Of a stretch of DNA of 61,304 bases, positions 1 through 61,304 are shown piece by piece. The stretch spans positions 1 through 61,304 of the forward strand of contig JAGXGS010000075.1 of assembly GCA_024636585.1 (NCBI GenBank), given 5' to 3'. The translations under genes and the position numbers were made by a program. The notes under the pieces are model-generated. The model was not told the origin of the DNA and made no database searches. It saw only the letters and a list, made by a program, of their open reading frames with translations. Origin of the DNA: Thiogranum sp. GTDB lineage: Bacteria > Pseudomonadota > Gammaproteobacteria > DSM-19610. Positions within the stretch are counted from its first letter, which is position 1. Every line of letters starts with the position of its first letter.

Positions 1-1
1 G

Positions 2-1234
2 AAAGCGCTCAAGGTACAGCGCGCAGCACGCATGCTGGAAAACTATTGTCTCCGACAACCCGACAGGGACCACCTGATTTTCCAGTATTCGAAAATGGTG
101 CTGGGTGTGGGCGAGCGCGAATGCACGCTGCTGCGTGAGCGGTTCGTCCGCTTTGGTCCGCACTACCCGAAGTTGCGCCTGCTGGAAAAAAAGGACATCG
201 CCAAAATCGAACCCGCAGTCGTGGCGCGGCGTGACGGCAAGTTGCGTACAGAAGAACTGGTGGCACTGGGGTCCACCGACGAATATACCGCCGTAAATTT
301 CGAGGCGTTGTCACGTTCCTTTGTGCGCCAGGCGCAGGCAGTGGAAAACAAGACTGTCGACGTGCACTACAACCAGACAGTCGGACACATCAAGGTGGAA
401 GACGGCTGTTTCATTGTCGAAACCGAGGCGGCCTGCTACCGCACCCGGGCACTGGTGGTCTGTGCCGGCGGGCATAGCCTCAAGCTCGCTCACGACCTGG
501 GTTACGGGCTGCATTATTCCTGCCTTCCGGTGGCGGGGAGTTATTACTTCACGCCGCAGATTCTGCGCGGCAAGGTGTATACCGTGCAGAACGACAAGCT
601 GCCGTTTGCCGCCATTCACGGCGACCCCGACGTGCTGGTGCCGGGCAAGACGCGCTTCGGTCCTACCGCGCTCATTCTGCCGATCCTGGAGCGCTATAAC
701 TATCGTACCTTGCCCGATTTCCTGCGCGTGTTCCGTTTTGACCGCAGGGTCGCGAAAGTGCTCTGGGAATTGTTGCGGGTGCCTGACATCCGCAATTACA
801 TGCTGAAAAACATGCTGTTCGAAGTGCCGCTGGTGCGCAAGCTGCTGTTCCTGAGGGACGTGCGCAAGATCGTGCCGGGCCTGCGCCTGCGCGATCTTGA
901 ATTTGCCCGCAAGGTCGGCGGCATCCGTCCCCAGTTGATCGACAAGAACAGCGGCACGCTGCTGATGGGTGAAGCCAAAATCAATCCGGGCAATGGCGTA
1001 ATTTTCAACATGACGCCGTCTCCGGGCGGCACCTCCTGTCTGGAAAACGCCGAAATCGACCTGCGCGCCATTGCTGGCCATCTGGGCGCAAGCATCGATG
1101 AAACCGCATTCAGGACGGAACTCCTCGGTGAGGAGACTGAACACCATGCGGAGGATTTCACTGGCAGGATGCTGGACCCAGCAGATCCTCCGCCTGGCAA
1201 GTGGCGCCGTTTCATGCAGCGGCTGGGGCGCTGA
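2..1234 (+). CDS. FAD-dependent malate:quinone oxidoreductase-like protein (5' truncated by window edge)
   Basis: The frame is open from base 2 with no stop, so the true start lies upstream. About 410 residues are visible, and the N-terminal Rossmann GxGxxG segment expected of this family is missing because of the window edge. The segments VVCAGGHSLK, GKTRFGPTA, KVGGIRPQL and NMTPSPGGTSCL are typical of the DAO-fold oxidoreductases that include malate:quinone oxidoreductase and L-2-hydroxyglutarate oxidase. Such enzymes oxidise a 2-hydroxyacid at the membrane and pass electrons to quinone. Substrate cannot be fixed from sequence; malate is the most likely because of overall resemblance to the Mqo branch. 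The next gene starts 10 bases downstream on the same strand. Confidence 0.7.
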   Translation, partial: KALKVQRAARMLENYCLRQPDRDHLIFQYSKMVLGVGERECTLLRERFVRFGPHYPKLRLLEKKDIAKIEPAVVARRDGKLRTEELVALGSTDEYTAVNFEALSRSFVRQAQAVENKTVDVHYNQTVGHIKVEDGCFIVETEAACYRTRALVVCAGGHSLKLAHDLGYGLHYSCLPVAGSYYFTPQILRGKVYTVQNDKLPFAAIHGDPDVLVPGKTRFGPTALILPILERYNYRTLPDFLRVFRFDRRVAKVLWELLRVPDIRNYMLKNMLFEVPLVRKLLFLRDVRKIVPGLRLRDLEFARKVGGIRPQLIDKNSGTLLMGEAKINPGNGVIFNMTPSPGGTSCLENAEIDLRAIAGHLGASIDETAFRTELLGEETEHHAEDFTGRMLDPADPPPGKWRRFMQRLGR

Positions 1235-1244
1235 ACGACTCAGC

Positions 1245-1997
1245 ATGGCGTTGCTATGGGAACAGCATGACGGTGCGTCGCATTGCCAGGTGCGCTCGGC
1301 CGGCCGCACGCTGCGCCTGTATACCAACGGTGTGTTTCACAGCCAGTACAATCCGGCGCAGCCGCTGACCGGCAACGTCTGGGATCTGCTCATGCTGCCG
1401 GCATTTTTTTATCCGCCCCGGAGCATTCAGAGAGTGTTGATGCTCGGGGTCGGTGGTGGCGCGGTGATCCAGCAGCTGCGTCATTTCGTGCAACCAGCGC
1501 TGATTACGGGTGTGGAGCTGAGCGAGGCCCATCTGGTGGTGGCGCAACGTTTCTTCGATGTTCGCGGGGATGACGTGCAATTGATTCATGCCGACGCGGC
1601 AGAATGGCTGCGTAACTACGACGGCGAGCCGTTCGACATGATTGTCGACGATCTGTTCGGCGAGGTCGGCGGCGAGCCGGTACGGGCGGTGCGCGCCGAT
1701 CGCGCATGGGTGTCCTTGCTGTACAGTCAGGTGACTGCCGGCGGCGTGGTGGTCAGTAATTTTCCCGGCCGCTTTGATCTGGAGGCTTCCGCCTATCGCA
1801 GCGATGCGCTGCTGCGGCGCCACTGCGCTGCTGCATTCAGCCTGCAGACACCGCAGAACTGTAATGCCGTTGGTGTGTTCCTCGGACGTGCTGCCACCAC
1901 CCGTCAGCTGCGTACGCGCCTGTACCGGGAGCCGCGACTGGATCCGCGCCGCGCCACCTCACGTCTCAATTACCGCATCCGCAGCCTGCCGCGCTGA
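1245..1997 (+). CDS. Spermidine-synthase-like class I SAM methyltransferase-fold protein
   Basis: 250 residues. The start ATG lies 10 bases after the preceding stop. The motif MLGVGGGAV followed by GVELSEAHL matches the nucleotide-binding loop and acidic residue of the spermidine synthase fold. A middle DDLFGE segment corresponds to the catalytic acidic region. It is shorter than SpeE (about 280-290 residues) and lacks a clear N-terminal beta-barrel domain, so it more likely belongs to the 'spermidine synthase-like' or fused-MTase group of unknown substrate than to a true polyamine enzyme. Probably co-transcribed with the upstream oxidoreductase. No regulatory signal seen. Confidence 0.7.
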   Translation: MALLWEQHDGASHCQVRSAGRTLRLYTNGVFHSQYNPAQPLTGNVWDLLMLPAFFYPPRSIQRVLMLGVGGGAVIQQLRHFVQPALITGVELSEAHLVVAQRFFDVRGDDVQLIHADAAEWLRNYDGEPFDMIVDDLFGEVGGEPVRAVRADRAWVSLLYSQVTAGGVVVSNFPGRFDLEASAYRSDALLRRHCAAAFSLQTPQNCNAVGVFLGRAATTRQLRTRLYREPRLDPRRATSRLNYRIRSLPR

Positions 1998-2025
1998 GGT
2001 ATAATGCATACGGATCCGGTGTCGC

Positions 2026-2328
2026 ATGAGCCACGATAAACACTACAGTCCCACCGAACTCAATCAACAGACCGCGCGCATCGCCTGGCCGGAGCTGGAG
2101 CGACACTTTGCGCGTGGGGTGGTGATAGAAATCGATGCCGGACTGGACCTGGTCGAGGTGGCCACCAGTTTTGCCAATGACGAGCAGGCAGTCGTACAGC
2201 AATGGCTGGCGGCGGGACAGCTACAGCCTCTCGGCACCGACACTGCCAGGCGCTGGAGCGGCGGTGATGCAGCACTCTGGGCTGTCGTTGTGGCGCCATG
2301 GGTGCTGGTACAGGAGCGAACCACATGA
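2026..2328 (+). CDS. DUF2288 family protein
   Basis: 100 residues, small and acidic. The pattern TARIAWPELERHFARG near the N-terminus, LDLVEVA in the middle and the C-terminal LWAVVVAPWVLVQE are hallmark segments of the DUF2288 family, found across gammaproteobacteria and cyanobacteria with no established function. Its last codons overlap the start of the following lipoprotein gene (ATGA), which implies translational coupling. The call rests on these conserved strings; no catalytic motif is evident. Confidence 0.85.
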   Translation: MSHDKHYSPTELNQQTARIAWPELERHFARGVVIEIDAGLDLVEVATSFANDEQAVVQQWLAAGQLQPLGTDTARRWSGGDAALWAVVVAPWVLVQERTT

Positions 2329-2858
2329 ACCGCATATTTCCCATCCACGCCGGCTTCGCGGTGCTGCTGGCAGTGTTATTGACAGCCTGCAGTTCGCTCC
2401 CGTCAAAACCCCAGTCGCCACGTGTCAGTCTCGCGGGGTTGAGCCTGGTGTCGATGGACCTGTTTGAACAGCGCTACCGGGTGCGCCTGCGCATCAAGAA
2501 TCCCAACAGCTTTGCGCTGCCGGTGCAGGGCATCGATTTTCATCTGAATATCAATGGCGAGGACTTTGCCGACGGGGTAGGCAATCAGTCCGTGACGATC
2601 CCGGCCTATGGTGAAAAAGTCGTGGCGCTGGAGGTCTCTTCGAATCTGCTGCAGGTGTTGCGGCAACTCAGGATGCTGGAAGGCAGGCAGCTCGGCGGTT
2701 TCGAATATCGGATCACCGGGAACATCGCCAGCGGCCGTCACGGCTGGCGTTTGCCGTTCGATTTTACAGGTCACCTGGAGGCCCCTGGAGGGGCAGATGA
2801 TCAGCAGGCAAAAAGCGTCGCCGATCGGCGAATACTTATCCACAAAAACTGTGGATAA
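2325..2858 (+). CDS. LEA14-like (WHy domain) lipoprotein
   Basis: 177 residues from the ATG that overlaps the DUF2288 stop. An N-terminal signal ends in a lipobox (LLTAC, Cys22), so the protein is probably lipid-anchored in the envelope. The body, with RVRLRIKNPNSFALPVQGIDF and a second beta-rich half, is a LEA-type-2/WHy domain. This fold occurs in small bacterial lipoproteins of unknown role, often linked to desiccation or envelope stress. Oddly, the last 8-10 codons run through a TTATCCACA/TGTGGATAA palindrome (see separate entry), so the C-terminal tail may not be conserved. Confidence 0.8.
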   Translation: MNRIFPIHAGFAVLLAVLLTACSSLPSKPQSPRVSLAGLSLVSMDLFEQRYRVRLRIKNPNSFALPVQGIDFHLNINGEDFADGVGNQSVTIPAYGEKVVALEVSSNLLQVLRQLRMLEGRQLGGFEYRITGNIASGRHGWRLPFDFTGHLEAPGGADDQQAKSVADRRILIHKNCG

Positions 2859-2870
2859 CTCTGTGGACGA
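2836..2870. other. Inverted pair of perfect DnaA-box matches (TTATCCACA ... TGTGGATAA)
   Basis: TTATCCACA at 2836-2844 and its reverse complement TGTGGATAA at 2850-2858 are separated by 5 bases. A third, imperfect copy (TGTGGACGA) lies at 2862-2870. TTATCCACA is the high-affinity DnaA box of Escherichia coli. Downstream, TGTGAATAA at 3041-3049 is another exact match to TTWTNCACA on the minus strand, and TTATACACT at 3083-3091 matches 8 of 9. The boxes flank an AT-rich stretch. This could be an origin-like or DnaA-titrating/regulatory site, or a chance palindrome; no dnaA, dnaN, gidA or rpmH is nearby. Confidence 0.5.
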
Positions 2871-3225
2871 AGTGTAGGAATCTGAGTATTTCCGGCTGTA
2901 CCACCGGTCCTGTGTTAAATCGGCTAAAACTTCATCAATTCGTAATAAATACGTATAAACAACTACTTATGCAACTCTTCTAAAGCTGGAAGAAAGTCAG
3001 AACGCTTTTGTGCTGGAATTCTCGCGATCCCTGTTGCGCTTGTGAATAAGGCGCCGCGGCTGCCCCCGAATCTGTCGGAAATTTATACACTCCGGGGCTC
3101 TGGAAAGCGCTTGATTCAGGTACTTTCAGACCCGCTTGTAATAGCCGGTTGACGGCTTCATCATGCCCATCCTCTGGATTTGCTCCTTGCCGGCTTCGGG
3201 GCGAGACTATGCAGCGAGGTGAGCG
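2871..3225. other. Intergenic region, AT-rich, with further DnaA-box matches
   Basis: About 350 bases without a convincing gene. Bases 2880-3000 are visibly richer in A+T than the surrounding coding DNA, with runs such as AATAAATACGTATAAAC. An exact minus-strand DnaA box lies at 3041-3049, an 8/9 match at 3083-3091, and a poorer match (TTATGCAAC) at 2967-2975. I see no promoter that can be assigned with confidence and no terminator hairpin. Confidence 0.4.
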
Positions 3226-3235
3226 ATGCCAATTT

Positions 3236-3520
3236 ATGATTTTATGCGCGAATGCGCGGCGGGTTGACCTGATGGGTGTCACCATTCGGGGCCTGATGAT
3301 GGACCGCGCCGGTGAGGTGGTGAAGGAACGTTTCGCCGTCGTCTATGCGCCAAAGAAAAAGAAACGCCTGTCTGCCAACTGCGTCGAGGTCATGGAATCT
3401 GAACAGGCGGCGCGCGCCGCCGCGGTCCCGGAGCGCAACCGCCATGCCGCAGTGGTCGCAGGTCCTTCGCTGTCTTCTGAGAGTCAGCAACTTTATTACC
3501 TGGTACGCTGGCTCGATTGA
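3236..3520 (+). CDS. Small hypothetical protein, start uncertain
   Basis: About 83-95 residues, depending on whether the ATG at 3236 or at 3272 is used. The frame has the high third-position G+C of its neighbours, which supports coding. The core (GVTIRGLMMDRAGEV and VVYAPKKKKRL) and the C-terminus (LYYLVRWLD) are not recognised. The best ribosome-binding site in the area (GAGGTGAG) precedes an ATG at 3226 in another frame, which encodes only 13 residues beginning MPIYDF. A frameshift or sequencing error joining the two frames is therefore possible. It ends just before the NnrS gene and may be co-transcribed with it. Confidence 0.4.
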   Translation: MILCANARRVDLMGVTIRGLMMDRAGEVVKERFAVVYAPKKKKRLSANCVEVMESEQAARAAAVPERNRHAAVVAGPSLSSESQQLYYLVRWLD

Positions 3521-3549
3521 GCGGCGACCGGCTGACGGAATTTCATTCT

Positions 3550-4740
3550 ATGGATATCTCTGAACCGGAATCTCCCCGCGGTGCTGCCTGGCTACGGCTT
3601 GGCTTCCGTCCTTTTTTCCTTGCCGCCGGGAGCTATGCCGTGATCGGCATGTTGATCTGGTTTGCCGCTTACAGCCTGAACTGGACACTGCCATTCGCCG
3701 GTATCAGCGCCATGACCTGGCACGCGCATGAAATGATATTCGGCTATAGCCTGGCCGTGATAGCCGGTTTCCTGCTCGCCGCGGTCGGCAACTGGACCGG
3801 CCTTCCGACAGTGCGCGGAACGCCGCTGTTGCTGCTGTTTCTGGCCTGGTTGCTGGCGCGCCTGCTGCTGCTTGGTGACACTGCCTGGTTAATCTATGCC
3901 GCTGCATTTGACCTGCTGTTTACCGCCGGCCTGGTGCTGGCGATCACTGCCCCCATTCTGCGCGCACGCCAGTGGGGCAATCTGGGCATCGTGGCCATCG
4001 TCCTGTTGCTGCTCGGCAGTAATCTCCTGTTCTATCTCGGTGCCGGCGGCTGGCTGGAACAGGGCGTGTACCTGGGGCTGTATTCCGGCCTGTACCTGAT
4101 CCTGGGACTGGTGCTGGTAATGAGCCGGCGAGTGGTGCCGTTTTTCATCGAGCGTGGCGTGGGCTACCCGGTAGAACTGCGTAACAGCCAGTTCATCGAC
4201 GTGGCCGGCCTGCTGGCATTCCTGGTGTTCTGGCTGGCGGATCTGTATCAGCCCAATGGCCTGGTGGTCGCCTGGAGCGCCATTGCCCTGGTGCTGTTGC
4301 ACGGGGTTCGACTGCAGGGCTGGTATACCTCCGGTATCTGGCGCAAACCGCTGCTGTGGAGCCTGTACCTTGCGCATGTGGCCATCATCCTTGGCTTCGG
4401 ACTCAAGGCGCTGGTTTACTACGTCGACCTGTCGCCGTATTTCGCATTGCATGCCTATGCGGTCGGTGGCATCGGGTTGATAACTATGGGCATGATGGCG
4501 CGCGTGATACTTGGTCACACCGGTCGTGCAGTCGCCGATCCACCGAAGGCCGTGTCCTGGCTGTTCGCGGCGCTGATTCTGGCGACGCTCGTGCGGGTCG
4601 CCCTGCCGATCCTGCACATCGAGCGTTATGCACTGTGGATCAGTCTCTCCCAATGGCTGTGGATCATCGCCTTCAGCGGCTTCGTGCTGGTGTACGCCCC
4701 GATGCTGGTGCGTACCCGGGTGGACGGGAAAGACGGCTGA
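3550..4740 (+). CDS. NnrS family membrane protein
   Basis: 396 residues with about 12 hydrophobic segments. The signature WHAHEMIFGYS near residue 60 and the late GMMARVILGHTGR segment are typical of NnrS, a heme- and copper-containing inner-membrane protein first tied to nitrite/NO metabolism in Rhodobacter and implicated in resistance to nitrosative stress. The start at 3550 was chosen because MDISEPESPRGAAW gives a short cytoplasmic lead before the conserved GFRPFFL motif; an upstream ATG at 3517 would overlap the preceding small gene. It lies 17 kb from the nir cluster, and no DNR box was seen in front of it. Confidence 0.88.
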   Translation: MDISEPESPRGAAWLRLGFRPFFLAAGSYAVIGMLIWFAAYSLNWTLPFAGISAMTWHAHEMIFGYSLAVIAGFLLAAVGNWTGLPTVRGTPLLLLFLAWLLARLLLLGDTAWLIYAAAFDLLFTAGLVLAITAPILRARQWGNLGIVAIVLLLLGSNLLFYLGAGGWLEQGVYLGLYSGLYLILGLVLVMSRRVVPFFIERGVGYPVELRNSQFIDVAGLLAFLVFWLADLYQPNGLVVAWSAIALVLLHGVRLQGWYTSGIWRKPLLWSLYLAHVAIILGFGLKALVYYVDLSPYFALHAYAVGGIGLITMGMMARVILGHTGRAVADPPKAVSWLFAALILATLVRVALPILHIERYALWISLSQWLWIIAFSGFVLVYAPMLVRTRVDGKDG

Positions 4741-4848
4741 TCAAAACGCGTCGGTCCTGCGAGCCGGGGCCATTCCTGAAAGCCGCAGCGTGAAATGCTG
4801 CTATTCTTTCGGGAGGAACATTCCAGTGTCGAGGCAAGGGAGGCGAAC

Positions 4849-5436
4849 ATGGGAGCCATCCGTAACGTTTTTGCGCTTATCGGGCTGCTTGCTGTCATCG
4901 GTGTTGTTTACCTGTACGTGGCTTTCGAGGAAGACATTCAGGCTATTCGATCGCTGGACCCCGGCGCACAGCAAACGTATGCCCAGATGTGGGAGCGGCT
5001 GAAGGAAACCGGTGCCAGCGCGGATGCCACGGTCTGGAAAGTTCCGCTGGAAGAGGGCATCGGGCCGGACGAAGCAGAACAAACCATGAACTTCGTCGCC
5101 AACGAACACAACATCATGAATGTAGGCGAACTGCCCCTGTCGGAACAGGTTGAACTGATGACCGGCGAAGAGCAGCGTCTTCTGAAAATATTCCAGTACT
5201 GCGATCCCCGCACGGCAATGCAAATGGTCGAGTACAGTGATGCATTTTCTGCTTATCTACCCTGTCGCATCGCCCTGGTGGAGGACCGGCAGGGCGGCTA
5301 TGCACTCTACTCTCTCAATATGGATCTTATGATTCATGGTGGCGAGACTTTGCCCCCGGATTTACTTGAAGAAGCCAATGAAGTGAAGCGGATCATCCGG
5401 GACATCATGGAGCGCGCCGCATCGGGCGAGTTCTAG
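4849..5436 (+). CDS. DUF302 domain protein with N-terminal membrane anchor
   Basis: 195 residues from the ATG at 4849, which has a good GGGAGG ribosome-binding site. Residues 5-25 form one hydrophobic segment (FALIGLLAVIGVVYLYVAF), so the protein is probably anchored with its main domain in the periplasm. The C-terminal half has the DUF302 pattern: QYCDPRTAMQMV, then the AYLPCRIALV strand with its conserved Pro-Cys, and GYALYSLNMDLM. DUF302 proteins are often found near sulfur and respiratory genes, but their reaction is unknown. A longer frame starting at 4795 lacks supporting signals. Confidence 0.75.
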   Translation: MGAIRNVFALIGLLAVIGVVYLYVAFEEDIQAIRSLDPGAQQTYAQMWERLKETGASADATVWKVPLEEGIGPDEAEQTMNFVANEHNIMNVGELPLSEQVELMTGEEQRLLKIFQYCDPRTAMQMVEYSDAFSAYLPCRIALVEDRQGGYALYSLNMDLMIHGGETLPPDLLEEANEVKRIIRDIMERAASGEF

Positions 5437-5481
5437 ATCTGCCCACGCCCATTGTAGTTACCACCCCGGCTTGCTAAATTC

Positions 5482-5503
5482 GGTCTGTCCTGTCGGGCAG
5501 ACC
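5482..5503. other. Short hairpin upstream of psiE-like gene
   Basis: GGTCTGTCC and GGGCAGACC can pair over nine positions (one G-T) around a TGTC loop. There is no T-run after it, so it is not a standard intrinsic terminator. It sits 17 bases before the next start codon and could be a leader hairpin or an operator. Confidence 0.35.
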
Positions 5504-5519
5504 AGCGAGAATAGCAGGC

Positions 5520-5918
5520 ATGAATAATTTAATTGGAGTGGGGCACAGGGGGCTGATCTGGATCCAGTACATGGGGCTGGTGATCATTGCGCTGGCCACA
5601 GTCATTGCAATGGGTCTGGAAATCGCTGTAATGGTCAGGGCACTGAACGTTACGCTGGCGGATTTGCTGCTGCTGTTCATCTATCTTGAAGTGCTTGCAA
5701 TGGTGTCGATCTATCTGGACTCGGGGAAACTCCCGGTCCGCATGCCACTCTACATCGCTATGGTGGCGCTGGCGCGATACCTTATCCTCGATATGAAAAA
5801 CCTGGACACCTGGCGAATGCTCGGTATCGCCGGCGCCGCGCTGCTTATCGCCGTGGCGATACTCGCCATCCGCTTCGGACATACGCGCTACCCGTACCAG
5901 GAAAAAGAGGGTGGCTGA
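5520..5918 (+). CDS. PsiE family phosphate-starvation-inducible-like membrane protein
   Basis: 132 residues with four predicted transmembrane segments. The conserved centre (LLLLFIYLEVLAMVSIYL, then GKLPVRMPLYIAMVALARYLIL) matches the PsiE family. PsiE is induced by phosphate starvation in E. coli, but its molecular role is not known. The gene is followed closely by another small membrane protein, so the two may form a transcription unit. I see no pho box. Confidence 0.82.
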   Translation: MNNLIGVGHRGLIWIQYMGLVIIALATVIAMGLEIAVMVRALNVTLADLLLLFIYLEVLAMVSIYLDSGKLPVRMPLYIAMVALARYLILDMKNLDTWRMLGIAGAALLIAVAILAIRFGHTRYPYQEKEGG

Positions 5919-5943
5919 AGATGCGGATGATCGGCGAAGCCCG

Positions 5944-6264
5944 ATGAGTCACTACAGCGAAATCGAAAAACTCAGTGCCGGGTCGGTTTTCAAACTGGTA
6001 TTCATCGGCGTGACCTTCGCAATCATTCCGTTCTGTCTGCTGGCGGGCGTCCTGGCTCTGTTCGGTGCCGATACGGTTCGACTGGATGGTGCCGTACAAA
6101 CCGGCATCAGCGGGTTCATCGTCAGTCTGTCGCTGGCGCCGTTCGTGGGCCTGCTGTTTGCAGTTTTCGCTATTGCGCTTATCCCGTTGGGCTGGTGGAT
6201 TTATGGCCGGTTATTCCGGCGTCGGCTGCTTGCTCAACTGGCCGGAGGCCCCGACCGACATTGA
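5944..6264 (+). CDS. Hypothetical small membrane protein
   Basis: 106 residues with two long hydrophobic stretches (residues about 16-40 and 51-85) and a basic C-terminal tail (GRLFRRRLLAQ). Not recognised. The start at 5944 avoids most of a non-hydrophobic lead that would begin at 5911. It sits 25 bases after the PsiE-like gene on the same strand and is probably co-transcribed. The downstream sequence becomes repeat and pseudogene remnants. Confidence 0.55.
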   Translation: MSHYSEIEKLSAGSVFKLVFIGVTFAIIPFCLLAGVLALFGADTVRLDGAVQTGISGFIVSLSLAPFVGLLFAVFAIALIPLGWWIYGRLFRRRLLAQLAGGPDRH

Positions 6265-6297
6265 GAGCGCGGCGCCGCCGTCGTGCGAGCCCACCGC

Positions 6298-6330
6298 CCG
6301 TCATTGCGAGCGCAGCGCGGCAATCTCGTT
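6298..6330. repeat. REP-like palindromic element
   Basis: The stretch GTCATTGCGAGCGCAGCGCG followed by GCAATCTCG has inverted ends (ATTGC/GCAAT). It resembles a dispersed intergenic palindrome seen in many bacterial genomes (GTCATTGCGAGCG-type). Only one copy was noticed in this window, so its repeat status here is inferred from prior knowledge. It lies at the 3' edge of a methyltransferase remnant. Confidence 0.5.
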
Positions 6331-6331
6331 G

Positions 6332-6463
6332 TTATGCCTGTTTCCGCATCACGTAATAGTCGTTCATTTCATCATGCGCCAGCTGGTGTACTGCAATGTC
6401 GCGAAAGCCCGCGTCGCGCAGCAATGTACCGTGGCCCGCGCGCATCAGGTAGCAGACAGCCAT
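6332..6463 (-). pseudogene. 3' remnant of a SAM-dependent methyltransferase gene
   Basis: Read on the minus strand, this short frame encodes LLRDAGFRDIAVHQLAHD followed by EMNDYYVMRKQA and a stop. That looks like the C-terminal strand and last helix of a class I methyltransferase (compare the usual 'AGF..V....L..D..N.YYV..K'). Only about 30-40 codons remain; no SAM-binding motif is present. The homology ends at about 6445-6463, exactly where an opposite-strand AraC remnant begins. A deletion that removed the 5' halves of a divergent gene pair would explain both remnants. Confidence 0.5.
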
Positions 6464-6805
6464 ATTGCACAATGTCAGGTGTGGCTGGCTGAACACTATG
6501 CGGAAGCGGCGCCGGTCGCAGCCATGACGCGCATGTCCGGATTGTCGGAGCGTTCATTCAAGCGCCGCTTTGCACAGGTTACCGGCATGACACCCATGGA
6601 ATACGTGCACACGTTGCGTCTGGAAGAGGCGAAGCAGATGCTGGAGTCCGGCGATCTCCCGGTGGAGGCGATTGCCGGTGAAGTCGGTTATGAAGACGCA
6701 GCTTTTTTCAGTCGCCTGTTCCGGCGCAAGGTCGAACTCACTCCGGCACAATACCGCAAGCGCTTTGGCGGACTGCGCAAGGCGCTCCAGTCGGGAAGCT
6801 TCTAG
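6374..6805 (+). pseudogene. AraC/GlxA-type regulator remnant, DNA-binding half only
   Basis: From about 6461 the frame encodes a full AraC-type double helix-turn-helix (MTRMSGLSERSFKRRFAQ, the VEAIAGEVGYEDAAFFSRLF core, LTPAQYRKRF). The spacing and the lead WLAEHYAE match the GlxA/FtrA group, which normally carries an N-terminal DJ-1/PfpI-like domain of about 190 residues. Here that domain is absent. Upstream codons instead read antisense through a methyltransferase fragment and a REP-like palindrome. An expressed HTH-only protein (from the ATG at 6374) is possible, but I think this is a broken gene. Confidence 0.65.
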
Positions 6806-6819
6806 CGATCTTCGGGAAG

Positions 6820-7473
6820 TCAGAGTTCATCCCCGTCACCTTCATCGGGAACATCCTGATGATCTTCATTTTCCCAGGAGTAGTGTTTCTCCGGCGGTTT
6901 CGGGTCCTGGTCCTTGAGCAGGAAGGCCAGCATCACGCCGAACGCGGCCCCGGCCAGATGCGATTCGAACGAGATTGACGGGGCGGTTGGAAACAGGCCC
7001 CAGACCATGCTGCCATAGAAGAAGAACACGATCATCGCCAGCGAGATGGCGCGTCTGTCCCAGCGCAGCACACCGATGACAAAAATAAAAAACATCATGC
7101 CGAAGGTGAGACCGCTGGCGCCAATGTGCCAGGCGCTGCGGGCGAATAACCAGACCGCGAGTCCGCTGCCGAGATACAGAATCGGAATCACCCATCGCGC
7201 CGAACGCGGATAGCCGTACAGCAGTGCAGTTCCGAGAATGAGCAGTGGCAGGGTGTTAGCGAACAGGTGCGAGAATGAGCCATGAATGAGCGGCGCCACG
7301 GCGACGCCGACTAGTCCCTCGATGCGCCGCGGATAGACCCCATAGTGAGTGAAATCCAGGCCGCTCACCAGCTCGACCGCCTTGAGAAACCACAGAAAGA
7401 CGATAAATGCGGCTACCAGCAGAAAGCTGAGGCGCAATCTCCGGCGGTCTTCATTTTTTTCCGGGGGTGTCAT
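6820..7473 (-). CDS. Rhomboid family intramembrane serine protease
   Basis: 217 residues from the ATG at 7473 (an ATG at 7488 is an alternative). Six hydrophobic segments. Features of rhomboids: HGSFSHLFANTLPLL (the HxxxxHxxxN region), the catalytic serine in IGASGLTFG and the catalytic histidine in SHLAGAAFG. The C-terminal tail is very acidic (DVPDEGDGDEL). Cleaves transmembrane substrates in the inner membrane; the substrate is unknown. It converges on the AraC remnant and is divergent from the DUF2784 gene. Confidence 0.88.
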   Translation of the reverse strand: MTPPEKNEDRRRLRLSFLLVAAFIVFLWFLKAVELVSGLDFTHYGVYPRRIEGLVGVAVAPLIHGSFSHLFANTLPLLILGTALLYGYPRSARWVIPILYLGSGLAVWLFARSAWHIGASGLTFGMMFFIFVIGVLRWDRRAISLAMIVFFFYGSMVWGLFPTAPSISFESHLAGAAFGVMLAFLLKDQDPKPPEKHYSWENEDHQDVPDEGDGDEL

Positions 7474-7597
7474 CTGCAATGACAGCATAACAGCGAAGAT
7501 TGCTGGATAAAATGCGTGGCATTGCACCAGGATTCCTGCCTTCACTTTCAGCGTGCCGATGTTTACAGTGGCTGAGCCACTCTCGAGGCGATGCATT

Positions 7598-7987
7598 ATG
7601 CTATACACCCTGGGCGCCAATGCCGTGCTGGTGCTGCACCTGGCATTCATCTTGTTCGCTGTCGCCGGCGGTCTGCTGGTGTTGCGCTGGCCACGCCTGA
7701 TGTGGGTGCATCTGCCGGCAGTGGCATGGGCGGCGGCGATCGAATGGTTCGGCTGGGTATGTCCACTCACGCCACTGGAAAATTACTTGCGCGGCCCCGC
7801 CGGTGGCTATGAAGGTGGCTTCATCGAGCATTACCTGTTGCCGTTCATCTATCCACCTGGCCTGACGCGCGATATTCAGATTCTGCTGGCAGTGGCGGTG
7901 GTCGCGATCAACCTGATTGTCTATTATGTGCTCGCAGTGCGCTGGCGTCGGCAGGCGCAGCGGTATAAACAGGGCAATAAAAAATGA
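7598..7987 (+). CDS. DUF2784 family membrane protein
   Basis: 129 residues with about four transmembrane segments. The pattern HLAFILFAVAGG, then WVHLPAVAWAAAIEWFGWVCPLTPLE and the GFIEHYLLPFIYPPGLTR stretch is characteristic of DUF2784. Function unknown; often a stand-alone membrane protein. The start at 7598 follows a GAGGCG ribosome-binding sequence. The stop overlaps the ATG of the next small gene (ATGA). Confidence 0.85.
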   Translation: MLYTLGANAVLVLHLAFILFAVAGGLLVLRWPRLMWVHLPAVAWAAAIEWFGWVCPLTPLENYLRGPAGGYEGGFIEHYLLPFIYPPGLTRDIQILLAVAVVAINLIVYYVLAVRWRRQAQRYKQGNKK

Positions 7988-8208
7988 ACAAGAATGAAGC
8001 GGAACTTATGGAACAGATAGAAGCGATCATCAATCGTCTTCAGGAGGTGCAGTGCGACATCGCCGGGGATTGTCAGTCGTCGGAAAATCTGGAGCTCGAA
8101 ACCCTGCAGGAACTTCGCGTGCGGTATGCGGAGCTGTACGAGGAATTGCGGGAATGGTACGCAGCCAGGGCGGCGGCCCGGGAAACGTCGAGTGATGCCG
8201 CCGGATAG
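7984..8208 (+). CDS. Small hypothetical coiled-coil protein
   Basis: 74 residues, strongly acidic and helical (EAELMEQIEAIINRLQEVQ; LELETLQELRVRYAELYEEL), predicted to form a short coiled coil. It has two cysteines in the middle (VQCDIAGDCQ). Translationally coupled to the DUF2784 gene through an ATGA overlap. Not recognised. Confidence 0.6.
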   Translation: MNKNEAELMEQIEAIINRLQEVQCDIAGDCQSSENLELETLQELRVRYAELYEELREWYAARAAARETSSDAAG

Positions 8209-8229
8209 AGAACCCGGATCTGACCCAAC

Positions 8230-8889
8230 TCAGGCCTGAAGAGTTTCCCGAAGCTCCTGCAAACTGTCGCCAGCCATCTCCCGAACCGTGGAGTCCGCAT
8301 CTTCGTTCAATGTTTCGAGTACCGGGATGGCGGCGGGACTTCCGGTCAGCGCCAGGAAATGACAGGCGTCGGCGCGCACCGTCGGATCATCGTGGCGGCT
8401 CAGTGCAATCACTTCCGGCAGATGCTGTTGCACGAGTTCGCTACCCGCGAAATCTTCCATGACTGCGCTCACTCCGATGCGCACGTTAAGATCAACATCA
8501 GGATGCCCGGCCAGTGACAGCAATGCCGTCAGGTGCGCCGGATTGCGCCTGATGCTATCGGTCACTTTCGCCAACCGGCCCTGGGCAAGGTGTTCGCTGT
8601 AGTAGTCCATCAGCCCCTGGGGATTGCCGGACCGGTCTATCCATTGTTCCAGTTCGGCGCGTGAATGCATGCCTTCCAGCTCGAATTCGCCGACGCGGAT
8701 CCAGGGCACGCTGCGCACGTTGTAACGTGCCGCGAGATCGGGCCGTGCTTCGACATTCACGACTTCCAGCCGGCCGATACGGCCCAGCTTGACGAGTTCC
8801 CCCAACGATTGCAGGACCGAGGGACAATAGCCGCACTGGCTGGTTATGAAAAGCAGGGTGTCGGGCGGTGCAGTTGTAGAATCATTCAT
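8230..8889 (-). CDS. Thioredoxin-like protein with HEAT repeats
   Basis: 219 residues from the ATG at 8889. The N-terminal half is a thioredoxin/glutaredoxin-like domain with active-site CGYC (Cys19-Cys22), and VRSVPWIRVG supplies the conserved cis-proline. The C-terminal half carries two to three HEAT-like helical repeats (DVDLNVRIGVSAVMEDF; DDPTVRADACHFLALTG; DADSTVREMAGDSLQEL). Likely a cytoplasmic dithiol redox protein with a protein-binding scaffold. It is divergent from msrA, which needs thiol recycling, so a functional link is plausible but unproven. Confidence 0.75.
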   Translation of the reverse strand: MNDSTTAPPDTLLFITSQCGYCPSVLQSLGELVKLGRIGRLEVVNVEARPDLAARYNVRSVPWIRVGEFELEGMHSRAELEQWIDRSGNPQGLMDYYSEHLAQGRLAKVTDSIRRNPAHLTALLSLAGHPDVDLNVRIGVSAVMEDFAGSELVQQHLPEVIALSRHDDPTVRADACHFLALTGSPAAIPVLETLNEDADSTVREMAGDSLQELRETLQA

Positions 8890-8936
8890 GCGACTATTTA
8901 TGCTGAAATCGAATGGGTAATGCAAGCCATCAAAGG

Positions 8937-8964
8937 TTCATGATCTTCGATCAGCCACTATAAT
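8937..8964 (+). promoter_or_regulatory. Possible promoter of msrA
   Basis: A perfect TATAAT lies at 8959-8964, 32 bases before the msrA start. The -35 region is weak (TTCATG at 8937-8942, 16-base spacer), so only the -10 carries weight. Confidence 0.35.
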
Positions 8965-8995
8965 CGGCCCACAGCAGTCTGTAAGGGAGATCCTG

Positions 8996-9640
8996 ATGTT
9001 TGAAAAGTCGCTACAGATACCGGCGCCCGATGAGGCCTTGCCGGGCCGTGATACGCCGATGGAAGTGCCGGACCGGCACTTTGTCAACGGCAATCCATTG
9101 CAGCCACCGTTTCCTGCCGGCATGCAGCAGATAATTTTCGGCATGGGCTGCTTCTGGGGCGCGGAACGGCTTTTCTGGCAGATGGACGGTGTTTACACCA
9201 CGGCAGTCGGCTATGCCGCCGGATACACGCCAAACCCGAATTACCGCGAGGTTTGTTCCGGCATGACCGGACATAACGAAGTGGTGCTGGTGGTGTTCGA
9301 CCCGGCGCGCGTGTCGCTGGAGGCGCTGCTCAAGACGTTCTGGGAGGGCCACGATCCTACCCAGGGCATGCGCCAGGGCAATGATCGTGGCACCCAGTAC
9401 CGCTCCGGCATTTACACCTTCAGCGACACACACCGGCAGTCAGCCGAAGCCAGCGGTCGTGATTATCAGGCACTGCTGAGCGAGCATGGCCGCGGCGCCA
9501 TTACGACGGAAATCATCGCGGCGCCGGCCTTCTATTACGCCGAAGATTACCACCAGCAGTATCTCGCCAAAAATCCAGGCGGCTATTGTGGCCTGGGGGG
9601 TACCGGTGTCGATTTTGTCAGTGCTGCCACCGCCGGCTGA
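8996..9640 (+). CDS. msrA: Peptide-methionine (S)-S-oxide reductase
   Basis: 214 residues, the usual length of the longer MsrA forms. The catalytic motif [11 protein letters not shown] is at about residue 51. It is followed by [25 protein letters not shown] split over two strands, and by the AEDYHQQYL and NPGGYC segments. It repairs oxidised methionine in proteins using thioredoxin. The extended N-terminus ([15 protein letters not shown]) is typical of E. coli-type MsrA. The gene stands alone, with a long hairpin at its 3' end. No MsrB is seen in the window. Confidence 0.95.
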
Positions 9641-9694
9641 ACACCGAAAACCTCTGCAGCCCCTTTGAGCTGCGCCAGAGCCTCAGGTGTTCAG
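9637..9694. terminator. Long imperfect hairpin between convergent genes
   Basis: CTGAACACC (9637-9645) pairs perfectly with GGTGTTCAG (9686-9694). Nested inside are CTCTG/CAGAG and GCAGC/GCTGC, so almost the whole 58-base interval can fold. It spans the stop codons of msrA (+) and the small lipoprotein gene (-). No T-run is present, so it is at best a bidirectional, non-canonical terminator. Confidence 0.45.
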
Positions 9695-9957
9695 GGCGTC
9701 TGACTGTCGCCAGTGGTTGTACCCGTACCTTCGGTGTCCTGCATGGTGGTGCCGGTATCTTCACGCGGTGGCTCGGTTTCCATGGCGCCCATATCGGTTC
9801 TCGGCTCGCGGGTCTGCGGGATCTCGCGGTCAGTTTCCGCGGTCGGCGGATTCTGATCGAACATCGGTTCGGTTTCCGCAGTATCCTGGGTCTGATCTCC
9901 GCAGCCGCTCAGGAAGAGCAGGCTGCCGGCAAGCACACTGGTCGTTAAAACTTTCAT
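9691..9957 (-). CDS. Small disordered lipoprotein
   Basis: 88 residues. A signal peptide ends in a lipobox (LFLSGC, Cys19). The rest is a low-complexity, acidic, Thr/Glu/Asp/Pro-rich tail without any recognisable fold. A very strong ribosome-binding sequence (TGGAGGTAAC on the minus strand) sits right before the ATG at 9957, which suggests high expression. Likely an abundant outer-membrane or periplasmic surface-tethered polyanion; function unknown. Confidence 0.65.
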   Translation of the reverse strand: MKVLTTSVLAGSLLFLSGCGDQTQDTAETEPMFDQNPPTAETDREIPQTREPRTDMGAMETEPPREDTGTTMQDTEGTGTTTGDSQTP

Positions 9958-10187
9958 GGCGTTACCTCCACTGGTTGAATCAGGTAACGGCGGAACGGAT
10001 TCCATTCCGTCGCATGGCAATAGACGTAGCCGGTTTTTACACCGACCACCCAGACAGTATATGCATGCATTACCGGAATGTCGCAGACAGGCTGTAGAAT
10101 GCGTACATTTGTCGTCGCAAGGCTACAGTTGATGTCATCCCGAGCGGTCCGGACAGCATTTGCCGTGAAGCTGAAAGAGGAACACCC

Positions 10188-11627
10188 GTGAGCACCGGAT
10201 TATCGATGCGCGGGCGCGCAGGACGGGTGCTGGGCCCCCTGGTTTTCCTGATGCTGGTACTGTTGCCGCCGCCGGATGGCATGAGCAGTGCTGCGCAGCA
10301 TCTGGCGGCAGTAGCGCTGTGGATGGCGATCTGGTGGATTACCGAAGCGGTTCCGATTCCGGCTACTGCACTGTTGCCGATCGTGCTGTTTCCGCTGCTC
10401 GACATCATGCCGGCAGCGACTGTTACACAGGCCTACTCGCACCATCTCATCTACCTGTTCATGGGCGGTTTCATGATTGCCGTTACCATGGAGCGCTGGA
10501 ATCTGCACCGGCGCATTGCACTGCATCTGATCAGCCGGATTGGCACCGCGCCGCTGCGGCTGGTGCTGGGATTCATGGCGGCAACTGCATTTTTGTCCAT
10601 GTGGATCAGCAATACCGCCGCCGCCATGATGATGGTGACGATCGGGATTGCGGTCCTAAAGCAGCTGTTGCCTGGTGGTGATCATCAGAATGAGCCCCTG
10701 GGTAACGCACTGATGCTGGGCATCGCTTATGCCGCCAGCATCGGCGGAGTGGCGACGCTGATCGGTTCGCCGCCCAATGCGATTCTGGCCGGCGTGCTGG
10801 AGCAACAGTACCAGGTAAGGATCGGGTTCGCGGACTGGATGCTGTTCGCGCTGCCGTTGTCGCTGGTGATGCTGTTGCTGACCTGGGTTTACCTGACGCG
10901 CATCGCTTTTCGCCTGGACCGCCGGGTAATGCCGGAAGCCGCTGGTCTTATCCAGACTCAATTGCAGGATCTTGGAGTCATGACAACGCCGGAAAAGCGT
11001 GTGGCCTGGGTTTTCGGGCTGGTGGCGATGCTATGGATTACCCACGGACTGATTGACTGGGCGCCGTTGCGTGCAGTCAGGGATTCGACTATCGCCATTG
11101 CCGGTGCCCTTGCGTTATTCATAATTCCGGCCGGTCGCGGGCAATCCGGCGCGCTGCTGGACTGGAAAACCGCAGTGCGCATTCCCTGGGACATCATCAT
11201 TCTGTTCGGTGGCGGGTTTGCGCTGGCGGCGGGGTTCAGCGAAACCGGGTTGACTGTCTGGCTCGCGGAACAGTTGCATGTCCTCAAAGACGTGCCGGAA
11301 TTCTGGATGATGCTGGCAGTGGGTCTGCTGGTGATTTTTCTCACCGAGCTGACATCGAATACCGCGACCGCCTCACTGGTGCTGCCGGTGTTGGGTGCAT
11401 TGGCGCTGGCATTGCAGATGCCGCCCCCGGTCCTGATGGTAACGGCGGCGCTATGCGCGTCTTATGCCTTTATGCTGCCGGTTGCCACACCGCCGAATGC
11501 TATCGTGTTCGGCAGCCGTTGCATCGGCATCGTGCAGATGGCACGGGCAGGCTTTTTCCTTAATCTGGTTGGGGTGATCCTGATCACCGTATTCGTGTAT
11601 CTTTGGTTGCCACTGACCGGCCTTTGA
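10188..11627 (+). CDS. DASS/SLC13 family anion:sodium symporter
   Basis: 479 residues with about 12-14 transmembrane segments. SLC13-type signatures include WWITEAVPIPATALLPI, MWISNTAAAMMMV (the SNT motif of the first clamshell), IGSPPNAIL and the second SNT (LTSNTATASLVLPVL) followed by VATPPNAIVFGS. These bind sodium and a di- or tricarboxylate. The substrate (succinate, malate, citrate or sulfate) cannot be told from sequence. The start at 10188 follows GAGGAACACCC. It ends 23 bases before the CDGSH gene and may be co-transcribed with it. Confidence 0.9.
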   Translation: MSTGLSMRGRAGRVLGPLVFLMLVLLPPPDGMSSAAQHLAAVALWMAIWWITEAVPIPATALLPIVLFPLLDIMPAATVTQAYSHHLIYLFMGGFMIAVTMERWNLHRRIALHLISRIGTAPLRLVLGFMAATAFLSMWISNTAAAMMMVTIGIAVLKQLLPGGDHQNEPLGNALMLGIAYAASIGGVATLIGSPPNAILAGVLEQQYQVRIGFADWMLFALPLSLVMLLLTWVYLTRIAFRLDRRVMPEAAGLIQTQLQDLGVMTTPEKRVAWVFGLVAMLWITHGLIDWAPLRAVRDSTIAIAGALALFIIPAGRGQSGALLDWKTAVRIPWDIIILFGGGFALAAGFSETGLTVWLAEQLHVLKDVPEFWMMLAVGLLVIFLTELTSNTATASLVLPVLGALALALQMPPPVLMVTAALCASYAFMLPVATPPNAIVFGSRCIGIVQMARAGFFLNLVGVILITVFVYLWLPLTGL

Positions 11628-11650
11628 TCCTCTTGCCACAGGAGCATGAC

Positions 11651-12061
11651 TTGAGTAACAACAGCATTAAAGTGCGCACCAATGGCCCCCTGTTGTGTAC
11701 CGGCGAGATCGAATTATATGCCGCGGATGGCACACTGCTGGAGAAGTCCGACGACCTGGTGTTGTGTCGCTGCGGGCATTCACAGAACAAGCCCTTTTGC
11801 GACGGTAGTCATCGTACCGTGGCTTTCGAGGACAGCGGGGAATTCCAGGACGCGAAATCCGAACCCATAGCTGGGGAGGGTGCTTTGAAGATTACCGTGC
11901 GTACCAATGGAATGCTGGTGGCGCAGGGACCGATGTCACTGCTATGCGCAGACGGTGGCGTTGGTGGTACGCGTAATAAAGCTGCTCTGTGCCGATGCGG
12001 TCACTCGGCCAACAAGCCGTTCTGCGATCTCAGTCATAAGGCTCAGGCTTTCACGGACTGA
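11651..12061 (+). CDS. Protein with two CDGSH-type iron-sulfur domains
   Basis: 136 residues from a TTG start, chosen because CAGGAG lies 7 bases upstream; an ATG at 11603 would overlap the transporter. Two repeated halves each begin with VRTNG(P/M)L and contain a CDGSH motif. The first is canonical (CRCGHSQNKPFCDGSH). The second reads CRCGHSANKPFCDLSH, with Leu replacing Gly, though all three Cys and the His cluster ligands are kept. Such proteins hold 2Fe-2S clusters by 3Cys-1His ligation. Role unknown: redox sensing or iron-sulfur transfer are proposed for the family. Confidence 0.85.
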   Translation: MSNNSIKVRTNGPLLCTGEIELYAADGTLLEKSDDLVLCRCGHSQNKPFCDGSHRTVAFEDSGEFQDAKSEPIAGEGALKITVRTNGMLVAQGPMSLLCADGGVGGTRNKAALCRCGHSANKPFCDLSHKAQAFTD

Positions 12062-12083
12062 GAGCTTCCACTGTGACAGCCTG

Positions 12084-12326
12084 TCAGCTGCGCACCACGA
12101 TGTCCGGTTCCATATTCAGCCGGCCATCCTCCTCCAGGACTCCGAGTTTCGTGCCATCGGCGCTATGCACAATCGGTACGGGGTCCTGGAACAAGGGCCT
12201 GCGTACGAACTTCAGCTGCCAGCCGAAACCTTCGATCTGCCGCAATGCTGACATTTGTTCAGGGTTCAAAAGCTCGTTTAGATTCTCTGGAACCGGTTTT
12301 TCACCCTTGCGTTTTTCGCGATCCAT
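12084..12326 (-). CDS. Conserved hypothetical protein
   Basis: 80 residues: basic N-terminus (MDREKRKGEKP), then FGWQLKFVRRPLFQDPVP and VLEEDGRLNMEPDI. I recall this pattern as a conserved small hypothetical of gammaproteobacteria, but no function is known. It is the last gene of a minus-strand run that starts with the DUF6394 gene, 36 bases after the rhomboid gene. Confidence 0.65.
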   Translation of the reverse strand: MDREKRKGEKPVPENLNELLNPEQMSALRQIEGFGWQLKFVRRPLFQDPVPIVHSADGTKLGVLEEDGRLNMEPDIVVRS

Positions 12327-12362
12327 GTTTCTGGTGGTCCTCTGGTGAGTGCGACTGGCATG

Positions 12363-13058
12363 TCATCGGCCTCGCCCGCGACTGAATAGCGGCACGCTGC
12401 GGTATTTGAATAAGGGGATCAGCGCGAGGCCGGCAACGAAGCCGCCGATGTGAGCACCGAATGCGACGCCGCCCTGCTGCCCGCTAGCGCCGACGGAACT
12501 GATCAGCTGAATGAAAAACCAGAAGCCCAGCACGAAGCCGGCTGGAATGCGCATGGTGTGGATAATGAAACCAAGGGGTATGACGACCAGTACGCGGGCG
12601 TGCGGATAGAGGATCAGATAGGCGCCGAGCACGCCCGATATTGCGCCGCTCGCGCCGATCATCGGAATTTCCGAGCCCGGGTTGGGCAAAGCCTGGGCCA
12701 TTGCAGCGGCGATACCGCACAACAGATAGAACAGGATAAAGCGCGCGTGACCCATGGCATCCTCGACATTATTGCCGAAGATCCACAGATACAGCATGTT
12801 GCCGATCAGATGCATCCAGCCGCCATGCATGAACATCGAGGTAAACAGAGTCATCCAGGCCGGCACCACGGCCAGTTCCGGCGGCAGCGACTTTTCACCG
12901 AACAGGCTGGCGGGAATCATGCCGAGGCTGTAAACCACGCGTTGCATTTCCTCACCCAACGACATCTGCCACAGGAATACCAGGATCGATACAGCCATGA
13001 ATGTGACGGTTACAACCGGTTGGAGTTCGGCGGGATTATCATCGTGCAGCGGAATCAT
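12363..13058 (-). CDS. Rhomboid family intramembrane serine protease (second copy)
   Basis: 231 residues. The family pattern is complete: FTSMFMHGGWMHLIGNMLYLWIFGNNVED split over two helices, catalytic Ser in IGASGAISGVLGAYL and catalytic His in GAHIGGFVAGL. It differs greatly from the other rhomboid in the window, so the two are not a recent duplication. This one is of the widely distributed 'GlpG/YqgP-like minimal 6-TM' type. It lies 8 bases after the acyltransferase gene, in the same operon. Confidence 0.92.
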   Translation of the reverse strand: MIPLHDDNPAELQPVVTVTFMAVSILVFLWQMSLGEEMQRVVYSLGMIPASLFGEKSLPPELAVVPAWMTLFTSMFMHGGWMHLIGNMLYLWIFGNNVEDAMGHARFILFYLLCGIAAAMAQALPNPGSEIPMIGASGAISGVLGAYLILYPHARVLVVIPLGFIIHTMRIPAGFVLGFWFFIQLISSVGASGQQGGVAFGAHIGGFVAGLALIPLFKYRSVPLFSRGRGR

Positions 13059-13066
13059 GATTATTT

Positions 13067-14002
13067 TTACTCAGCGGTGTCGGGACGCCGGTATTTCCAG
13101 CGCTTGTAGGCCCATAGCCAGTCTTCGGGCGCGGCGCGCACCTGCGTTTCCACGCAACGTATATACCGTTCCATCATAGTGTAATCGTCGTTCGGGCCGG
13201 CTGTCTCACCAAGGTGCTGCAGACGCAGACGGTAATGGCCGCGGCCGGTGCGCTGCATGTGGATGAACACCAGCGGCGCCCGCAGCAGCCGAATGAGTTT
13301 TTCCAGTCCCGGATAAAAAGCCGTTTCACGGCCGAGGAAACAGCTCCAGTACTGATCCTCGTCGGCTCGCGGACCCTGGTCGGCCAGTACCGCGACCACG
13401 CCACCCGCCTGTGTAAAGCGTGCCAGACCGCCGAGGGATCCGCCTGCGGCAATCAACGTAGTGCCAAAACGGCGGCGCAGAGCCTGCAACTGCGCATCCA
13501 GATCGGTATGGCTGATGGGCTTGTACAGTGTCGCGATACGGATATCGAGCTGTGCCGCGCAAGCCAGCTGCATCCATTCCCAGTTGCCCTGATGAGCGGC
13601 GGCGGCTACTACTGTCGGGTGATCTTTCAGCAGGTCATAAATCAGCTGCGGATTTTCTATCACCACGCGATCGGCCAGCTGCCGGGGCGTGAGCGTCTGC
13701 GCCTTGATGGTCTCCAGCAGAACGTCGAGGGTGTTCCGATAGCTGCGTGCAGCAATGCGTTTCTGGAGCCCCGGCGCCAGCTCGGGCAACGCGCCGCGGA
13801 TGTTATCCAGCACCAGTTTTCGCTGCATGCGCAGCACATAATACAGCAGCACGAACAGCACACTGGAAATGCCGTACAACACCGGTAGAGGCATCCGGCC
13901 AAGCAGGTGAATCAGGGAAGTCAGCCAGCGACGCGGTCTGCTTTTTGATCCAGGCTGCGGCACCGGCGGAATCAGGTGCGCCCGCGCATCAACCGGCGCC
14001 AA
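13067..14002 (-). CDS. LpxL/HtrB-like lysophospholipid or lipid A acyltransferase
   Basis: 311 residues. One N-terminal membrane anchor (about residues 40-57), then the acyltransferase motif HQGNWE (HX4E, about residue 137), LYKPISHTDLD, and the late DWLWAYKRWKY element seen in LpxL/LpxM-like enzymes. Transfers an acyl chain to a lipid A-type acceptor in the inner membrane, or to a related glycolipid/ornithine lipid. The 31-base overlap with the upstream channel gene indicates coupling; a downstream start is possible. Confidence 0.85.
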   Translation of the reverse strand: MAPVDARAHLIPPVPQPGSKSRPRRWLTSLIHLLGRMPLPVLYGISSVLFVLLYYVLRMQRKLVLDNIRGALPELAPGLQKRIAARSYRNTLDVLLETIKAQTLTPRQLADRVVIENPQLIYDLLKDHPTVVAAAAHQGNWEWMQLACAAQLDIRIATLYKPISHTDLDAQLQALRRRFGTTLIAAGGSLGGLARFTQAGGVVAVLADQGPRADEDQYWSCFLGRETAFYPGLEKLIRLLRAPLVFIHMQRTGRGHYRLRLQHLGETAGPNDDYTMMERYIRCVETQVRAAPEDWLWAYKRWKYRRPDTAE

Positions 14003-15666
14003 ACGGTGCCGCTCGGCCGGTCGATCCCGGTGCGGGTATAATGGAGCGCCCGGTGATCATGCATGATGTGATCGACGTGAGCGCGGGCTTCTTCGCGGCC
14101 ACACAGCAACAACTGATCGCCGCCGCGCAATGGTGTGTCCATGGCCGGGAGCAGTATGTTTCCGGTGTCGCGTTTCAGCAGCAGTGGAACCACGGGAAGC
14201 ATATCCGATCGATTGCGTGGATTTGCACAGAGATGTTCGATACGGACCTCCTCGCTGCGAATCAGGCAATCGAACACAGTTGGCATGTGCAGTGGCGAAA
14301 CTTCCAGGTCCCACAGGGTGGGCGCGACATCTTCAACGACGCCGGCCACGCGGCTCACCAGCAGGTTTGCCCATTCTTCGGTCTGCTCGCTGGCAAGGCG
14401 CAGAAAGTCGTCCAGCAATGGCGCCAGAATCAGGCTCAGGATCTGCTGTGCCGTGATGACACTGGGCTGCATAGTCAGATCGATTCTGGCAGCCTGGAAA
14501 ATTTCATCCTTGCTCCGCAGGTTCTGTCGGCCGACGGTGAACAGTTCGGGGTTGAGATCACGGGCAGTGATCAGGATCGACAGGTTGTTAGCATCATCAT
14601 CGGTGCCGGCGATCACCCCTGCAGCGACTTTAATATCGGCTTCCAGCAATGTGCCGGCCTCGGTGCCGCGTCCGGCGATGGTGCCCTCCGGCGCCGCCGT
14701 AGTCAGTACGTCAGCTTCGATCAGGCGGGTATTGATGCCTTTCAGTGCCAGGTATTCATGCACTGATTTGCCGAAACGGCCATAGCCGCAGAGTACCCAG
14801 GTGCCTGGCGGCGGTGTCTTGAGTTCCGACAGCGGAGCATTGTGCACCGCAGTCATCCATTCATAGACCAGATACATGCTTGGGGCATGAAACATCAGCG
14901 AGAAACGCGAGGCAAAAATCTCGAATGGATCAATGATGTGATCGGTTCCGAAAGACAGCATGTTGGCGGCTGAATCCGAGTAATCGGATTGACAGAATAC
15001 TGCAACCCCGGGCGCCAGCAATTTGCTGGTAATGGCAATCTCGAGGTTGGAATTATCGGAACCGGTCAGACAGATGACGCCCCGGCACAGATGATGTTTC
15101 AGACCCGCGGAGATCAGGGCGCCCGATTCAGTGGCGTCGCCCTGCAGCCCCGGAACGTCGGTGTGCAGGTCCTCAACCTCCAGGCTCAGAATGTTGTCAC
15201 GGTCCTGATCGATAACGACGCAGTAGATACCGCGTTCGGTCAGTTCGTGTACCAGCCAGCTTCCGGCATCACCATAACCGCAGACGATGAAAAACTGTTC
15301 CGGCAGACGCCGTACCTGGCGCGAAAAGGAGGACAGTGCCAGAACCCGCCGCAATCCCGGATCCTGAATCAGCGTGAGGATAGAGCCGATGGCATACAGC
15401 CAGGAGATTACCGCCGCATAGATGACGAAGGTGGTCCACATGCGCTGCGCGCCGGTAAACGGGTAGGGTATTTCTCCGAAGCCGATGGTCGAACCGAGAA
15501 AGCTCACGAAATAGATGGCGTGAAAAAAATCCATGCGCCAGGGGTTGCCCTGGTCATCGACGCCAGGAATCAGCGTCAACCCAAGGATCGAAATGGCATA
15601 GGTCAGCACCAGCAGGATCAGCGGCAAACGCATGCGCCGCAGCATCAGATAGATAACGTTATTCAT
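13972..15666 (-). CDS. Potassium-channel-like protein with two TrkA-N/RCK domains
   Basis: 564 residues. Two N-terminal transmembrane helices flank a pore loop with STIGFGEIP where K+ channels have TVGYGD. Then come two Rossmann nucleotide-binding RCK/TrkA-N domains, each starting with a GYG motif (VCGYGDAGSWL and LCGYGRFGKSVHEYL), and a TrkA-C-like C-terminus. Presumably a ligand-gated cation channel of the inner membrane. The filter change (Tyr to Phe, Asp to Glu) may alter selectivity. Followed by the acyltransferase gene with overlap, and preceded by the DUF6394 gene. Confidence 0.85.
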   Translation of the reverse strand: MNNVIYLMLRRMRLPLILLVLTYAISILGLTLIPGVDDQGNPWRMDFFHAIYFVSFLGSTIGFGEIPYPFTGAQRMWTTFVIYAAVISWLYAIGSILTLIQDPGLRRVLALSSFSRQVRRLPEQFFIVCGYGDAGSWLVHELTERGIYCVVIDQDRDNILSLEVEDLHTDVPGLQGDATESGALISAGLKHHLCRGVICLTGSDNSNLEIAITSKLLAPGVAVFCQSDYSDSAANMLSFGTDHIIDPFEIFASRFSLMFHAPSMYLVYEWMTAVHNAPLSELKTPPPGTWVLCGYGRFGKSVHEYLALKGINTRLIEADVLTTAAPEGTIAGRGTEAGTLLEADIKVAAGVIAGTDDDANNLSILITARDLNPELFTVGRQNLRSKDEIFQAARIDLTMQPSVITAQQILSLILAPLLDDFLRLASEQTEEWANLLVSRVAGVVEDVAPTLWDLEVSPLHMPTVFDCLIRSEEVRIEHLCANPRNRSDMLPVVPLLLKRDTGNILLPAMDTPLRGGDQLLLCGREEARAHVDHIMHDHRALHYTRTGIDRPSGTVWRRLMRGRT

Positions 15667-15690
15667 GCGATGTTATCCGTGTTGCTGAAT

Positions 15691-16074
15691 TCAGCGACGG
15701 AAGGTAACTGTTTCAACGACCAGCAACAGCACTGAAATCAGATTGGCGAGAAGTGCGCCACCGGACAGGGAGACGATGCTGGCGGTGATGGCCGGCGTGA
15801 GCTGTTGGTCCATGACGTAAAGCGTCGAACCCCAGATCAGTGCGGCGGTAATCAACTGCAGATCGGCGACCAGACTGGTGGCGAGCAGCAGTGCGCCGAT
15901 GTGCGCGCGATCGCCGAATTTCATGATGGTGGCGACCAGGCTGACAACCAGTGCGGCAAATAGCTCATAAGCATTATGATGAGCCGGATTGTCCACGTCG
16001 CCGACGAAGAAGCCGAAGTTCAGCGTCAGTGCAAGAATGGTGAAAAATGCGAACAGTACTTTTTCCAGATTCAT
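15691..16074 (-). CDS. DUF6394 family membrane protein
   Basis: 127 residues from the ATG at 16074, with four hydrophobic segments. The string FAFFTILALTLNFGFFVGD, then DNPAHHNAYELFAALVVSL and KFGDRAHIGALLLATSLVAD, is as I recall the DUF6394 family. It is often adjacent to ion-channel genes, as here (24 bases before the K+-channel-like gene). Possibly an accessory membrane subunit or a transport partner. Longer starts at 16110 and 16131 are possible. Confidence 0.7.
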   Translation of the reverse strand: MNLEKVLFAFFTILALTLNFGFFVGDVDNPAHHNAYELFAALVVSLVATIMKFGDRAHIGALLLATSLVADLQLITAALIWGSTLYVMDQQLTPAITASIVSLSGGALLANLISVLLLVVETVTFRR

Positions 16075-16220
16075 GATGCGGGCTCCAGCGCCATTTTTTG
16101 TGGTGCTCATTGTAACGGAAAAAAGTTCCATAGCATTAAGCTGTTAGCGCATTTTCCGTCGGTTCGCCCAGGCAACCATGATGGATTCACTTCAATATGT
16201 CCGGTTGCGCGATATTTCCG

Positions 16221-16247
16221 TAAATTTCCGGTGCTTAGGGCCGATAG
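16221..16247 (+). promoter_or_regulatory. Likely FliA (sigma-28) promoter
   Basis: TAAATTTC (16221-16228), an 11-base spacer and GCCGATAG (16240-16247) match the flagellar sigma-28 consensus TAAAGTTT-N11-GCCGATAA at 6/8 and 7/8 positions with exact spacing. It is 54 bases upstream of the HD-GYP start, in the right orientation. It would place the following two c-di-GMP genes in the motility regulon. Confidence 0.6.
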
Positions 16248-16300
16248 CGGGGTTGGTTTGATGGACAGACCGCCAGGATTTCCGGGATACTACGCGCACC

Positions 16301-17581
16301 GTGATCAAGACCGAACGCAAAATCAGCGTTGCCGAGCTGGAACTGGGCATGTATGTCGCGCGCCTTGATCGTCCGTGGGTAGAGACGCACTTTCTGTTCC
16401 AGGGATTTCATATCAGCAATGATCAGGACATTCGCGAGCTCCGGGAGACTTGCGAATACGTCTATGTCGATCCCGAATGCGATGAACTCGATTATCGCCG
16501 TCCCAGACTGAAAACCACCGTCGCTGAAGAACAATCGGACGGCACACCGCAGAATAGCGTCGCCAGCCGCATGAGTGAACGACTCGAAGCGATACTCGGG
16601 GCGCCACCGCCGCGTGAATTTTATCCGGTAAGTACGGCAGTCGAAAACGAGATTCCGGTGGCCAGAGAGAGCCACCGCCAGACTGTTGAAGTCATCAGTA
16701 GCCTGGTTGGGGAATTGAAGGCCGGCAATACTATCGAACTGGACAGCGTCAGGGAGACCGTTGGTGGAATGATCGCCAGCATTGTCCGCAATCCGGATGC
16801 ATTTTTATGGCTGACACGGCTCAAGAACAAGGACGCTTACGCTTATATGCACTGCGTCGACGCCTGCGGACTGTCTGTGGCATTCGGTCGGTATCTGGGC
16901 TTTTCCAGGACCGATCTGGAAAACCTGGCCATCGGCACGCTGCTGTTCGATATTGGAAAGCTGCAACTACCGGACAGCCTGCTGAAGAAGCCGGGCCGGC
17001 TTACCGACCCGGAACTGGCACTGATCCGGCGTCACGTGGAGTTCGGCGTTGATATCGTAAAAGAGATGCAGGGCGTCAACCAGGACATCATTTCAATCGT
17101 ACTGAATCATCATGAACGTCATGACGGTAGCGGGTATCCGCGCGGTCTGGCTGGCCGGAAAATTCCGGTGAAGGCGCGGATTGCGGCGCTGGTCGACTGT
17201 TACGACGCCATCATCAGCGACCGAGCTTACAGTTCCGCTATTTCCTCCTATGACGCTATCCAGGTGCTCTACGAATCGCGCGACAAAGATTTCCAGGCCG
17301 ATATCGTCGAGCAATTCATCCAGTGCGTCGGACTCTATCCGACCGGAACGCTGGTGGAGCTCAGCAACGGTGAAGTTGGACTGGTGCTGGCGCAGAATCG
17401 GGTGCGGCGCCTGCGGCCCCGGGTGATGCTGGTATTGCGTCAGGACAAGTCAGCCTATGACTTCAATCCGATTCTGGATCTGATAGAAGATCCAGTCGAT
17501 GAAAACGGCGCGCTTATCGAAATCCGCCAACCGCTGCCGCCGGGCTCCTACGGTATCAGTGCCGCGGATTATTACCTGTAG
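16301..17581 (+). CDS. DUF3391/HD-GYP domain protein, catalytic His of HD replaced
   Basis: 426 residues from a GTG start. Residues 1-120 are a DUF3391-like N-terminal domain (VAELELGMYVARLDRPW). Residues about 170-330 are an HD-GYP domain with H184, R/H244-245, HH at 270-271 and HDGSGYP ending at 280. Where active enzymes have HDIGK, this protein reads FDIGK (Phe216-Asp217), so a metal-binding His is missing. HD-GYP enzymes hydrolyse c-di-GMP; this one may be an impaired hydrolase or a c-di-GMP sensor, as known for degenerate relatives. It sits 11 bases before a GGDEF-EAL gene, downstream of a likely FliA promoter. Confidence 0.88.
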   Translation: MIKTERKISVAELELGMYVARLDRPWVETHFLFQGFHISNDQDIRELRETCEYVYVDPECDELDYRRPRLKTTVAEEQSDGTPQNSVASRMSERLEAILGAPPPREFYPVSTAVENEIPVARESHRQTVEVISSLVGELKAGNTIELDSVRETVGGMIASIVRNPDAFLWLTRLKNKDAYAYMHCVDACGLSVAFGRYLGFSRTDLENLAIGTLLFDIGKLQLPDSLLKKPGRLTDPELALIRRHVEFGVDIVKEMQGVNQDIISIVLNHHERHDGSGYPRGLAGRKIPVKARIAALVDCYDAIISDRAYSSAISSYDAIQVLYESRDKDFQADIVEQFIQCVGLYPTGTLVELSNGEVGLVLAQNRVRRLRPRVMLVLRQDKSAYDFNPILDLIEDPVDENGALIEIRQPLPPGSYGISAADYYL

Positions 17582-17592
17582 TCCGGCAGCCG

Positions 17593-18909
17593 ATGACGGT
17601 TGTAACCATGGCACCTGTTCCGATCATGCAATTTCAGCGTCGGCGACTGCGCGAAGAACTCGACAAACGCATTGCCGGTGCGCGTGAGCAGGACACCCGG
17701 CTCGCGTTGCTGGTGATCAATCTGCAGGAATTCCGCCAGGTCAATATCAGTTTTGGACACCAGGTCGGTGATCAGGTGCTGGAACAGGTTTCCGCGCGCA
17801 TTGCCGCCGCATTGCGAATCGATGACATGGTGCTGCACATCGGCAACGATGAATTCGCAGTAATACTGTCAGATCTGAAAGGTGTGCAGGTGGCACAGCT
17901 TGCCGCAGAGAAAATTCTTGCCGGTATCGCTGAAAATCATGCCGTAGCGGGACAGATGCTGGCGGTCTGCGGCCGGCTTGGCGCAGCGGTCTTCCCGGAT
18001 CATGCTTCGAGCCGCGATGAACTGATGCGTGCCGCTGATTCGGCCGTGCAGTTTGCCGCCGATCATCACCGCGATTATGCCATCTACGATGCTTCGACGC
18101 GCTTGCAGGAACGCGATTCGGCGGATCTGCGCGGCAGCCTGCGTGAAGCGATGGACAACGATGACTTCATGCTTTACTACCAGCCTCAAATGAATCTGCA
18201 GCAGGGGGTTTTGAGCGGTTGCGAGGCGCTTTCGCGGTGGAAACATGCTCGCAGGGGCTGGATTAATCCCGAGGTGTTTATCGCCGCGGCTGAACGCAGC
18301 GGACTTATCGATGAACTCACCTACTGGTCGATCAACGTCGCATTGCGCAAGTGGTTTGAGTTCGAAAGACCCGGTCCGGATACGTCCATTTCTATTAATC
18401 TGTCGGCCCGGCTGCTGCATTCACCGGAACTGGTCGGAATGGTCGAGCGCGCTACCAATATCTGGGGTGCGAGACGCGATTCGGTGGTTCTGGAAGTCAC
18501 CGAAAGTGCCATGATGAGCGATCCGAAAGTGGCCCTGCATACCCTTAGCGCCCTTCATGAAATGGGTATACGATTGTCTATCGACGATTTTGGAACCGGC
18601 TATTCTTCTCTGGCTTATCTGAAAAAGCTGCCGGTTTCGGAACTGAAAATTGACAAGAGCTTCGTCATACAGATGGCCGAGAACCGGCAGGATCGAAAAA
18701 TTGTGCAATCGGTGATTGACCTGGCGCACACGCTCGACATGTCGGTGGTGGCCGAAGGAATCGAAAACCGGCAGGTGCTGGATATGCTGGTGGGCATGGG
18801 CTGTGACTATGGTCAGGGTTACTTCATTGCCCGACCGATGTCGGATGCGGCTTTGTCTGAGTGGCTTGAAACTGATGAACTTGCGTTGTTGGAGCACCGC
18901 GCCCGCTGA
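17593..18909 (+). CDS. GGDEF-EAL protein, probable c-di-GMP phosphodiesterase
   Basis: 438 residues, no membrane segment. The N-terminal GGDEF domain is degenerate: the active-site loop reads GNDEF (residues 84-88), although the FGHQVGDQVL helix is kept. The EAL domain looks complete: E211 in CEALSRW, N269, E301 in EVTES, D331-D332 in DDFGTGYSSL, K353, E388 in AEGIE and Q408. I therefore expect hydrolysis of c-di-GMP, perhaps with GTP sensing by the GGDEF part. Co-transcribed with the HD-GYP gene, consistent with lowering c-di-GMP during motility. Confidence 0.9.
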   Translation: MTVVTMAPVPIMQFQRRRLREELDKRIAGAREQDTRLALLVINLQEFRQVNISFGHQVGDQVLEQVSARIAAALRIDDMVLHIGNDEFAVILSDLKGVQVAQLAAEKILAGIAENHAVAGQMLAVCGRLGAAVFPDHASSRDELMRAADSAVQFAADHHRDYAIYDASTRLQERDSADLRGSLREAMDNDDFMLYYQPQMNLQQGVLSGCEALSRWKHARRGWINPEVFIAAAERSGLIDELTYWSINVALRKWFEFERPGPDTSISINLSARLLHSPELVGMVERATNIWGARRDSVVLEVTESAMMSDPKVALHTLSALHEMGIRLSIDDFGTGYSSLAYLKKLPVSELKIDKSFVIQMAENRQDRKIVQSVIDLAHTLDMSVVAEGIENRQVLDMLVGMGCDYGQGYFIARPMSDAALSEWLETDELALLEHRAR

Positions 18910-20463
18910 TCAGCTGACCAGCAACGCCACCCCACCGCGGCGCGAATCGCCATGGCATTCGAACCGGTTGCCAGTCCTGCGCACCGCATGTACACCGCCA
19001 AAATAAAGATTCCGGTCCGGCCAGTACTTGATGGAATCGAATTCCTTTTCGAGCTGTTTGCACACTCCGGCCTCGAATCCGCTCTCGATGCTCAGCAGCC
19101 CGTCTTCATAATGCATGCGCGGGCGTTCGATCGCATCCTCCAGTGCCAGATTCCCATCCACCATTCGCAGCATGGTCTGCAGGAGTGCCGAACGGATGCG
19201 ATTCGATCCGCCGGATCCGAAAGCGACCGCCCCACCGTCAGGCATCTCCAGCAGACTGGGCGCCATCATCGAGGTCAGGCGCTGGTTCGGCTGCCAGCAC
19301 TGAAAACCGCTCGGGCACAGGTCCTGTTCGCCGAGCATATTATTGAGCATGAAACCCATGTTGCCGATCATGTGGCCGCAGCCCTCGCCGTTGCTGGTCG
19401 ACAGTGCCGCGACATTGCCGGCTGCATCGACGACGCTGATGTGGGTGGTGCCACGGTAGGCGCGCGCCCGCTTGGCGATATCGCGCAGATAATGATCAAG
19501 CAACTGCGGATCCAGCAAACGCTCATCCACCAGGTTAGCGGCTTCCGCCCGCAGGCGCGCCTCGTTGGTGGAGCGCATAACTTCTGCGAGGCGCACCAGG
19601 CCGGCGGCGCTGTCAATAACCGTGCGGCGCAGGTCCAGACGTTCCAGTAACTTTAGCGCAAAGCCGATCAGCAACCCGCCGGAAGACGGCGGAGGATTGG
19701 TTAGCAGTGTGGCATTCCGGTAGCGCAGTGACAGGGGGGCGCGGGTGATCACCTGGTAGTCGATCAGGTCCTGGCGCTCCAGTTGACCACCATGGTCGCG
19801 ACAGAGTGCATCGATGATTGCGGAAACTTCTCCTTCATAGAACAGGCGATCGCCTTCCTCGGCAAGTGCCTGCAGGGTTTCAGCGAGTTCCGGCAAACAC
19901 AGGGTCTCTCCCTGCTGCACCAGTCGCTGTGGATCATGCTGACTGCCAAAGCACCGCGTGGCAGCCTTACTCGCCAGATATACCGGCCGCACGATGTCGA
20001 GGATAAATGCCTGTAATTCGTTTACCTGCATACCGGAGCGAGCGAGTTCCAGTGCCGGGGCCATCAATACCGACATCGGCAACCGGGCCAACTGACGATG
20101 GATGGTGAACAGCCCGCGCACTGTGCCTGGCACTGCAGCGGAACCATAACCGATATGGAACTCCTGCTGAGTGGTGCCGAAGTCCGCATGGATGGGGTAA
20201 AAGTCGATATCCGCCTGGAGTCGCCTGTTATTCGGCGTCTGGGCAAAAAAATCATACACGCGCGCCTTGCCGGCGGCCGGACGCGCCAGCAGAAAACCTC
20301 CACCCCCCAGTGAAGCGAGCGCCGGTTCCGCTACGCAGGCACACCAGTGAGCAGCAATCACAGCATCAAACGCATTGCCACCTTCGCGCAGCGCGAAGGC
20401 AGCCGCTTCGGCAGTCGCTGAATGTCCTGCGGCAATGGCGCCAGTCAGTCTTTTCGAGTTCAT
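18910..20463 (-). CDS. ggt: Gamma-glutamyltransferase family protein
   Basis: 517 residues. Segments typical of the family: AAGHSATAEAAAFALREGGN, NPPPSSGGLLIGFAL, the autoprocessing/catalytic threonine in GTTHISVVD (about residue 341), GSGGSNRIRSALLQ, and the EDAIERPRMHY tail. The precursor is normally cleaved before the Thr into two subunits. No signal peptide is visible, unlike periplasmic GGT of E. coli, so the protein may be cytoplasmic or use another start. Substrate (glutathione, or another gamma-glutamyl amide, or cephalosporin-type) not determinable. It converges with the GGDEF-EAL gene with zero spacing. Confidence 0.88.
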   Translation of the reverse strand: MNSKRLTGAIAAGHSATAEAAAFALREGGNAFDAVIAAHWCACVAEPALASLGGGGFLLARPAAGKARVYDFFAQTPNNRRLQADIDFYPIHADFGTTQQEFHIGYGSAAVPGTVRGLFTIHRQLARLPMSVLMAPALELARSGMQVNELQAFILDIVRPVYLASKAATRCFGSQHDPQRLVQQGETLCLPELAETLQALAEEGDRLFYEGEVSAIIDALCRDHGGQLERQDLIDYQVITRAPLSLRYRNATLLTNPPPSSGGLLIGFALKLLERLDLRRTVIDSAAGLVRLAEVMRSTNEARLRAEAANLVDERLLDPQLLDHYLRDIAKRARAYRGTTHISVVDAAGNVAALSTSNGEGCGHMIGNMGFMLNNMLGEQDLCPSGFQCWQPNQRLTSMMAPSLLEMPDGGAVAFGSGGSNRIRSALLQTMLRMVDGNLALEDAIERPRMHYEDGLLSIESGFEAGVCKQLEKEFDSIKYWPDRNLYFGGVHAVRRTGNRFECHGDSRRGGVALLVS

Positions 20464-20533
20464 GTACCGCAGTATACCGAAGCCTAATTGCCCCGTATGC
20501 GTGAGTGCTCCGATTACCCCTGACTCAGTGAGC

Positions 20534-20574
20534 TTGACTTAAATCAAGGACCAGAGAAACGCGGACACGATAAT
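20534..20574 (+). promoter_or_regulatory. FNR/DNR-type promoter of nirS
   Basis: TTGACTTAAATCAA (20534-20547) matches TTGAT-N4-ATCAA at 9 of 10 fixed positions. GATAAT at 20569-20574 sits at the distance expected for a -10 when the activator binds near -41.5. The start site would be about 20582, leaving a leader of some 145 bases before nirS. A DNR-type regulator is encoded at 47585-48358. A short GC hairpin (GGCGC-N5-GCGCC, 20676-20690) lies in the leader. Confidence 0.75.
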
Positions 20575-20726
20575 GACGACCCAAAGCTGCTGTTTCCGGA
20601 TATTTGGAAAGGGCGGAACGACAGGCATAACAGATTCGAATCAAGCCGCAGGCGAAATCTTCCTGCAGATAGCCTGGCGCGATGTGCGCCGCAGATTTTT
20701 CTGATTGTCACAAAAGGAGCAGAGCG

Positions 20727-22367
20727 ATGGGTGTAAAACACAGGTTGAAATACGGGACGGCGTTGCTTTCCTTGTGCATGGGTATGGTCGGGTCATCGGC
20801 GGCCCTGGCCGCGAGGGATGAACCATTTGTTCCCCTGAATGATGAACAGTTCGAGGAAGCCAAGGCGAATTATTTCCAGCGCTGTGCGGGCTGTCACGGA
20901 GTGCTGAGAAAGGGCGCGACCGGAAAAAGTCTGGAGCCAGCGGAGACGCGCAAGAAGGGCCAGAGGCGCCTCGAGCGCATAATTCAGCTCGGCACAGAAG
21001 GCGGCATGAATAACTTCGATGATATCTTCAGCAAGGAAGAGATCAGCATGCTGGCGACTTACATCCAGATGGAACCGCCGGTCCCGCCGGAGATGTCGCT
21101 GGCCCTCATGAAAGAACGCACCAAGGTGCATGTCGATCCCAAAGACTATCCCACCAAACCACTGCATGGCCGCAACTGGGAAAACTTTTTTGTTGTCATC
21201 GAGCGTGACGTCGGCAAGGTGGCGATTATCGATGGCGACAAACATGAAGTGGTCGCCCATATCGATACCGGCTATGCCGTGCACGTGATCAAGGGCACCG
21301 AACACTCCAATGTCGCGGAGGCCGATGATATCGGACGCTTCTGGTACACCATGGGCCGTGACGGCAAGATGACCAAGATCGATCTGTGGCAGCAGCCCGA
21401 GAGCATGCTCGTTGCAGAAACCCAGGTTGCTTATGACGCGCGTGACGTCGCGGTCTCGGGTGACGGGAAATATGTGGTCGGTGGCGGATACTGGCCACCG
21501 CACTTCGTTATTGTCGACGCCATGACCATGGAGCCCCTGAAGGTTGTGTCTTCGCGCGGTGTGAACGTCGACGGTGAGTATGTCAACGAATCGCGTGTCG
21601 CGGCGATCTACGATACGCCCAACGAGAGCTCATGGTTGATCGCCATGAAAGAGCTGGGCCAGATGTGGCAGGTTGATTATAGCGACATCGATAATTTGCG
21701 CATCGACGAGATGGATACCGCGAAATTCCTGCACGACGGGTTTTTCGATCCGACCGGTCGCTACTTCCAGATTGCCGCCAACGCATCCAACAAGATGGTT
21801 ATCGTGGATACAAAAAAACGCAAGCTGGAAGCGATGATCGATGTCGACAAGCTGCCGCACCCCGGCCCTGGCGCAAACTGGAATGACGATCAATGCGGTC
21901 CGGTGGCAGGTACCACCCATCTCGGTGTCGGCAAGGTATCCGTATGGGGCAACGATCCAGAGGGTCATAAGGCCGAGGCCTGGAAAGTCTGCTATGTAGT
22001 CGATACCGATGGCCCCGGCCTGTTTATCCGCACGCATCCGAAAAGCAAGTATTTCTGGGTCGACCAGACCAAGCATCCGGAGCCGGAAATCCAGCAATCC
22101 ATCAAGGTCATCGACAAGAAGACCCGCGAAGTGGTCAAGACGATTCGCCTGACCGAGACGCAGGGTTATGCCGCAGTGCACATGGAGTTTAACAAGGACG
22201 GCAGTGAGGTCTGGGTTTCAGTATGGAATCGTTCTGACAGCAGAGAGCCGAATGGCGAAATCGTGGTCTTCGATGCCGATACTCTGGAAGAAAAGACACG
22301 CATCAAGGGCCTGTACGCGCCAACCGGTAAATTCAATGTGTATAACCGTATGCACCACGTAACCTGA
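20727..22367 (+). CDS. nirS: Cytochrome cd1 nitrite reductase
   Basis: 546 residues, with a signal peptide of about 28 residues; periplasmic. The N-terminal heme c domain has CAGCH (53-57) followed by GVLRKGATGKSLEP, nearly identical to known NirS, and Met94 is a candidate axial ligand. The rest is the eight-bladed heme d1 propeller. The proximal heme d1 His is probably His186 (DTGYAVH). The two active-site His fall at His398 (TTHLG) and His437 (RTHPKS) by motif. The ending PTGKFNVYN is diagnostic. It reduces nitrite to NO. Two extra cysteines (Cys390, Cys422) in the propeller could form a disulfide. The start has AAAGGAG upstream. Regulated by an FNR/DNR box. Confidence 0.95.
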   Translation: MGVKHRLKYGTALLSLCMGMVGSSAALAARDEPFVPLNDEQFEEAKANYFQRCAGCHGVLRKGATGKSLEPAETRKKGQRRLERIIQLGTEGGMNNFDDIFSKEEISMLATYIQMEPPVPPEMSLALMKERTKVHVDPKDYPTKPLHGRNWENFFVVIERDVGKVAIIDGDKHEVVAHIDTGYAVHVIKGTEHSNVAEADDIGRFWYTMGRDGKMTKIDLWQQPESMLVAETQVAYDARDVAVSGDGKYVVGGGYWPPHFVIVDAMTMEPLKVVSSRGVNVDGEYVNESRVAAIYDTPNESSWLIAMKELGQMWQVDYSDIDNLRIDEMDTAKFLHDGFFDPTGRYFQIAANASNKMVIVDTKKRKLEAMIDVDKLPHPGPGANWNDDQCGPVAGTTHLGVGKVSVWGNDPEGHKAEAWKVCYVVDTDGPGLFIRTHPKSKYFWVDQTKHPEPEIQQSIKVIDKKTREVVKTIRLTETQGYAAVHMEFNKDGSEVWVSVWNRSDSREPNGEIVVFDADTLEEKTRIKGLYAPTGKFNVYNRMHHVT

Positions 22368-22407
22368 TGGCGAGCCGGAAAGGCATCAGGCAGTAAGCAG
22401 GCAACAC

Positions 22408-22440
22408 AGGCGGACACGAGTGATTGTGTCCGCCTTTATT
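22408..22440 (+). terminator. Intrinsic terminator downstream of nirS
   Basis: AGGCGGACAC (22408-22417) and GTGTCCGCCT (22426-22435) form a perfect 10-bp stem with an 8-base loop, followed by TTATT. It probably ends most nirS transcripts, or partially attenuates read-through into the next cytochrome gene, giving excess nirS mRNA. Confidence 0.85.
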
Positions 22441-22458
22441 GTGACACCGTATTGTCAC
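22441..22458. promoter_or_regulatory. Inverted repeat upstream of the NirT-like fusion gene
   Basis: GTGACA (22441-22446) and TGTCAC (22453-22458) are separated by 6 bases, directly after the nirS terminator and 23 bases before the next start codon. It may be an operator. No known consensus is matched with confidence. Confidence 0.3.
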
Positions 22459-22481
22459 GCTAACTATGGTGAGTGGTAAAC

Positions 22482-24194
22482 ATGGCCTATCCAAAGAAAA
22501 AACCAGGATTGATGTCGCGCAAGGTGTTAATGGGCGCAACTGTCGGCGCAGCGCTGTTCTTCATGATCGTGGGCGTGATTTTCTGGGGCGGTTTCAATAC
22601 CGCAATGGAGGCCACGAATACGATGACCTTCTGTATTTCCTGTCACGAGATGGAAGAAAATGTTTATCAGGAATATAAACAGACCATCCATTATACCAAT
22701 CGCAGCGGCGTTCGGGCCTCATGCTCGGACTGTCATGTGCCGGACCCCTGGGTGCACAAGGTGGTTCGCAAGGTACAGGCCAGCCGGGAACTGCTTTCCA
22801 AAGCGATGGGCACGGTAGATACGCCGGAAAAATTCGATGAGCACCGTTTGACGCTTGCCAGGCGAGTCTGGACAGCGATGAAAAAGACCGATTCACGTGA
22901 ATGTCGCAACTGTCATGACTTTGCTTCCATGAACCCGGAAAACCAGCAAAAGCGTTCGCGTGTGCAGCACATGAATGCCATGGAAGCGGGTAATACCTGT
23001 ATCGATTGCCATAAGGGCATAGCCCATAAGAAGGTGCATGATCTGCTCACAGACGCTGAGCTGGACGTCATGGAGCGCCCGATCGCTCGACACAAACGTG
23101 AGGTACCGGTTCAGTGGCTGGCGTTGTCAGAACCGGATCAAGTGAAGATCGCCCAGGCTGCCGAGCCGCAGCAGGTCGCGCACTCCGAACTCGTGGTCGC
23201 AGATGCCGAGCCGGCGACAACCGCTGAAGCGGAGACGGCCGAACCTGAACAGACCGCTGCCAGCAGTTTCGGCATGGACTGGAATGGTGTTCCGGCTACG
23301 GAGGTCGTGCTTTTCTTCCCCGGACAGGCATCGATGGAATGGGTGCTGACAGGCAGCGACCACGGCGGCGCACGCCCGCTCAAGGCCGGTGATCGCTGTT
23401 ATGACTGTCACCTCGGTGAAGAACAACGCATGGGCGATCTCATTGTCTCGGGAGAAAAGATCGAAGCCAGTCCGATACCGGACAAGCGTGGCAGCATTCC
23501 CGTGAATGTGCAGGCTGCGCATGACTCGGAGTATCTCTACATGCGCTTCCAGTGGCCGGAGACGGCGCATGTGCCGGTACCTTTTGTCGAGGGTGGAAAA
23601 ATGGACCCGGACAACCCGGTCAAGCTGGCGGTGATGCTGGCGACAGATGATGAGAGCGTTGAATGGGCGGATCTCTCGGGATGCTGGCAGAGCTGTCATC
23701 ATGATGCGAACAACATGCCGGATGCGCCGGATGTTGCGGCCGCCGCCAATGGGGTCAGCAAATATCTTGCGGAGAGTCGCACAGATATCGAGCTGGCCGG
23801 TAAAGGTGACGTGCCGCGTGGTGGTTGGGACAAAAAAAGGGATGACGAGGCGATTCAGGCCGCGCTGGAGGCCGGGCAGTTCATGGATCTGCTACGCTAC
23901 AAGGTGGGTAGCGGTGAATCTGAAGATGGTTATATCCTGGCGGAACGTGTCATGAAGGGCGGTCAGGGCGTCAGCTTCAGCGGCGGGCTGGCCGGCGGTA
24001 TCTGGACCATAGAGATGAAACGCAAGCTGGTTTCAGACCAGCCAGGCGACATCAGTCTGGTTCCCGGTGACTGGTACAATTTTGGTTTCGCCATACATGA
24101 CGACTACAGCAGCAGTCGTTTTCATCATGTCTCCCTGGGCTTCAAGCTGGCTTTGGATGATGAAGATGCGGAGATCAATGCAATCGGAAGATAG
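22482..24194 (+). CDS. NapC/NirT-type multiheme cytochrome c fused to an ethylbenzene-dehydrogenase-type haem domain
   Basis: 570 residues. One N-terminal membrane anchor (about 17-38), then a NapC/NirT tetraheme module with CISCH (51-55), CSDCH (81-85), CRNCH (141-145) and CIDCH (173-177). A charged Ala/Glu-rich linker (225-265) follows. The C-terminal part (about 270-565) resembles the haem-binding domain of the ethylbenzene dehydrogenase gamma/DMSO-reductase-like family, and carries CYDCH (306-310) and an unusual CX3CH motif CWQSCH (401-406). NirT-type proteins take electrons from quinol to periplasmic reductases. The extension is far larger than NirT (about 200 residues). Position after nirS suggests electron delivery to NirS. 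Confidence 0.82.
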   Translation: MAYPKKKPGLMSRKVLMGATVGAALFFMIVGVIFWGGFNTAMEATNTMTFCISCHEMEENVYQEYKQTIHYTNRSGVRASCSDCHVPDPWVHKVVRKVQASRELLSKAMGTVDTPEKFDEHRLTLARRVWTAMKKTDSRECRNCHDFASMNPENQQKRSRVQHMNAMEAGNTCIDCHKGIAHKKVHDLLTDAELDVMERPIARHKREVPVQWLALSEPDQVKIAQAAEPQQVAHSELVVADAEPATTAEAETAEPEQTAASSFGMDWNGVPATEVVLFFPGQASMEWVLTGSDHGGARPLKAGDRCYDCHLGEEQRMGDLIVSGEKIEASPIPDKRGSIPVNVQAAHDSEYLYMRFQWPETAHVPVPFVEGGKMDPDNPVKLAVMLATDDESVEWADLSGCWQSCHHDANNMPDAPDVAAAANGVSKYLAESRTDIELAGKGDVPRGGWDKKRDDEAIQAALEAGQFMDLLRYKVGSGESEDGYILAERVMKGGQGVSFSGGLAGGIWTIEMKRKLVSDQPGDISLVPGDWYNFGFAIHDDYSSSRFHHVSLGFKLALDDEDAEINAIGR

Positions 24195-24203
24195 GTGCAT
24201 GGC

Positions 24204-24530
24204 ATGAATCGCAGTACTGTTCTATTGCTGGTGGGGATTATGATTCCGGGCAGCAACGCATATGCCGGCGGCGAACCCGCGCAGGTGGTCATCAGGGACT
24301 TTGCATTCACCCCGCAGGAGGTGACTGTCAGGCGTGGTGAATCGGTACGCTGGGAGAACCAGGAAAAACGTCAGTACCACAGTGTATGGTTTGAGACTTC
24401 AGGCGAGCCGGAGCCGGATTATTTCTTCCCTGAAGAATCGTACCAACGGGATTTCCCGGAAAGCGGCAGCTTTCCCTACCGCTGTGGCCCGCATCCGGAA
24501 ATGACCGGAGTGGTGCATGTCCTGGAGTAA
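24204..24530 (+). CDS. Plastocyanin-like cupredoxin
   Basis: 108 residues, signal peptide cleaved about residue 21 (SNAYA). Mature domain about 87 residues: VVIRDFAFTPQEVTVRRGES, the first copper His in QYHSVWF, and the copper loop YRCGPHPEMTG supplying Cys, His and Met. A type 1 blue copper electron carrier in the periplasm. Between the multiheme cytochrome and nirN, it may shuttle electrons to NirS in place of azurin/pseudoazurin. A GTG at 24195 is an alternative start. Its 3' end overlaps nirN by 14 bases. Confidence 0.85.
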   Translation: MNRSTVLLLVGIMIPGSNAYAGGEPAQVVIRDFAFTPQEVTVRRGESVRWENQEKRQYHSVWFETSGEPEPDYFFPEESYQRDFPESGSFPYRCGPHPEMTGVVHVLE

Positions 24531-26109
24531 ACGACAGGCGCACGGCGTCACTGTGCCACTCATGGCGATGCTGGCGATCCTGTATCAGCCAGTGGCGGGG
24601 AGCGCCGGCAAAGCGGAGCAATCCGCTACCGATGTGCTGAAGCTTTATACGAGTCACTGTGGTGAATGTCATGGCGCCCAGCGTCTTGGCGCCATGGGTC
24701 CAGCGTTGCTCCAGGAAAATCTTCAGCGCCTGAAGCTGACAGAGGCCATCGACGTCATCGCCCATGGGCGCGCCGCGACCCAGATGCCTGCGTTTGCCGA
24801 CACGCTGAGCCAGGCTGAGATTCAGGCACTCGCGGAATATGTCTATACGCCGACAGCCACACCGGTGTGGGGCCTCGACGAAATCAGATCCAGCCACATT
24901 ATCCATAATCGGGATGCCGACCTGCCGGACCGGCCGGTGTTCGACGCTGATCCGCTGAACCTGTTTATTGTCGTTGAACTGGGCGATCATCACGCGACGA
25001 TTCTGGACGGCGATCGCATGGAGCCTATCCACCGCTTCCGGACGCGCTTTGCGCTGCACGGCGGTCCAAAGTATTCACCGTCCGGTCGCTTTGTGTATTT
25101 TGCGTCGCGTGACGGCTGGATCACCAAATACGATATCTACAATCTCAAACCGGTAGCCGAGATACGCGCCGGCATCAATACTCGCAATATGGCGGTCTCG
25201 GCAGACGGCCGTTATGCGTTGGTAGCAAATTATCTGCCGCATACGCTGGTGCTGCTGGACGCTGTCGATCTGCAGCCGATCAAGATCATCGATGCGGTCG
25301 GCGCCGACGGCAAAAGTTCGCGTGTCAGTGCTGTCTACACGGCCCCGCCACGCGACAGTTTTATCGCTGCGCTAAAGGATGTGCCGGAGGTCTGGGAGAT
25401 TTCCTACGCTGACGATCCGCCGCAGGGCTTCGGCAAGTGGGTGCATGATTATCGCAAGGAGAGCGGCGACGAGACGAGGCCGGAGCCATTCCCGGTGCGG
25501 CGCATCCGCGTCGACGATTACCTGGATGATTTCTTCTTCGATCAGAACTATGTGTCGATGATCGGAGCTTCGCGGCAGGGCAGCGGACAGGTGATCGATC
25601 TGGATGCGGGTCGAGTGGTGGCCGAACTGAAACTGCCCGGCATGCCACACCTGGGTTCAGGTATTACCTGGGAATACCAGGGGCGGCCGGTTCTGGCTAC
25701 GCCGAACCTGAAAGAAGGCTCGGTCAGCGTGATCGACATGCAGACCTGGGAAACCATCAGGCGCATCGATACGCTGGGGCCGGGTTTCTTTATGCGCAGC
25801 CATGAGAAAAGCCCCTATGCCTGGGTCGATGTATTCTTCGGCCCGCACAAGGACGCGGTGCATGTGATCGACAAGAAGACTCTGGAAGTGGTAAAGACAC
25901 TGAGGCCCGCGCCAGGAAAGACCGCCGCGCATGTCGAGTTCACGCGCGACGGAAAGTATGCATTGCTGAGTATCTGGGATGAAGAGGGTGCGGTGATCGT
26001 CTACGATGCCGGAACGCTGGAAGAGATCAAGCGTCTGCCCATGAACAAGCCGTCCGGCAAGTACAATGTGTACAATAAGACCCGCTACTCAGAAGGAACC
26101 AGTCACTGA
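24517..26109 (+). CDS. nirN: NirN, heme d1-binding c-type cytochrome (dihydro-heme d1 dehydrogenase)
   Basis: 530 residues, signal peptide about 30. Heme c motif CGECH (48-52) and a NirS-like propeller. Family-specific strings PHLGSGITWEYQG, FFMRSHEKSPYAWVDVFF and the ending PSGKYNVYNK separate it from NirS. In Pseudomonas aeruginosa NirN catalyses the last step of heme d1 synthesis, oxidation of the propionate side chain to acrylate, and interacts with NirF and NirS. Position downstream of the cupredoxin and upstream of the d1 genes fits this role. Possible but less likely: a second nitrite reductase. Confidence 0.9.
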   Translation: MSWSKRQAHGVTVPLMAMLAILYQPVAGSAGKAEQSATDVLKLYTSHCGECHGAQRLGAMGPALLQENLQRLKLTEAIDVIAHGRAATQMPAFADTLSQAEIQALAEYVYTPTATPVWGLDEIRSSHIIHNRDADLPDRPVFDADPLNLFIVVELGDHHATILDGDRMEPIHRFRTRFALHGGPKYSPSGRFVYFASRDGWITKYDIYNLKPVAEIRAGINTRNMAVSADGRYALVANYLPHTLVLLDAVDLQPIKIIDAVGADGKSSRVSAVYTAPPRDSFIAALKDVPEVWEISYADDPPQGFGKWVHDYRKESGDETRPEPFPVRRIRVDDYLDDFFFDQNYVSMIGASRQGSGQVIDLDAGRVVAELKLPGMPHLGSGITWEYQGRPVLATPNLKEGSVSVIDMQTWETIRRIDTLGPGFFMRSHEKSPYAWVDVFFGPHKDAVHVIDKKTLEVVKTLRPAPGKTAAHVEFTRDGKYALLSIWDEEGAVIVYDAGTLEEIKRLPMNKPSGKYNVYNKTRYSEGTSH

Positions 26110-26126
26110 CCCGCAGTTCGCGCGGT

Positions 26127-26693
26127 TTACTCCACGCCCCGGGCACGCAGGAATCCGCTGTACTGCTGATCGGTGCCGTTGATGTGGCTGATCAGCCAGT
26201 CCTTAAGAAAATCCAGTGCATGCTGCATGGCGTCTTCCTGGTTTTCTTCGTACTCGGCGAGCACGGCTTCCACCTTGCGTATCATTTTCAGGTGTTGCGC
26301 CTTGTGTGATTCGAAATCAGGATAGTCATGCGCTTCCATCAGCCCTTCTTCGTAACTGAAATGCGTCTTTGTGTAATTGACGAGCTCGTCCAGCGCCTCG
26401 CGTTCAAATTCCTCACCCGTTGAATAGTCAATCGCAGTCTGTAGCTGATTGATCAGATTCACCAGTTTTCTGTGTTGCCGGTCAATGGACTCGATGCCCA
26501 CGTTGTAGTCGTTTTTCCATTCCATGAAACGCTTGTCAGACATTTTTCTGTGAATGAAGGGAATTATTACGAGCGCGGCTACCAGTAACCAGGTCAGCGG
26601 ATTGGCCGGACCTGCCATAAGCGCCAGTATGACCGCGGTGAGGAGGGTCAGGATAAGCAGTGAAACGCCAAACATATTCAGGTGTTGATTCAT
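26127..26693 (-). CDS. Membrane-anchored bacteriohemerythrin
   Basis: 188 residues from the second in-frame ATG (26693), which has AAGGG about 9 bases upstream. Two N-terminal transmembrane segments are followed by a hemerythrin domain with iron ligands in the pattern IDRQHRKLVNLIN (His), KTHFSYEEGLM (His and Glu), ESHKAQHLKMI (His, His) and DWLISHINGTDQQY (His, Asp). Binds O2, or possibly NO, at a di-iron site on the cytoplasmic face. It is inserted between nirN and nirE on the opposite strand. It shares the intergenic FNR/DNR box with nirE, so it may be induced with denitrification. Confidence 0.88.
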   Translation of the reverse strand: MNQHLNMFGVSLLILTLLTAVILALMAGPANPLTWLLVAALVIIPFIHRKMSDKRFMEWKNDYNVGIESIDRQHRKLVNLINQLQTAIDYSTGEEFEREALDELVNYTKTHFSYEEGLMEAHDYPDFESHKAQHLKMIRKVEAVLAEYEENQEDAMQHALDFLKDWLISHINGTDQQYSGFLRARGVE

Positions 26694-26762
26694 GGGATGC
26701 ATCCCTTGTTATCGATAACTGTGGCCGGCGCTATTTTAACACTGCATACGTGCATTTGACGC

Positions 26763-26805
26763 TTGATATACATCAAGGACAGTGGAAAAGCGCGCACTCG
26801 ATAAT
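26763..26805. promoter_or_regulatory. FNR/DNR box and -10 between hemerythrin and nirE
   Basis: TTGATATACATCAA (26763-26776) is a perfect TTGAT-N4-ATCAA site. GATAAT at 26800-26805 follows at nearly the same spacing as in the nirS promoter, giving a probable class II activated start near 26812 for nirE and the d1 operon. The palindrome lies about 70 bases upstream of the divergent hemerythrin start and could also act on it. Confidence 0.8.
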
Positions 26806-26856
26806 CGCCGCACAGATTGATGCGGAAAGCAGTCGCACAAAACTCGGGAGACAAAG

Positions 26857-27636
26857 GTGGGAACAGAGGCAAAGATCTTTCTCGTAGGAGCTGGCCCGGG
26901 CGATCCGGATCTGCTCACGTTGAAGGCATTGCGACTCATCCAGACTGCCGACATCCTCGTCTACGATCGTCTTGTTTCACCCGAAATACTCAGCCTCGTT
27001 CCGAATTCCGTGCCGCGCCTCTTTGTTGGAAAGGCAACCGGACGACACACTCTGAGTCAACTGGAAATCAACGTACTACTGGTTGACCTGGCGCGCAGCA
27101 ATCAGCGCGTGGTGCGACTGAAGGGTGGCGATCCATTCGTGTTCGGGCGCGGAGGGGAAGAAGCGCTGGCACTGGCAAAACAGCGCATAGCATTTGAAGT
27201 AGTGCCCGGCATCACCGCGGCCCAGGCCTGTGCAGCCTATGCAGGTATTCCGCTGACGCACCGTGGACTCGCACAGGGAGTGCATTTCATTACCGGCCAC
27301 TGCAAAGATAACGAAACGCTGGTGATCGATCCTGCAACCCTGGCTGATCCGGATCAGACACTGGTGATTTACATGGGACTCGCCAACCTTTCGCAGATCG
27401 TAAGTGACCTCACGAGTTCTGGCCGCGCAATGGATACGCCGGTCGCCATCGTCGAACGGGGTACGACACCGCGCCAACGCAATATCTTCACGACGATTGC
27501 ACAGCTGAATGATGCCGCGTCTGCACACGCAATCGAATCCCCTGCCTTGCTGATCATCGGGAAGGTCGTATCGCTCGCCGCCGAACTCGACTGGTTCATG
27601 CCGGTGATGCAGGAAATGGAAGCCCGCTATGCGTGA
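26857..27636 (+). CDS. nirE: Uroporphyrinogen-III C-methyltransferase (heme d1 branch)
   Basis: 259 residues from a GTG start with GGGAG nearby. SUMT motifs: VGAGPGDPDLLTLKA at the N-terminus, LKGGDPFVFGRGGEEA, then VPGITAAQACAAYAGIPLTH across two elements. It methylates uroporphyrinogen III at C2 and C7 using SAM, giving precorrin-2, the first committed step to siroheme, cobalamin and heme d1. Location at the head of the nirC-F-DL-G-H-J genes supports NirE over CysG/CobA. Overlaps nirC by 8 bases. Confidence 0.93.
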   Translation: MGTEAKIFLVGAGPGDPDLLTLKALRLIQTADILVYDRLVSPEILSLVPNSVPRLFVGKATGRHTLSQLEINVLLVDLARSNQRVVRLKGGDPFVFGRGGEEALALAKQRIAFEVVPGITAAQACAAYAGIPLTHRGLAQGVHFITGHCKDNETLVIDPATLADPDQTLVIYMGLANLSQIVSDLTSSGRAMDTPVAIVERGTTPRQRNIFTTIAQLNDAASAHAIESPALLIIGKVVSLAAELDWFMPVMQEMEARYA

Positions 27637-27955
27637 GTCTCTGATGTTAATCATGCTGTGCGCGCTGACTGCATCCGCAGGTGCGAATGCGGACCGGCTG
27701 TCGGTGCAACGTCAGCAGGAGCTGAAGGATCTGGTGCACCAGGATTGCGGTTCCTGTCATGGCATGCGACTGACCGGCGGACTCGGTCCGGCGCTGACGC
27801 CGCAGGCGTTGCAGGGGAAGAATCATGAGTTTGTTACAGCGACCATCAGCGAAGGCCGCCTCGGCACACCGATGCCACCCTGGCGCAGCTTGCTCTCCGC
27901 GTCCGAAATCCATTGGATAGCGGACTACCTGAAGGGTTGGGAGGGCAAGCGATGA
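27629..27955 (+). CDS. nirC: NirC-type cytochrome c
   Basis: 108 residues. Signal peptide about 22 residues (ending ANA), single heme motif CGSCH followed by GMRLTGGLGPALTPQAL, and the late GTPMPPWRSLL segment supplying the Met ligand. This matches NirC, the small monoheme cytochrome of nir clusters, which can donate electrons to NirS and may take part in NirN-dependent d1 maturation. Overlaps both nirE and nirF. Confidence 0.88.
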   Translation: MRESLMLIMLCALTASAGANADRLSVQRQQELKDLVHQDCGSCHGMRLTGGLGPALTPQALQGKNHEFVTATISEGRLGTPMPPWRSLLSASEIHWIADYLKGWEGKR

Positions 27956-29118
27956 TGCGCTTTGCGGCCAGCCTGATGTTATGCCTGTGCAGCATCCAGG
28001 CAGCTGCTGCGCCACGCGGCACTGGCGACCTGGGGGTGGTGATAGAGCGCGCCACGGGACAAGTGCTGGTGGTGGAACACAGCACCGATACGCGGCTGGC
28101 GGAAATTGACGGTCTCGGCGATCTGTCGCATGCCTCGGTAGTGTTTTCGCGTGATGCACGCTACGCCTATGTATTCGGACGTGATGGTGGTCTGACCAAA
28201 GTGGATCTGCTGGATGCGCGCATTGTCAAACGGGTGATGCAGGCCGGCAACAGCATCGGCGGTGCGATCTCCCAGGATGGAAAGCTGGTTGCGGTGTCCA
28301 ACTACGAACCGGGCGGTGTGAAGGTATTCGACGCAGCTTCCCTGGATCTGGTCGCCGAGATTCCTGCCGAGTACGCGCCGGGCAGTTTTTCCAAGACCGT
28401 GGGGCTGGTGGATGCGCCCGGCAATCGCTTTGTGTTCAGCCTGTATGACGGCAACCAGATCTGGATTGCCGATATGACTGATCCGGAAAAACCATCGATC
28501 ACGCGTTTCAAAGATGCCGGCAAGGCCCCTTATGACGCGCTGATTACACCGGACGGACGTTATTACATCGCCGGCCTGTTCGGCGAAGACAGTCTCGCGC
28601 TGGTCGATCTATGGCATATCGAGAAGGGCGTGAAAAAGATCCTCGCCGGCTATGCGAAGCGGGACGAACAGCTGCCGGTGTACAAAATGCCCCACCTGGA
28701 AGGCTGGGCGATGGCCGGAGAGCATGTCTTCGTGCCCGCAATCGGTCAGTCAAAAGTACTGGTAGTCAATGCGCGCACCTGGGAGCAGGAAACTGAGATC
28801 GATGTGCAGGGTCAACCGGTGTTTGTGATGGCGCGTCCCGACGGCCGCCAGGTTTGGGTGAACTTTGCCTTTCCGAATAATGATCAAGTCCAGGTCATCG
28901 ATGTGGAGTCGCACCGGGTTGTGAAAACACTGGCGCCCGGAAAATCGGTGTTACACATGGAATTCACGCCACGCGGGGAAAAAGTATGGGTGTCGGTTCG
29001 CGACGATGACCGCATAGCCGTTTATGACACTTATACGCTGGAACAGCTGAAGGTACTGCCGGCGCTCAAGCCCAGCGGCATATTTTTCACCGACCGCGCA
29101 CACCGCACTGGATTGTAG
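27952..29118 (+). CDS. nirF: Heme d1 biosynthesis protein NirF
   Basis: 388 residues. Starts at ATG 27952 overlapping the nirC stop (ATGA); an ATG follows immediately at 27955. Signal-like N-terminus (SLMLCLCSIQAAAAP), so periplasmic, possibly lipid-free. The rest is a d1-type beta-propeller without a heme c domain, with repeats such as VVFSRDARYAYVFGRDGG, NYEPGGVKVFD and KMPHLEGWAM. NirF is required for a late step of heme d1 formation in the periplasm and binds the d1 precursor. Confidence 0.93.
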   Translation: MMRFAASLMLCLCSIQAAAAPRGTGDLGVVIERATGQVLVVEHSTDTRLAEIDGLGDLSHASVVFSRDARYAYVFGRDGGLTKVDLLDARIVKRVMQAGNSIGGAISQDGKLVAVSNYEPGGVKVFDAASLDLVAEIPAEYAPGSFSKTVGLVDAPGNRFVFSLYDGNQIWIADMTDPEKPSITRFKDAGKAPYDALITPDGRYYIAGLFGEDSLALVDLWHIEKGVKKILAGYAKRDEQLPVYKMPHLEGWAMAGEHVFVPAIGQSKVLVVNARTWEQETEIDVQGQPVFVMARPDGRQVWVNFAFPNNDQVQVIDVESHRVVKTLAPGKSVLHMEFTPRGEKVWVSVRDDDRIAVYDTYTLEQLKVLPALKPSGIFFTDRAHRTGL

Positions 29119-29120
29119 GC

Positions 29121-30110
29121 ATGGAGACCCTGACTGAAAAACTGCTTAACGATTTTCAACGGGATTTCCCACTCAGCCCGCAGCCGTTCGCGCAGATGGC
29201 CAGGTTGCTGAACACCAGCCAGGAACAGGTGCTGGCGCTGCTAGGGGAACTTCAGGCCAGTGGCGCAGTGAGTCGTGTCGGAGCAGTATTCCGTCCGAAC
29301 ACGGTAGGAGTCAGCACTCTGGCCGCCCTGGCAGCGCCCCCCGAACAACTGGAAACGCTGGCAGCGATCATCAGCGCCTGTCCGCAGGTCAACCACAATT
29401 ATGAACGCGAGCATCGTTTCAATCTCTGGTTCGTCGTCACCGCGCAACATCAGACGGCGCTGAAACAGACCCTGAAAACGCTGGAGCGGGATACCGGATA
29501 CCCGATTCTTTCACTGCCGCTGGTGCGCGATTACCACATTGACCTGGGTTTCCCCATGCATCTGCAGGAGCAGGCGAAGATCAGTCCGCTGGCACAGCAG
29601 AATGAAGCATGTACGGCGTTCATGGAACCCGCACTGGGTAATGCCGAAGATTTGATAGAAGCGATTCAGGATGGGCTGCCGCTGGTGGCGAGGCCCTATC
29701 AGGCAATTGGTGTTCGACTTGGCTGCTCCGAACAAATTGTCATCGACAGGCTCGGCAGCATGCTCGATGCCGGCGTCATCAAGCGGCTGGGCGTGGTGGT
29801 GCGCCATCACGAGCTGGGATATCGCGCCAACGCCATGGTGGTGTGGGACGTGCCGGATGAGCGGATCGATCAGCTGGGGGTGCTGCTGGGGCGCCAGGAT
29901 TGCGTAACTCTGTGCTATCAGCGTCCCCGGCGACTTCCGGACTGGCCTTATAACCTGTTCTGCATGGTGCACGGCCGTGATCGCAGTGACGTAATGGCGT
30001 GCATCGAGCGCATGGCCGGGGGGCTGGAACTCGAGTCGGTTCCACACAGCATATTGTTCAGCGGGCGGCGCTTCAAACAGCGCGGCGCGCGTTACCGGAC
30101 CAGGCACTGA
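29121..30110 (+). CDS. nirDL: Fused NirD-NirL siroheme decarboxylase subunit
   Basis: 329 residues, two Lrp/AsnC-like modules in tandem. The first (1-160) contains LLNTSQEQVLALLGEL as a helix-turn-helix and EREHRFNLWFVVTA. The second (170-329) contains RLGCSEQIVIDRL, VVRHHELGYRANAMVVW and CYQRPRRLPDWPYNLFCMVH. In organisms with separate genes these are NirD and NirL. The complex decarboxylates the C12 and C18 acetates of siroheme to give 12,18-didecarboxysiroheme. Two bases separate it from nirF, and it overlaps nirG by one base. Confidence 0.92.
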   Translation: METLTEKLLNDFQRDFPLSPQPFAQMARLLNTSQEQVLALLGELQASGAVSRVGAVFRPNTVGVSTLAALAAPPEQLETLAAIISACPQVNHNYEREHRFNLWFVVTAQHQTALKQTLKTLERDTGYPILSLPLVRDYHIDLGFPMHLQEQAKISPLAQQNEACTAFMEPALGNAEDLIEAIQDGLPLVARPYQAIGVRLGCSEQIVIDRLGSMLDAGVIKRLGVVVRHHELGYRANAMVVWDVPDERIDQLGVLLGRQDCVTLCYQRPRRLPDWPYNLFCMVHGRDRSDVMACIERMAGGLELESVPHSILFSGRRFKQRGARYRTRH

Positions 30111-30553
30111 TGGATAATCTGGATCGACGTATTATCAATGAACTGCAGGTCGACTTCCCGGTTTGCGAACGTCCCTTCAAAGCGGCGGCGGAACGGCTCG
30201 GCACTACCGAAAGTGAACTCATTACGCGCCTGCGGTGCATGCTCGATGACGGCCTGTTGACCCGCTTTGGCCCGCTGTTCCACGCCGAACGTATGGGCGG
30301 TGCGCTGAGCCTGTGCGCGATGCAGGTTCCGGTCGAGCATTTCGATCAGGTGGCGGCGCAGGTAAATGCATTTCCCGAGGTCGCGCACAATTACCAGCGC
30401 GATCATGAGATGAATATGTGGTTTGTGCTGGCAACCGAGACGCCGGAAGGACTGGAAGCGACGATTCGGGAAATCGAATCGGAAACCGGTCTGCCGGTAT
30501 TTAATCTGCCCAAGCAGGAAGAATTTTTTGTTAACTTGCACTTCCAAGTATAA
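30110..30553 (+). CDS. nirG: Siroheme decarboxylase subunit NirG
   Basis: 147 residues. The start ATG overlaps the nirDL stop by one base. An AsnC-type winged helix (AAERLGTTESELITRL) precedes an RAM-like domain with FPEVAHNYQRDHEMNMWFV split across strand and helix. The N-terminal-type pattern resembles NirD/NirG rather than NirH/NirL. It works with NirDL and NirH in siroheme decarboxylation. Four bases separate it from nirH. Confidence 0.88.
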   Translation: MDNLDRRIINELQVDFPVCERPFKAAAERLGTTESELITRLRCMLDDGLLTRFGPLFHAERMGGALSLCAMQVPVEHFDQVAAQVNAFPEVAHNYQRDHEMNMWFVLATETPEGLEATIREIESETGLPVFNLPKQEEFFVNLHFQV

Positions 30554-30557
30554 CACG

Positions 30558-31058
30558 ATGGACAACGCACGCAGGGATGAATTTACAGAACTGGATCGCC
30601 GTATCGTACTCGCGGCACAGTCCGGATTACCGCTGGATGTCCGGCCTTATGACTATCTGGCATCGGAGCTGGGCGTAACACCCGAGGTGTTGATGGACCG
30701 CCTGCAGGCCATGCAGACCGATGGGCGCATTCGTCGCATTGGCGTGGTGCCAAATCATTACCGGCTCGGATATATCGCCAACGGGATGTCGGTGTGGGAC
30801 ATCGCAAACGGCGACGTGCAGGCGGTTGGCAGGCAGGTCGGTGCGATGGAGATCGTCAGTCATTGTTATCACCGTCCCCGCAGGTTGCCGGGCTGGCCAT
30901 ACAATCTGTTCGCGATGGTGCACGGACGCAGTCAGGATGAGGTGATGGCCAAGGTGGCCCGGATTGCGCAGTTGCTCGGTCATCGGGCACGCCAGCACGA
31001 TGTGCTGTTCAGTACCCGGATTCTGAAGAAAACCGGGCTGCGCCTGGCAGGAGGTTGA
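30558..31058 (+). CDS. nirH: Siroheme decarboxylase subunit NirH
   Basis: 166 residues. Winged-helix part (ASELGVTPEVLMDRLQAM) followed by RIRRIGVVPNHYRLGY, HCYHRPRRLPGWPYNLF and AMVHGRSQDEV, the NirH/NirL signature. A His in each of the NHYRLGY and HCYHRPR stretches fits the active-site His described in this family. The last codon is directly followed by the nirJ ATG. Confidence 0.9.
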   Translation: MDNARRDEFTELDRRIVLAAQSGLPLDVRPYDYLASELGVTPEVLMDRLQAMQTDGRIRRIGVVPNHYRLGYIANGMSVWDIANGDVQAVGRQVGAMEIVSHCYHRPRRLPGWPYNLFAMVHGRSQDEVMAKVARIAQLLGHRARQHDVLFSTRILKKTGLRLAGG

Positions 31059-32270
31059 ATGTTTCGCATATCACAATATATGCAGGAGTTGCGCGCGCCG
31101 CTGGATGATCCGCGCATGCGCAAGCCGGCCGGACCGGTAGTGATCTGGAACCTGGTCCGCCGCTGCAATCTCACCTGCAAACACTGTTACTCGATTTCCG
31201 CGGACATTGACTTTCCCGGTGAGCTCGATACCGGGGAAGTGTTCGAGGTGATGAAGGATCTGCGTGGATTTCATGTACCTGTGTTGATTCTGTCCGGCGG
31301 CGAGCCGCTGCTCCGACCCGACATTTTCGAAATCTCCCGCTATGCAAAGGAACTGGGCTTTTATGTCGGCCTGTCCACAAACGGCACGCTCATCGATGAA
31401 AGCATGATCGACCGCATTGCCGCGGTGGGTTATGACTATGTCGGTATCAGCATCGATGGCATCCGCGAAACGCACGACTGGTTCCGGCAGAAGCAGGGCG
31501 CCTTTGATGCGTCCATGCATGCCATCCGCCTGTGCCGTGACGCCGGAATCAAGGTCGGCATGCGTTTTACGCCGACCCAGGACAATGCCGCGGAGTTGCC
31601 GGAACTGCTCGAGGTGATGGACCGCGAGCGGGTCGACAAGCTGTATGTCTCGCACCTGAATTACGGCGGGCGCGGCAATCGCAACCGGCGTTCAGATGTG
31701 GTGCATCAGACCACGCGCTGGGTGATGGACCTCCTGTTCGATGCCAGCTGGGCTGATGTAAAAGCCGGCCGCAAGCGCGAATTCGTCACCGGAAACAACG
31801 ATGCCGACGGCGTCTATCTGCTGCACTGGGTGCAGCGTAATATGCCGGAACAGTATGATTACATGCGCCGACGCCTGGCCGCCTGGGGTGGCAATTCCTC
31901 CGGTGTGAATATCGCCAATATCGATAACCTCGGGAATGTGCATCCTGACACCTTCTGGTGGAACTATAACCTCGGCAATGTGAAGGAACGGCCGTTTTCG
32001 GACATCTGGCCGGATACCGGCGATCCGCTGATGGCGGGCCTGAAAGCATCGCCGCGACCGTTGCAGGGGCGCTGTCGGGTGTGTCGCTACCAGGATGTCT
32101 GCGGCGGCAATACCCGGGTGCGCGCGTTTCAGACCACCGGCGATCCCTGGTGGGAAGATCCGGCCTGTTATCTGGATGATGAGGAACTCGGCATTCGTGA
32201 AGAAGAGTACGCCGATGACAGGGTGCAGCCGGCCGAACTCGCCATTCGCACCATTCGACGGGCCAGCTAG
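31059..32270 (+). CDS. nirJ: Radical SAM heme d1 synthase NirJ
   Basis: 403 residues. The radical SAM cluster motif is CNLTCKHCY (CX3CX2C, Cys about 36-43), followed by ILSGGEPLLRPD and SIDGIRETHD. A C-terminal SPASM-like auxiliary cluster region has CRVCRYQDVCGG and a late Cys (DPACYLDD). NirJ removes the propionate chains at C3 and C8 of didecarboxysiroheme and installs the oxo groups. Last gene of the nirE operon; GAGGTTGA precedes the start. Its stop codon shares a CTAG with the ctaA stop on the other strand. Confidence 0.94.
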   Translation: MFRISQYMQELRAPLDDPRMRKPAGPVVIWNLVRRCNLTCKHCYSISADIDFPGELDTGEVFEVMKDLRGFHVPVLILSGGEPLLRPDIFEISRYAKELGFYVGLSTNGTLIDESMIDRIAAVGYDYVGISIDGIRETHDWFRQKQGAFDASMHAIRLCRDAGIKVGMRFTPTQDNAAELPELLEVMDRERVDKLYVSHLNYGGRGNRNRRSDVVHQTTRWVMDLLFDASWADVKAGRKREFVTGNNDADGVYLLHWVQRNMPEQYDYMRRRLAAWGGNSSGVNIANIDNLGNVHPDTFWWNYNLGNVKERPFSDIWPDTGDPLMAGLKASPRPLQGRCRVCRYQDVCGGNTRVRAFQTTGDPWWEDPACYLDDEELGIREEEYADDRVQPAELAIRTIRRAS

Positions 32271-33241
32271 GTGCGCGCCGGTCGTCCGTGCGGCGTCGTG
32301 AGATGGATGAGATTGACGACCGCCAGCAACAACAGCGCGGCCACTGCATTGTGCAGCGTGACCAGCAGCAGAGGCAGTTCCGTCAGCACCATGCCGGCAC
32401 CGAGAACGACCTGGATGAGGAGCAATACTGCAATGCTGATGCCGGTGCCGCGGAACCGCGCGTCCAGGCGCATGGCCCTGAATGCCAGTGCACCGAGCAG
32501 CAGAACGGTCACGACAGCGCCCAGCCGGTGTGTCATGTGTACGGTTTTTTGCACCGCACCGGTGATCACTTTGCCGCTGTCACCGATGCTGAGCCGGGTC
32601 ACTGGATCAAAGCCCTCGCGCAGGTTTTCCAGCGACTGCCAGGCGCCGTTGCAGCCCGGCAATGAAGCACATGCCGGACCGGAAAAACTGGCGCTGGTCC
32701 AGGCTCCAAGGCCAAGCTGTATGACGAGCACCAGCATTGCCAGCAGCGTCCAGCGCCGCAAGCCCGGTGGCGGCGCGTCTGGCACCGGCTCGGCGGCACG
32801 CTGGCCCATCCACCAGAGCAACGCCAGCATCGCCATGCCACCACCGAGGTTGCCGAGGGTGACCACCGGCAGATCCGGTGACGGCGTGCTGTACCCGAGC
32901 ACCGACAGGAATACGGTTAAAGCGAATACCAGCAACGGCGCGACTATGCCGACTCCGGCCGGCCGCCGCCCGCGTATCGCCATCAGGGTAATGACCAGTA
33001 CCACCAGGCCGAGCAGGCTTGCGGCGAGGCGGTGTACCGCGCCCGCCGTAGACGTGGGTACCAGACCGGTCGGACGTTCGACTGCAATATATCCGAAGCA
33101 GTCCGGCCAGTCCGCGCAACCCACGCCGATGCTCGCCAGCCGCAGGTGCGCACTCAGCACCACGGCCGCGAATGTCAGCAGCAGGGCCAGGAACACCAGT
33201 GAGGTAAAGATGCCGCCTTTGGATTTGTCGTTGTTGGCCAT
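32267..33241 (-). CDS. ctaA: Heme A synthase (COX15/CtaA family)
   Basis: 324 residues, eight predicted membrane helices in two four-helix halves. VRL-type region LSAHLRLASIGVGCADWPDCFG contains the paired Cys; HRLAASLLGLV, HMTHRLGAVV and LHNAVAALLLL provide the heme-binding His. It converts heme O to heme A for a heme-copper oxidase. Its presence in this block, together with a CtaB homologue, argues that one of the heme-copper enzymes here uses heme A. Divergent from the subunit I-like gene at 33310; convergent with nirJ. Confidence 0.9.
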   Translation of the reverse strand: MANNDKSKGGIFTSLVFLALLLTFAAVVLSAHLRLASIGVGCADWPDCFGYIAVERPTGLVPTSTAGAVHRLAASLLGLVVLVITLMAIRGRRPAGVGIVAPLLVFALTVFLSVLGYSTPSPDLPVVTLGNLGGGMAMLALLWWMGQRAAEPVPDAPPPGLRRWTLLAMLVLVIQLGLGAWTSASFSGPACASLPGCNGAWQSLENLREGFDPVTRLSIGDSGKVITGAVQKTVHMTHRLGAVVTVLLLGALAFRAMRLDARFRGTGISIAVLLLIQVVLGAGMVLTELPLLLVTLHNAVAALLLLAVVNLIHLTTPHGRPART

Positions 33242-33309
33242 GGCCTGTGCTTATTACACAGACCTGGCGGAAATGTCAAAAGCATCCAGCGTGGAGGGAG
33301 ATAGCGGAT

Positions 33310-34707
33310 ATGCGTGACGAGTTTGTGTTACCGATACCTCGCGACAGCCGCCGTGCACTTGCCGGTGGCTGGCTGTGGCTGGGGCTGCTGGCGCTTTCGG
33401 CCTCGGGCATTTTTTCTCTGCTGCTGGTGTTGTCGCGCACACCCTATGTCCAGGATGTGATTCCATGGATCGATTTTTTCCATACCGCGCTGGTCGTGCA
33501 TGTAGACCTGTCGGTGCTGGTATGGTTTCTGGCCTTCGGCGGCGTATTGTGGAGCCTGAATTCGACAACGCGCTTCATGAAGCTGGGCTGGCTGGCGCTG
33601 GGTTTTGCCGGCCTTGGTGCGGCGGCGATGGTGGTGGCACCGTTCATCGGACCCGGAAATCCTCTGGTGAGCAATTACATTCCGGTGTTGCAGACACCCC
33701 TGTTCGCGCTGGCCTTGTTGTTCTTTGGTTTCGGTATCACGTTGCTCATCCTGCGCAGCATGACCGCACAGTCCCGGGTCGGGCAGCAGCTGGAAGGCGT
33801 CGGCGCCCTGCGTTTCGGATTGAACACGGCCGCCGTGGCGTCCGCTATGGCTGTGCTGGCGTTTGTGTGGTCGTATCTGGCGCTGCCGGAGTTTCTGAGC
33901 GGGAAGCCTTATTACGAGCTGCTGTTCTGGGGCGGCGGCCATATGTTGCAGTTCACCTATACGCTATTGATGCTGGTAGCCTGGCTATGGCTTGCGTCAG
34001 CATCCGGAGTCAGCCTGCCACTGACGCCACGCGTGGTATTACTGCTGTTTTTCCTCGGCCTGGTGACGGTGTTTATGGCACCGCTGATTTACTATGGCCA
34101 CGCCATTACCTCGGTTGAACACATCAAATTATTTACCTGGCTGATGCGTTACGGCGGCAGCCTGGCGACCTTGCCGCTGGCTCTGGCGATACTCTATGGG
34201 CTGCTGCGCAGCCCTGCATCGCCGCGCGCACAGGCACCGCTACGCGCAGCCTTGCTGACGTCGATGCTGCTGTTCGGTCTTGGCGGGGTCGTAGGTTTTC
34301 TGATTCAGGGCAGCAATGTCACCATTCCCGCCCACTATCACGGCTCAATCGTAGGCGTCACGCTGGCGTTCATGGGACTGACTTACGATTTGCTGCCACG
34401 CATGGGTTATGCACATCCGGCCATGCGAGCTGCGCAAATCCAGTCCTGGGTGTATGGCGGTGGTCAGCTGTTGCACGTGCTGGGCCTGGTCTGGTCGGGC
34501 GGTTATGGTGTGCAGCGCAAGGTTGCTGGTACCGCCCAGGCACTGGATGGTGTGGAAAAAATAGTCGCCATGGGACTCATGGGACTGGGCGGACTGATCG
34601 CGATCATTGGCGGCCTGATGTTCCTGGTCATTGTGTTTATGGCAATGGCAAAAGGCCGGCGTCAGCAGACACACGCACCCGGTACCATTGCGGCGCAACA
34701 AGGCTGA
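33310..34707 (+). CDS. Heme-copper oxidase superfamily subunit I-like protein lacking the active-site Tyr
   Basis: 465 residues, about 12 membrane helices. Candidate ligands: His64 in helix II (LVVHVDLSVL), His211 in helix VI (GGGHMLQF), and His342/His344 in helix X (PAHYHGSIVG). The residue four after His211, Tyr in O2 reductases, is Phe215. Helix VII has only one His (YYGHAIT, His264) where two are usual. So this is not a standard oxidase. NO-reductase-like subfamilies of the superfamily lack this Tyr; gNOR is one candidate, which I cannot confirm. GGAGGG precedes the ATG. Followed by a small membrane protein and an SCO gene. Confidence 0.75.
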   Translation: MRDEFVLPIPRDSRRALAGGWLWLGLLALSASGIFSLLLVLSRTPYVQDVIPWIDFFHTALVVHVDLSVLVWFLAFGGVLWSLNSTTRFMKLGWLALGFAGLGAAAMVVAPFIGPGNPLVSNYIPVLQTPLFALALLFFGFGITLLILRSMTAQSRVGQQLEGVGALRFGLNTAAVASAMAVLAFVWSYLALPEFLSGKPYYELLFWGGGHMLQFTYTLLMLVAWLWLASASGVSLPLTPRVVLLLFFLGLVTVFMAPLIYYGHAITSVEHIKLFTWLMRYGGSLATLPLALAILYGLLRSPASPRAQAPLRAALLTSMLLFGLGGVVGFLIQGSNVTIPAHYHGSIVGVTLAFMGLTYDLLPRMGYAHPAMRAAQIQSWVYGGGQLLHVLGLVWSGGYGVQRKVAGTAQALDGVEKIVAMGLMGLGGLIAIIGGLMFLVIVFMAMAKGRRQQTHAPGTIAAQQG

Positions 34708-34710
34708 GTC

Positions 34711-35025
34711 ATGCGACGCTGGCGAGCACCGGGCCTGACGTCAGCATGGCGTGTGCTGCTGCTTTCATGTGTCTGCGCGTTAACCAGCCCGGCAGTCGCA
34801 GCTGACAATCATCAGCAGCACGGTGCCGGCACTGGAATCGACGCGCCGCCAGCGGTCTCCGCGCCGGCGCTGACAGATGCAGAACCGGAAACGCATGAGC
34901 TGGCGCCGGGCGGCCGGCGCGAGGATCTGACTGTGTTCTTCGCAATCGGTATCCTGATCGACCTGTTGCTGTTGACGTTGTTCTTCGTCTGGGCAACGCG
35001 ACAGTGGCGGAAGACACGGCGATAG
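34711..35025 (+). CDS. Small hypothetical membrane protein between HCO-like subunit and SCO
   Basis: 104 residues: a signal-like segment (about 13-30), a Pro/Glu/Ala-rich periplasmic stretch of about 45 residues (with NHQQHGAG, possibly metal-binding), and one C-terminal transmembrane helix (about 75-97) with a basic end. Not recognised. It starts 3 bases after the subunit I-like gene and ends 13 before the SCO gene, so it is probably an accessory subunit or assembly factor of that complex. Confidence 0.65.
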   Translation: MRRWRAPGLTSAWRVLLLSCVCALTSPAVAADNHQQHGAGTGIDAPPAVSAPALTDAEPETHELAPGGRREDLTVFFAIGILIDLLLLTLFFVWATRQWRKTRR

Positions 35026-35038
35026 GGGTCGGGAGTGT

Positions 35039-35680
35039 ATGGCTGTAAAAAAGGACGTGCCCTGGGGAACGCTGCTGCTGGGGGCTCTGTGGGCCGGACT
35101 GCTGGCGCTGACGCTCTGGTGGCTGTATCCCGACCGGCCGATTCCAACGGAACTCCAGGGAATCGTGCGTCCGCACCCGAAGCTTCTGCAGCCCTTCGAG
35201 CTGGTCGACCAGCGTCACCAGGCATTTACCATTGAACAGTTGCGCGATAAATGGAGCTTTGTATTTTTCGGCTATACATACTGCCCTGATATATGTCCCA
35301 CTACGCTGTCGACGCTCAGCGCAGCGACCTCCAGACTGCGCCGTGAATCACAGAGTATCAGTAACGAACAGGTTGTATTTGTGTCGGTCGATCCCGAGCG
35401 CGACCGTCCTGAGACACTCGCTGACTATGTGCAGTACTTCAGCGACGCGTTCATCGGCGTCACTGGCGACAAACGCGCGATCGATACTCTGGCGCGCCAG
35501 TTCAACGCCGGTTACGTCAAGGAAGCCGAGACGCCGGCGGGTGACTATCTGGTCAGCCACGCCAGCACCATTTTCCTGGTCGACCCGGACATGCGACTGG
35601 TGGCCGCGTTTCCTCCACCCCACGACCCGGATACACTTGTCGAGCAATACCGGCTCATTCGTGCGATGCAATCGGAGTAA
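35039..35680 (+). CDS. SCO1/SenC/PrrC family copper chaperone
   Basis: 213 residues with one N-terminal membrane anchor (about 12-30) and a periplasmic thioredoxin fold. Copper-binding CPDICP (CXXXC) follows FVFFGYTY, and the third ligand His is in YLVSHASTIFLVDPD. SCO proteins deliver copper to or reduce CuA centres. Adjacent to the Tyr-less subunit I-like gene, which has no CuA subunit beside it, so it may serve that enzyme's CuB or the subunit II at 44604. Confidence 0.92.
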   Translation: MAVKKDVPWGTLLLGALWAGLLALTLWWLYPDRPIPTELQGIVRPHPKLLQPFELVDQRHQAFTIEQLRDKWSFVFFGYTYCPDICPTTLSTLSAATSRLRRESQSISNEQVVFVSVDPERDRPETLADYVQYFSDAFIGVTGDKRAIDTLARQFNAGYVKEAETPAGDYLVSHASTIFLVDPDMRLVAAFPPPHDPDTLVEQYRLIRAMQSE

Positions 35681-35684
35681 AAGG

Positions 35685-36080
35685 ATGAAGAACCTGTTAA
35701 TGAGCGCAGCTTTGTTGCTGCTGGTGAGTGGTTGCAGTTCCCCACAGGTGCCTGCGCCACTGGAGTTGACTGACTTTATAGAAATGCTCAGGGAGCAGGG
35801 CGTGGACGGTGAGCTGGCGGTAAGGGAGCCTATCAATGGCGACATGGAGTATGTGGCGGAATATGCCGTAGCCAAATATACCAGTACACGGATTATCTCG
35901 TTGTTCAAACTCAGGGACAGTGAAAGCGCCGAAAGCAATCTTCAGCAGGCGCTGGAAAATGAAAAATTATCCGGCCAGGCGCGTAACGGCTCCTTTGTCA
36001 TGGCGGCAACCTTCTTTCCACCGGATGACGAGGCGGCGGAAAAAATAAAGACGCTGTTTCTGGAACACAACTTCGAATGA
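35685..36080 (+). CDS. Hypothetical lipoprotein
   Basis: 131 residues. Signal peptide with lipobox LLLVSGC (Cys17). The mature part is a small mixed alpha/beta domain (LELTDFIEMLREQGVDGELA; ESAESNLQQALENEKLSGQ) that I do not recognise. Four bases after the SCO gene with AAAAGGATG at its start, so same operon. Possibly an assembly or stress lipoprotein of the respiratory complex. Confidence 0.65.
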   Translation: MKNLLMSAALLLLVSGCSSPQVPAPLELTDFIEMLREQGVDGELAVREPINGDMEYVAEYAVAKYTSTRIISLFKLRDSESAESNLQQALENEKLSGQARNGSFVMAATFFPPDDEAAEKIKTLFLEHNFE

Positions 36081-36108
36081 GTCCTGACTGGATCTGCGCT
36101 ACACACTG

Positions 36109-36870
36109 ATGAAAAGCCTGCGCCTGTTCCGTCTGTCTCTGCTGGTGTTGCTGGTGTCGGGTGCTACCGGTTACCTGCTCTGGTCGCAACCGGAAACTGC
36201 AGAACAACGCGCCCGGCGCACGCTCGCCTTTCAGGAAACGGTATCGCAGGCAGCGCCGCTGGTTGCCGCGATACAGGCATTCCACGATGCCACCGGCGAG
36301 CCGCCGCAAGCGCTGACGGAGTTGATTCCCGGTTATCTGCCGGCGTTGCCGGTCACTGGCCTCGACGGTTGCGAAAGTTTCGAGTACCGCCGCCTGCCAA
36401 ACCCGCGGTCCCTGGTGGTCTGGTATGACCTGGGTGCACTTCAGGACCCGGCGGATTCCGGCCAGAGCCGCTACAGCGACGGCGATCCCGGGCACGCCAT
36501 CCTGGTATTCACGCTGGACGGCGAAGCAAAGATCAGTAGTGCGTCAATCGATCGCGCACCCAAGGATATCGAGGTGGTGGAGTTCGATTCGGCGCGCTGG
36601 AAAGCCGGCGAACAGCGTATGCAAATGGCGCCATCGCTGGCCGAAACCTGGCGGCTCTACGGCATGCCGCGCAGTGTGTTCGAAGACCTGCTGGGCCAGG
36701 TTGACGGTACCCGGGCAGTGCATCGGTCGCCCTGGGAATTGCGGGTCAACTGCCCGACCGGACTCCTGCGGCCCGATGCCCTGGTGTACTGGCCAACCGA
36801 GGCCTATCCGCAGCAGCTTTATGGCGGGCTGACCGAGCCGGTCGGTTCCTGGGTCTATGTTCGCAATTAA
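36109..36870 (+). CDS. Hypothetical exported or anchored protein
   Basis: 253 residues. One hydrophobic N-terminal segment (about 9-26), then a helical region (FQETVSQAAPLVAAIQAFHD) and a domain with GEPPQALTELIPGYLP, similar to pseudopilin-like 'Y...P.LG.LvPgYL' patterns. The whole is not recognised. Two Cys (GCESFEY and NCPTGLL) are far apart and could form a disulfide in the periplasm. Likely the last gene before a separate hemerythrin unit. Confidence 0.6.
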   Translation: MKSLRLFRLSLLVLLVSGATGYLLWSQPETAEQRARRTLAFQETVSQAAPLVAAIQAFHDATGEPPQALTELIPGYLPALPVTGLDGCESFEYRRLPNPRSLVVWYDLGALQDPADSGQSRYSDGDPGHAILVFTLDGEAKISSASIDRAPKDIEVVEFDSARWKAGEQRMQMAPSLAETWRLYGMPRSVFEDLLGQVDGTRAVHRSPWELRVNCPTGLLRPDALVYWPTEAYPQQLYGGLTEPVGSWVYVRN

Positions 36871-36951
36871 ATTGATGACTAACGAGTTTCATGGCCCCGG
36901 CGTACTCATGTCGGGACCGCGTCATTGCAGTATCAACATTGGAGAGAGCCC

Positions 36952-37404
36952 ATGTTAGGTTTCAAAAGTTCCGCTACCCAGGACAGTTCCCACTGCCTGT
37001 TGAAAGAAGTCGGGCTGGCACAGCTCAACAAGCAACACCTGCGGCTGGCGAGCTATGCCGTCGAATTCAGCCAGATCATCGAGGAGTTGTCATCGCGTGA
37101 GCCAAGTACCGCGGACTGGCGGCGTATCGACGCGCTGTTCAGCAAGATCATGCGTTTTGTGGCAACGCATTTTGCGGAGGAAGAAGCCCTGATGGTTGAA
37201 CATGGTTATCCCGGCTATGAAGCGCATAAGAAGCTGCATGATAAATTCACCGGAGATATGATCAAAATGCAGGGTGAGATCAATAACCGCAATATCAGGT
37301 TCAAGATGAAAATGAATTCGCTGCTGTGGGACTGGCTGTACAAACACATCAACGAGGTTGATTACCAGTACCGCGATTTCTTCCAGGCCAAAGGTTTGAG
37401 CTGA
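36952..37404 (+). CDS. Bacteriohemerythrin (soluble)
   Basis: 150 residues. ATG with GGAGAG upstream. Di-iron ligand pattern: LNKQHLRLASYAVE (His), ATHFAEEEALMVEHGYP (His, Glu), AHKKLHDKF (His, His) and WLYKHINEVDYQYRDFF (His, Asp). No membrane segment, so a cytoplasmic O2 (or NO) binding protein. It follows the unknown gene cluster and may have its own promoter in the 81-base gap; no FNR box was found there. Confidence 0.88.
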   Translation: MLGFKSSATQDSSHCLLKEVGLAQLNKQHLRLASYAVEFSQIIEELSSREPSTADWRRIDALFSKIMRFVATHFAEEEALMVEHGYPGYEAHKKLHDKFTGDMIKMQGEINNRNIRFKMKMNSLLWDWLYKHINEVDYQYRDFFQAKGLS

Positions 37405-37463
37405 GCCCGATGGGGCAGGCTGTTTTGGAAACCGGGGCGAATGTAACAGGATGTGGCGCAATG

Positions 37464-38462
37464 TCACCGCCGCGGCAACACCTCCGCCAGTTCCTGGAGT
37501 GAGCCCAGGGATCGGGATTGCTGGTCTTGCGTATAGCGTCCGGAATGAAACGCCGGTTCGGAGATTGCATTTTCTGCTGGTCCGGAGATGGCAAAGTTCA
37601 GTTCACCATTGTTGCCGTCAATATCGTTGAAGTGGACCGTCGCACAACGCGCTGCAGACGACGAATCCGTACCGCAGGGCGCCAGATGATCCGGCCATAT
37701 CAGCATACTCTGGGATGGCAGTAGCGCGGCGAGCCAGTCTGTCAGAGCAGCGCCGCCAGATACTGACAGCGTTTTCAGCATCGCCGGATCCAGTTCGCGA
37801 AGGTCCCCGCTCAGCGTGTCGACATGCCAGAGCCCGCCGCTGTCCGACGTATGCACCTGCAATGTCTGTACGCCATTAAACGCCGCTGAGCTGGCAGTAA
37901 AGCTGACTTCTTTTGCGGCATGCACCTGAAGATCCGAGTAGCGGGGGGTGCGGTCACCTTCGAAATCCAGATACCGGCAGTCTGCGATGCCCTGTGGCGC
38001 GCAGGAGTCAGGCCGCTTCACAGCATCGATCATGGCTTTCGGCAGACGGGCAGGGTCCCAGCCGATGAAATGCCCGCAGGCATCGAAACTTATATTCAGC
38101 ACCTGCAGACTTGCCGCGAGAGTTCGCTGATCAAAAACCTGGTAATCACTTTTCATGCGCTCCGCAATTTCGGCGACGCTGTGGTTGGCGTTACTGCCGG
38201 CTTCGCCAAGAATGCGCCAGCCCTTGTCCTGCGGGTCAGCTGCAGGGAAATCCCGGGTGTTCTCCGAACGGCACATGACCACAGCTGTTTCTCCCAGCTG
38301 GCTGAAGGGAATGTTGCGGTAGTAGCGCACGACTTTCAGCTGCAGCTGTGGTCCGTCATAAAACAGGTGTTCATCGAGTCGCTCGTTCGGCTGACCGCAT
38401 CCGGCCAGCAACAGGTACAGGACGCTGATCAGGCAGGCCCCGGGCAAAACGCTTATATTCAT
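37464..38462 (-). CDS. Hypothetical lipoprotein, last gene of cytochrome b fusion operon
   Basis: 332 residues from the ATG at 38462, which overlaps the SirB2 stop (ATGA). Lipobox LLLAGC (Cys22). The body contains six or more Cys (e.g. FDACGHF, DSCAPQGIADCRY, APCGTDSSSAARCATV), consistent with a disulfide-rich periplasmic or outer-membrane protein. No fold recognised. Fourth in the run cytochrome b fusion - unknown - SirB2 - lipoprotein. Confidence 0.65.
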   Translation of the reverse strand: MNISVLPGACLISVLYLLLAGCGQPNERLDEHLFYDGPQLQLKVVRYYRNIPFSQLGETAVVMCRSENTRDFPAADPQDKGWRILGEAGSNANHSVAEIAERMKSDYQVFDQRTLAASLQVLNISFDACGHFIGWDPARLPKAMIDAVKRPDSCAPQGIADCRYLDFEGDRTPRYSDLQVHAAKEVSFTASSAAFNGVQTLQVHTSDSGGLWHVDTLSGDLRELDPAMLKTLSVSGGAALTDWLAALLPSQSMLIWPDHLAPCGTDSSSAARCATVHFNDIDGNNGELNFAISGPAENAISEPAFHSGRYTQDQQSRSLGSLQELAEVLPRR

Positions 38463-38836
38463 GTCAGCACCAGCGGATTTTTGGTTAAGGCGACAGCGAC
38501 GATATAGAAAAAGCACAGCAACGCTGCAATCCAGCTGCCGATCCGTATGCGTTTCGTTCTGCCATAGGTAAGCGCCAGCATACCAAAGCCTATATAAGCT
38601 ACCAGCGCCAGGACCTTGGCCGTAAGCCAATGGTGTACAAACGGATATTGATACATGCTGACTGCGAGGTAGATCGCGCTGCCCAGTAATACCGTATCGA
38701 TGACCGGCGGGATACGCCGGGTCCACTTGCGGTGTAGCAGATCCGACTCCATGATCATCCAGATGCCACGGATGACGAACAGGATAAAGGTAAGCACCAC
38801 CGTTGTGACATGGACGTATTTGGCGAACATTATCAT
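38459..38836 (-). CDS. SirB2 family membrane protein
   Basis: 125 residues, four transmembrane helices. KYVHVTTVVLTFILFVIRG, TRRIPPVIDTVLLGSAIYLA and HWLTAKVLALVAYIGFGMLAL match the SirB2 family (Pfam SirB), an integral membrane family of unknown role that includes heme-synthesis-linked neighbours in other genomes. Conserved His near both ends of helix I and in helix III could bind heme; this is inference. ATGA overlaps join it to the genes on both sides. Confidence 0.82.
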   Translation of the reverse strand: MIMFAKYVHVTTVVLTFILFVIRGIWMIMESDLLHRKWTRRIPPVIDTVLLGSAIYLAVSMYQYPFVHHWLTAKVLALVAYIGFGMLALTYGRTKRIRIGSWIAALLCFFYIVAVALTKNPLVLT

Positions 38837-39336
38837 TGAATGAAAAATTTACCGGTATCGGAATTGAAGTTGATCACCAGCCGCTGTGAGGGCTTCAGCG
38901 TGACCGTCTCTTCGTGCACATGCGTGGGACCTTCGACGCGCACATTGTCGTTCATATGTATCACCAGCCGATGCTCGCCGGCCCTGACTGTTGCGCTGCG
39001 GTAGAAGTCGACTCCCAGGTCATTATACAGGCCCGGTGCGGTCAGGACTTCATCGATGACCGGTTCAGCGTCGATCAGCAGGTCGACCGACACTGGCGAG
39101 CGTTCGCGTGGACATTCCATGGGCGTCCGCATATTTGGCGGCAACGCAGCCAGTTCCTCGGCGGAGAGGGTTCGGCAGGGCTCGCTGCGTTCGCCGGCGT
39201 GCGCGAAAGCCACGGTAACAACGGCCTGTCCGGGCATCAGCAGGCGGTACGGCGGCGCGGCAGAGAAGTACCAGACCAGCAGCATGAACAGTGCGAAATT
39301 GAGTGCCTGCAGAGGAAAACGACTAAGCCTGGGCAT
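38833..39336 (-). CDS. Hypothetical membrane-anchored protein linked to cytochrome b fusion
   Basis: 167 residues from the ATG at 39336, inside the end of the upstream gene (14-base overlap). One N-terminal hydrophobic segment, then a periplasmic domain with two Cys-containing stretches (EPCRTLSAEEL, PMECPRERSP) and beta-rich C-terminus (HVHEETVTLKPSQRLVINF). Not recognised. Tight coupling makes it a likely subunit or maturation partner of the fusion protein. Confidence 0.65.
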   Translation of the reverse strand: MPRLSRFPLQALNFALFMLLVWYFSAAPPYRLLMPGQAVVTVAFAHAGERSEPCRTLSAEELAALPPNMRTPMECPRERSPVSVDLLIDAEPVIDEVLTAPGLYNDLGVDFYRSATVRAGEHRLVIHMNDNVRVEGPTHVHEETVTLKPSQRLVINFNSDTGKFFIQ

Positions 39337-40870
39337 TGGGGGCCTCGCGCGCTGAATCCAGTGCCGCGACAGTTTCCCGGAATGCCACGAGCTCCCGGTC
39401 CAGCCTGGCGGCATCAGTGACGGCAGCTCTGAATACCCGTATCCGATCGCGCTCCGCACGTTGCCGGAGGATCGGCTTGCGGAGTCCCGAAAAGCGCTGA
39501 TCCAGCCAGATGTTCCCGTAACGGTAATAACAGTCGCCGCTGCGACAGCCGGTGATCAGTACGCCGTCAGTACCCTGTTTCAACGCATATTCCACCAGTG
39601 TCGGTGGTAACATGCCGGCACAGAACAGGCTCAGCACCGCGGTATCCGGAGTCTGCAGTGCAGCGACATCGACCGCATTGTTGCAGCCGAACACCATGAT
39701 TTTCGTGTTGCCGGCCAGTTGCGCCAGTGCTGTGTCGACGCGATTGCGGATTTCGTCGATCGGGTACTGGGGCATATCGATACCGGTTTCCAGGGTCTTC
39801 TGCGAGCGCCTGAACGGATTCGATGAGTGGCAGGAGCCGACGCAGATACCGCAGGCCGCACATTGATCAGGATTCACCACGACTTCGCTCGGCCAGCGCG
39901 CGCCGTCGCTGCGCGCCTGCACGGTGATAGCATCGAAAGGACAGTCCTGCGCGCACTGGCCACAGCCGTTGCATTGATCCAGGTGTACCTCGGCGGCCGG
40001 CCCGGTTTTTTTCGGCGGCAGCCACGGCAGGATCATCAGCAGCAGCGTAACGCCGGTGGTGAGCATCCACACCTGACCGGCAGTCCACTTGTCGAGCAAC
40101 GGATAAATGTTGAGATAGAACCAGTCCAGGTTCAGCACCATGGGCACCTTGTCCAGATCAGCAGGGCCATGACTGGTGGCGGGCGCCAGCAGCGATAACA
40201 CCAGCAACGCCAGCAGGCTTCCGATCGCCAGGCCGCGGGGCGCGGTGACTTCGACATGGGAGAGCCGCTTGACATGTATCCACAGGGCTATCACCAGCAG
40301 TACCGGTTGTCCCAGCAGATGCAGAAATGCCATCAGGGTGAACAGCCGGTCCGTGAGCTGGCCGGACAGGAAGTCGCGCGCCATGGAGCCCGACACCACC
40401 GGCAGTGTATCCATCAGTTGCGCGGAATAGATTGCCACATACAGACCCAGTTCATCCCATACCAGCCAGTACCCGGTAATGCCCAGGGTGATCACGAACC
40501 ACAGGGTCGGCACGCCGGTGAACCAGGAAAACCAGCGGATGCCGCGATAACGATCAAGTGCGAATTCACGGAACATGTGCAGCAGGATCGTGATCACCGC
40601 GGCATCCGATGCATAGCGGTGCAGGCTGCGCATGACTCCGCCTATATACCACTGCTCGTGCGTCAGATACTCCACCGACGCATACGCACCGGCGGTACTG
40701 GTGTCAAAAAAAACGAACAGGTAGATGCCGCTGACCAGCACCACCCAGAAGAAAAAAAATGTCAGGGTGCCCAGGTGATAGAGGGGATTCCAGCCTGACC
40801 CGAAGGATACATTGAACCAGTCTTCCAGCAGCAGATAGCTGCGTTTAATGGGATTTACGCGTGCGTTCAC
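39323..40870 (-). CDS. Cytochrome b6-like / 2x[4Fe-4S] / MvhD-type fusion protein
   Basis: 515 residues, three modules. Residues 1-285 form a cytochrome b membrane domain with heme His pairs 84/98 and 184/199, the 14- and 15-residue spacing of cytochrome b6. Residues 295-355 hold two 4Fe-4S sites, CNGCGQCAQDCP and CAACGICVGSC. Residues 388-480 resemble MvhD/FrhD, the small iron-sulfur subunit of methyl-viologen-type hydrogenase complexes, with Cys396, Cys417, Cys442 and Cys447 (GCRSGDCYYRYGN). The protein could link the quinone pool to a cytoplasmic partner through a 2Fe-2S. An FNR/DNR-type box upstream suggests anaerobic induction. Partner and reaction unknown. Confidence 0.85.
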   Translation of the reverse strand: MNARVNPIKRSYLLLEDWFNVSFGSGWNPLYHLGTLTFFFFWVVLVSGIYLFVFFDTSTAGAYASVEYLTHEQWYIGGVMRSLHRYASDAAVITILLHMFREFALDRYRGIRWFSWFTGVPTLWFVITLGITGYWLVWDELGLYVAIYSAQLMDTLPVVSGSMARDFLSGQLTDRLFTLMAFLHLLGQPVLLVIALWIHVKRLSHVEVTAPRGLAIGSLLALLVLSLLAPATSHGPADLDKVPMVLNLDWFYLNIYPLLDKWTAGQVWMLTTGVTLLLMILPWLPPKKTGPAAEVHLDQCNGCGQCAQDCPFDAITVQARSDGARWPSEVVVNPDQCAACGICVGSCHSSNPFRRSQKTLETGIDMPQYPIDEIRNRVDTALAQLAGNTKIMVFGCNNAVDVAALQTPDTAVLSLFCAGMLPPTLVEYALKQGTDGVLITGCRSGDCYYRYGNIWLDQRFSGLRKPILRQRAERDRIRVFRAAVTDAARLDRELVAFRETVAALDSAREAPNAQA

Positions 40871-41009
40871 AAAGCAGGTCTCATGAAATTCAGCAGGGCA
40901 GGAAGTATCGCGGTGCTTTCTTTATCAGCCATCGGATGTCACTCACCATGTCACCGTCGGGCAAGCGCTCCGACCCGCTGAGCCTAAGGCCTGGCGATAT
41001 TAGTCGTCC

Positions 41010-41023
41010 TTGATATACCTCAA
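41010..41023 (-). promoter_or_regulatory. FNR/DNR box upstream of the cytochrome b fusion gene
   Basis: TTGATATACCTCAA matches TTGAT-N4-ATCAA at 9 of 10 fixed positions. It overlaps the stop codon of the upstream SCO gene (41020-41022) and lies 140 bases before the fusion start, so it should drive only that operon. No convincing -10 was found at the class II distance. Confidence 0.65.
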
Positions 41024-41871
41024 GTGCTGGCGGGGTGCCGGCGGTGGCGGGTTTCAATGATGATGAAGGCAACGCCGGACAGGATAATGAGCGCGCCGAT
41101 CGCAATGCCGATAAACAGTGAGTAGTCGAAATGGTAGGCATCGCGGGCCGGATCATAGGTGGTGCAGAAGAAGCGCACCTTGTCCACCAGTTCCGAGAGC
41201 AGCGTCTGGTCTGGTTTGGGGCGCCCCAGCAGCAGATCCTTCAGGGGTTCGACCAGCAGCGGTGTATCGAACACTTCGCCGTAGACCTGCCGGTAAACGC
41301 GGCCCTCGGCATCGATCACGCTGGCCTGGGTGATATGGTCGAAACCATTGGGTGAAGCGAAATACTCAAAGCCGAGTTCCTCACTCAGGGCATTGACGGT
41401 GTCCGGGCTGGCGCTGAGCAAATACCATCCGCGGTCATCGATGCCCTGTTTTCTGGCGAAACTCTGCATTGCCTGGGGACTGTCGTTGTAGGCATCGAAG
41501 CCGAGCACCACGACATTGAACGCATCGTCACCGAATGCATCCTGGGCCTTGTCGACTACCGTGGCGAGGTGCCGGGTGGTCATCGGACAGATCTGGTAAC
41601 AACTGGTATAGATGAGGCTCACGATCAGCGGCTTGCCGCGCAGGGAGTCGAGCGCTATCGCACGGCCCTGGTGATCGGTGAGTGAATGATTGCCGAGCAC
41701 TCCGCCGATCGCGGCCTGACTGCGCTCCAATGCGCTCTTGTACTGGAAGGCCTGGACTGAATCGGCGGACCGCAGTTCGCCGGACACTACCGGTTCGGCG
41801 TTCGCCGGCAGGCACAGTGCCATATACGCCAGGCATAAAAGCATGGCGGGAAAACGGCTGGAATCCGTCAT
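41020..41871 (-). CDS. SCO1/SenC family protein with C-terminal membrane anchor
   Basis: 283 residues from the ATG at 41871. Signal peptide about residues 1-25 (ending ANA), thioredoxin-fold SCO domain with SLIYTSCYQICPM (copper CXXXC), an expected His in FDHITQASVID, and a C-terminal transmembrane helix (about 250-272), an unusual topology compared with the N-anchored SCO at 35039. Downstream of the CuA subunit and ctaB genes, so it probably assembles CuA in the 44604 subunit. Confidence 0.88.
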   Translation of the reverse strand: MTDSSRFPAMLLCLAYMALCLPANAEPVVSGELRSADSVQAFQYKSALERSQAAIGGVLGNHSLTDHQGRAIALDSLRGKPLIVSLIYTSCYQICPMTTRHLATVVDKAQDAFGDDAFNVVVLGFDAYNDSPQAMQSFARKQGIDDRGWYLLSASPDTVNALSEELGFEYFASPNGFDHITQASVIDAEGRVYRQVYGEVFDTPLLVEPLKDLLLGRPKPDQTLLSELVDKVRFFCTTYDPARDAYHFDYSLFIGIAIGALIILSGVAFIIIETRHRRHPAST

Positions 41872-41872
41872 G

Positions 41873-42808
41873 TCAGCCAACCAGCGCGGCGTCGAGCAGG
41901 GCGAACAGCAATAGCAGCAACAGCTGGGCCAGCGACGCAAAAAAACTGCGCATCCCGTTTTTAGTGGATGGTTCTCGTACCAGTCGCAGTGCGTGATGAA
42001 TAAAATAACCGCCACCCGCCAGCGCACCGACCAGATAGATCCAGCCCAACCCGAAGAAGAAGGGCATGATGGAGGCGCCCACCAGCAGCAGGGTGTGCGC
42101 CAGTACCGCCCATGCGGCGACCTGATTACCCGCCGTCACCGGCAACATCGGAACGCCGACCGCCGCATAATCATCGCGGCGCGCGATCGCCAGACTCCAG
42201 AAGTGCGGCGGTGTCCACAGAAACAGAACGATGGCCAGCAGCACCGGCACCGCACCCAGTTGCGGATCGACTACCGCCGCGCCCGCGAGTACTGCAAAAC
42301 TTCCGGACGCACCGCCGATCACGATATTCATCGAGGTGCGGCGTTTCAGCCATACGGTATAAATCACTGCATAGAAGAAGGCTCCCATGAAAATGTAGAT
42401 CGCCGCTATGGTATTCAGCAGTAGAGCAGCCGCTCCGACGCCGCTGATGAGCAGCGCGCCGATCATCACCAGCCACCAGCGGTTATGTGTCAGGGCACCG
42501 GTAATGAAGGGCCGGTCGTGAGTACGCCGCATACGCGCGTCGATATCGGTTTCGTAATACTGGTTGAACGCGCCCGCGGCACCGGCTGCCATCAATACGG
42601 TCAGCGCCAGCACCAGCACCTGCCAGGCCGGGACTGCCGGTCCTGGCGTAACCACCAGTGTCACCACGGAAGTGGCTGCCATGACAATGCCGATGCGCAG
42701 TTTCATGAGGTTTGAAAGCTGCTGTAGTCGCTGCAACCAGACGGACTGTTTCCACGGCCGCACTGAGTTGCGACAGGGATTCGGAATAGTTTGTGTGCAA
42801 TTACGCAT
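41873..42808 (-). CDS. ctaB: Heme O synthase (protoheme IX farnesyltransferase)
   Basis: 311 residues from the ATG at 42808, with AGGTG upstream (a GTG at 42817 is an alternative). UbiA-type prenyltransferase with eight to nine helices; the first Asp-rich motif NQYYETDIDARMRRT and the second LFLWTPPHFWSLAIARRDDY are diagnostic of CyoE/CtaB. It attaches a farnesyl group to heme b, giving heme O, the substrate of CtaA. Located between the heme-copper subunit I and SCO genes, typical of an oxidase-type assembly cluster. Confidence 0.93.
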   Translation of the reverse strand: MRNCTQTIPNPCRNSVRPWKQSVWLQRLQQLSNLMKLRIGIVMAATSVVTLVVTPGPAVPAWQVLVLALTVLMAAGAAGAFNQYYETDIDARMRRTHDRPFITGALTHNRWWLVMIGALLISGVGAAALLLNTIAAIYIFMGAFFYAVIYTVWLKRRTSMNIVIGGASGSFAVLAGAAVVDPQLGAVPVLLAIVLFLWTPPHFWSLAIARRDDYAAVGVPMLPVTAGNQVAAWAVLAHTLLLVGASIMPFFFGLGWIYLVGALAGGGYFIHHALRLVREPSTKNGMRSFFASLAQLLLLLLFALLDAALVG

Positions 42809-42821
42809 GTTTTTCACCTGG

Positions 42822-42852
42822 ACGGGGCGGAGGCCTTATACCGCCGCCCCGT
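42822..42852 (-). other. Intercistronic hairpin between subunit I and ctaB
   Basis: ACGGGGCGG (42822-42830) pairs perfectly with CCGCCCCGT (42844-42852). It has no T-run and lies just before the ctaB ribosome-binding site. Probably an mRNA-processing or partial attenuation hairpin rather than a terminator. Confidence 0.45.
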
Positions 42853-42872
42853 GTTGGCGTTGCTACGCTGAT

Positions 42873-44597
42873 CTAGCTTAGTGGCCAGACCGAGGACAGG
42901 TACTTCCAGTTGATGAAGTAGTACACGACGAATGACACCAGCAGCAGCATTGCCAGAATAAACGTCCCGGGCGCTTCAAAGCCCGCCGAGCCGTGTTCTT
43001 CGACTGCTGCCGCCATCGGCAGAATCTCGGGTTCTGCATTGTAGGCTTCCGGTGCCAGTGGCACGCCGAAGCTCTGTAGCAGACCGGCGGATGCATCGAG
43101 CTTCTTGCCGACCAGCAGTGAGCCCACTGTGATCAACAGGAAGGCGCCACCGGCGATTACCGCCAGCACCGCGCCAATGCCGGCGATACCCATCATGGTG
43201 TAGGCCATGCCCGAATACTCGAAGCTGAGCGCTGCACCGGTGAAATCCATGTCCCAGTGACGGCGCGATACGCCCAGGGTGCCGGCACCCATCATGAACA
43301 GGATCAGAATGGTCATGCCGGCGCCGAACAGATACGGCTGCCACTTCGCGAGCGTCGGCAGAATCATCTGGCGCCGGAACAGTACCGGAATCAACAGATA
43401 GGTCAGGCCCATGAAGGTCAGGGTTGTACCCACGGCCACTGTGGCATGGAAATGCGCCGGAACATAAATGGTATTGTGGATGATCAGGTTGATCTGCTCG
43501 GTCCCCATTACCACACCGGTGATGCCACCGATGAATCCGAAAATGACGATCGAGATAGCAACCGATGAAAAGGTCGGATTACCCCAGGGTGCTTTGCGCA
43601 ACCATTCGAACATGCCGCGGTTGTAGCCTTTCTCGCGCTGCGCGACTTCCATCGAACCGGGCACTGTCAGGCCATGAATCAGACTGGCAAGCACTGCCAG
43701 GTACATTGCGTAACTGGTGTTGAAGATCTTCCATTCTGCGCTGATGCCCGGGTCTACGAGGATGTGATGGGCAGAAGCCAGTTGCAGGAACAGGATGTAC
43801 AGCAGGAATGCGAAGCGGCTGACTTTCTCCGACATCGGACGCGCGCCGAGCAGCAGGCCGCCGACCAGATACCAGATCGACACATGTGCGACAACATTTA
43901 TCTGCTGTGAGGAATGCCCCATGGCCCACCAGATGATCCGGTACATCGAAGGATCGATATGCGCGATGTAACCGATCGACCAGAGGTAGGTCGGCACCAG
44001 GATGATGGCACCACTGGCGATGGTGAATACCGCAATAATAGCGGCGGTCATGGCACCGAAGGTGACCAGCGGAATCGAACCCTCGTAGGTGTTTTCATTT
44101 TTGGCTATGACGAGCGTGCCGAAGAATACGAAGCACCCGATCAGGGCGCCTACCGCAAACAGAATCAGACCGAGGTAGAAACTCGGCGCTGCCTGCATCG
44201 GTACATAGGACGTCATCATGACACTGGAATTGCCCTGGAATATCGCCACGTTGGTGGTGATCGCCCCGATAACCATCAGCGCGAAACCCAGCCAGGCCCA
44301 GCGCGGAGCGGCCAGTCGACATCGCAACAGCGTCGATGAGGCAAAATACAGCACCGCAATTTCGAAGAAAATAATCCAGAACAACAGAGCGTCTACGCCG
44401 TGCGCTGTCAGATACATATAGAACTGGTCGGCGGGCAACAGGTGCACCGCAGGCCAGCGGGTCAGCGCCACCCCGAGGGCGAGCAGGCCGGCCACCAGCA
44501 GCGACACCGCTGCGGCAACCGCGTTCACCTTCATGAGGCTTTCCGCGTTCTTGTCGAAAAACAGGCCCGAATCGGGGCAGAGTCTAAAGTTACCCAT
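42873..44597 (-). CDS. Heme-copper oxidase-type subunit I with Gln in place of the active-site Tyr (NO reductase candidate)
   Basis: 574 residues, 12-14 helices. All six canonical His are seen: His66 (TAHGVDALLF, helix II), His228 (helix VI), His277/His278 (ASAHHILVD, helix VII), His382/His384 (PAHFHATV, helix X). Helix VI reads AMGHSSQQINV, so the residue four after His228 is Gln232, where O2-reducing enzymes have the cross-linked Tyr (HPEVY). Loss of this Tyr is a hallmark of NO-reducing members (sNOR, eNOR and relatives). With a CuA subunit beside it and ctaA/ctaB nearby, a heme A- and CuA-containing NO reductase is the best guess. GGAG precedes the start. Confidence 0.85.
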   Translation of the reverse strand: MGNFRLCPDSGLFFDKNAESLMKVNAVAAAVSLLVAGLLALGVALTRWPAVHLLPADQFYMYLTAHGVDALLFWIIFFEIAVLYFASSTLLRCRLAAPRWAWLGFALMVIGAITTNVAIFQGNSSVMMTSYVPMQAAPSFYLGLILFAVGALIGCFVFFGTLVIAKNENTYEGSIPLVTFGAMTAAIIAVFTIASGAIILVPTYLWSIGYIAHIDPSMYRIIWWAMGHSSQQINVVAHVSIWYLVGGLLLGARPMSEKVSRFAFLLYILFLQLASAHHILVDPGISAEWKIFNTSYAMYLAVLASLIHGLTVPGSMEVAQREKGYNRGMFEWLRKAPWGNPTFSSVAISIVIFGFIGGITGVVMGTEQINLIIHNTIYVPAHFHATVAVGTTLTFMGLTYLLIPVLFRRQMILPTLAKWQPYLFGAGMTILILFMMGAGTLGVSRRHWDMDFTGAALSFEYSGMAYTMMGIAGIGAVLAVIAGGAFLLITVGSLLVGKKLDASAGLLQSFGVPLAPEAYNAEPEILPMAAAVEEHGSAGFEAPGTFILAMLLLVSFVVYYFINWKYLSSVWPLS

Positions 44598-44603
44598 GTC
44601 TCA

Positions 44604-45146
44604 TCACTCCTTAACGTAGATTCTGCCGAGCATGGTGTGATGTCCGATGCCGCAGTATTCGTTACAGACCACCCCGTATTCACCCGCCACGTCGGGAGTG
44701 ATGTTCAACACCATTTCATAGCCGGGAACGACTTGCATGTTGATGTTGACGGGTTGCAGGGAAAAGCCGTGCTGCCAGTCCATAGAGGAGAGATGGAGAC
44801 GATAGGTTTTACCTTTTTCCAGTTCCAGGATAGGCCACCATTGCCACAGTCTGCCGAGCATGTAGATATCGCTGCCGGCGGGCGGTGCCACGACAGGAAT
44901 CTGCTGTTCGGTTTCGTGCCGCACCGTGTACTGGTCGATCATGGCCTGTACTTTGGGGCCGAACTGGGCCGGAGTCGTTTTGTAGGCTTCGGTGGACAGG
45001 TTCTGTTTTCCGTATACGTGCCAGTACGGCATCATGAAAAACATGATCAGGCACCAGACCAGCGCTATGGCGATCCAGACGATCTCCTGGCGGCCGACCG
45101 GCACCTTCCACCAGATACGCTGGGCGGGCGGTAGATATGAAGTCAT
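44604..45146 (-). CDS. CuA-containing subunit II of heme-copper enzyme
   Basis: 180 residues. One N-terminal transmembrane helix (about 20-40), then a cupredoxin domain. CuA ligands are complete: His126 (DWQHGFSL), Cys161 and Cys165 (CNEYCGIGHH), His169 and Met172. The domain is short, and the single-helix anchor resembles ba3-type or NorS subunits rather than two-helix aa3 subunit II. It accepts electrons from a c-type cytochrome or cupredoxin in the periplasm. A strong GGAGG ribosome-binding site precedes the ATG. Six bases separate it from subunit I. Confidence 0.9.
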   Translation of the reverse strand: MTSYLPPAQRIWWKVPVGRQEIVWIAIALVWCLIMFFMMPYWHVYGKQNLSTEAYKTTPAQFGPKVQAMIDQYTVRHETEQQIPVVAPPAGSDIYMLGRLWQWWPILELEKGKTYRLHLSSMDWQHGFSLQPVNINMQVVPGYEMVLNITPDVAGEYGVVCNEYCGIGHHTMLGRIYVKE

Positions 45147-45173
45147 GGCGGATTACTCCTCCCTGGGGGTGGA

Positions 45174-45338
45174 TTATTGTGCGAGGGGTATAGTGACGAC
45201 TTCCATAATGCCCCAGATGATGTAGAAAACTGTGGGCATTGCGACGCCTATAAATAGCAGCAGGAACGGGTTTTCCAGTAGTGACTGCATCGCCGGGATG
45301 CGTTCCCTGGTTTCATCTTTCGGATCGTGATCAGCCAT
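45174..45338 (-). CDS. Small single-helix subunit preceding CuA subunit
   Basis: 54 residues with one transmembrane helix (about 25-47, LLLFIGVAMPTVFYIIWGIMEV) and a charged N-terminus (MADHDPKDETRERIP). The start has AAGGAGACAC, a strong ribosome-binding site. It begins the three-gene unit with the CuA subunit and subunit I, and is likely a small structural subunit like the IIa subunit of ba3-type enzymes. Too short for most gene callers. Confidence 0.7.
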   Translation of the reverse strand: MADHDPKDETRERIPAMQSLLENPFLLLFIGVAMPTVFYIIWGIMEVVTIPLAQ

Positions 45339-45486
45339 GGGTGTCTCCTTCAAAATGCGGTTTCGCAGGGCAGGCCGGGACTATGAGTATTCATTCTTTC
45401 TACCACCCTGTTATGGGATAAACGGATCTTGATTTTCTTGCAGTGTCCTGGCGCAGGATGCTCTTCTATCTGCGTATTACCTGTCC

Positions 45487-45500
45487 TTGATCTATATCAA
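45487..45500. promoter_or_regulatory. FNR/DNR box between heme-copper cluster and hemerythrin
   Basis: TTGATCTATATCAA is a perfect TTGAT-N4-ATCAA palindrome. It lies 148 bases upstream of the minus-strand 54-residue subunit and 94 bases upstream of the plus-strand hemerythrin gene. Either or both could be targets. No clear class II -10 was found on either side. Confidence 0.75.
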
Positions 45501-45594
45501 TCGAGAAAATCCGGATCCGGCGCTCAGTACGCGTTAAGATTATCTGTCTGGCGCAGACATGAATTTGCGTCTGTTTATTGATCAGGGAGTATTC

Positions 45595-46041
45595 ATGCCA
45601 ACGATTAGCGAATTCTTCAGCGCACAGCACCGCAGCTGCGATGCATTGCTCGGAAAAATGGAAGCGGCCGTAGACCGTGATGACTGGCAGCAGGCGGAGA
45701 TCCTTTTTGACCAGGTGCGCGCGGAAACCCTGCAACATTTCGAGAACGAAGAACAGGGACTGTTTCCACTGTTCGAACAAGCAACCGGCATGCATCAGGG
45801 GCCGACCCAGGTGATGCGTAGCGAACACGCGGAACTGCGTGAACTCCTGCAGAGCCTCGGCGCGGCCATGCAGGCGCACGACCAGAATGCAGCGCTGGGC
45901 ACGGCGGAAACATTTTTTCTGTTTCTGCAGCAGCATAATGTCAAGGAAGAGCAGGTTCTCTATCCGATGGCCGACCAGGCCCTGCAGGATTCGCTATCGG
46001 CGTTGTCGGAGAAAGTGCCCGGTTTCGCAGCGGGCAGTTAG
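45595..46041 (+). CDS. Hemerythrin HHE domain protein
   Basis: 148 residues. CAGGGAG precedes the ATG. HHE-type pattern: SAQHRSCDALLG (His), LQHFENEEQGLFPLFE (His, Glu), RSEHAELRELL (His) and FLQQHNVKEEQVLYPM (His, Glu). Cytoplasmic; such proteins sit next to DUF2249 and NnrS-like permeases in many denitrifiers and may sense or scavenge NO or O2. Followed at 5 bases by the DUF2249 gene. Confidence 0.88.
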   Translation: MPTISEFFSAQHRSCDALLGKMEAAVDRDDWQQAEILFDQVRAETLQHFENEEQGLFPLFEQATGMHQGPTQVMRSEHAELRELLQSLGAAMQAHDQNAALGTAETFFLFLQQHNVKEEQVLYPMADQALQDSLSALSEKVPGFAAGS

Positions 46042-46046
46042 TCTCC

Positions 46047-46274
46047 ATGAAGACGCGTCACCTGGATGTGCAGGAACTGGAGGCGCCGGAACCGCTGGAA
46101 CGCATTCTCGCCGAACTGGAGACACTACCCGACGACACGCTGCTGACGGTCACGCACTGGCGGGAACCGCTGCTTCTGTATCCGTTGCTCGACGCCCGTG
46201 GCTGGCAATACCAGACCGTCTATGACGAACAGACACGTAATTACCGGATCACGATTCGCAGGACCGACATTTGA
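46047..46274 (+). CDS. DUF2249 family protein
   Basis: 75 residues. LDVQELEAPEPLERILAEL, then HWREPLLLYPLLDARGWQYQ and YRITIRR. This is the small TusA/SirA-like fold family DUF2249, lacking the TusA Cys-Pro-x-Pro. Frequently paired with hemerythrins in denitrification loci; function not established. Its stop overlaps the TTG start of the next gene (TTGA). Confidence 0.85.
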   Translation: MKTRHLDVQELEAPEPLERILAELETLPDDTLLTVTHWREPLLLYPLLDARGWQYQTVYDEQTRNYRITIRRTDI

Positions 46275-47569
46275 ATCTTTCGGCCCTGTCTCTGGAAAAC
46301 GCGCCACGCTTCTGGACGCCGCTGCGGTTTTTTATCAGCGTCCCCGTGTTTGGCATGCTGGCTGCGCTGATCCTGTTCATGGACGGCAATCAGCTCCTGC
46401 AATCGCGCTGGCATCCCGCGACGCTGGCGCTGACGCACATTTTTACACTCGGTTATATTGCCATGGGAATGCTCGGCGCTTTGCTGCAGATGTTACCGGT
46501 GGTGATGGGGGCCTCGCTGCCACGGGTAGAACGCAGCGCATTCCTGATGCACCTGTTGCTTGCGGCAGGCGCTCTGAGCCTGGTGGCAGGTTTCCTGACT
46601 GACCTGAGGTTGCTGTTCGCGGCGGCTTTGCTGTTGCTGGTTCCGGTGCTGATGGTCTTCGCGGTCGCGGTGGTGCTCGCCATCTGGCGTGCCGGAACAG
46701 CCGGCGCGACGGCGCGTGCTGTGCAGATAGCGGCAGTGGCGTTGCTGGTTACTCTGGGGTTGGGTGCCTGGCTGGTATCCGGGTATGCATTCGAGGGGCT
46801 GCAGGTTCAGCGATCCCTTACCGATTATCACGCTGCCTGGGGAATTATCGGCTGGATACTCATGCTCATCATCGGTGTGTCAGCGCAGGTGATTCCGATG
46901 TTTCTGACCACGCCGACCTATCCGCATGGATTCAACTTGTGGCTGGTCTATCTGCTGATGTTGATGCTCAGTGCAGGGAGTCTGTTGTCGTTCGCCGGTT
47001 TTGCCCGGACCGTCACTGTGCTGGTAGCGGTGCTGATGATTTCGTATGCAGTGGTCAGCCTGTACCTGCTCGCCAGGCGACGCAGAAAGCGCTTTGATGT
47101 CACTGACCGCTTCTGGCGACTCGGGATGCTGTGCCTGATCGGCGCTGGCGGTGCGCTGCTGTACGACGTCCTCGGCGGCACGCAGATGGACCTGGACCCG
47201 ACCGTACTCTACGGTTTGCTGTTGCTGGCAGGATTCGCTGTATCGCTCATCAATGGCATGCTCTACAAAATCGTGCCGTTTCTGGTATGGCTTAATCTGC
47301 GCATGCCGGTATTGAAAGGGCAGGTCCCGGCCGGCACCCGGCTGTATGCACCCAATATCCACGAAGTGATTTCCGCGCGACCGATGCAGCTGCAGTTCTG
47401 GCTGCACACCGGCAGCCTGCTGTTGCTGTTGGCGGCTCTGTTTGCGCGGGGTCTTTGGGTATATGCGGCAGCGGCCCTGTTGCTGCTGTCGAATCTGCTG
47501 TTGCTGATCAATCTACTCAGGGCGGCGCGGGTCTATTCAAGATGCTGCAAGGCGCGCAATCATCCGTAA
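46271..47569 (+). CDS. NnrS-like/heme-copper-like membrane permease of denitrification cluster
   Basis: 432 residues from a TTG start overlapping the DUF2249 stop. About 12 membrane helices. LTHIFTLGYIAMGMLGALLQMLPVVMG includes a His-containing helix similar in style to NnrS/heme-copper proteins, and a later helix carries YHAAWGIIGWILMLIIG. I recall such proteins adjacent to hemerythrin and DUF2249 genes, annotated as permease or NnrS-like. It is distinct from the NnrS at 3550. Likely role in NO or copper/heme handling at the inner membrane, unproven. Confidence 0.7.
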   Translation: MNLSALSLENAPRFWTPLRFFISVPVFGMLAALILFMDGNQLLQSRWHPATLALTHIFTLGYIAMGMLGALLQMLPVVMGASLPRVERSAFLMHLLLAAGALSLVAGFLTDLRLLFAAALLLLVPVLMVFAVAVVLAIWRAGTAGATARAVQIAAVALLVTLGLGAWLVSGYAFEGLQVQRSLTDYHAAWGIIGWILMLIIGVSAQVIPMFLTTPTYPHGFNLWLVYLLMLMLSAGSLLSFAGFARTVTVLVAVLMISYAVVSLYLLARRRRKRFDVTDRFWRLGMLCLIGAGGALLYDVLGGTQMDLDPTVLYGLLLLAGFAVSLINGMLYKIVPFLVWLNLRMPVLKGQVPAGTRLYAPNIHEVISARPMQLQFWLHTGSLLLLLAALFARGLWVYAAAALLLLSNLLLLINLLRAARVYSRCCKARNHP

Positions 47570-47584
47570 GCCCCGCCGTCCAGG

Positions 47585-48358
47585 CTAGAGCGGCTCGCCC
47601 TGGGCGAAGCGCCGCAGCCGGCTCACATCATTCAGCGTCACGGCATTGTCCTGCACCTTGATCAATCCTTCGCGGCTCAACTTGGAAAAGCTGCGCGACA
47701 GCGTTTCCGGGGTGACCGAAAGGCGCGCGGCGATGACATGTTTGGGTGTATCCAGCCTGACCTCGGAAATGCCAAGCTGAGTGCTCGGCAGCTGGTCGAG
47801 CAGATAACAAACCACACGGAAGGTGGCGCTGTGTAGCGTGAGGCGATCGATTTCGGCGACGTGGCCGTGCAGCCGGCGGCTCATGGCAGCCATGATGGCG
47901 AAGCAGGCATCGGTCGATTCGCGCAGCACCGCGGTGTAGGTTTTCGCATCGAAGCAAACGACCCGGCTGGGCAGGAGCGCAACGGAGGTGACGGGATAGG
48001 CCGGCTGTTTGGCGAACATAACCGCCTCCGCAAACGTGCCGCCGCGGGATATCAGATCGATGATCTTTTCCTGGCCTTCCGGCGAATAGCGCGCCAGCTT
48101 TATCTGGCCGGAATCGAGCAGAAAAAACTCGTGCGCCGGTTGCTGTTGCTCGAACAGCGTTTCGCCTTCCTGTAACTCGACCAGCCGACTGTGTTGCAGC
48201 ACGGTATCGATATGGGCATCAGTCAGGTCGGCGAACAGTATGCACTGCCGGATCTGCGGCACAATTTCGGTTTTTTGCGCCTCGGTGAGGGGGGAACGTC
48301 TCAAATCTGCGGTGCCTCGGGTGTGGGGCGGTAAGGATTTCAGCGCGAATGTTAGCAC
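47585..48358 (-). CDS. DNR-type Crp/Fnr family transcriptional regulator
   Basis: 257 residues (start uncertain, no good ribosome-binding site before 48358). A cNMP-like sensor domain (LQEGETLFEQQQPAHEFFLL, GQEKIIDLISRGGTFAEAVMF) and long dimer helix precede a winged helix. The recognition helix SVTPETLSRSFSKL keeps the E..SR triad that reads TTGAT half sites. It lacks the N-terminal Cys cluster that holds the 4Fe-4S in Fnr, so it is of DNR (NO-responsive, heme-binding) type. It likely controls the boxes at 20534, 26763, 41010 and 45487. Convergent with the permease gene. Confidence 0.88.
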   Translation of the reverse strand: MLTFALKSLPPHTRGTADLRRSPLTEAQKTEIVPQIRQCILFADLTDAHIDTVLQHSRLVELQEGETLFEQQQPAHEFFLLDSGQIKLARYSPEGQEKIIDLISRGGTFAEAVMFAKQPAYPVTSVALLPSRVVCFDAKTYTAVLRESTDACFAIMAAMSRRLHGHVAEIDRLTLHSATFRVVCYLLDQLPSTQLGISEVRLDTPKHVIAARLSVTPETLSRSFSKLSREGLIKVQDNAVTLNDVSRLRRFAQGEPL

Positions 48359-48423
48359 AGCCAGGCCAACGCGGACGACAGGATACGGCGATTTTCGCCG
48401 CCCGAAACGTTACAATCCCGCAC

Positions 48424-50334
48424 ATGCTGCAATTTGACAATCTCTCGCTCCGGCGCGGCCCCCGGTTGCTGTTCGAACAGGCCACCCTGCAAATACATCC
48501 CGGCCAGAAGGTTGGCGTGACGGGCGCCAATGGTTCCGGAAAATCGAGTCTGTTCGGGCTCATTCTGGACCAGCTGCATGCCGACGAAGGAGATTTCCGG
48601 CGTCCCCGCGACTGGGTGATCGCCCACGTCGAGCAGGAGACGCCGGCTGACGAGCGTGCCGCGGTCGACTATGTGCTGGACGGTGACAGGCAGCTGCGTG
48701 ACGTGGAAAAGCAGCTGGCAATCGCCGAGCGGGACGGCAACGGCACGCGTCTGGCCGAGTTGCACGCGCAGTTTGACGCCGTGGATGGCTACACGGCGCC
48801 CAGCCGTGCAGGACAGTTGCTGTCCGGTCTGGGTTTCCGGCCGGGCGACGAACTGCGCCCGGTCAATGAGTTTTCCGGCGGCTGGCGCATGCGCCTGAAC
48901 CTGGCACGTGCGCTGATGTGCCGCTCGGATTTGCTGCTGCTCGATGAACCGACCAACCACCTGGATCTGGATGCGGTGATCTGGCTGGAGAACTGGCTGC
49001 AGTCGTATCCGGGCACGCTGCTGCTGATTTCCCATGACCGCGAGTTTCTCGACAGCGTCACCGGCAATATTGCGCACCTGGAACACCAGCGGCTCACCCT
49101 CTACAGCGGTAATTATTCAGCGTTCGAACGCTTGCGCGCAGCGCGTCTGGCCAACCAGCAGGCCGATTACATAAAGCAGCAACGCGAGATTGCGCACATC
49201 CGTTCCTACGTCGATCGGTTCCGTGCCAAGGCCAGCAAGGCCCGGCAGGCGCAAAGTCGCATGAAAGCCCTCGAGCGCATGGAGGAAATCGCTCCCGCGC
49301 ATGTCGATTCACCCTTTCATTTCAGCTTTCGTGAGCCGGAGAAACTGCCTGATCCGTTGCTGAATCTGCAACAGGTGGCGGCTGGTTATGGAACTACTGC
49401 GATAATCGCTGACGTCACATTGAGCCTGGCTCCGGACAGCCGCATTGGTTTACTCGGTCCCAATGGCGCGGGTAAATCGACGCTCATCAAGCTGCTCGCC
49501 GGAAATCTGCCGTGCCTGCAGGGCGAGCGCGAAACGGCGCGCGATCTCAAGGTCGGTTATTTCGCCCAGCACCAGCTGGAGCAGTTGCATCCGCAGCATT
49601 CACCGATGGAACACATGCGCCAGCTGGACCCGCAGGCGCGCGAACAGGAGTTGCGCGACTTCCTGGGGAATTTCGGTTTTTCCAATGACCAGGCTCTGGC
49701 ACCGACCCGGCATTTTTCCGGTGGTGAAAAGTCCCGCCTGGCCCTGGCGCTGGTTATCTATCAGCGTCCCAACCTGTTGTTGCTCGATGAACCGACCAAC
49801 CATCTTGACCTGGAAATGCGCCAGGCGCTGGCGCTGGCGCTGCAGGATTTTGCCGGTGCCATGATCCTGGTGTCGCATGATCGTCACCTGTTGCGGGTCA
49901 GTTGCGATCAGCTGTTGCTGGTGCATGATGGCAAGGTCGAGGAATTCCCCGACAGTCTCGACGAATACATCAAATGGCTGGCGGACGTCGGTCGCCAGGC
50001 GTGTGGTGAGAGCCGCGACAGCGATGCCGCTGACGGCATTAACAGCGCCGCCGCCAGGAAAGAGAAAAAACGTCTGGAGGCCGAACGGCGGCGGCAGTTG
50101 CAGCCGCTGCGCAACAAGGTCGGCAAAACGGAAACCGAACTGGAAAAACTTCACGCCCGGCAGGTGGAGCTGGAGAACCGGCTCGCTGATCAGGCAATTT
50201 ACGCTGCGGAACGCAAGGCGGAACTGCAGTCGCTGCTGCTGGAGAAGGCCGATCTGGATACGCGTTGTGCGGCGGTCGAACTCGAGTGGATGACAGTCAG
50301 CGAAGAACTGGAAGCACTGCGGGCGGAAAACTAG
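48424..50334 (+). CDS. yheS: ABC-F family ATPase, YheS-like
   Basis: 636 residues, no membrane segment. Two ABC domains: Walker A GANGSGKS and GPNGAGKS, signatures FSGGWRMR and FSGGEKSR, and Walker B LLLLDEPTNHLD in both. A linker with YIKQQREIAHIRSYVDRF lies between them, and a basic, coiled-coil C-terminal extension (550-636) binds nucleic acid or the ribosome in relatives. ABC-F proteins act in the ribosomal E site to regulate or rescue translation. Start chosen at 48424 (MLQFDNLSLRRG). Confidence 0.93.
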   Translation: MLQFDNLSLRRGPRLLFEQATLQIHPGQKVGVTGANGSGKSSLFGLILDQLHADEGDFRRPRDWVIAHVEQETPADERAAVDYVLDGDRQLRDVEKQLAIAERDGNGTRLAELHAQFDAVDGYTAPSRAGQLLSGLGFRPGDELRPVNEFSGGWRMRLNLARALMCRSDLLLLDEPTNHLDLDAVIWLENWLQSYPGTLLLISHDREFLDSVTGNIAHLEHQRLTLYSGNYSAFERLRAARLANQQADYIKQQREIAHIRSYVDRFRAKASKARQAQSRMKALERMEEIAPAHVDSPFHFSFREPEKLPDPLLNLQQVAAGYGTTAIIADVTLSLAPDSRIGLLGPNGAGKSTLIKLLAGNLPCLQGERETARDLKVGYFAQHQLEQLHPQHSPMEHMRQLDPQAREQELRDFLGNFGFSNDQALAPTRHFSGGEKSRLALALVIYQRPNLLLLDEPTNHLDLEMRQALALALQDFAGAMILVSHDRHLLRVSCDQLLLVHDGKVEEFPDSLDEYIKWLADVGRQACGESRDSDAADGINSAAARKEKKRLEAERRRQLQPLRNKVGKTETELEKLHARQVELENRLADQAIYAAERKAELQSLLLEKADLDTRCAAVELEWMTVSEELEALRAEN

Positions 50335-50343
50335 CGGGTATTC

Positions 50344-52500
50344 TCAGCCTGCCGTATCGATCGGCGAATGCCCGATCAGGTGCATCAGCAGCACCAGTGA
50401 TCGCGCCTGCAACGGATATTTCCCATTGGAATAATAAAAGCGTCCGTCGCTGCGTTTGCCGCTGGGGAAGCTGGTATCGATCAACACCTGCCAGCGCGCG
50501 TGCCGGGGTTCCTCCGGCAGCTGGAAATCGATCGGTTGATGGTGGGCGTTGAAGAGCATGATCAGTGTCTCATCCCGGATCGGACGTCCCTGTTCATCCT
50601 GCTCTTCCATGGCGTTGCCGGCCAGAAACAGGCCCAGGCAACGTGCGAACGACTGCTGCCATTCGCGCTCGGTCATTTCACGACCGGTGGTTGCCAGCCA
50701 GCTGATGTCCTTGACGCCGGTGCCGACGATACCGCGGCCCTGGAAAAAGCGTCGCCGCCGCAGCACCGGGTGTTGCTTGCGCAGGCGGATCATTTCCACT
50801 ACAAACTTCTCCAGCTCGCGACCGGGCGGGTCCAGCGACCAGTCGATCCAGGTTAACGGGCTGTCCTGGCAATAGGCGTTATTGTTGCCCTGCTGGGTGC
50901 GACCCATTTCGTCGCCGGCCAGCAACATGGGCACGCCCTGCGAAAGAAACAGTGTGGCGAGGAAGTTGCGCTTCTGTTGTTCGCGCAGGCGCGCAATGTT
51001 CAGGTTGCGGGTTGGACCTTCCTCGCCGCAGTTCCAGCTGATGTTGTGATTTTCGCCGTCGGCATTATTTTCCAGGTTGGCTTCATTGTGTTTCTGGTTG
51101 TAGCTGACCAGATCATGCAACGTGAAGCCATCGTGACAGGTGACGAAGTTGATGCTTGCATAGGGCTTGCGGCCGCCGTGCTCATACAGATCGCTGGAAC
51201 CGGTGAGGCGGTAGGCGAGTTCACCGATCAGACCGCCGTCGCCTTTCCAGTAGGCGCGAACCGAGTCGCGGTAACGGCCGTTCCATTCAGTCCAGCCGAT
51301 CGGGAAGTTGCCGACCTGGTAACCGCCTTCACCAAGATCCCAGGGTTCGGCGATCAGTTTGACCTGCGACAGCACCGGGTCCTGGTGCATGATGTCGAAG
51401 AATGCGCCCAGCCGGTCCACTGCGTGCAGTTCGCGCGCCAGCGCCGAGGCGAGATCAAAGCGAAAGCCATCCACATGCATCTCCAGCACCCAGTAGCGCA
51501 GGCTGTCCATGATCAGTTGCAGTACCCGCGGGTGCTGCATGTTGAGAGTGTTGCCGCAGCCGGTGTAGTCGCGGTAGTAGCGTCCCGATGCAGTGTCGAG
51601 CCGATAATAGGCGGCATTGTCGATGCCGCGGAAACACAGCGTCGGACCGAGGTGATTGCCTTCGGCAGTATGGTTGTAGACCACGTCGAGTATGACCTCG
51701 ATGCCGGCCGAGTGCAGCCGCTTGACCATGGTCTTGAACTCCTTGACGTTGCCACTGCTCGAGTAGCGCATGTCCGGTGCAAAAAATCCGATGGAGTTGT
51801 AACCCCAGTAGTTGCGCAGGCGTTTTTCCAGCAGCAGCCGATCGTCGACAAAGGCGTGGATCGGCATCAGTTCCACTGCCGTGACACCGAGTCGCTGCAG
51901 GTATTCGATGGCTGGCGCAGAAGCGAGGCCCGCGTAGGTGCCGCGCAAGGGTTTGGGAATGTCCGGGTGCTGTTGCGTGAAACCCTTGACGTGCAGTTCA
52001 TAGATGATGGTGTCGTGCCAGGGTGTCCGCAGTCGTTCGTCATCGCCCCAGGTGAAAGCGGAATCTATGACCTTGCATTTCGGGATGCCGTGGGCACTGT
52101 CGCGCCGGTCCACACTGAGGTCGGCGCGCTCATGTCCGACCCGGTAGCCAAACAGTGCGTCGTTCCAGCGCAGCTGACCGGTAATCTGTCTGGCGTAGGG
52201 ATCCAGCAGCAACTTTTTTGCATTGAACCGGTGACCGTTTTCCGGATCGTAAGGGCCGTGTACCCGATAGCCATAGAGGGTTCCGGGACGTGCGTCGGGC
52301 AGATAGCAGTGCCATACCTGGTCGGTGCGCCATTGCATGTCGACGCGGGAGATTTCCCGCCGGCCCCTGGCGTCGAACAGGCACAGATCGACGCGTTCTG
52401 CATGCTCTGAGAACAGTGCGAAGTTGACGCCTTCACCGTCCCAGGTGGCGCCCAGCGGATACGGCCGGCCGGGCCACACAGCAGGCCCCGGAGAATTCAT
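50344..52500 (-). CDS. glgX: Glycogen debranching enzyme
   Basis: 718 residues. N-terminal CBM48 domain (YPLGATWDGEGVNFALFSEH), then a GH13 barrel: DVVYNHTAEG, nucleophile Asp in HVDGFRFDLAS, acid Glu in LIAEPWD and the distal Asp in VTCHDGFTLHD. It hydrolyses alpha-1,6 branches of limit dextrin during glycogen breakdown in the cytoplasm. 32 bases after glgB in the same direction, so co-transcribed. Confidence 0.96.
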   Translation of the reverse strand: MNSPGPAVWPGRPYPLGATWDGEGVNFALFSEHAERVDLCLFDARGRREISRVDMQWRTDQVWHCYLPDARPGTLYGYRVHGPYDPENGHRFNAKKLLLDPYARQITGQLRWNDALFGYRVGHERADLSVDRRDSAHGIPKCKVIDSAFTWGDDERLRTPWHDTIIYELHVKGFTQQHPDIPKPLRGTYAGLASAPAIEYLQRLGVTAVELMPIHAFVDDRLLLEKRLRNYWGYNSIGFFAPDMRYSSSGNVKEFKTMVKRLHSAGIEVILDVVYNHTAEGNHLGPTLCFRGIDNAAYYRLDTASGRYYRDYTGCGNTLNMQHPRVLQLIMDSLRYWVLEMHVDGFRFDLASALARELHAVDRLGAFFDIMHQDPVLSQVKLIAEPWDLGEGGYQVGNFPIGWTEWNGRYRDSVRAYWKGDGGLIGELAYRLTGSSDLYEHGGRKPYASINFVTCHDGFTLHDLVSYNQKHNEANLENNADGENHNISWNCGEEGPTRNLNIARLREQQKRNFLATLFLSQGVPMLLAGDEMGRTQQGNNNAYCQDSPLTWIDWSLDPPGRELEKFVVEMIRLRKQHPVLRRRRFFQGRGIVGTGVKDISWLATTGREMTEREWQQSFARCLGLFLAGNAMEEQDEQGRPIRDETLIMLFNAHHQPIDFQLPEEPRHARWQVLIDTSFPSGKRSDGRFYYSNGKYPLQARSLVLLMHLIGHSPIDTAG

Positions 52501-52532
52501 TACGACGGACTACCTCGCATTGGACCGGGCGC

Positions 52533-54704
52533 TCAGGTTTCCGGCTGCAGAATCAGAGCGCCGAGTGGCGGCACCGTCAGGGCCAGCGAAGCCGGCCGAT
52601 TCATCCACGCCAGTGTTTCCGCCTGCAGGCTTCCTGCGCCGTTGCCGAGATTGCTGCCGCCGTAGTATTCGGAATCGGAATTGAATATCTCCCGCCAGGC
52701 GCCGGAGTGCGGAACACCGATGCGGTAGTTGTGACGGGGCACCGGTGTAAAGTTGACGATCACCACCAGCCGTTCGTGATCAGACTTGCGTTCGAAGCTG
52801 ATGATCGACTGTTCCGAGTCATGGCAGTCGATCCACTCGAAGCCCTGCCAGTCGAACTCGTACTGATGCAGTGCCGGACTGCTGCGGTACAGGCGGTTGA
52901 GATCGGCGACCAGGCGGCTGATGCCGCGATGCAACGGGTATTCGAGTACGTACCAGTCGATGGTCTGGGTGCTGTCCCATTCGATTCCCTGTCCAAACTC
53001 GGTGCCCATGAACAGCAGTTTTTTACCCGGATGAGCGAACATGTAGGTATACAGCGCGCGCAGGTTGGCGTGCTTCTGCCATTCGTCGCCGGGCATTTTG
53101 TTGAGCATCGACTGCTTGCCATGCACGACCTCATCGTGCGACAGGGGCAGCAGGAAGTTTTCCGTGAAGGCATACAGCATGCTGAAGGTCAGCATGTCGT
53201 GGTGGAAGCGTCGGTGGACGGGTTGATGGGCGATGTAATCGAGCGTGTCGTTCATCCAGCCCATGTTCCACTTCAGGTCAAAGCCCAGGCCGCCAACGTG
53301 CACCGGCCGGCTGACGGCGGGCCAGGAGGTCGACTCCTCGGCCATCATCAATACGCCCGGGTGCGCTGCATGCACAGCGGTATTCATCTCGCGCAAAAAT
53401 TCGATGGCTTCGAGATTCTCGCGTCCGCCGAAGCGATTGGGTATCCAGTCGGTGCGCGAATAATCGAGGTACAGCATCGATGCCACGGCATCGACGCGCA
53501 GCCCGTCGATGTGGAATTCTTCGAGCCAGTACATGGCGCTCGAGAGCAGGAAGTTTTTCACTTCACTGCGCGAGTAGTTGAAGATCAGCGTTGCCCAGTC
53601 GAGGTGTTCGCCGAGCCGCGGGTCTTCGTGTTCGTACAGCGGCGTGCCGTCGAAGCGCGCCAGCCCATGCGCGTCCTTGGGGAAGTGTGACGGCACCCAG
53701 TCTACAAACACACCGATGCCGTTCTGGTGACAGAAGTCGACAAAGTAGCGGAAATCATCGGGACTGCCGAAGCGGCTGGTGGGTGCGTAATAGCCGGTCG
53801 TCTGGTAACCCCAGGAAGGATCGAAGGGATGCTCGGTAACCGGCAGCAACTCGATGTGCGTAAAGCCGAGCTCCTGGATATATGGCACCAGCCGTTCGGC
53901 GAGTTCGCGGTAATTGAGGAATTCGCCTTCCGGTCCGCGCTGCCAGGAACCGGGATGCAGTTCGTAGATCGACATCGGCGCATGTTGCCAGTCGAGTGCG
54001 CGGCGCTGTTCCAGCCAGTCCCGGTCCTGCCAGAGGGAGTTGTCTTCGGGTGTCACGATCGATGCGGTGTCGGGACGTTGTTCAAAAGCCTGGCCGTAAG
54101 GATCGATCTTGAGCATCACCTCACCACTGTGACGGTTGCGGATCTCGTACTTGTACAGCGCTCCCGGCTCCAGATTCGGTATGAACAGTTCCCAGACTCC
54201 GGTATTGCCGCGCACCCGCATGGGATGATAGCGCCCGTCCCAGTGATTGAAATCGCCGGTGACGCTGACCCGTTCCGCATTCGGCGCCCAGACCGCGAAC
54301 AACACGCCGGGCACACCATCCACAGTGCGTGGATGCGCGCCCAGGAAACGGTAGGCATGCCAGTGTCGGCCTTCGCTGAACAGGTGCAGATCGAAGTCGC
54401 TGATCTGCGCGGGAAAGGTGTAGGGGTCATGGGAGACGTGCTGGTGCTGCGCCGCATCGCGCCATAACAGCCGGTAATGCTGCGGCAGGTCATGCGCTGC
54501 GCCTTTCCAGCGAAACAGCCCCGAAGGACCGAGACGCTGCATCGGCCGATCGCCGTCGGCGATGGTGACTTCCGTGGCATCGGGAATGAAAGTGGTTACC
54601 GCAACTTCATCTTCCTCCGGATGCCGGCCCAGTACCGCGAAGGGATCGTGATGGCGCGCCTCGAGAATGCGTTGCAGGTCGGTGCTGATCGTCGAGTGTT
54701 GCAT
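52533..54704 (-). CDS. glgB: 1,4-alpha-glucan branching enzyme
   Basis: 723 residues, standard for GlgB. Two N-terminal CBM48-type domains ([34 protein letters not shown]), then GH13 with [10 protein letters not shown], nucleophile Asp in [12 protein letters not shown], Glu in LMMAEEST and Asp in [12 protein letters not shown]. Transfers short glucan chains to make alpha-1,6 branches in glycogen. First gene of the glgB-glgX unit; glgA and glgC are not in the window. Confidence 0.97.
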
Positions 54705-54732
54705 AAGCTCTCCATGCTGATAGTCCGTTGTC

Positions 54733-55401
54733 TCAATTCCCTGAGGCTATGATAGTGCCGTCATCCGCAGTTGATCCAGTCTGTTGCTGTTCCGCGAGCA
54801 GCGGCTGCAGGTGCTGCCACACGCGCGTCGCAATCAGCGGCTGCGCCTCGCGGTTGGGGTGTATGCCGTCGTCCTGCATCAAGTCGCTGCGGGTCCCCAC
54901 GCCTTCGACCAGCGACGGTAGAAGCGCTGTGTCATATTGTCGTGCCAGGGTTCGGTAAACCTTTTCGAATTGCTGGTTATAGCGCGGACCATAATTGGGT
55001 GGTAACTGCATCCCGATCAACAGCACCCGGGCTGATTGCTGCTGCGCCGCCTCGATCATGGCAGCGAGATTCTGCTGCATGGCGGCCAGCGACAGGCCGC
55101 GCAAGCCGTCGTTTCCACCCAGTTCGATGATGACAACATCGGGCTGGTGCCGGGCCAGTGCCTGTGGCAGTCTGGCGCGGCCACCGGCAGTCGTGTCTCC
55201 GCTGATGCTGGCATTGATGATAGTACAGGACGGCTTTTCCGCCTCCAGACGCTGCTCGATCAGGGCCACCCAGCCCTGTTCCTCGGGCATGCCATAGGCG
55301 GCGCTGAGGCTGTCGCCCAGCACCAGAATGGTATTGGCGCGGATTGGCTGCGCCATGCTGAAGGCACTTAACAGAACAAGTAACAGGATCGGGATTTTCA
55401 T
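54733..55401 (-). CDS. tesA: GDSL-type esterase/thioesterase I
   Basis: 222 residues. Signal peptide about 21 residues, so periplasmic. SGNH blocks: [10 protein letters not shown] (nucleophile Ser), [10 protein letters not shown] (Gly), LGGNDGLRG (Asn) and DDGIHPN (Asp, His). TesA is a multifunctional acyl-thioesterase, lysophospholipase and arylesterase. Its ATG overlaps the ATG of ybbA on the other strand in a CATG tetranucleotide, in the conserved tesA/ybbAP layout. The shared promoters must lie inside the coding regions. Confidence 0.93.
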
Positions 55402-56101
55402 GTCAGACACCAGGCTCAACACCATTATCGCTGCGCGAGGACTTGGCAAGCGCGTCACTACGGCCGCCGGTCCTCTGGATATCCTGTCCGACATCGATCT
55501 GGAAATCAATGCGGGAGAAAGCGTCGCAGTACTGGGCGTATCGGGGTCCGGCAAATCGACGTTGCTGGGCCTGCTGGCGGGTCTCGATCTGCCGAGTCAG
55601 GGCGAAGTGCTGCTGGCTGACGAAGCGCTGCACCTGCTCGATGAAGACGGACGTGCGCGAGTGCGCGGACAGCACGTCGGTTTTGTGTTCCAGTCGTTCC
55701 AGTTGTTGCCGAGTCTGACCGCGCTGGAAAACGTCATGCTGCCGCTGGAACTGGCGGGGCGCCAGGACGCTCGCAGCCAGGCTGTCGAACTGCTCGCGCG
55801 TGTCGATCTGGCAGCGCGTGAAACGCATTATCCGAAGCAACTGTCCGGCGGGGAACAGCAGCGGGTTGCTCTCGCTCGCGCTTTTGCCATGCAGCCGGCC
55901 ATCCTGTTCGCTGATGAGCCGACCGGAAATCTGGACAGCGCCACCGGCAAGCGCATCATCGATCTGTTGTTCGATCTCAATCGGGAACATCGCACCACGC
56001 TGGTGCTGGTAACGCACGATGAACAACTCGCGGCGCGTTGTCAGCGGCGCATTCACCTGGATGGCGGGCATATCGTAGCCGCACCGGTGGAGCCCCGGTG
56101 A
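55400..56101 (+). CDS. ybbA: ABC transporter ATP-binding protein, YbbA-like
   Basis: 233 residues. Walker A GVSGSGKST, Q-loop FVFQSFQLLPSLTALENVMLP across two elements, signature LSGGEQQRVALARA, Walker B ILFADEPTGNLD, H-loop VLVTHDEQ. LolD/MacB-type ATPase. With the following large permease it forms a YbbAP-like system, thought to extract or handle hydrophobic compounds or lipoprotein-like substrates. The GTGA at its end overlaps the permease start. Confidence 0.93.
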   Translation: MSDTRLNTIIAARGLGKRVTTAAGPLDILSDIDLEINAGESVAVLGVSGSGKSTLLGLLAGLDLPSQGEVLLADEALHLLDEDGRARVRGQHVGFVFQSFQLLPSLTALENVMLPLELAGRQDARSQAVELLARVDLAARETHYPKQLSGGEQQRVALARAFAMQPAILFADEPTGNLDSATGKRIIDLLFDLNREHRTTLVLVTHDEQLAARCQRRIHLDGGHIVAAPVEPR

Positions 56102-58596
56102 GCCGGCTCGCGCGCTGGCGCCTGGCGCTGCGGCTGCTGGTCCGCGACTGGCGCGCCGGCGAGCAGCGGGTGCTGGCGGCAGCGGTGGTGATTGCCGTGG
56201 CCGCCAGCACCGCGGTGGGATTTTTTACCGATCGCCTGAGTCGCGGCATGGTTAATCAGTCGGCGGACTTTCTCGGCGCCGACCTGGTGCTGGAAAGCCC
56301 GCGCCCGATCGATGAGGCATGGCTGGAGCAGGCCAGCGCCCGGGATCTGAAGGTCACCGAGACCCTGCAGTTTGCCAGCATGGTGGTGCATGAAGATGCT
56401 TTGCAGCTGGCCGGCGTCAAGGCCGTGCAGTCGGACTTTCCGTTGCGCGGTGAGCTGCGCACCGCGCCCGCGCTATATGTTCCCGACGCTCCCGTGGATA
56501 CGGCGCCGGAAGCCGGCGAGGCGTGGCTGGCGCCGCGCCTGATGCAGCGCCTGCAGGTGCAGGCGGGCGATTATGTCGAAGTCGGCGAACACCGCCTCAG
56601 GGTCACCCGCGCACTGACCTTCGAGCCTGGTCAGGCCGCCCAGGCATTCGGCCTGTCGCCGCGTTTGTTGATGAACATGGCTGACGTGGCTGCGACCGGT
56701 GTCGTGCAGCCGGGCAGCCGCCTGAGCTACCACTACCTGTTCGCCGGACCGGAAGCCGCCGTCGATCGTTATCGCAACTGGCTGGCTGATCGCATCACCC
56801 CCAGTCATGAGCTGGTGGGCGTACGCGAGGGACAGCGTGCAATCGGTTCGGCGCTGGAGCGGGCGGAACGCTACCTGGGGCTGGCCACGCTGGTTGCAGT
56901 GGTGCTGGCAGGTGTTGCCATCGCAATGGCCGCGCGCCGCTACAGTGAACGGCATTTCGACATGAGTGCCATGCTGCGTTGCCTGGGTGCCTCGCAACGC
57001 GAGGTGCTCGGCCTGTTTCTGCCGCAGCTGGCGCTGGTGGCGGTGCTGGCCAGCGCCCTGGGATGCCTGGTCGGCTGGGCCGCGCAATACGGTCTGCTGT
57101 ATCTGTTGCGCGATCTGTTGCCAGTGGCGCCGTCCGGAACCCGCGCCTGGCCGATACTGGCGGGTTTTGCCACCGGCCTGGTGACCCTGGGTGGATTCGC
57201 GCTGCCGCCGTTGTTGCGCCTGCGCGCAGTCTCGCCGCTGCGCGTGTTGCGGCGTGACCTGGCGCCGCTGCCGAGTCAGGCGTGGCTGGTTTACGGCGCG
57301 GCGTTGATCGCGCTGCTGCTGTTGATGTGGCGTTACACCGGCAACTGGGCACTGACGCTTGCAGTACTGGCCGGCGCCGCGGCAATGGCGGCGTTGCTCG
57401 GGTTGCTCGGTTTTGCGCTGCTGGCAATCGGGCGGCTCGGGCAGCGCCAGGTCGGAGTAGCCTGGCGTTTCGGCATCAATAACCTGTGGCGGCGCGGCTG
57501 GGGCAGTGTGGCGCAGATCCTGGCATTCAGCCTGGCGCTGCTGGCAATGGCAGTGATCACTCTGGTTCGTACCGATCTGCTCGATGCCTGGCGCACCCAG
57601 CTGCCGGACGATGTGCCGAATCATTTTGCCATCAACATATTGCCGGAACAGCTCGATGCGGTGGAAGCGTTTTTCAATGCCCATGATGTGCCGCGTTCGC
57701 AACTCTACCCGATGGTGCGCGGACGGCTGACGACCATCAACGAGCAGCCGGTGCAGCGCGCCGTAACCAAGGAAGCGCAGGCTGATAACGCGCTCAACCG
57801 GGAGCTCAACCTGACCTGGACGATGCAGTTGCAGGAGGATAACCGCATTATTGCCGGGCGCTGGTGGCGGCCCGACGATCGCGGCCAGCCGCTGGTATCG
57901 GTAGAGGCGCAACTGGCTGAACGGCTCGGCATCGGGATGGGCGACGAACTGGGCTTCCGGGTCGGCGCCCAGGCCTTCAGCGCGCGTGTGATCAGCCTGC
58001 GTACTGTGGAGTGGGATTCTTTCCGTCCCAACTTCTACATGGTTTTCCCGCCCGGTGTGATAGATGACTTCGCTACCACCTACATGACCAGCTTCTATCT
58101 GGATGCCGATGACAAGCCCCTGCTTGCCGAACTGGTGCAGCGCTTTCCGGCGGTAAGTGTGCTGGAAATGGACCAGCTGATCGAGCAGGTCGAACGGATA
58201 TTCCGGCAGGTCACACTGGCGGTGGAATATGTGCTGGTGTTTGTGCTGCTGGCAGGTTTCGCGGTGTTGTTTGCGGCCTTGCAGTCGAGTCTGGATGAGC
58301 GCCTGTATGAAGGCGCGTTATTGCGCGCGCTGGGCGGCAGCCGCAGGCAATTGCGGGCTGGCCACCTGGCGGAATTCGCGCTGCTGGGCGCCGTGGCGGG
58401 ACTGGTCGCGGCTTTCGGTACGGAATTGCTGACATGGCTCCTGTACACCCAGGTATTGCACCTGGATTACAGCTTTAAATGGCTGGTCTGGATTCTCGCT
58501 CCGCTGGCCGGTGCGTTGCTGGTCGGGGCGGCCGGTTTCCACGGTATCCGGCCGGTGCTGCAGCGCAGCCCGATGCTGCTGCTGCGTGAAGGCTGA
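56098..58596 (+). CDS. ybbP: FtsX-family ABC transporter permease, YbbP-like
   Basis: 832 residues from a GTG start overlapping the ybbA stop. Ten transmembrane helices in the duplicated FtsX/MacB layout: N-terminal helix, a large periplasmic domain (about 45-240), a first helix bundle (LATLVAVVLAGVAIAMAARR; YSERHFDMSAMLRCLGAS), a second periplasmic domain, and a C-terminal bundle (YVLVFVLLAGFAVLFAAL; LYEGALLRALGGSRRQLR). Works with YbbA, but is not a LolC/E or FtsX proper, judging by size. Confidence 0.92.
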   Translation: MSRLARWRLALRLLVRDWRAGEQRVLAAAVVIAVAASTAVGFFTDRLSRGMVNQSADFLGADLVLESPRPIDEAWLEQASARDLKVTETLQFASMVVHEDALQLAGVKAVQSDFPLRGELRTAPALYVPDAPVDTAPEAGEAWLAPRLMQRLQVQAGDYVEVGEHRLRVTRALTFEPGQAAQAFGLSPRLLMNMADVAATGVVQPGSRLSYHYLFAGPEAAVDRYRNWLADRITPSHELVGVREGQRAIGSALERAERYLGLATLVAVVLAGVAIAMAARRYSERHFDMSAMLRCLGASQREVLGLFLPQLALVAVLASALGCLVGWAAQYGLLYLLRDLLPVAPSGTRAWPILAGFATGLVTLGGFALPPLLRLRAVSPLRVLRRDLAPLPSQAWLVYGAALIALLLLMWRYTGNWALTLAVLAGAAAMAALLGLLGFALLAIGRLGQRQVGVAWRFGINNLWRRGWGSVAQILAFSLALLAMAVITLVRTDLLDAWRTQLPDDVPNHFAINILPEQLDAVEAFFNAHDVPRSQLYPMVRGRLTTINEQPVQRAVTKEAQADNALNRELNLTWTMQLQEDNRIIAGRWWRPDDRGQPLVSVEAQLAERLGIGMGDELGFRVGAQAFSARVISLRTVEWDSFRPNFYMVFPPGVIDDFATTYMTSFYLDADDKPLLAELVQRFPAVSVLEMDQLIEQVERIFRQVTLAVEYVLVFVLLAGFAVLFAALQSSLDERLYEGALLRALGGSRRQLRAGHLAEFALLGAVAGLVAAFGTELLTWLLYTQVLHLDYSFKWLVWILAPLAGALLVGAAGFHGIRPVLQRSPMLLLREG

Positions 58597-58613
58597 ACGC
58601 GTGTAGCGTTCAG
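58593..58613. terminator. Hairpin at convergent gene ends
   Basis: CTGAACGC (58593-58600) and GCGTTCAG (58606-58613) form a perfect 8-bp stem with a GTGTA loop, spanning the ybbP stop and reaching the stop of the PilZ-like gene. No T-run, so only a weak bidirectional terminator at best. Confidence 0.4.
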
Positions 58614-60457
58614 TGGAGATCCTGCGACAACAGCTTTTTCAGCGAATGGATAATGTGCTCTGCAAGAAGCTCATCCGCCTGCATGGTCTCGCAGGTGAAC
58701 TGACCGAATGCCCGGGTATTCTGTACCAGGGTTTTCAGTAGCAGGACTTCCATCCGGTCGCCGTGGTTGACCAGCAGGATATTGCCATTGTTGAACAGAC
58801 CGGCGGGTACTATCACTGATTGTCTCCCGGCCTCGTCGACCAGCGAAAAACCGCGTGCATAGTTCTGGTAGTGAGCATCCTTGTCCAGTGATCGCAACGC
58901 TACCGGAACCGGTTCTCCGTCGATGTGCCGCAGGCCGATGTACAACCGGCGCGCCTGATCGCAATGCATCCAGCGCACCACGTTAAGCACCGGATCGCCA
59001 TCCCCGCTATCGCCATGTGGAAACGCCGCTACTATTTCACCGACCCGTAACCGGGCCGGCGAGTCGAGTGCTGTTTCCAGTCCCACACCACCGACGCTGA
59101 TGTTGACCAGGCTGAATTTGAAGATCTTTCCGAGTGACCGCTGCTCGAGGTTTTTCTCCATCTCGGTGTCGATACGCTGTCCGCTGGCGTGGGCTTTTTT
59201 CCACACGTCATCTTCGCGGTTGTCGACATCGAAGCCATAGGCGCGCGGCTTGATGACGCCGCTCTTCAGCTTGTTCTGAACATCCGCATCCAGCCACGGT
59301 GTTTCGTCCGAGGGCAGCAGGCTGAGGGTTGCTTCCTGTCTGAAATCTCCGTCGTGCAGTTCGATTTCGGACTGTTCCGGTTCGAACGGCGCATAGCCGC
59401 TGAAAAAATAGTGGCAACTCGACAGGCCGACGATTGCCTTCACAGTGATGCCGCGTTCCGGCTCGCGTGGTTCGCTGCGCACCCGGCGCTTTTCCCAGGC
59501 GGTGCGCAGGCGCAACAGCAGGTCCCATTCCGAGCGCAGCTGCAGGGACCGTTGATGCTGGAGTGCCAGCACTTTCATGCGTTTGTTGATAATGGCAATC
59601 AGCTCGTCCAGTTCGAGCAGGCAGGGCTCCGCCACCGGAACCGCGCTGATGTTCGGCACACCGAAGGCGGGCGGTTGATCGCCGGCAAGATCGCAGAAGA
59701 ATTGTCCGGTGACGGCGTCTGCTGAAACCGGAGCCTGAAAGCGCACCGCCAGCGCCCATTTCCTGAGCAATTCATCGGTCTGGTAGATTTCGCCCAGCAA
59801 CAGGTGCTGGGGATTTGCGATAGCCAGGAGCAGCACCCGCGCATAGGCACCACGGATCGGGATGTCAGGCCGGGATGCATCGCTGACGGCATCGAACTTC
59901 TGCTGCTGCGCATAGGTGTACAGCCTGTGCAGGTCGCGCCAGATGTCATTCGGCGCATCCTGATAAATGGCAAAAGCCTGCAGCGCCTGCTGGCCGATCG
60001 CGTTGATGCAGTGCAGCGCGGCATCGCGCAGTGCAGCATCGCGGGCGCTGGTCGCGGGTTCGGCAAGGAGGTTCATGATCAGGCGCTTGTAGCTCTGCGC
60101 CGCCTCTGCGAAAAGTGCCTGGATCTCGGTGTGCAGCTGGCAGGCCTGCACCGACAGCGGGAAGGAGTAGTGGCGAACTTTTTGCTGGTAGAGCGAGAGC
60201 AGGCTCTCCAGTTCCCCGTCGAGGATACTTAACAGTTCGCTGTGTTGCGCGGGAGGCGCTGGCGCGGCATTGATATCTCTGACCAGTGCGAGCAGACCGG
60301 AGAGACGTAACGGCAGATCCAGTGCCGGCAGATCTTCAAGGCGGGTCCGGAGCTGTGTGGTGTTTATACGTGCTGTTCCCGGCGCGGCGGGAGCACGGGG
60401 AGTGATGTTCAAGTCCAGTTCGGTCATCAGGTTTGCGTGGGAGCTACCTTGATTCAT
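58610..60457 (-). CDS. PilZ-like domain protein with long helical N-terminal region
   Basis: 615 residues from the ATG at 60457 (ATGs at 60472 and 60427 are alternatives). The N-terminal 330 residues are mostly helical (SELLSILDGELESLLSLYQ; YKRLIMNLLAEPATSARD) without a recognised enzyme motif. Residues about 470-560 look like a PilZ domain, with VNISVGGVGLE as the (D/N)xSxxG motif. Probably a cytoplasmic c-di-GMP receptor. No partner gene is close. Confidence 0.65.
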   Translation of the reverse strand: MNQGSSHANLMTELDLNITPRAPAAPGTARINTTQLRTRLEDLPALDLPLRLSGLLALVRDINAAPAPPAQHSELLSILDGELESLLSLYQQKVRHYSFPLSVQACQLHTEIQALFAEAAQSYKRLIMNLLAEPATSARDAALRDAALHCINAIGQQALQAFAIYQDAPNDIWRDLHRLYTYAQQQKFDAVSDASRPDIPIRGAYARVLLLAIANPQHLLLGEIYQTDELLRKWALAVRFQAPVSADAVTGQFFCDLAGDQPPAFGVPNISAVPVAEPCLLELDELIAIINKRMKVLALQHQRSLQLRSEWDLLLRLRTAWEKRRVRSEPREPERGITVKAIVGLSSCHYFFSGYAPFEPEQSEIELHDGDFRQEATLSLLPSDETPWLDADVQNKLKSGVIKPRAYGFDVDNREDDVWKKAHASGQRIDTEMEKNLEQRSLGKIFKFSLVNISVGGVGLETALDSPARLRVGEIVAAFPHGDSGDGDPVLNVVRWMHCDQARRLYIGLRHIDGEPVPVALRSLDKDAHYQNYARGFSLVDEAGRQSVIVPAGLFNNGNILLVNHGDRMEVLLLKTLVQNTRAFGQFTCETMQADELLAEHIIHSLKKLLSQDLH

Positions 60458-60549
60458 TCGTCTGCCGCGCATTCTGGGCGCAATGCAGTCAGTTTGGCAA
60501 CTGGTTCGGCCGGAGGGTTGCGTGATTCTGATTGACAGGCCGGATTCGC

Positions 60550-60590
60550 GGCCACTAGACTATTCAACGATTTAATTGAATAGACTGGCC
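60550..60590. promoter_or_regulatory. 41-base inverted repeat upstream of sterol desaturase-family gene
   Basis: GGCCA at 60550-60554 and TGGCC at 60586-60590 flank CTATTCAA (60560-60567) and TTGAATAG (60576-60583), with an AT-rich 8-base centre. The repeat lies 13 bases before the ATG at 60604. It could be an operator, or a leader hairpin covering the GGGAG ribosome-binding site (60591-60595). Confidence 0.5.
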
Positions 60591-60603
60591 GGGAGATCCC
60601 GTT

Positions 60604-61304
60604 ATGCTTCTTGAAGAGTTCCTGATGATTAATGAGGCGGCGCTTCGGCTGGGTTTTTTCCTCGGTATCTTCGCCATAATGGCGGTCTGGGAAGTCCTCG
60701 CGCCGCGCCGGGTCCTGCTGCATTCCAAACGCCTGCGCTGGGGCAATAATCTGGGCCTGGTGGTGCTCAATACTGTGGTGCTGCGGCTGGTGTTTCCAGC
60801 CGCCGCCGTCGGCATGGGCGTGCTTGCACAGGAGCTGGGTTGGGGCCTGTTCAACTACGTTGATGCACCCTTCTGGCTGGCGGTTCTGGTGTCAGTCCTG
60901 GTGCTGGACTTCTTTATCTGGCTGCAACACGTGATGGTGCATGCTGTGCCGCTGCTATGGCGTTTACATCGGGTGCACCATGCGGATCTCGATTTCGATG
61001 TCACCACCGGTCTGCGTTTTCATCCGCTGGAAATTCTGCTGTCGATGCTCATCAAGTTCGCCGTGATCCTGCTGCTGGGGCCGCCGGTGGTTGCGATCGT
61101 GATCTTTGAGATTTTGCTCAACGCGACGTCCATGTTCAATCATTCCAATGTGAAAATCCCGGCCGGTATCGATCGGGTACTGCGCTGGCTGGTGGTAACG
61201 CCGGATATGCATCGCGTGCATCATTCAGTCGAGGATGATGAAACCAACAGTAATTTTGGCTTCAATCTGCCCTGGTGGGATCGGCTGCTGGGCACCTACC
61301 GGGC
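60604..61304 (+). CDS. Sterol desaturase/fatty acid hydroxylase family protein (3' truncated by window edge)
   Basis: The frame is open to the last base, so the C-terminus is missing; 233 residues visible. Four membrane helices and the di-iron His clusters of the family: QHVMVH (HxxxH), HRVHHADLDFD (HxxHH), FNHSN and MHRVHHSVEDDE (HxxHH). The enzyme inserts hydroxyl groups or double bonds into lipids or other hydrophobic substrates at the inner membrane. A GGGAG lies 8 bases upstream of the ATG, in the inverted repeat region. Substrate unknown. Confidence 0.85.
   Translation, partial: MLLEEFLMINEAALRLGFFLGIFAIMAVWEVLAPRRVLLHSKRLRWGNNLGLVVLNTVVLRLVFPAAAVGMGVLAQELGWGLFNYVDAPFWLAVLVSVLVLDFFIWLQHVMVHAVPLLWRLHRVHHADLDFDVTTGLRFHPLEILLSMLIKFAVILLLGPPVVAIVIFEILLNATSMFNHSNVKIPAGIDRVLRWLVVTPDMHRVHHSVEDDETNSNFGFNLPWWDRLLGTYR

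Follow-up and report, generated by a model that had tools for sequence, protein, structure and literature searches.

The FlpD/MvhD-type electron-relay tail is best known from methane-forming archaea, and QmoB carries a C-terminal ferredoxin-FlpD tail like that of HdrA2. Cytochrome b of bc complexes has PEWY or PDWY at the ef-loop site. Among the proteins associated with heme-copper enzymes, the accessible parts of the literature describe CcoG as a Cu(II) reductase whose two 4Fe-4S clusters are accompanied by an Ig-like domain in the periplasm, Cox11 as one membrane helix with an Ig-like domain bearing two conserved Cys (PMC7558416), and CrpH as a heme membrane protein that supports heme-copper enzymes and overlaps with CcoG (PMC13038864). 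The product of eNOR, a CuA-type nitric oxide reductase, is the greenhouse gas N2O, and annotations frequently call the enzyme an oxidase (PMC8756737). The accessible text of PMC8756737 and PMC10734462 names neither a cytochrome b-FlpD protein nor the protein described below as p168 as an eNOR partner, and no discussion of eNOR requirements beyond its two subunits was found in accessible text. Within the text available, literature searches turned up no paper that discusses a cytochrome b-FlpD protein together with eNOR; this domain combination appeared in a single table row, for an ORF that combines FlpD with cytochrome c and cytochrome b6 domains (appendix of PMC8756737).

The window analysed here is a stretch of 61,304 nucleotides from Thiogranum sp. 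that encodes a cytochrome b-ferredoxin-FlpD fusion protein (hereafter FUS), which is likely an overlooked helper or electron supplier of eNOR.

Architecture and distribution of FUS

FUS is a single 515-residue open frame with a GTG start. The sequence-only reading had described one polypeptide joining a b6-type diheme domain, two 4Fe-4S sites and an MvhD/FrhD-type domain, and this was borne out by Pfam matches over the curated cut-offs for Cytochrome_B (E 7e-18, residues 29-202), Fer4 (E 1e-8) with Fer4_7 (residues 294-349) and FlpD (E 5e-17, residues 402-504; 62.5 bits against a cut-off of 22.3). The tail (292-506) matched the end of the NCBIfam HdrA2 profile as one unit (571-773 of 777, E 1e-28), at a score far below that family's own cut-off. 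PDB sequence matches were to cytochrome b6 and MvhD, and the fold of the model (pLDDT 73.7) matched cytochrome b of the b6f/bc1 complexes in Foldseek. An identity as the ExtP selenite/tellurite cytochrome b was rejected (99.9 bits against an NCBIfam cut-off of 290 bits).

The alignments used in this work hold 18, 46 and 24 relatives, after thinning of similar sequences. The heme His 84, 98, 184 and 199 are invariant in 19 and in 25 aligned sequences, and the eight ferredoxin Cys and the FlpD Cys 396, 417, 442 and 447 in 19. The ef-loop motif is kept as LDWF (PDWF in one relative) and is followed by one predicted membrane helix only, while the helix D His spacing is b6-type in the window's protein and one residue closer in other relatives.

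Queries with the whole protein found FUS in 23 of 25 class genomes queried (41-83% identity), counting G205 and G268, in which the gene is split across two contigs; the other two gave bc1-type or short matches only. The intact fusion occurs in many genomes: 80 of 576 relatives were examined, some of them sharing a genome (L135 and L148) and one (L140) from a genome also in the set searched, and all 80 matches extend into the FlpD part. A split or assembly artefact was rejected, given the fusion in 23/25 genomes and the invariant ligands. The class-wide FlpD search left out stand-alone frames of ~150 residues, frames of ~720-810 residues, which we take to be QmoB, the 514-residue frame of G214 contig C22 and a broken G056 frame; FUS was the only FlpD protein found in the present, 83% complete genome.

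The eNOR operon and co-inheritance

The operon is longer than the sequence-only reading had stated. It begins at about 45146 with the CuA and heme-copper subunits and runs coxB-coxA-ctaB-sco-FUS-p168, so that FUS is the fifth gene (Table 1). SCO adjoins FUS in 54 of the 71 loci with enough sequence, and the usual gene order places FUS among assembly genes; at L084, the gene after a FUS::p168 fusion resembles heme A synthase CtaA by eye.

Table 1. Features of the eNOR operon and of its candidate regulatory boxes in the window
Feature	Position	Strand	Basis and remarks
eNOR subunit II, CuA type	44604..45146	-	Ligand-set conservation; Pfam COX2 E 4e-4, slightly short of the cut-off
eNOR subunit I, heme-copper family	42873..44597	-	Pfam COX1; GHSSQQIN, Gln at the oxidase Tyr place
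Heme O synthase (ctaB/cyoE)	41873..42817	-	NCBIfam TIGR01473, over cut-off
SCO1/SenC copper chaperone	41020..41925	-	Pfam; start approximate
FUS	39323..40870	-	Cytochrome b6-type diheme ~1-290, 2x[4Fe-4S] ferredoxin ~293-349, FlpD/MvhD-like ~390-505; Pfam, NCBIfam, alignments, PDB matches, Foldseek
p168, 167 aa	38833..39336	-	ATG at 39336; one membrane helix and beta-sandwich, taken as periplasmic; no Pfam family
SirB2-family membrane protein	38459..38836	-	Pfam; accessory
Cys-rich putative lipoprotein	37464..38462	-	Accessory; no Pfam
FNR/DNR-like box TTGAT-N4-CTCAA, one mismatch	41010..41023	.	Overlaps SCO stop codon, ~140 bp upstream of FUS
FNR/DNR-like box TTGAT-N4-ATCAA, perfect	45487..45500	.	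~340 bp upstream of eNOR operon

The motif GH[SP]SQQ[IV]N, with the eNOR Gln, was found in 58/58 subunit I frames of 400-700 residues, the window's included (frames outside that range were left out), and GH[SP]SQQIN in all 19 loci of other classes, from a set of 27 whose remaining eight belong to the class and have partly the same genes as the 58 frames. An oxygen reductase was therefore rejected for the neighbouring COX1 gene, the Gln replacing the active-site Tyr in every frame. In subunit II, His126, Cys161, Glu163, Cys165, His169 and Met172, the CuA ligand set, are each conserved in 93% or more of 54 sequences. Judged by the Gln mark and the CuA-type subunit II, both as described for eNOR in the accessible text of PMC8756737 and PMC10734462, the pair at 42873-45146 is classed as an eNOR. 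A nirS-type cluster stands in the same window. The link to denitrification proposed from the sequence is strongly supported and narrowed to eNOR. In a plasmid search, FUS occurred in one of 72,556 records, from Defluviimonas, with a similar gene order annotated by general names only; its eNOR locus was likewise seen under oxidase-type annotation.

The FNR/DNR-type box reported upstream of FUS was recovered with one mismatch. Boxes with at most one mismatch number seven in the window against 1.55 expected, a count reached in 0/100 shuffles; the perfect box stands 59 bp upstream of a divergent hemerythrin-like gene.

FUS and eNOR are almost always inherited together. Among 274 class genomes, FUS was found in 24, eNOR in 23 and both in 22 (Fisher 4e-29, relatedness ignored), and FUS in 27 of 28 eNOR genomes of other classes; in both eNOR genomes without FUS, the eNOR contig ends ahead of the place of FUS. 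Of 60 loci with sufficient upstream sequence, 14 have no subunit I within 4 kb, FUS-p168 lies on another contig or ~20 kb from eNOR in G310 and G329 (other classes), and several named Magnetococcales loci have FUS-p168 with no subunit I nearby.

p168 and the downstream genes

Three genes had been proposed to be coupled to FUS through overlapping starts. The overlaps are present (14 nt for FUS/p168 if p168 starts at ATG 39336, then 4 nt each, ATGA, for p168/SirB2 and SirB2/lipoprotein), and of the three genes p168 alone is core. It adjoins FUS in 71/75 loci, whereas SirB2 and the lipoprotein follow p168 in only 5/106, SirB2 standing beside p168 only in Thiogranum-like relatives and the lipoprotein family having six members found, the window's included. 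The last protein carries LAGC, which we take to be a lipobox-like motif.

p168 was found in 24/24 FUS genomes and in G099, where the contig stops at the expected place of FUS; a G260 match at E 7e-4 was left out. In G157 the two proteins form a single frame of 682 residues, and in G268, of the same genus, p168 is in frame with the FUS tail. Four FUS loci (L143, L145, L148 and L158) lack p168, and one locus without it adjoins a multiheme c7-type cytochrome. In 91 p168 sequences, His47, Cys55, Met70 and Cys76 (numbered from one codon earlier, 39339) are conserved and both Cys invariant. A known Pfam domain was rejected, with weak chance-like matches only among 47 proteins, and homology to CtaG likewise (no Pfam CtaG match; an hhalign probability of 1.1% against a single CtaG/Cox11-like protein from the present genome, which makes the test weak). 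A fold search with the AlphaFold2 model (pLDDT 96) gave HGSNAT as the best match (E 5e-4, TM 0.41 on query), taken as no useful kinship.

Two genomes hold a second copy of the cytochrome that bears an NAD(P)H-type reductase tail, either flavodoxin, FAD and NAD-binding domains (CPR type, L075) or 2Fe-2S, FAD and NAD-binding domains (FNR type, L081), and one of these copies is carried on an 873-bp identical repeat. Both fall inside FUS in a tree of 34 rows selected by hand, L081 on a long branch of uncertain position. Each variant was seen in one genome only, the CPR-tailed paralogue being absent from the sole other genome covered in the order of G156. Such tails suggest electron flow from the cytosol to the membrane.

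A possible role in eNOR assembly and its alternatives

FUS and p168 are tentatively proposed as an electron conduit through the membrane, dedicated to eNOR and most likely used in its maturation (probability about 0.4). A cytosolic reductant would reduce the FlpD [2Fe-2S] site, and the two [4Fe-4S] clusters, facing the cytoplasm, would take the electrons on; the two b hemes would then carry them across the membrane to p168 at its periplasmic face. There the electrons would hold copper, or else the Cys of p168 and of SCO, in the reduced state while CuA and the active site of eNOR receive their metals, much as CcoG, Cox11 and CrpH do for other heme-copper enzymes. We infer the sides of the membrane, the direction of flow, the occupancy of the cofactor sites, the donor, the copper or thiol target and the assembly role. 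On this reading FUS would probably serve CcoG-like metal or thiol reduction in assembly, turnover being less probable. The co-inheritance of FUS, eNOR and p168, the FUS::p168 fusion, the position among assembly genes and the tail swaps favour the conduit, as may, by analogy, the likeness to CcoG, Cox11 and CrpH. Against it stand the lack of sequence kinship of p168 to the CtaG/Cox11-like protein, by a weak single-sequence test, and of a useful fold match, the ef-loop motif, typical of quinol oxidation and needless for a pure copper reductase, the loci without p168 or nearby subunit I and the confinement of each NAD(P)H-tailed variant to one genome. The likeness of p168 to CcoG is also loose, since the accessible text has CcoG acting on copper in the cytoplasm and does not settle what its Ig-like domain does (PMC13038864, PMC7558416). 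The c7-type neighbour and the published cytochrome c-b6-FlpD ORF indicate that an electron carrier can act as the partner in the periplasm. This bears on a possible but doubtful alternative in which FUS-p168 is the turnover partner of eNOR, a cytosolic donor or quinol at the ef loop feeding p168 and then CuA, so that NO is reduced without bc1 or cytochrome c. Strict co-inheritance, the retained ef loop and four heme His and the c-type cytochromes neighbouring or fused to FUS relatives agree with it, and the conserved His, two Cys and Met of p168 could bind copper. That metal site is putative, however, this genome encodes a canonical bc1-type cytochrome b, the full CuA-type ligand set of eNOR equips it to take electrons from cytochrome c in the ordinary way, and FUS-p168 can be far from eNOR, as in G310, G329 and the Magnetococcales loci. 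It is unlikely that both proteins are obligate, so far unrecognised parts of eNOR-type denitrification. In that case heme b, fed by ferredoxin or NAD(P)H, would conduct electrons across the membrane and through p168 directly to eNOR, independently of bc1 and cytochrome c, and p168 would be a periplasmic protein of a new kind that carries metal or thiol.

In cyclic electron flow, cytochrome b6f is reduced by ferredoxin or FNR, and on this model FUS could be a quinone oxidoreductase only loosely tied to eNOR that shuttles electrons between the quinone pool and ferredoxin or NAD(P)H as the cytosolic donor. The b6-type helix D spacing with the ef loop, the FNR- and CPR-type tails and the homology of the FUS tail to the HdrA2 end fit such an enzyme, which is nevertheless quite improbable, as it leaves the coincidence of FUS and eNOR and the near-constant adjacency of p168 unexplained, and the helix D His is one residue closer in other relatives. 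Very unlikely is the layout of the sequence-only reading, with quinol as donor and electrons leaving through FlpD to a cytosolic partner. The ef-loop motif would suit it and FlpD can carry electrons either way in Hdr complexes, but transfer from b hemes to ferredoxin-type clusters would be strongly uphill by their redox potentials, and the tails of the paralogues belong to types that oxidise NAD(P)H, although these modules are able to work backwards. Of that reading's interpretation, quinone linkage is only suggested by the LDWF/PDWF motif and the unnamed cytoplasmic partner stands; its observation was confirmed and the eNOR context missed.

Comparison with described systems

The exchange of ferredoxin-FlpD, CPR-type and FNR-type tails on one cytochrome b points to modular wiring of cytosolic reductant to the membrane. 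Two genes nearly always inherited with eNOR provide a genomic marker that separates eNOR from oxidase operons, and their co-inheritance opens a direct knockout test.

FUS shares with cytochrome b6f/bc1 the four heme His, the ef-loop motif and the sequence and fold match, and differs in the single predicted helix past the ef loop, the cytosolic Fe-S tail and an operon in which no protein has a Pfam match to Rieske or cytochrome c1/f. As in HdrA2, ferredoxin and FlpD form one unit, and the later three FlpD Cys line up with those of MvhD; unlike these systems, cytochrome b replaces the HdrA flavin domain and the operon is without a hydrogenase or Hdr gene (HdrA included, by Pfam). p168 differs from Cox11/CtaG in that sequence similarity was not detected (hhalign, one sequence), and resembles it in the one membrane helix with a beta-sandwich, the two conserved Cys and the place beside a heme-copper enzyme. 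CcoG/RdxA/FixG lacks the diheme cytochrome b and FlpD of FUS, and neither FUS nor 47 p168 proteins (up to E 5) had a FixG/CcoG-type Pfam match; the two systems have in common a membrane protein with two 4Fe-4S clusters, a gene beside a heme-copper enzyme and an Ig-like periplasmic part, whose counterpart here would be the separate or fused p168.

Domain structure of FUS and its variants

The sequence-only reading took a single polypeptide to join a domain of cytochrome b6 type to two 4Fe-4S sites and an FlpD (MvhD) domain, and this is borne out by an unbroken frame through all of these parts on the reverse strand of the window and by intact fusions in other genomes; the protein and its homologues are referred to here as FUS. 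The cytochrome part resembles cytochrome b6 and the cytochrome b of bc1 both in sequence and in fold, the tail matches MvhD, and the ferredoxin-FlpD part was matched as a single unit to the C-terminus of HdrA2. An alignment of 19 FUS sequences shows no variation at the four His of the hemes, the eight Cys of the ferredoxin part or the four Cys of FlpD. If the topology follows that of cytochrome b, the six helices would place the Fe-S tail on the cytoplasmic side. A putative quinol site is plausible at the ef loop, since LDWF (PDWF in one relative) sits where bc complexes have their ef-loop motif PEWY; the loop is among the poorly modelled parts of a structure model of middling confidence (pLDDT 73.7).

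Genome G156 carries two genes that share an 873-bp stretch of identical DNA in their cytochrome b parts, a natural domain swap inside one genome. The identity stops abruptly at both sides; one gene continues into ferredoxin-FlpD and the other into flavodoxin with FAD and NAD-binding domains. Although a misjoin across the repeat could alter the pairing of upstream flank and tail, both tails are in frame with the same cytochrome. Genome G082 has a normal FUS and a paralogue whose tail combines 2Fe-2S, FAD and NAD-binding domains. The flavodoxin-tailed and 2Fe-2S-tailed variants were each seen in one genome and fall inside the FUS family in the tree, the G082 variant on a long branch with its placement rated unsure. 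FUS and p168, the small protein encoded just downstream, form a single 682-aa frame in one genome (G157), and the FUS tail and p168 share one frame in another of the same genus (G268). An appendix table (PMC8756737) includes one frame that combines cytochrome b6 and FlpD with a domain of cytochrome c. With tail swaps, p168 fusions and this frame taken together, the cytochrome b resembles a hub to which different cytoplasmic and periplasmic parts can be attached.

The eNOR operon and its surroundings

Upstream of FUS on the same strand lie genes for a CuA subunit II, a heme-copper subunit I, ctaB and SCO. The window's subunit I has Gln at the position of the oxidases' cross-linked Tyr, and such a replacement of the active-site Tyr is the published mark of eNOR, a CuA-type nitric oxide reductase (PMC8756737). 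Every one of the 58 subunit I frames taken from the neighbourhoods (400-700 aa, the window's included) contains the motif GH[SP]SQQ[IV]N, and the Gln motif was also found in 19/19 loci of other classes. A putative nirS-type cluster, its genes named by sequence inspection, occupies the opposite strand. A PF00115 search of the 83% complete genome identified five heme-copper members, assigned by eye from motifs and neighbours: one of aa3 type, two of cbb3 type, the eNOR and a degenerate protein inside the window. None of the five looked like a cNOR or qNOR.

The degenerate protein conserves His85, 232, 363, 365 and 410 and is devoid of the conserved TM7 His pair and the active-site Tyr. Its family is present in 30/274 genomes of the class Gammaproteobacteria, 20 of them FUS genomes, and in 19/61 loci (best 80 of at least 576 related stretches) a homologue is encoded no more than 2.5 kb downstream of FUS. 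It may represent a degenerate heme-copper protein belonging to denitrifiers. Three hemerythrin-like genes surround the nir and eNOR clusters; such a gene also comes after p168 in several relatives and, in Defluviimonas, after a hypothetical protein that occupies the p168 place. In the window and in five relatives, SirB2 and p168 are accompanied by a member of a Cys-rich putative lipoprotein family that has no Pfam match (six members seen).

Positions of features in the window and in the loci (L numbers) of relatives
Feature	Position	Strand	Remark
FUS	window 39323-40870	-	
Heme-copper subunit I-like protein	window 33247-34707	+	COX1 E 8e-11
Perfect TTGAT-N4-ATCAA box	window 26763-26776		between hemerythrin-like gene and nirE-like gene
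Perfect TTGAT-N4-ATCAA box	window 45487-45500		between eNOR operon and another hemerythrin-like gene
Hemerythrin-like gene	window 36925-37404		checked by family search
Putative hemerythrin-like gene	window 26127-26702		
Putative hemerythrin-like gene	window 45559-46041		
Cys-rich putative lipoprotein	window 37464-38462		
G156 gene pair	L075 5672-8212, 12650-14461		
Cyclic-nucleotide-binding and rhodanese domain protein	L145 8216-9745		immediately upstream of p168-less FUS
Tandem FUS pair	L265 7581-10997		p168 after second copy only
Tandem FUS pair	L266 2368-5885		p168 after second copy only

Co-occurrence of FUS, eNOR and p168

FlpD was found in 67 of the 274 class genomes and the FUS fusion in 24 of these: the source genome of the window and 23 of 25 others searched with the complete protein as query. 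Subunit I of eNOR (E at most 1e-90 within the class) was identified in 23/274, 22 of them with FUS; the two FUS genomes below this threshold have contigs that stop inside subunit I (G259) and inside SCO (G215). A draw of 299 genomes of the phylum Pseudomonadota added 28 eNOR genomes of other classes (E at most 1e-60), 27 with FUS, one of these matches (G329) spanning one stop codon. FUS was not found elsewhere in the two remaining eNOR genomes, G264 of the class and G333 of another, and neither is a clean exception because their contigs end before the place of FUS, directly after subunit I and directly after SCO, respectively. The Fisher value for the co-occurrence in the 274 class genomes is 4e-29, with genomes treated as unrelated. 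Tandem FUS genes occur in two loci (L265 and L266); the eNOR of G462 and G397 shares only 51% identity with the window's.

p168 was matched in 26/274 class genomes; with one chance-level match dropped, the remaining 25 are all 24 FUS genomes and G099, whose contig stops beside p168. Among 91 sequences, Cys55 and Cys76 are present in 91, His47, Asn69, Met70 and Arg71 in 90 and His123 in 84. One helix and a beta-sandwich were predicted by AlphaFold2 (pLDDT 96), and searches of known families and folds gave no family and no useful fold match.

A scan of one genome per species yielded at least 576 stretches that are candidate relatives of the query (E 1e-3). Among the best 80 of these, p168 adjoins FUS (within 300 bp) in 71/75 loci whose downstream sequence is long enough; SCO is the neighbour of FUS in 54/71, a subunit I gene is no more than 4 kb away in 46/60, and nir genes, as matches to window proteins, occur in 31/80. 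The 14 loci of this set without a nearby subunit I comprise eight from Magnetococcales (a NirS-type match occurs within the locus in five), two from Thioploca/Thiotrichaceae, one from Chromatiales and three without p168. p168 is absent beside FUS in four of the best 80 (L143, L145, L148 and L158); the three of these FUS that were included in the tree group as a single clade within the family, and one of them has a multiheme c7-type neighbour. A gene similar to the cyclic-nucleotide-binding and rhodanese gene of L145 also precedes FUS in L148 and L158. L158 is labelled Acidobacteriota and is possibly a mis-binned contig, because its neighbourhood and FUS resemble those of the gammaproteobacterial L145 and L148.

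Proposed role of FUS

The NAD(P)H-type tails of the paralogues point to electron flow from the cytosol to the b hemes of FUS, although such modules can also run in reverse. On the preferred reading, FUS would pass cytosolic electrons into its b hemes and serve the maturation of eNOR; the main rival is that FUS supplies electrons for eNOR turnover. The FUS-type domain combination is already included in a published table (PMC8756737). In the literature searched, its link with eNOR was not found to be discussed. Maturation of eNOR is our best guess because FUS sits next to ctaB and SCO, is strictly tied to eNOR and bears an apparent likeness to CcoG with Cox11 and to CrpH, which support other heme-copper enzymes.
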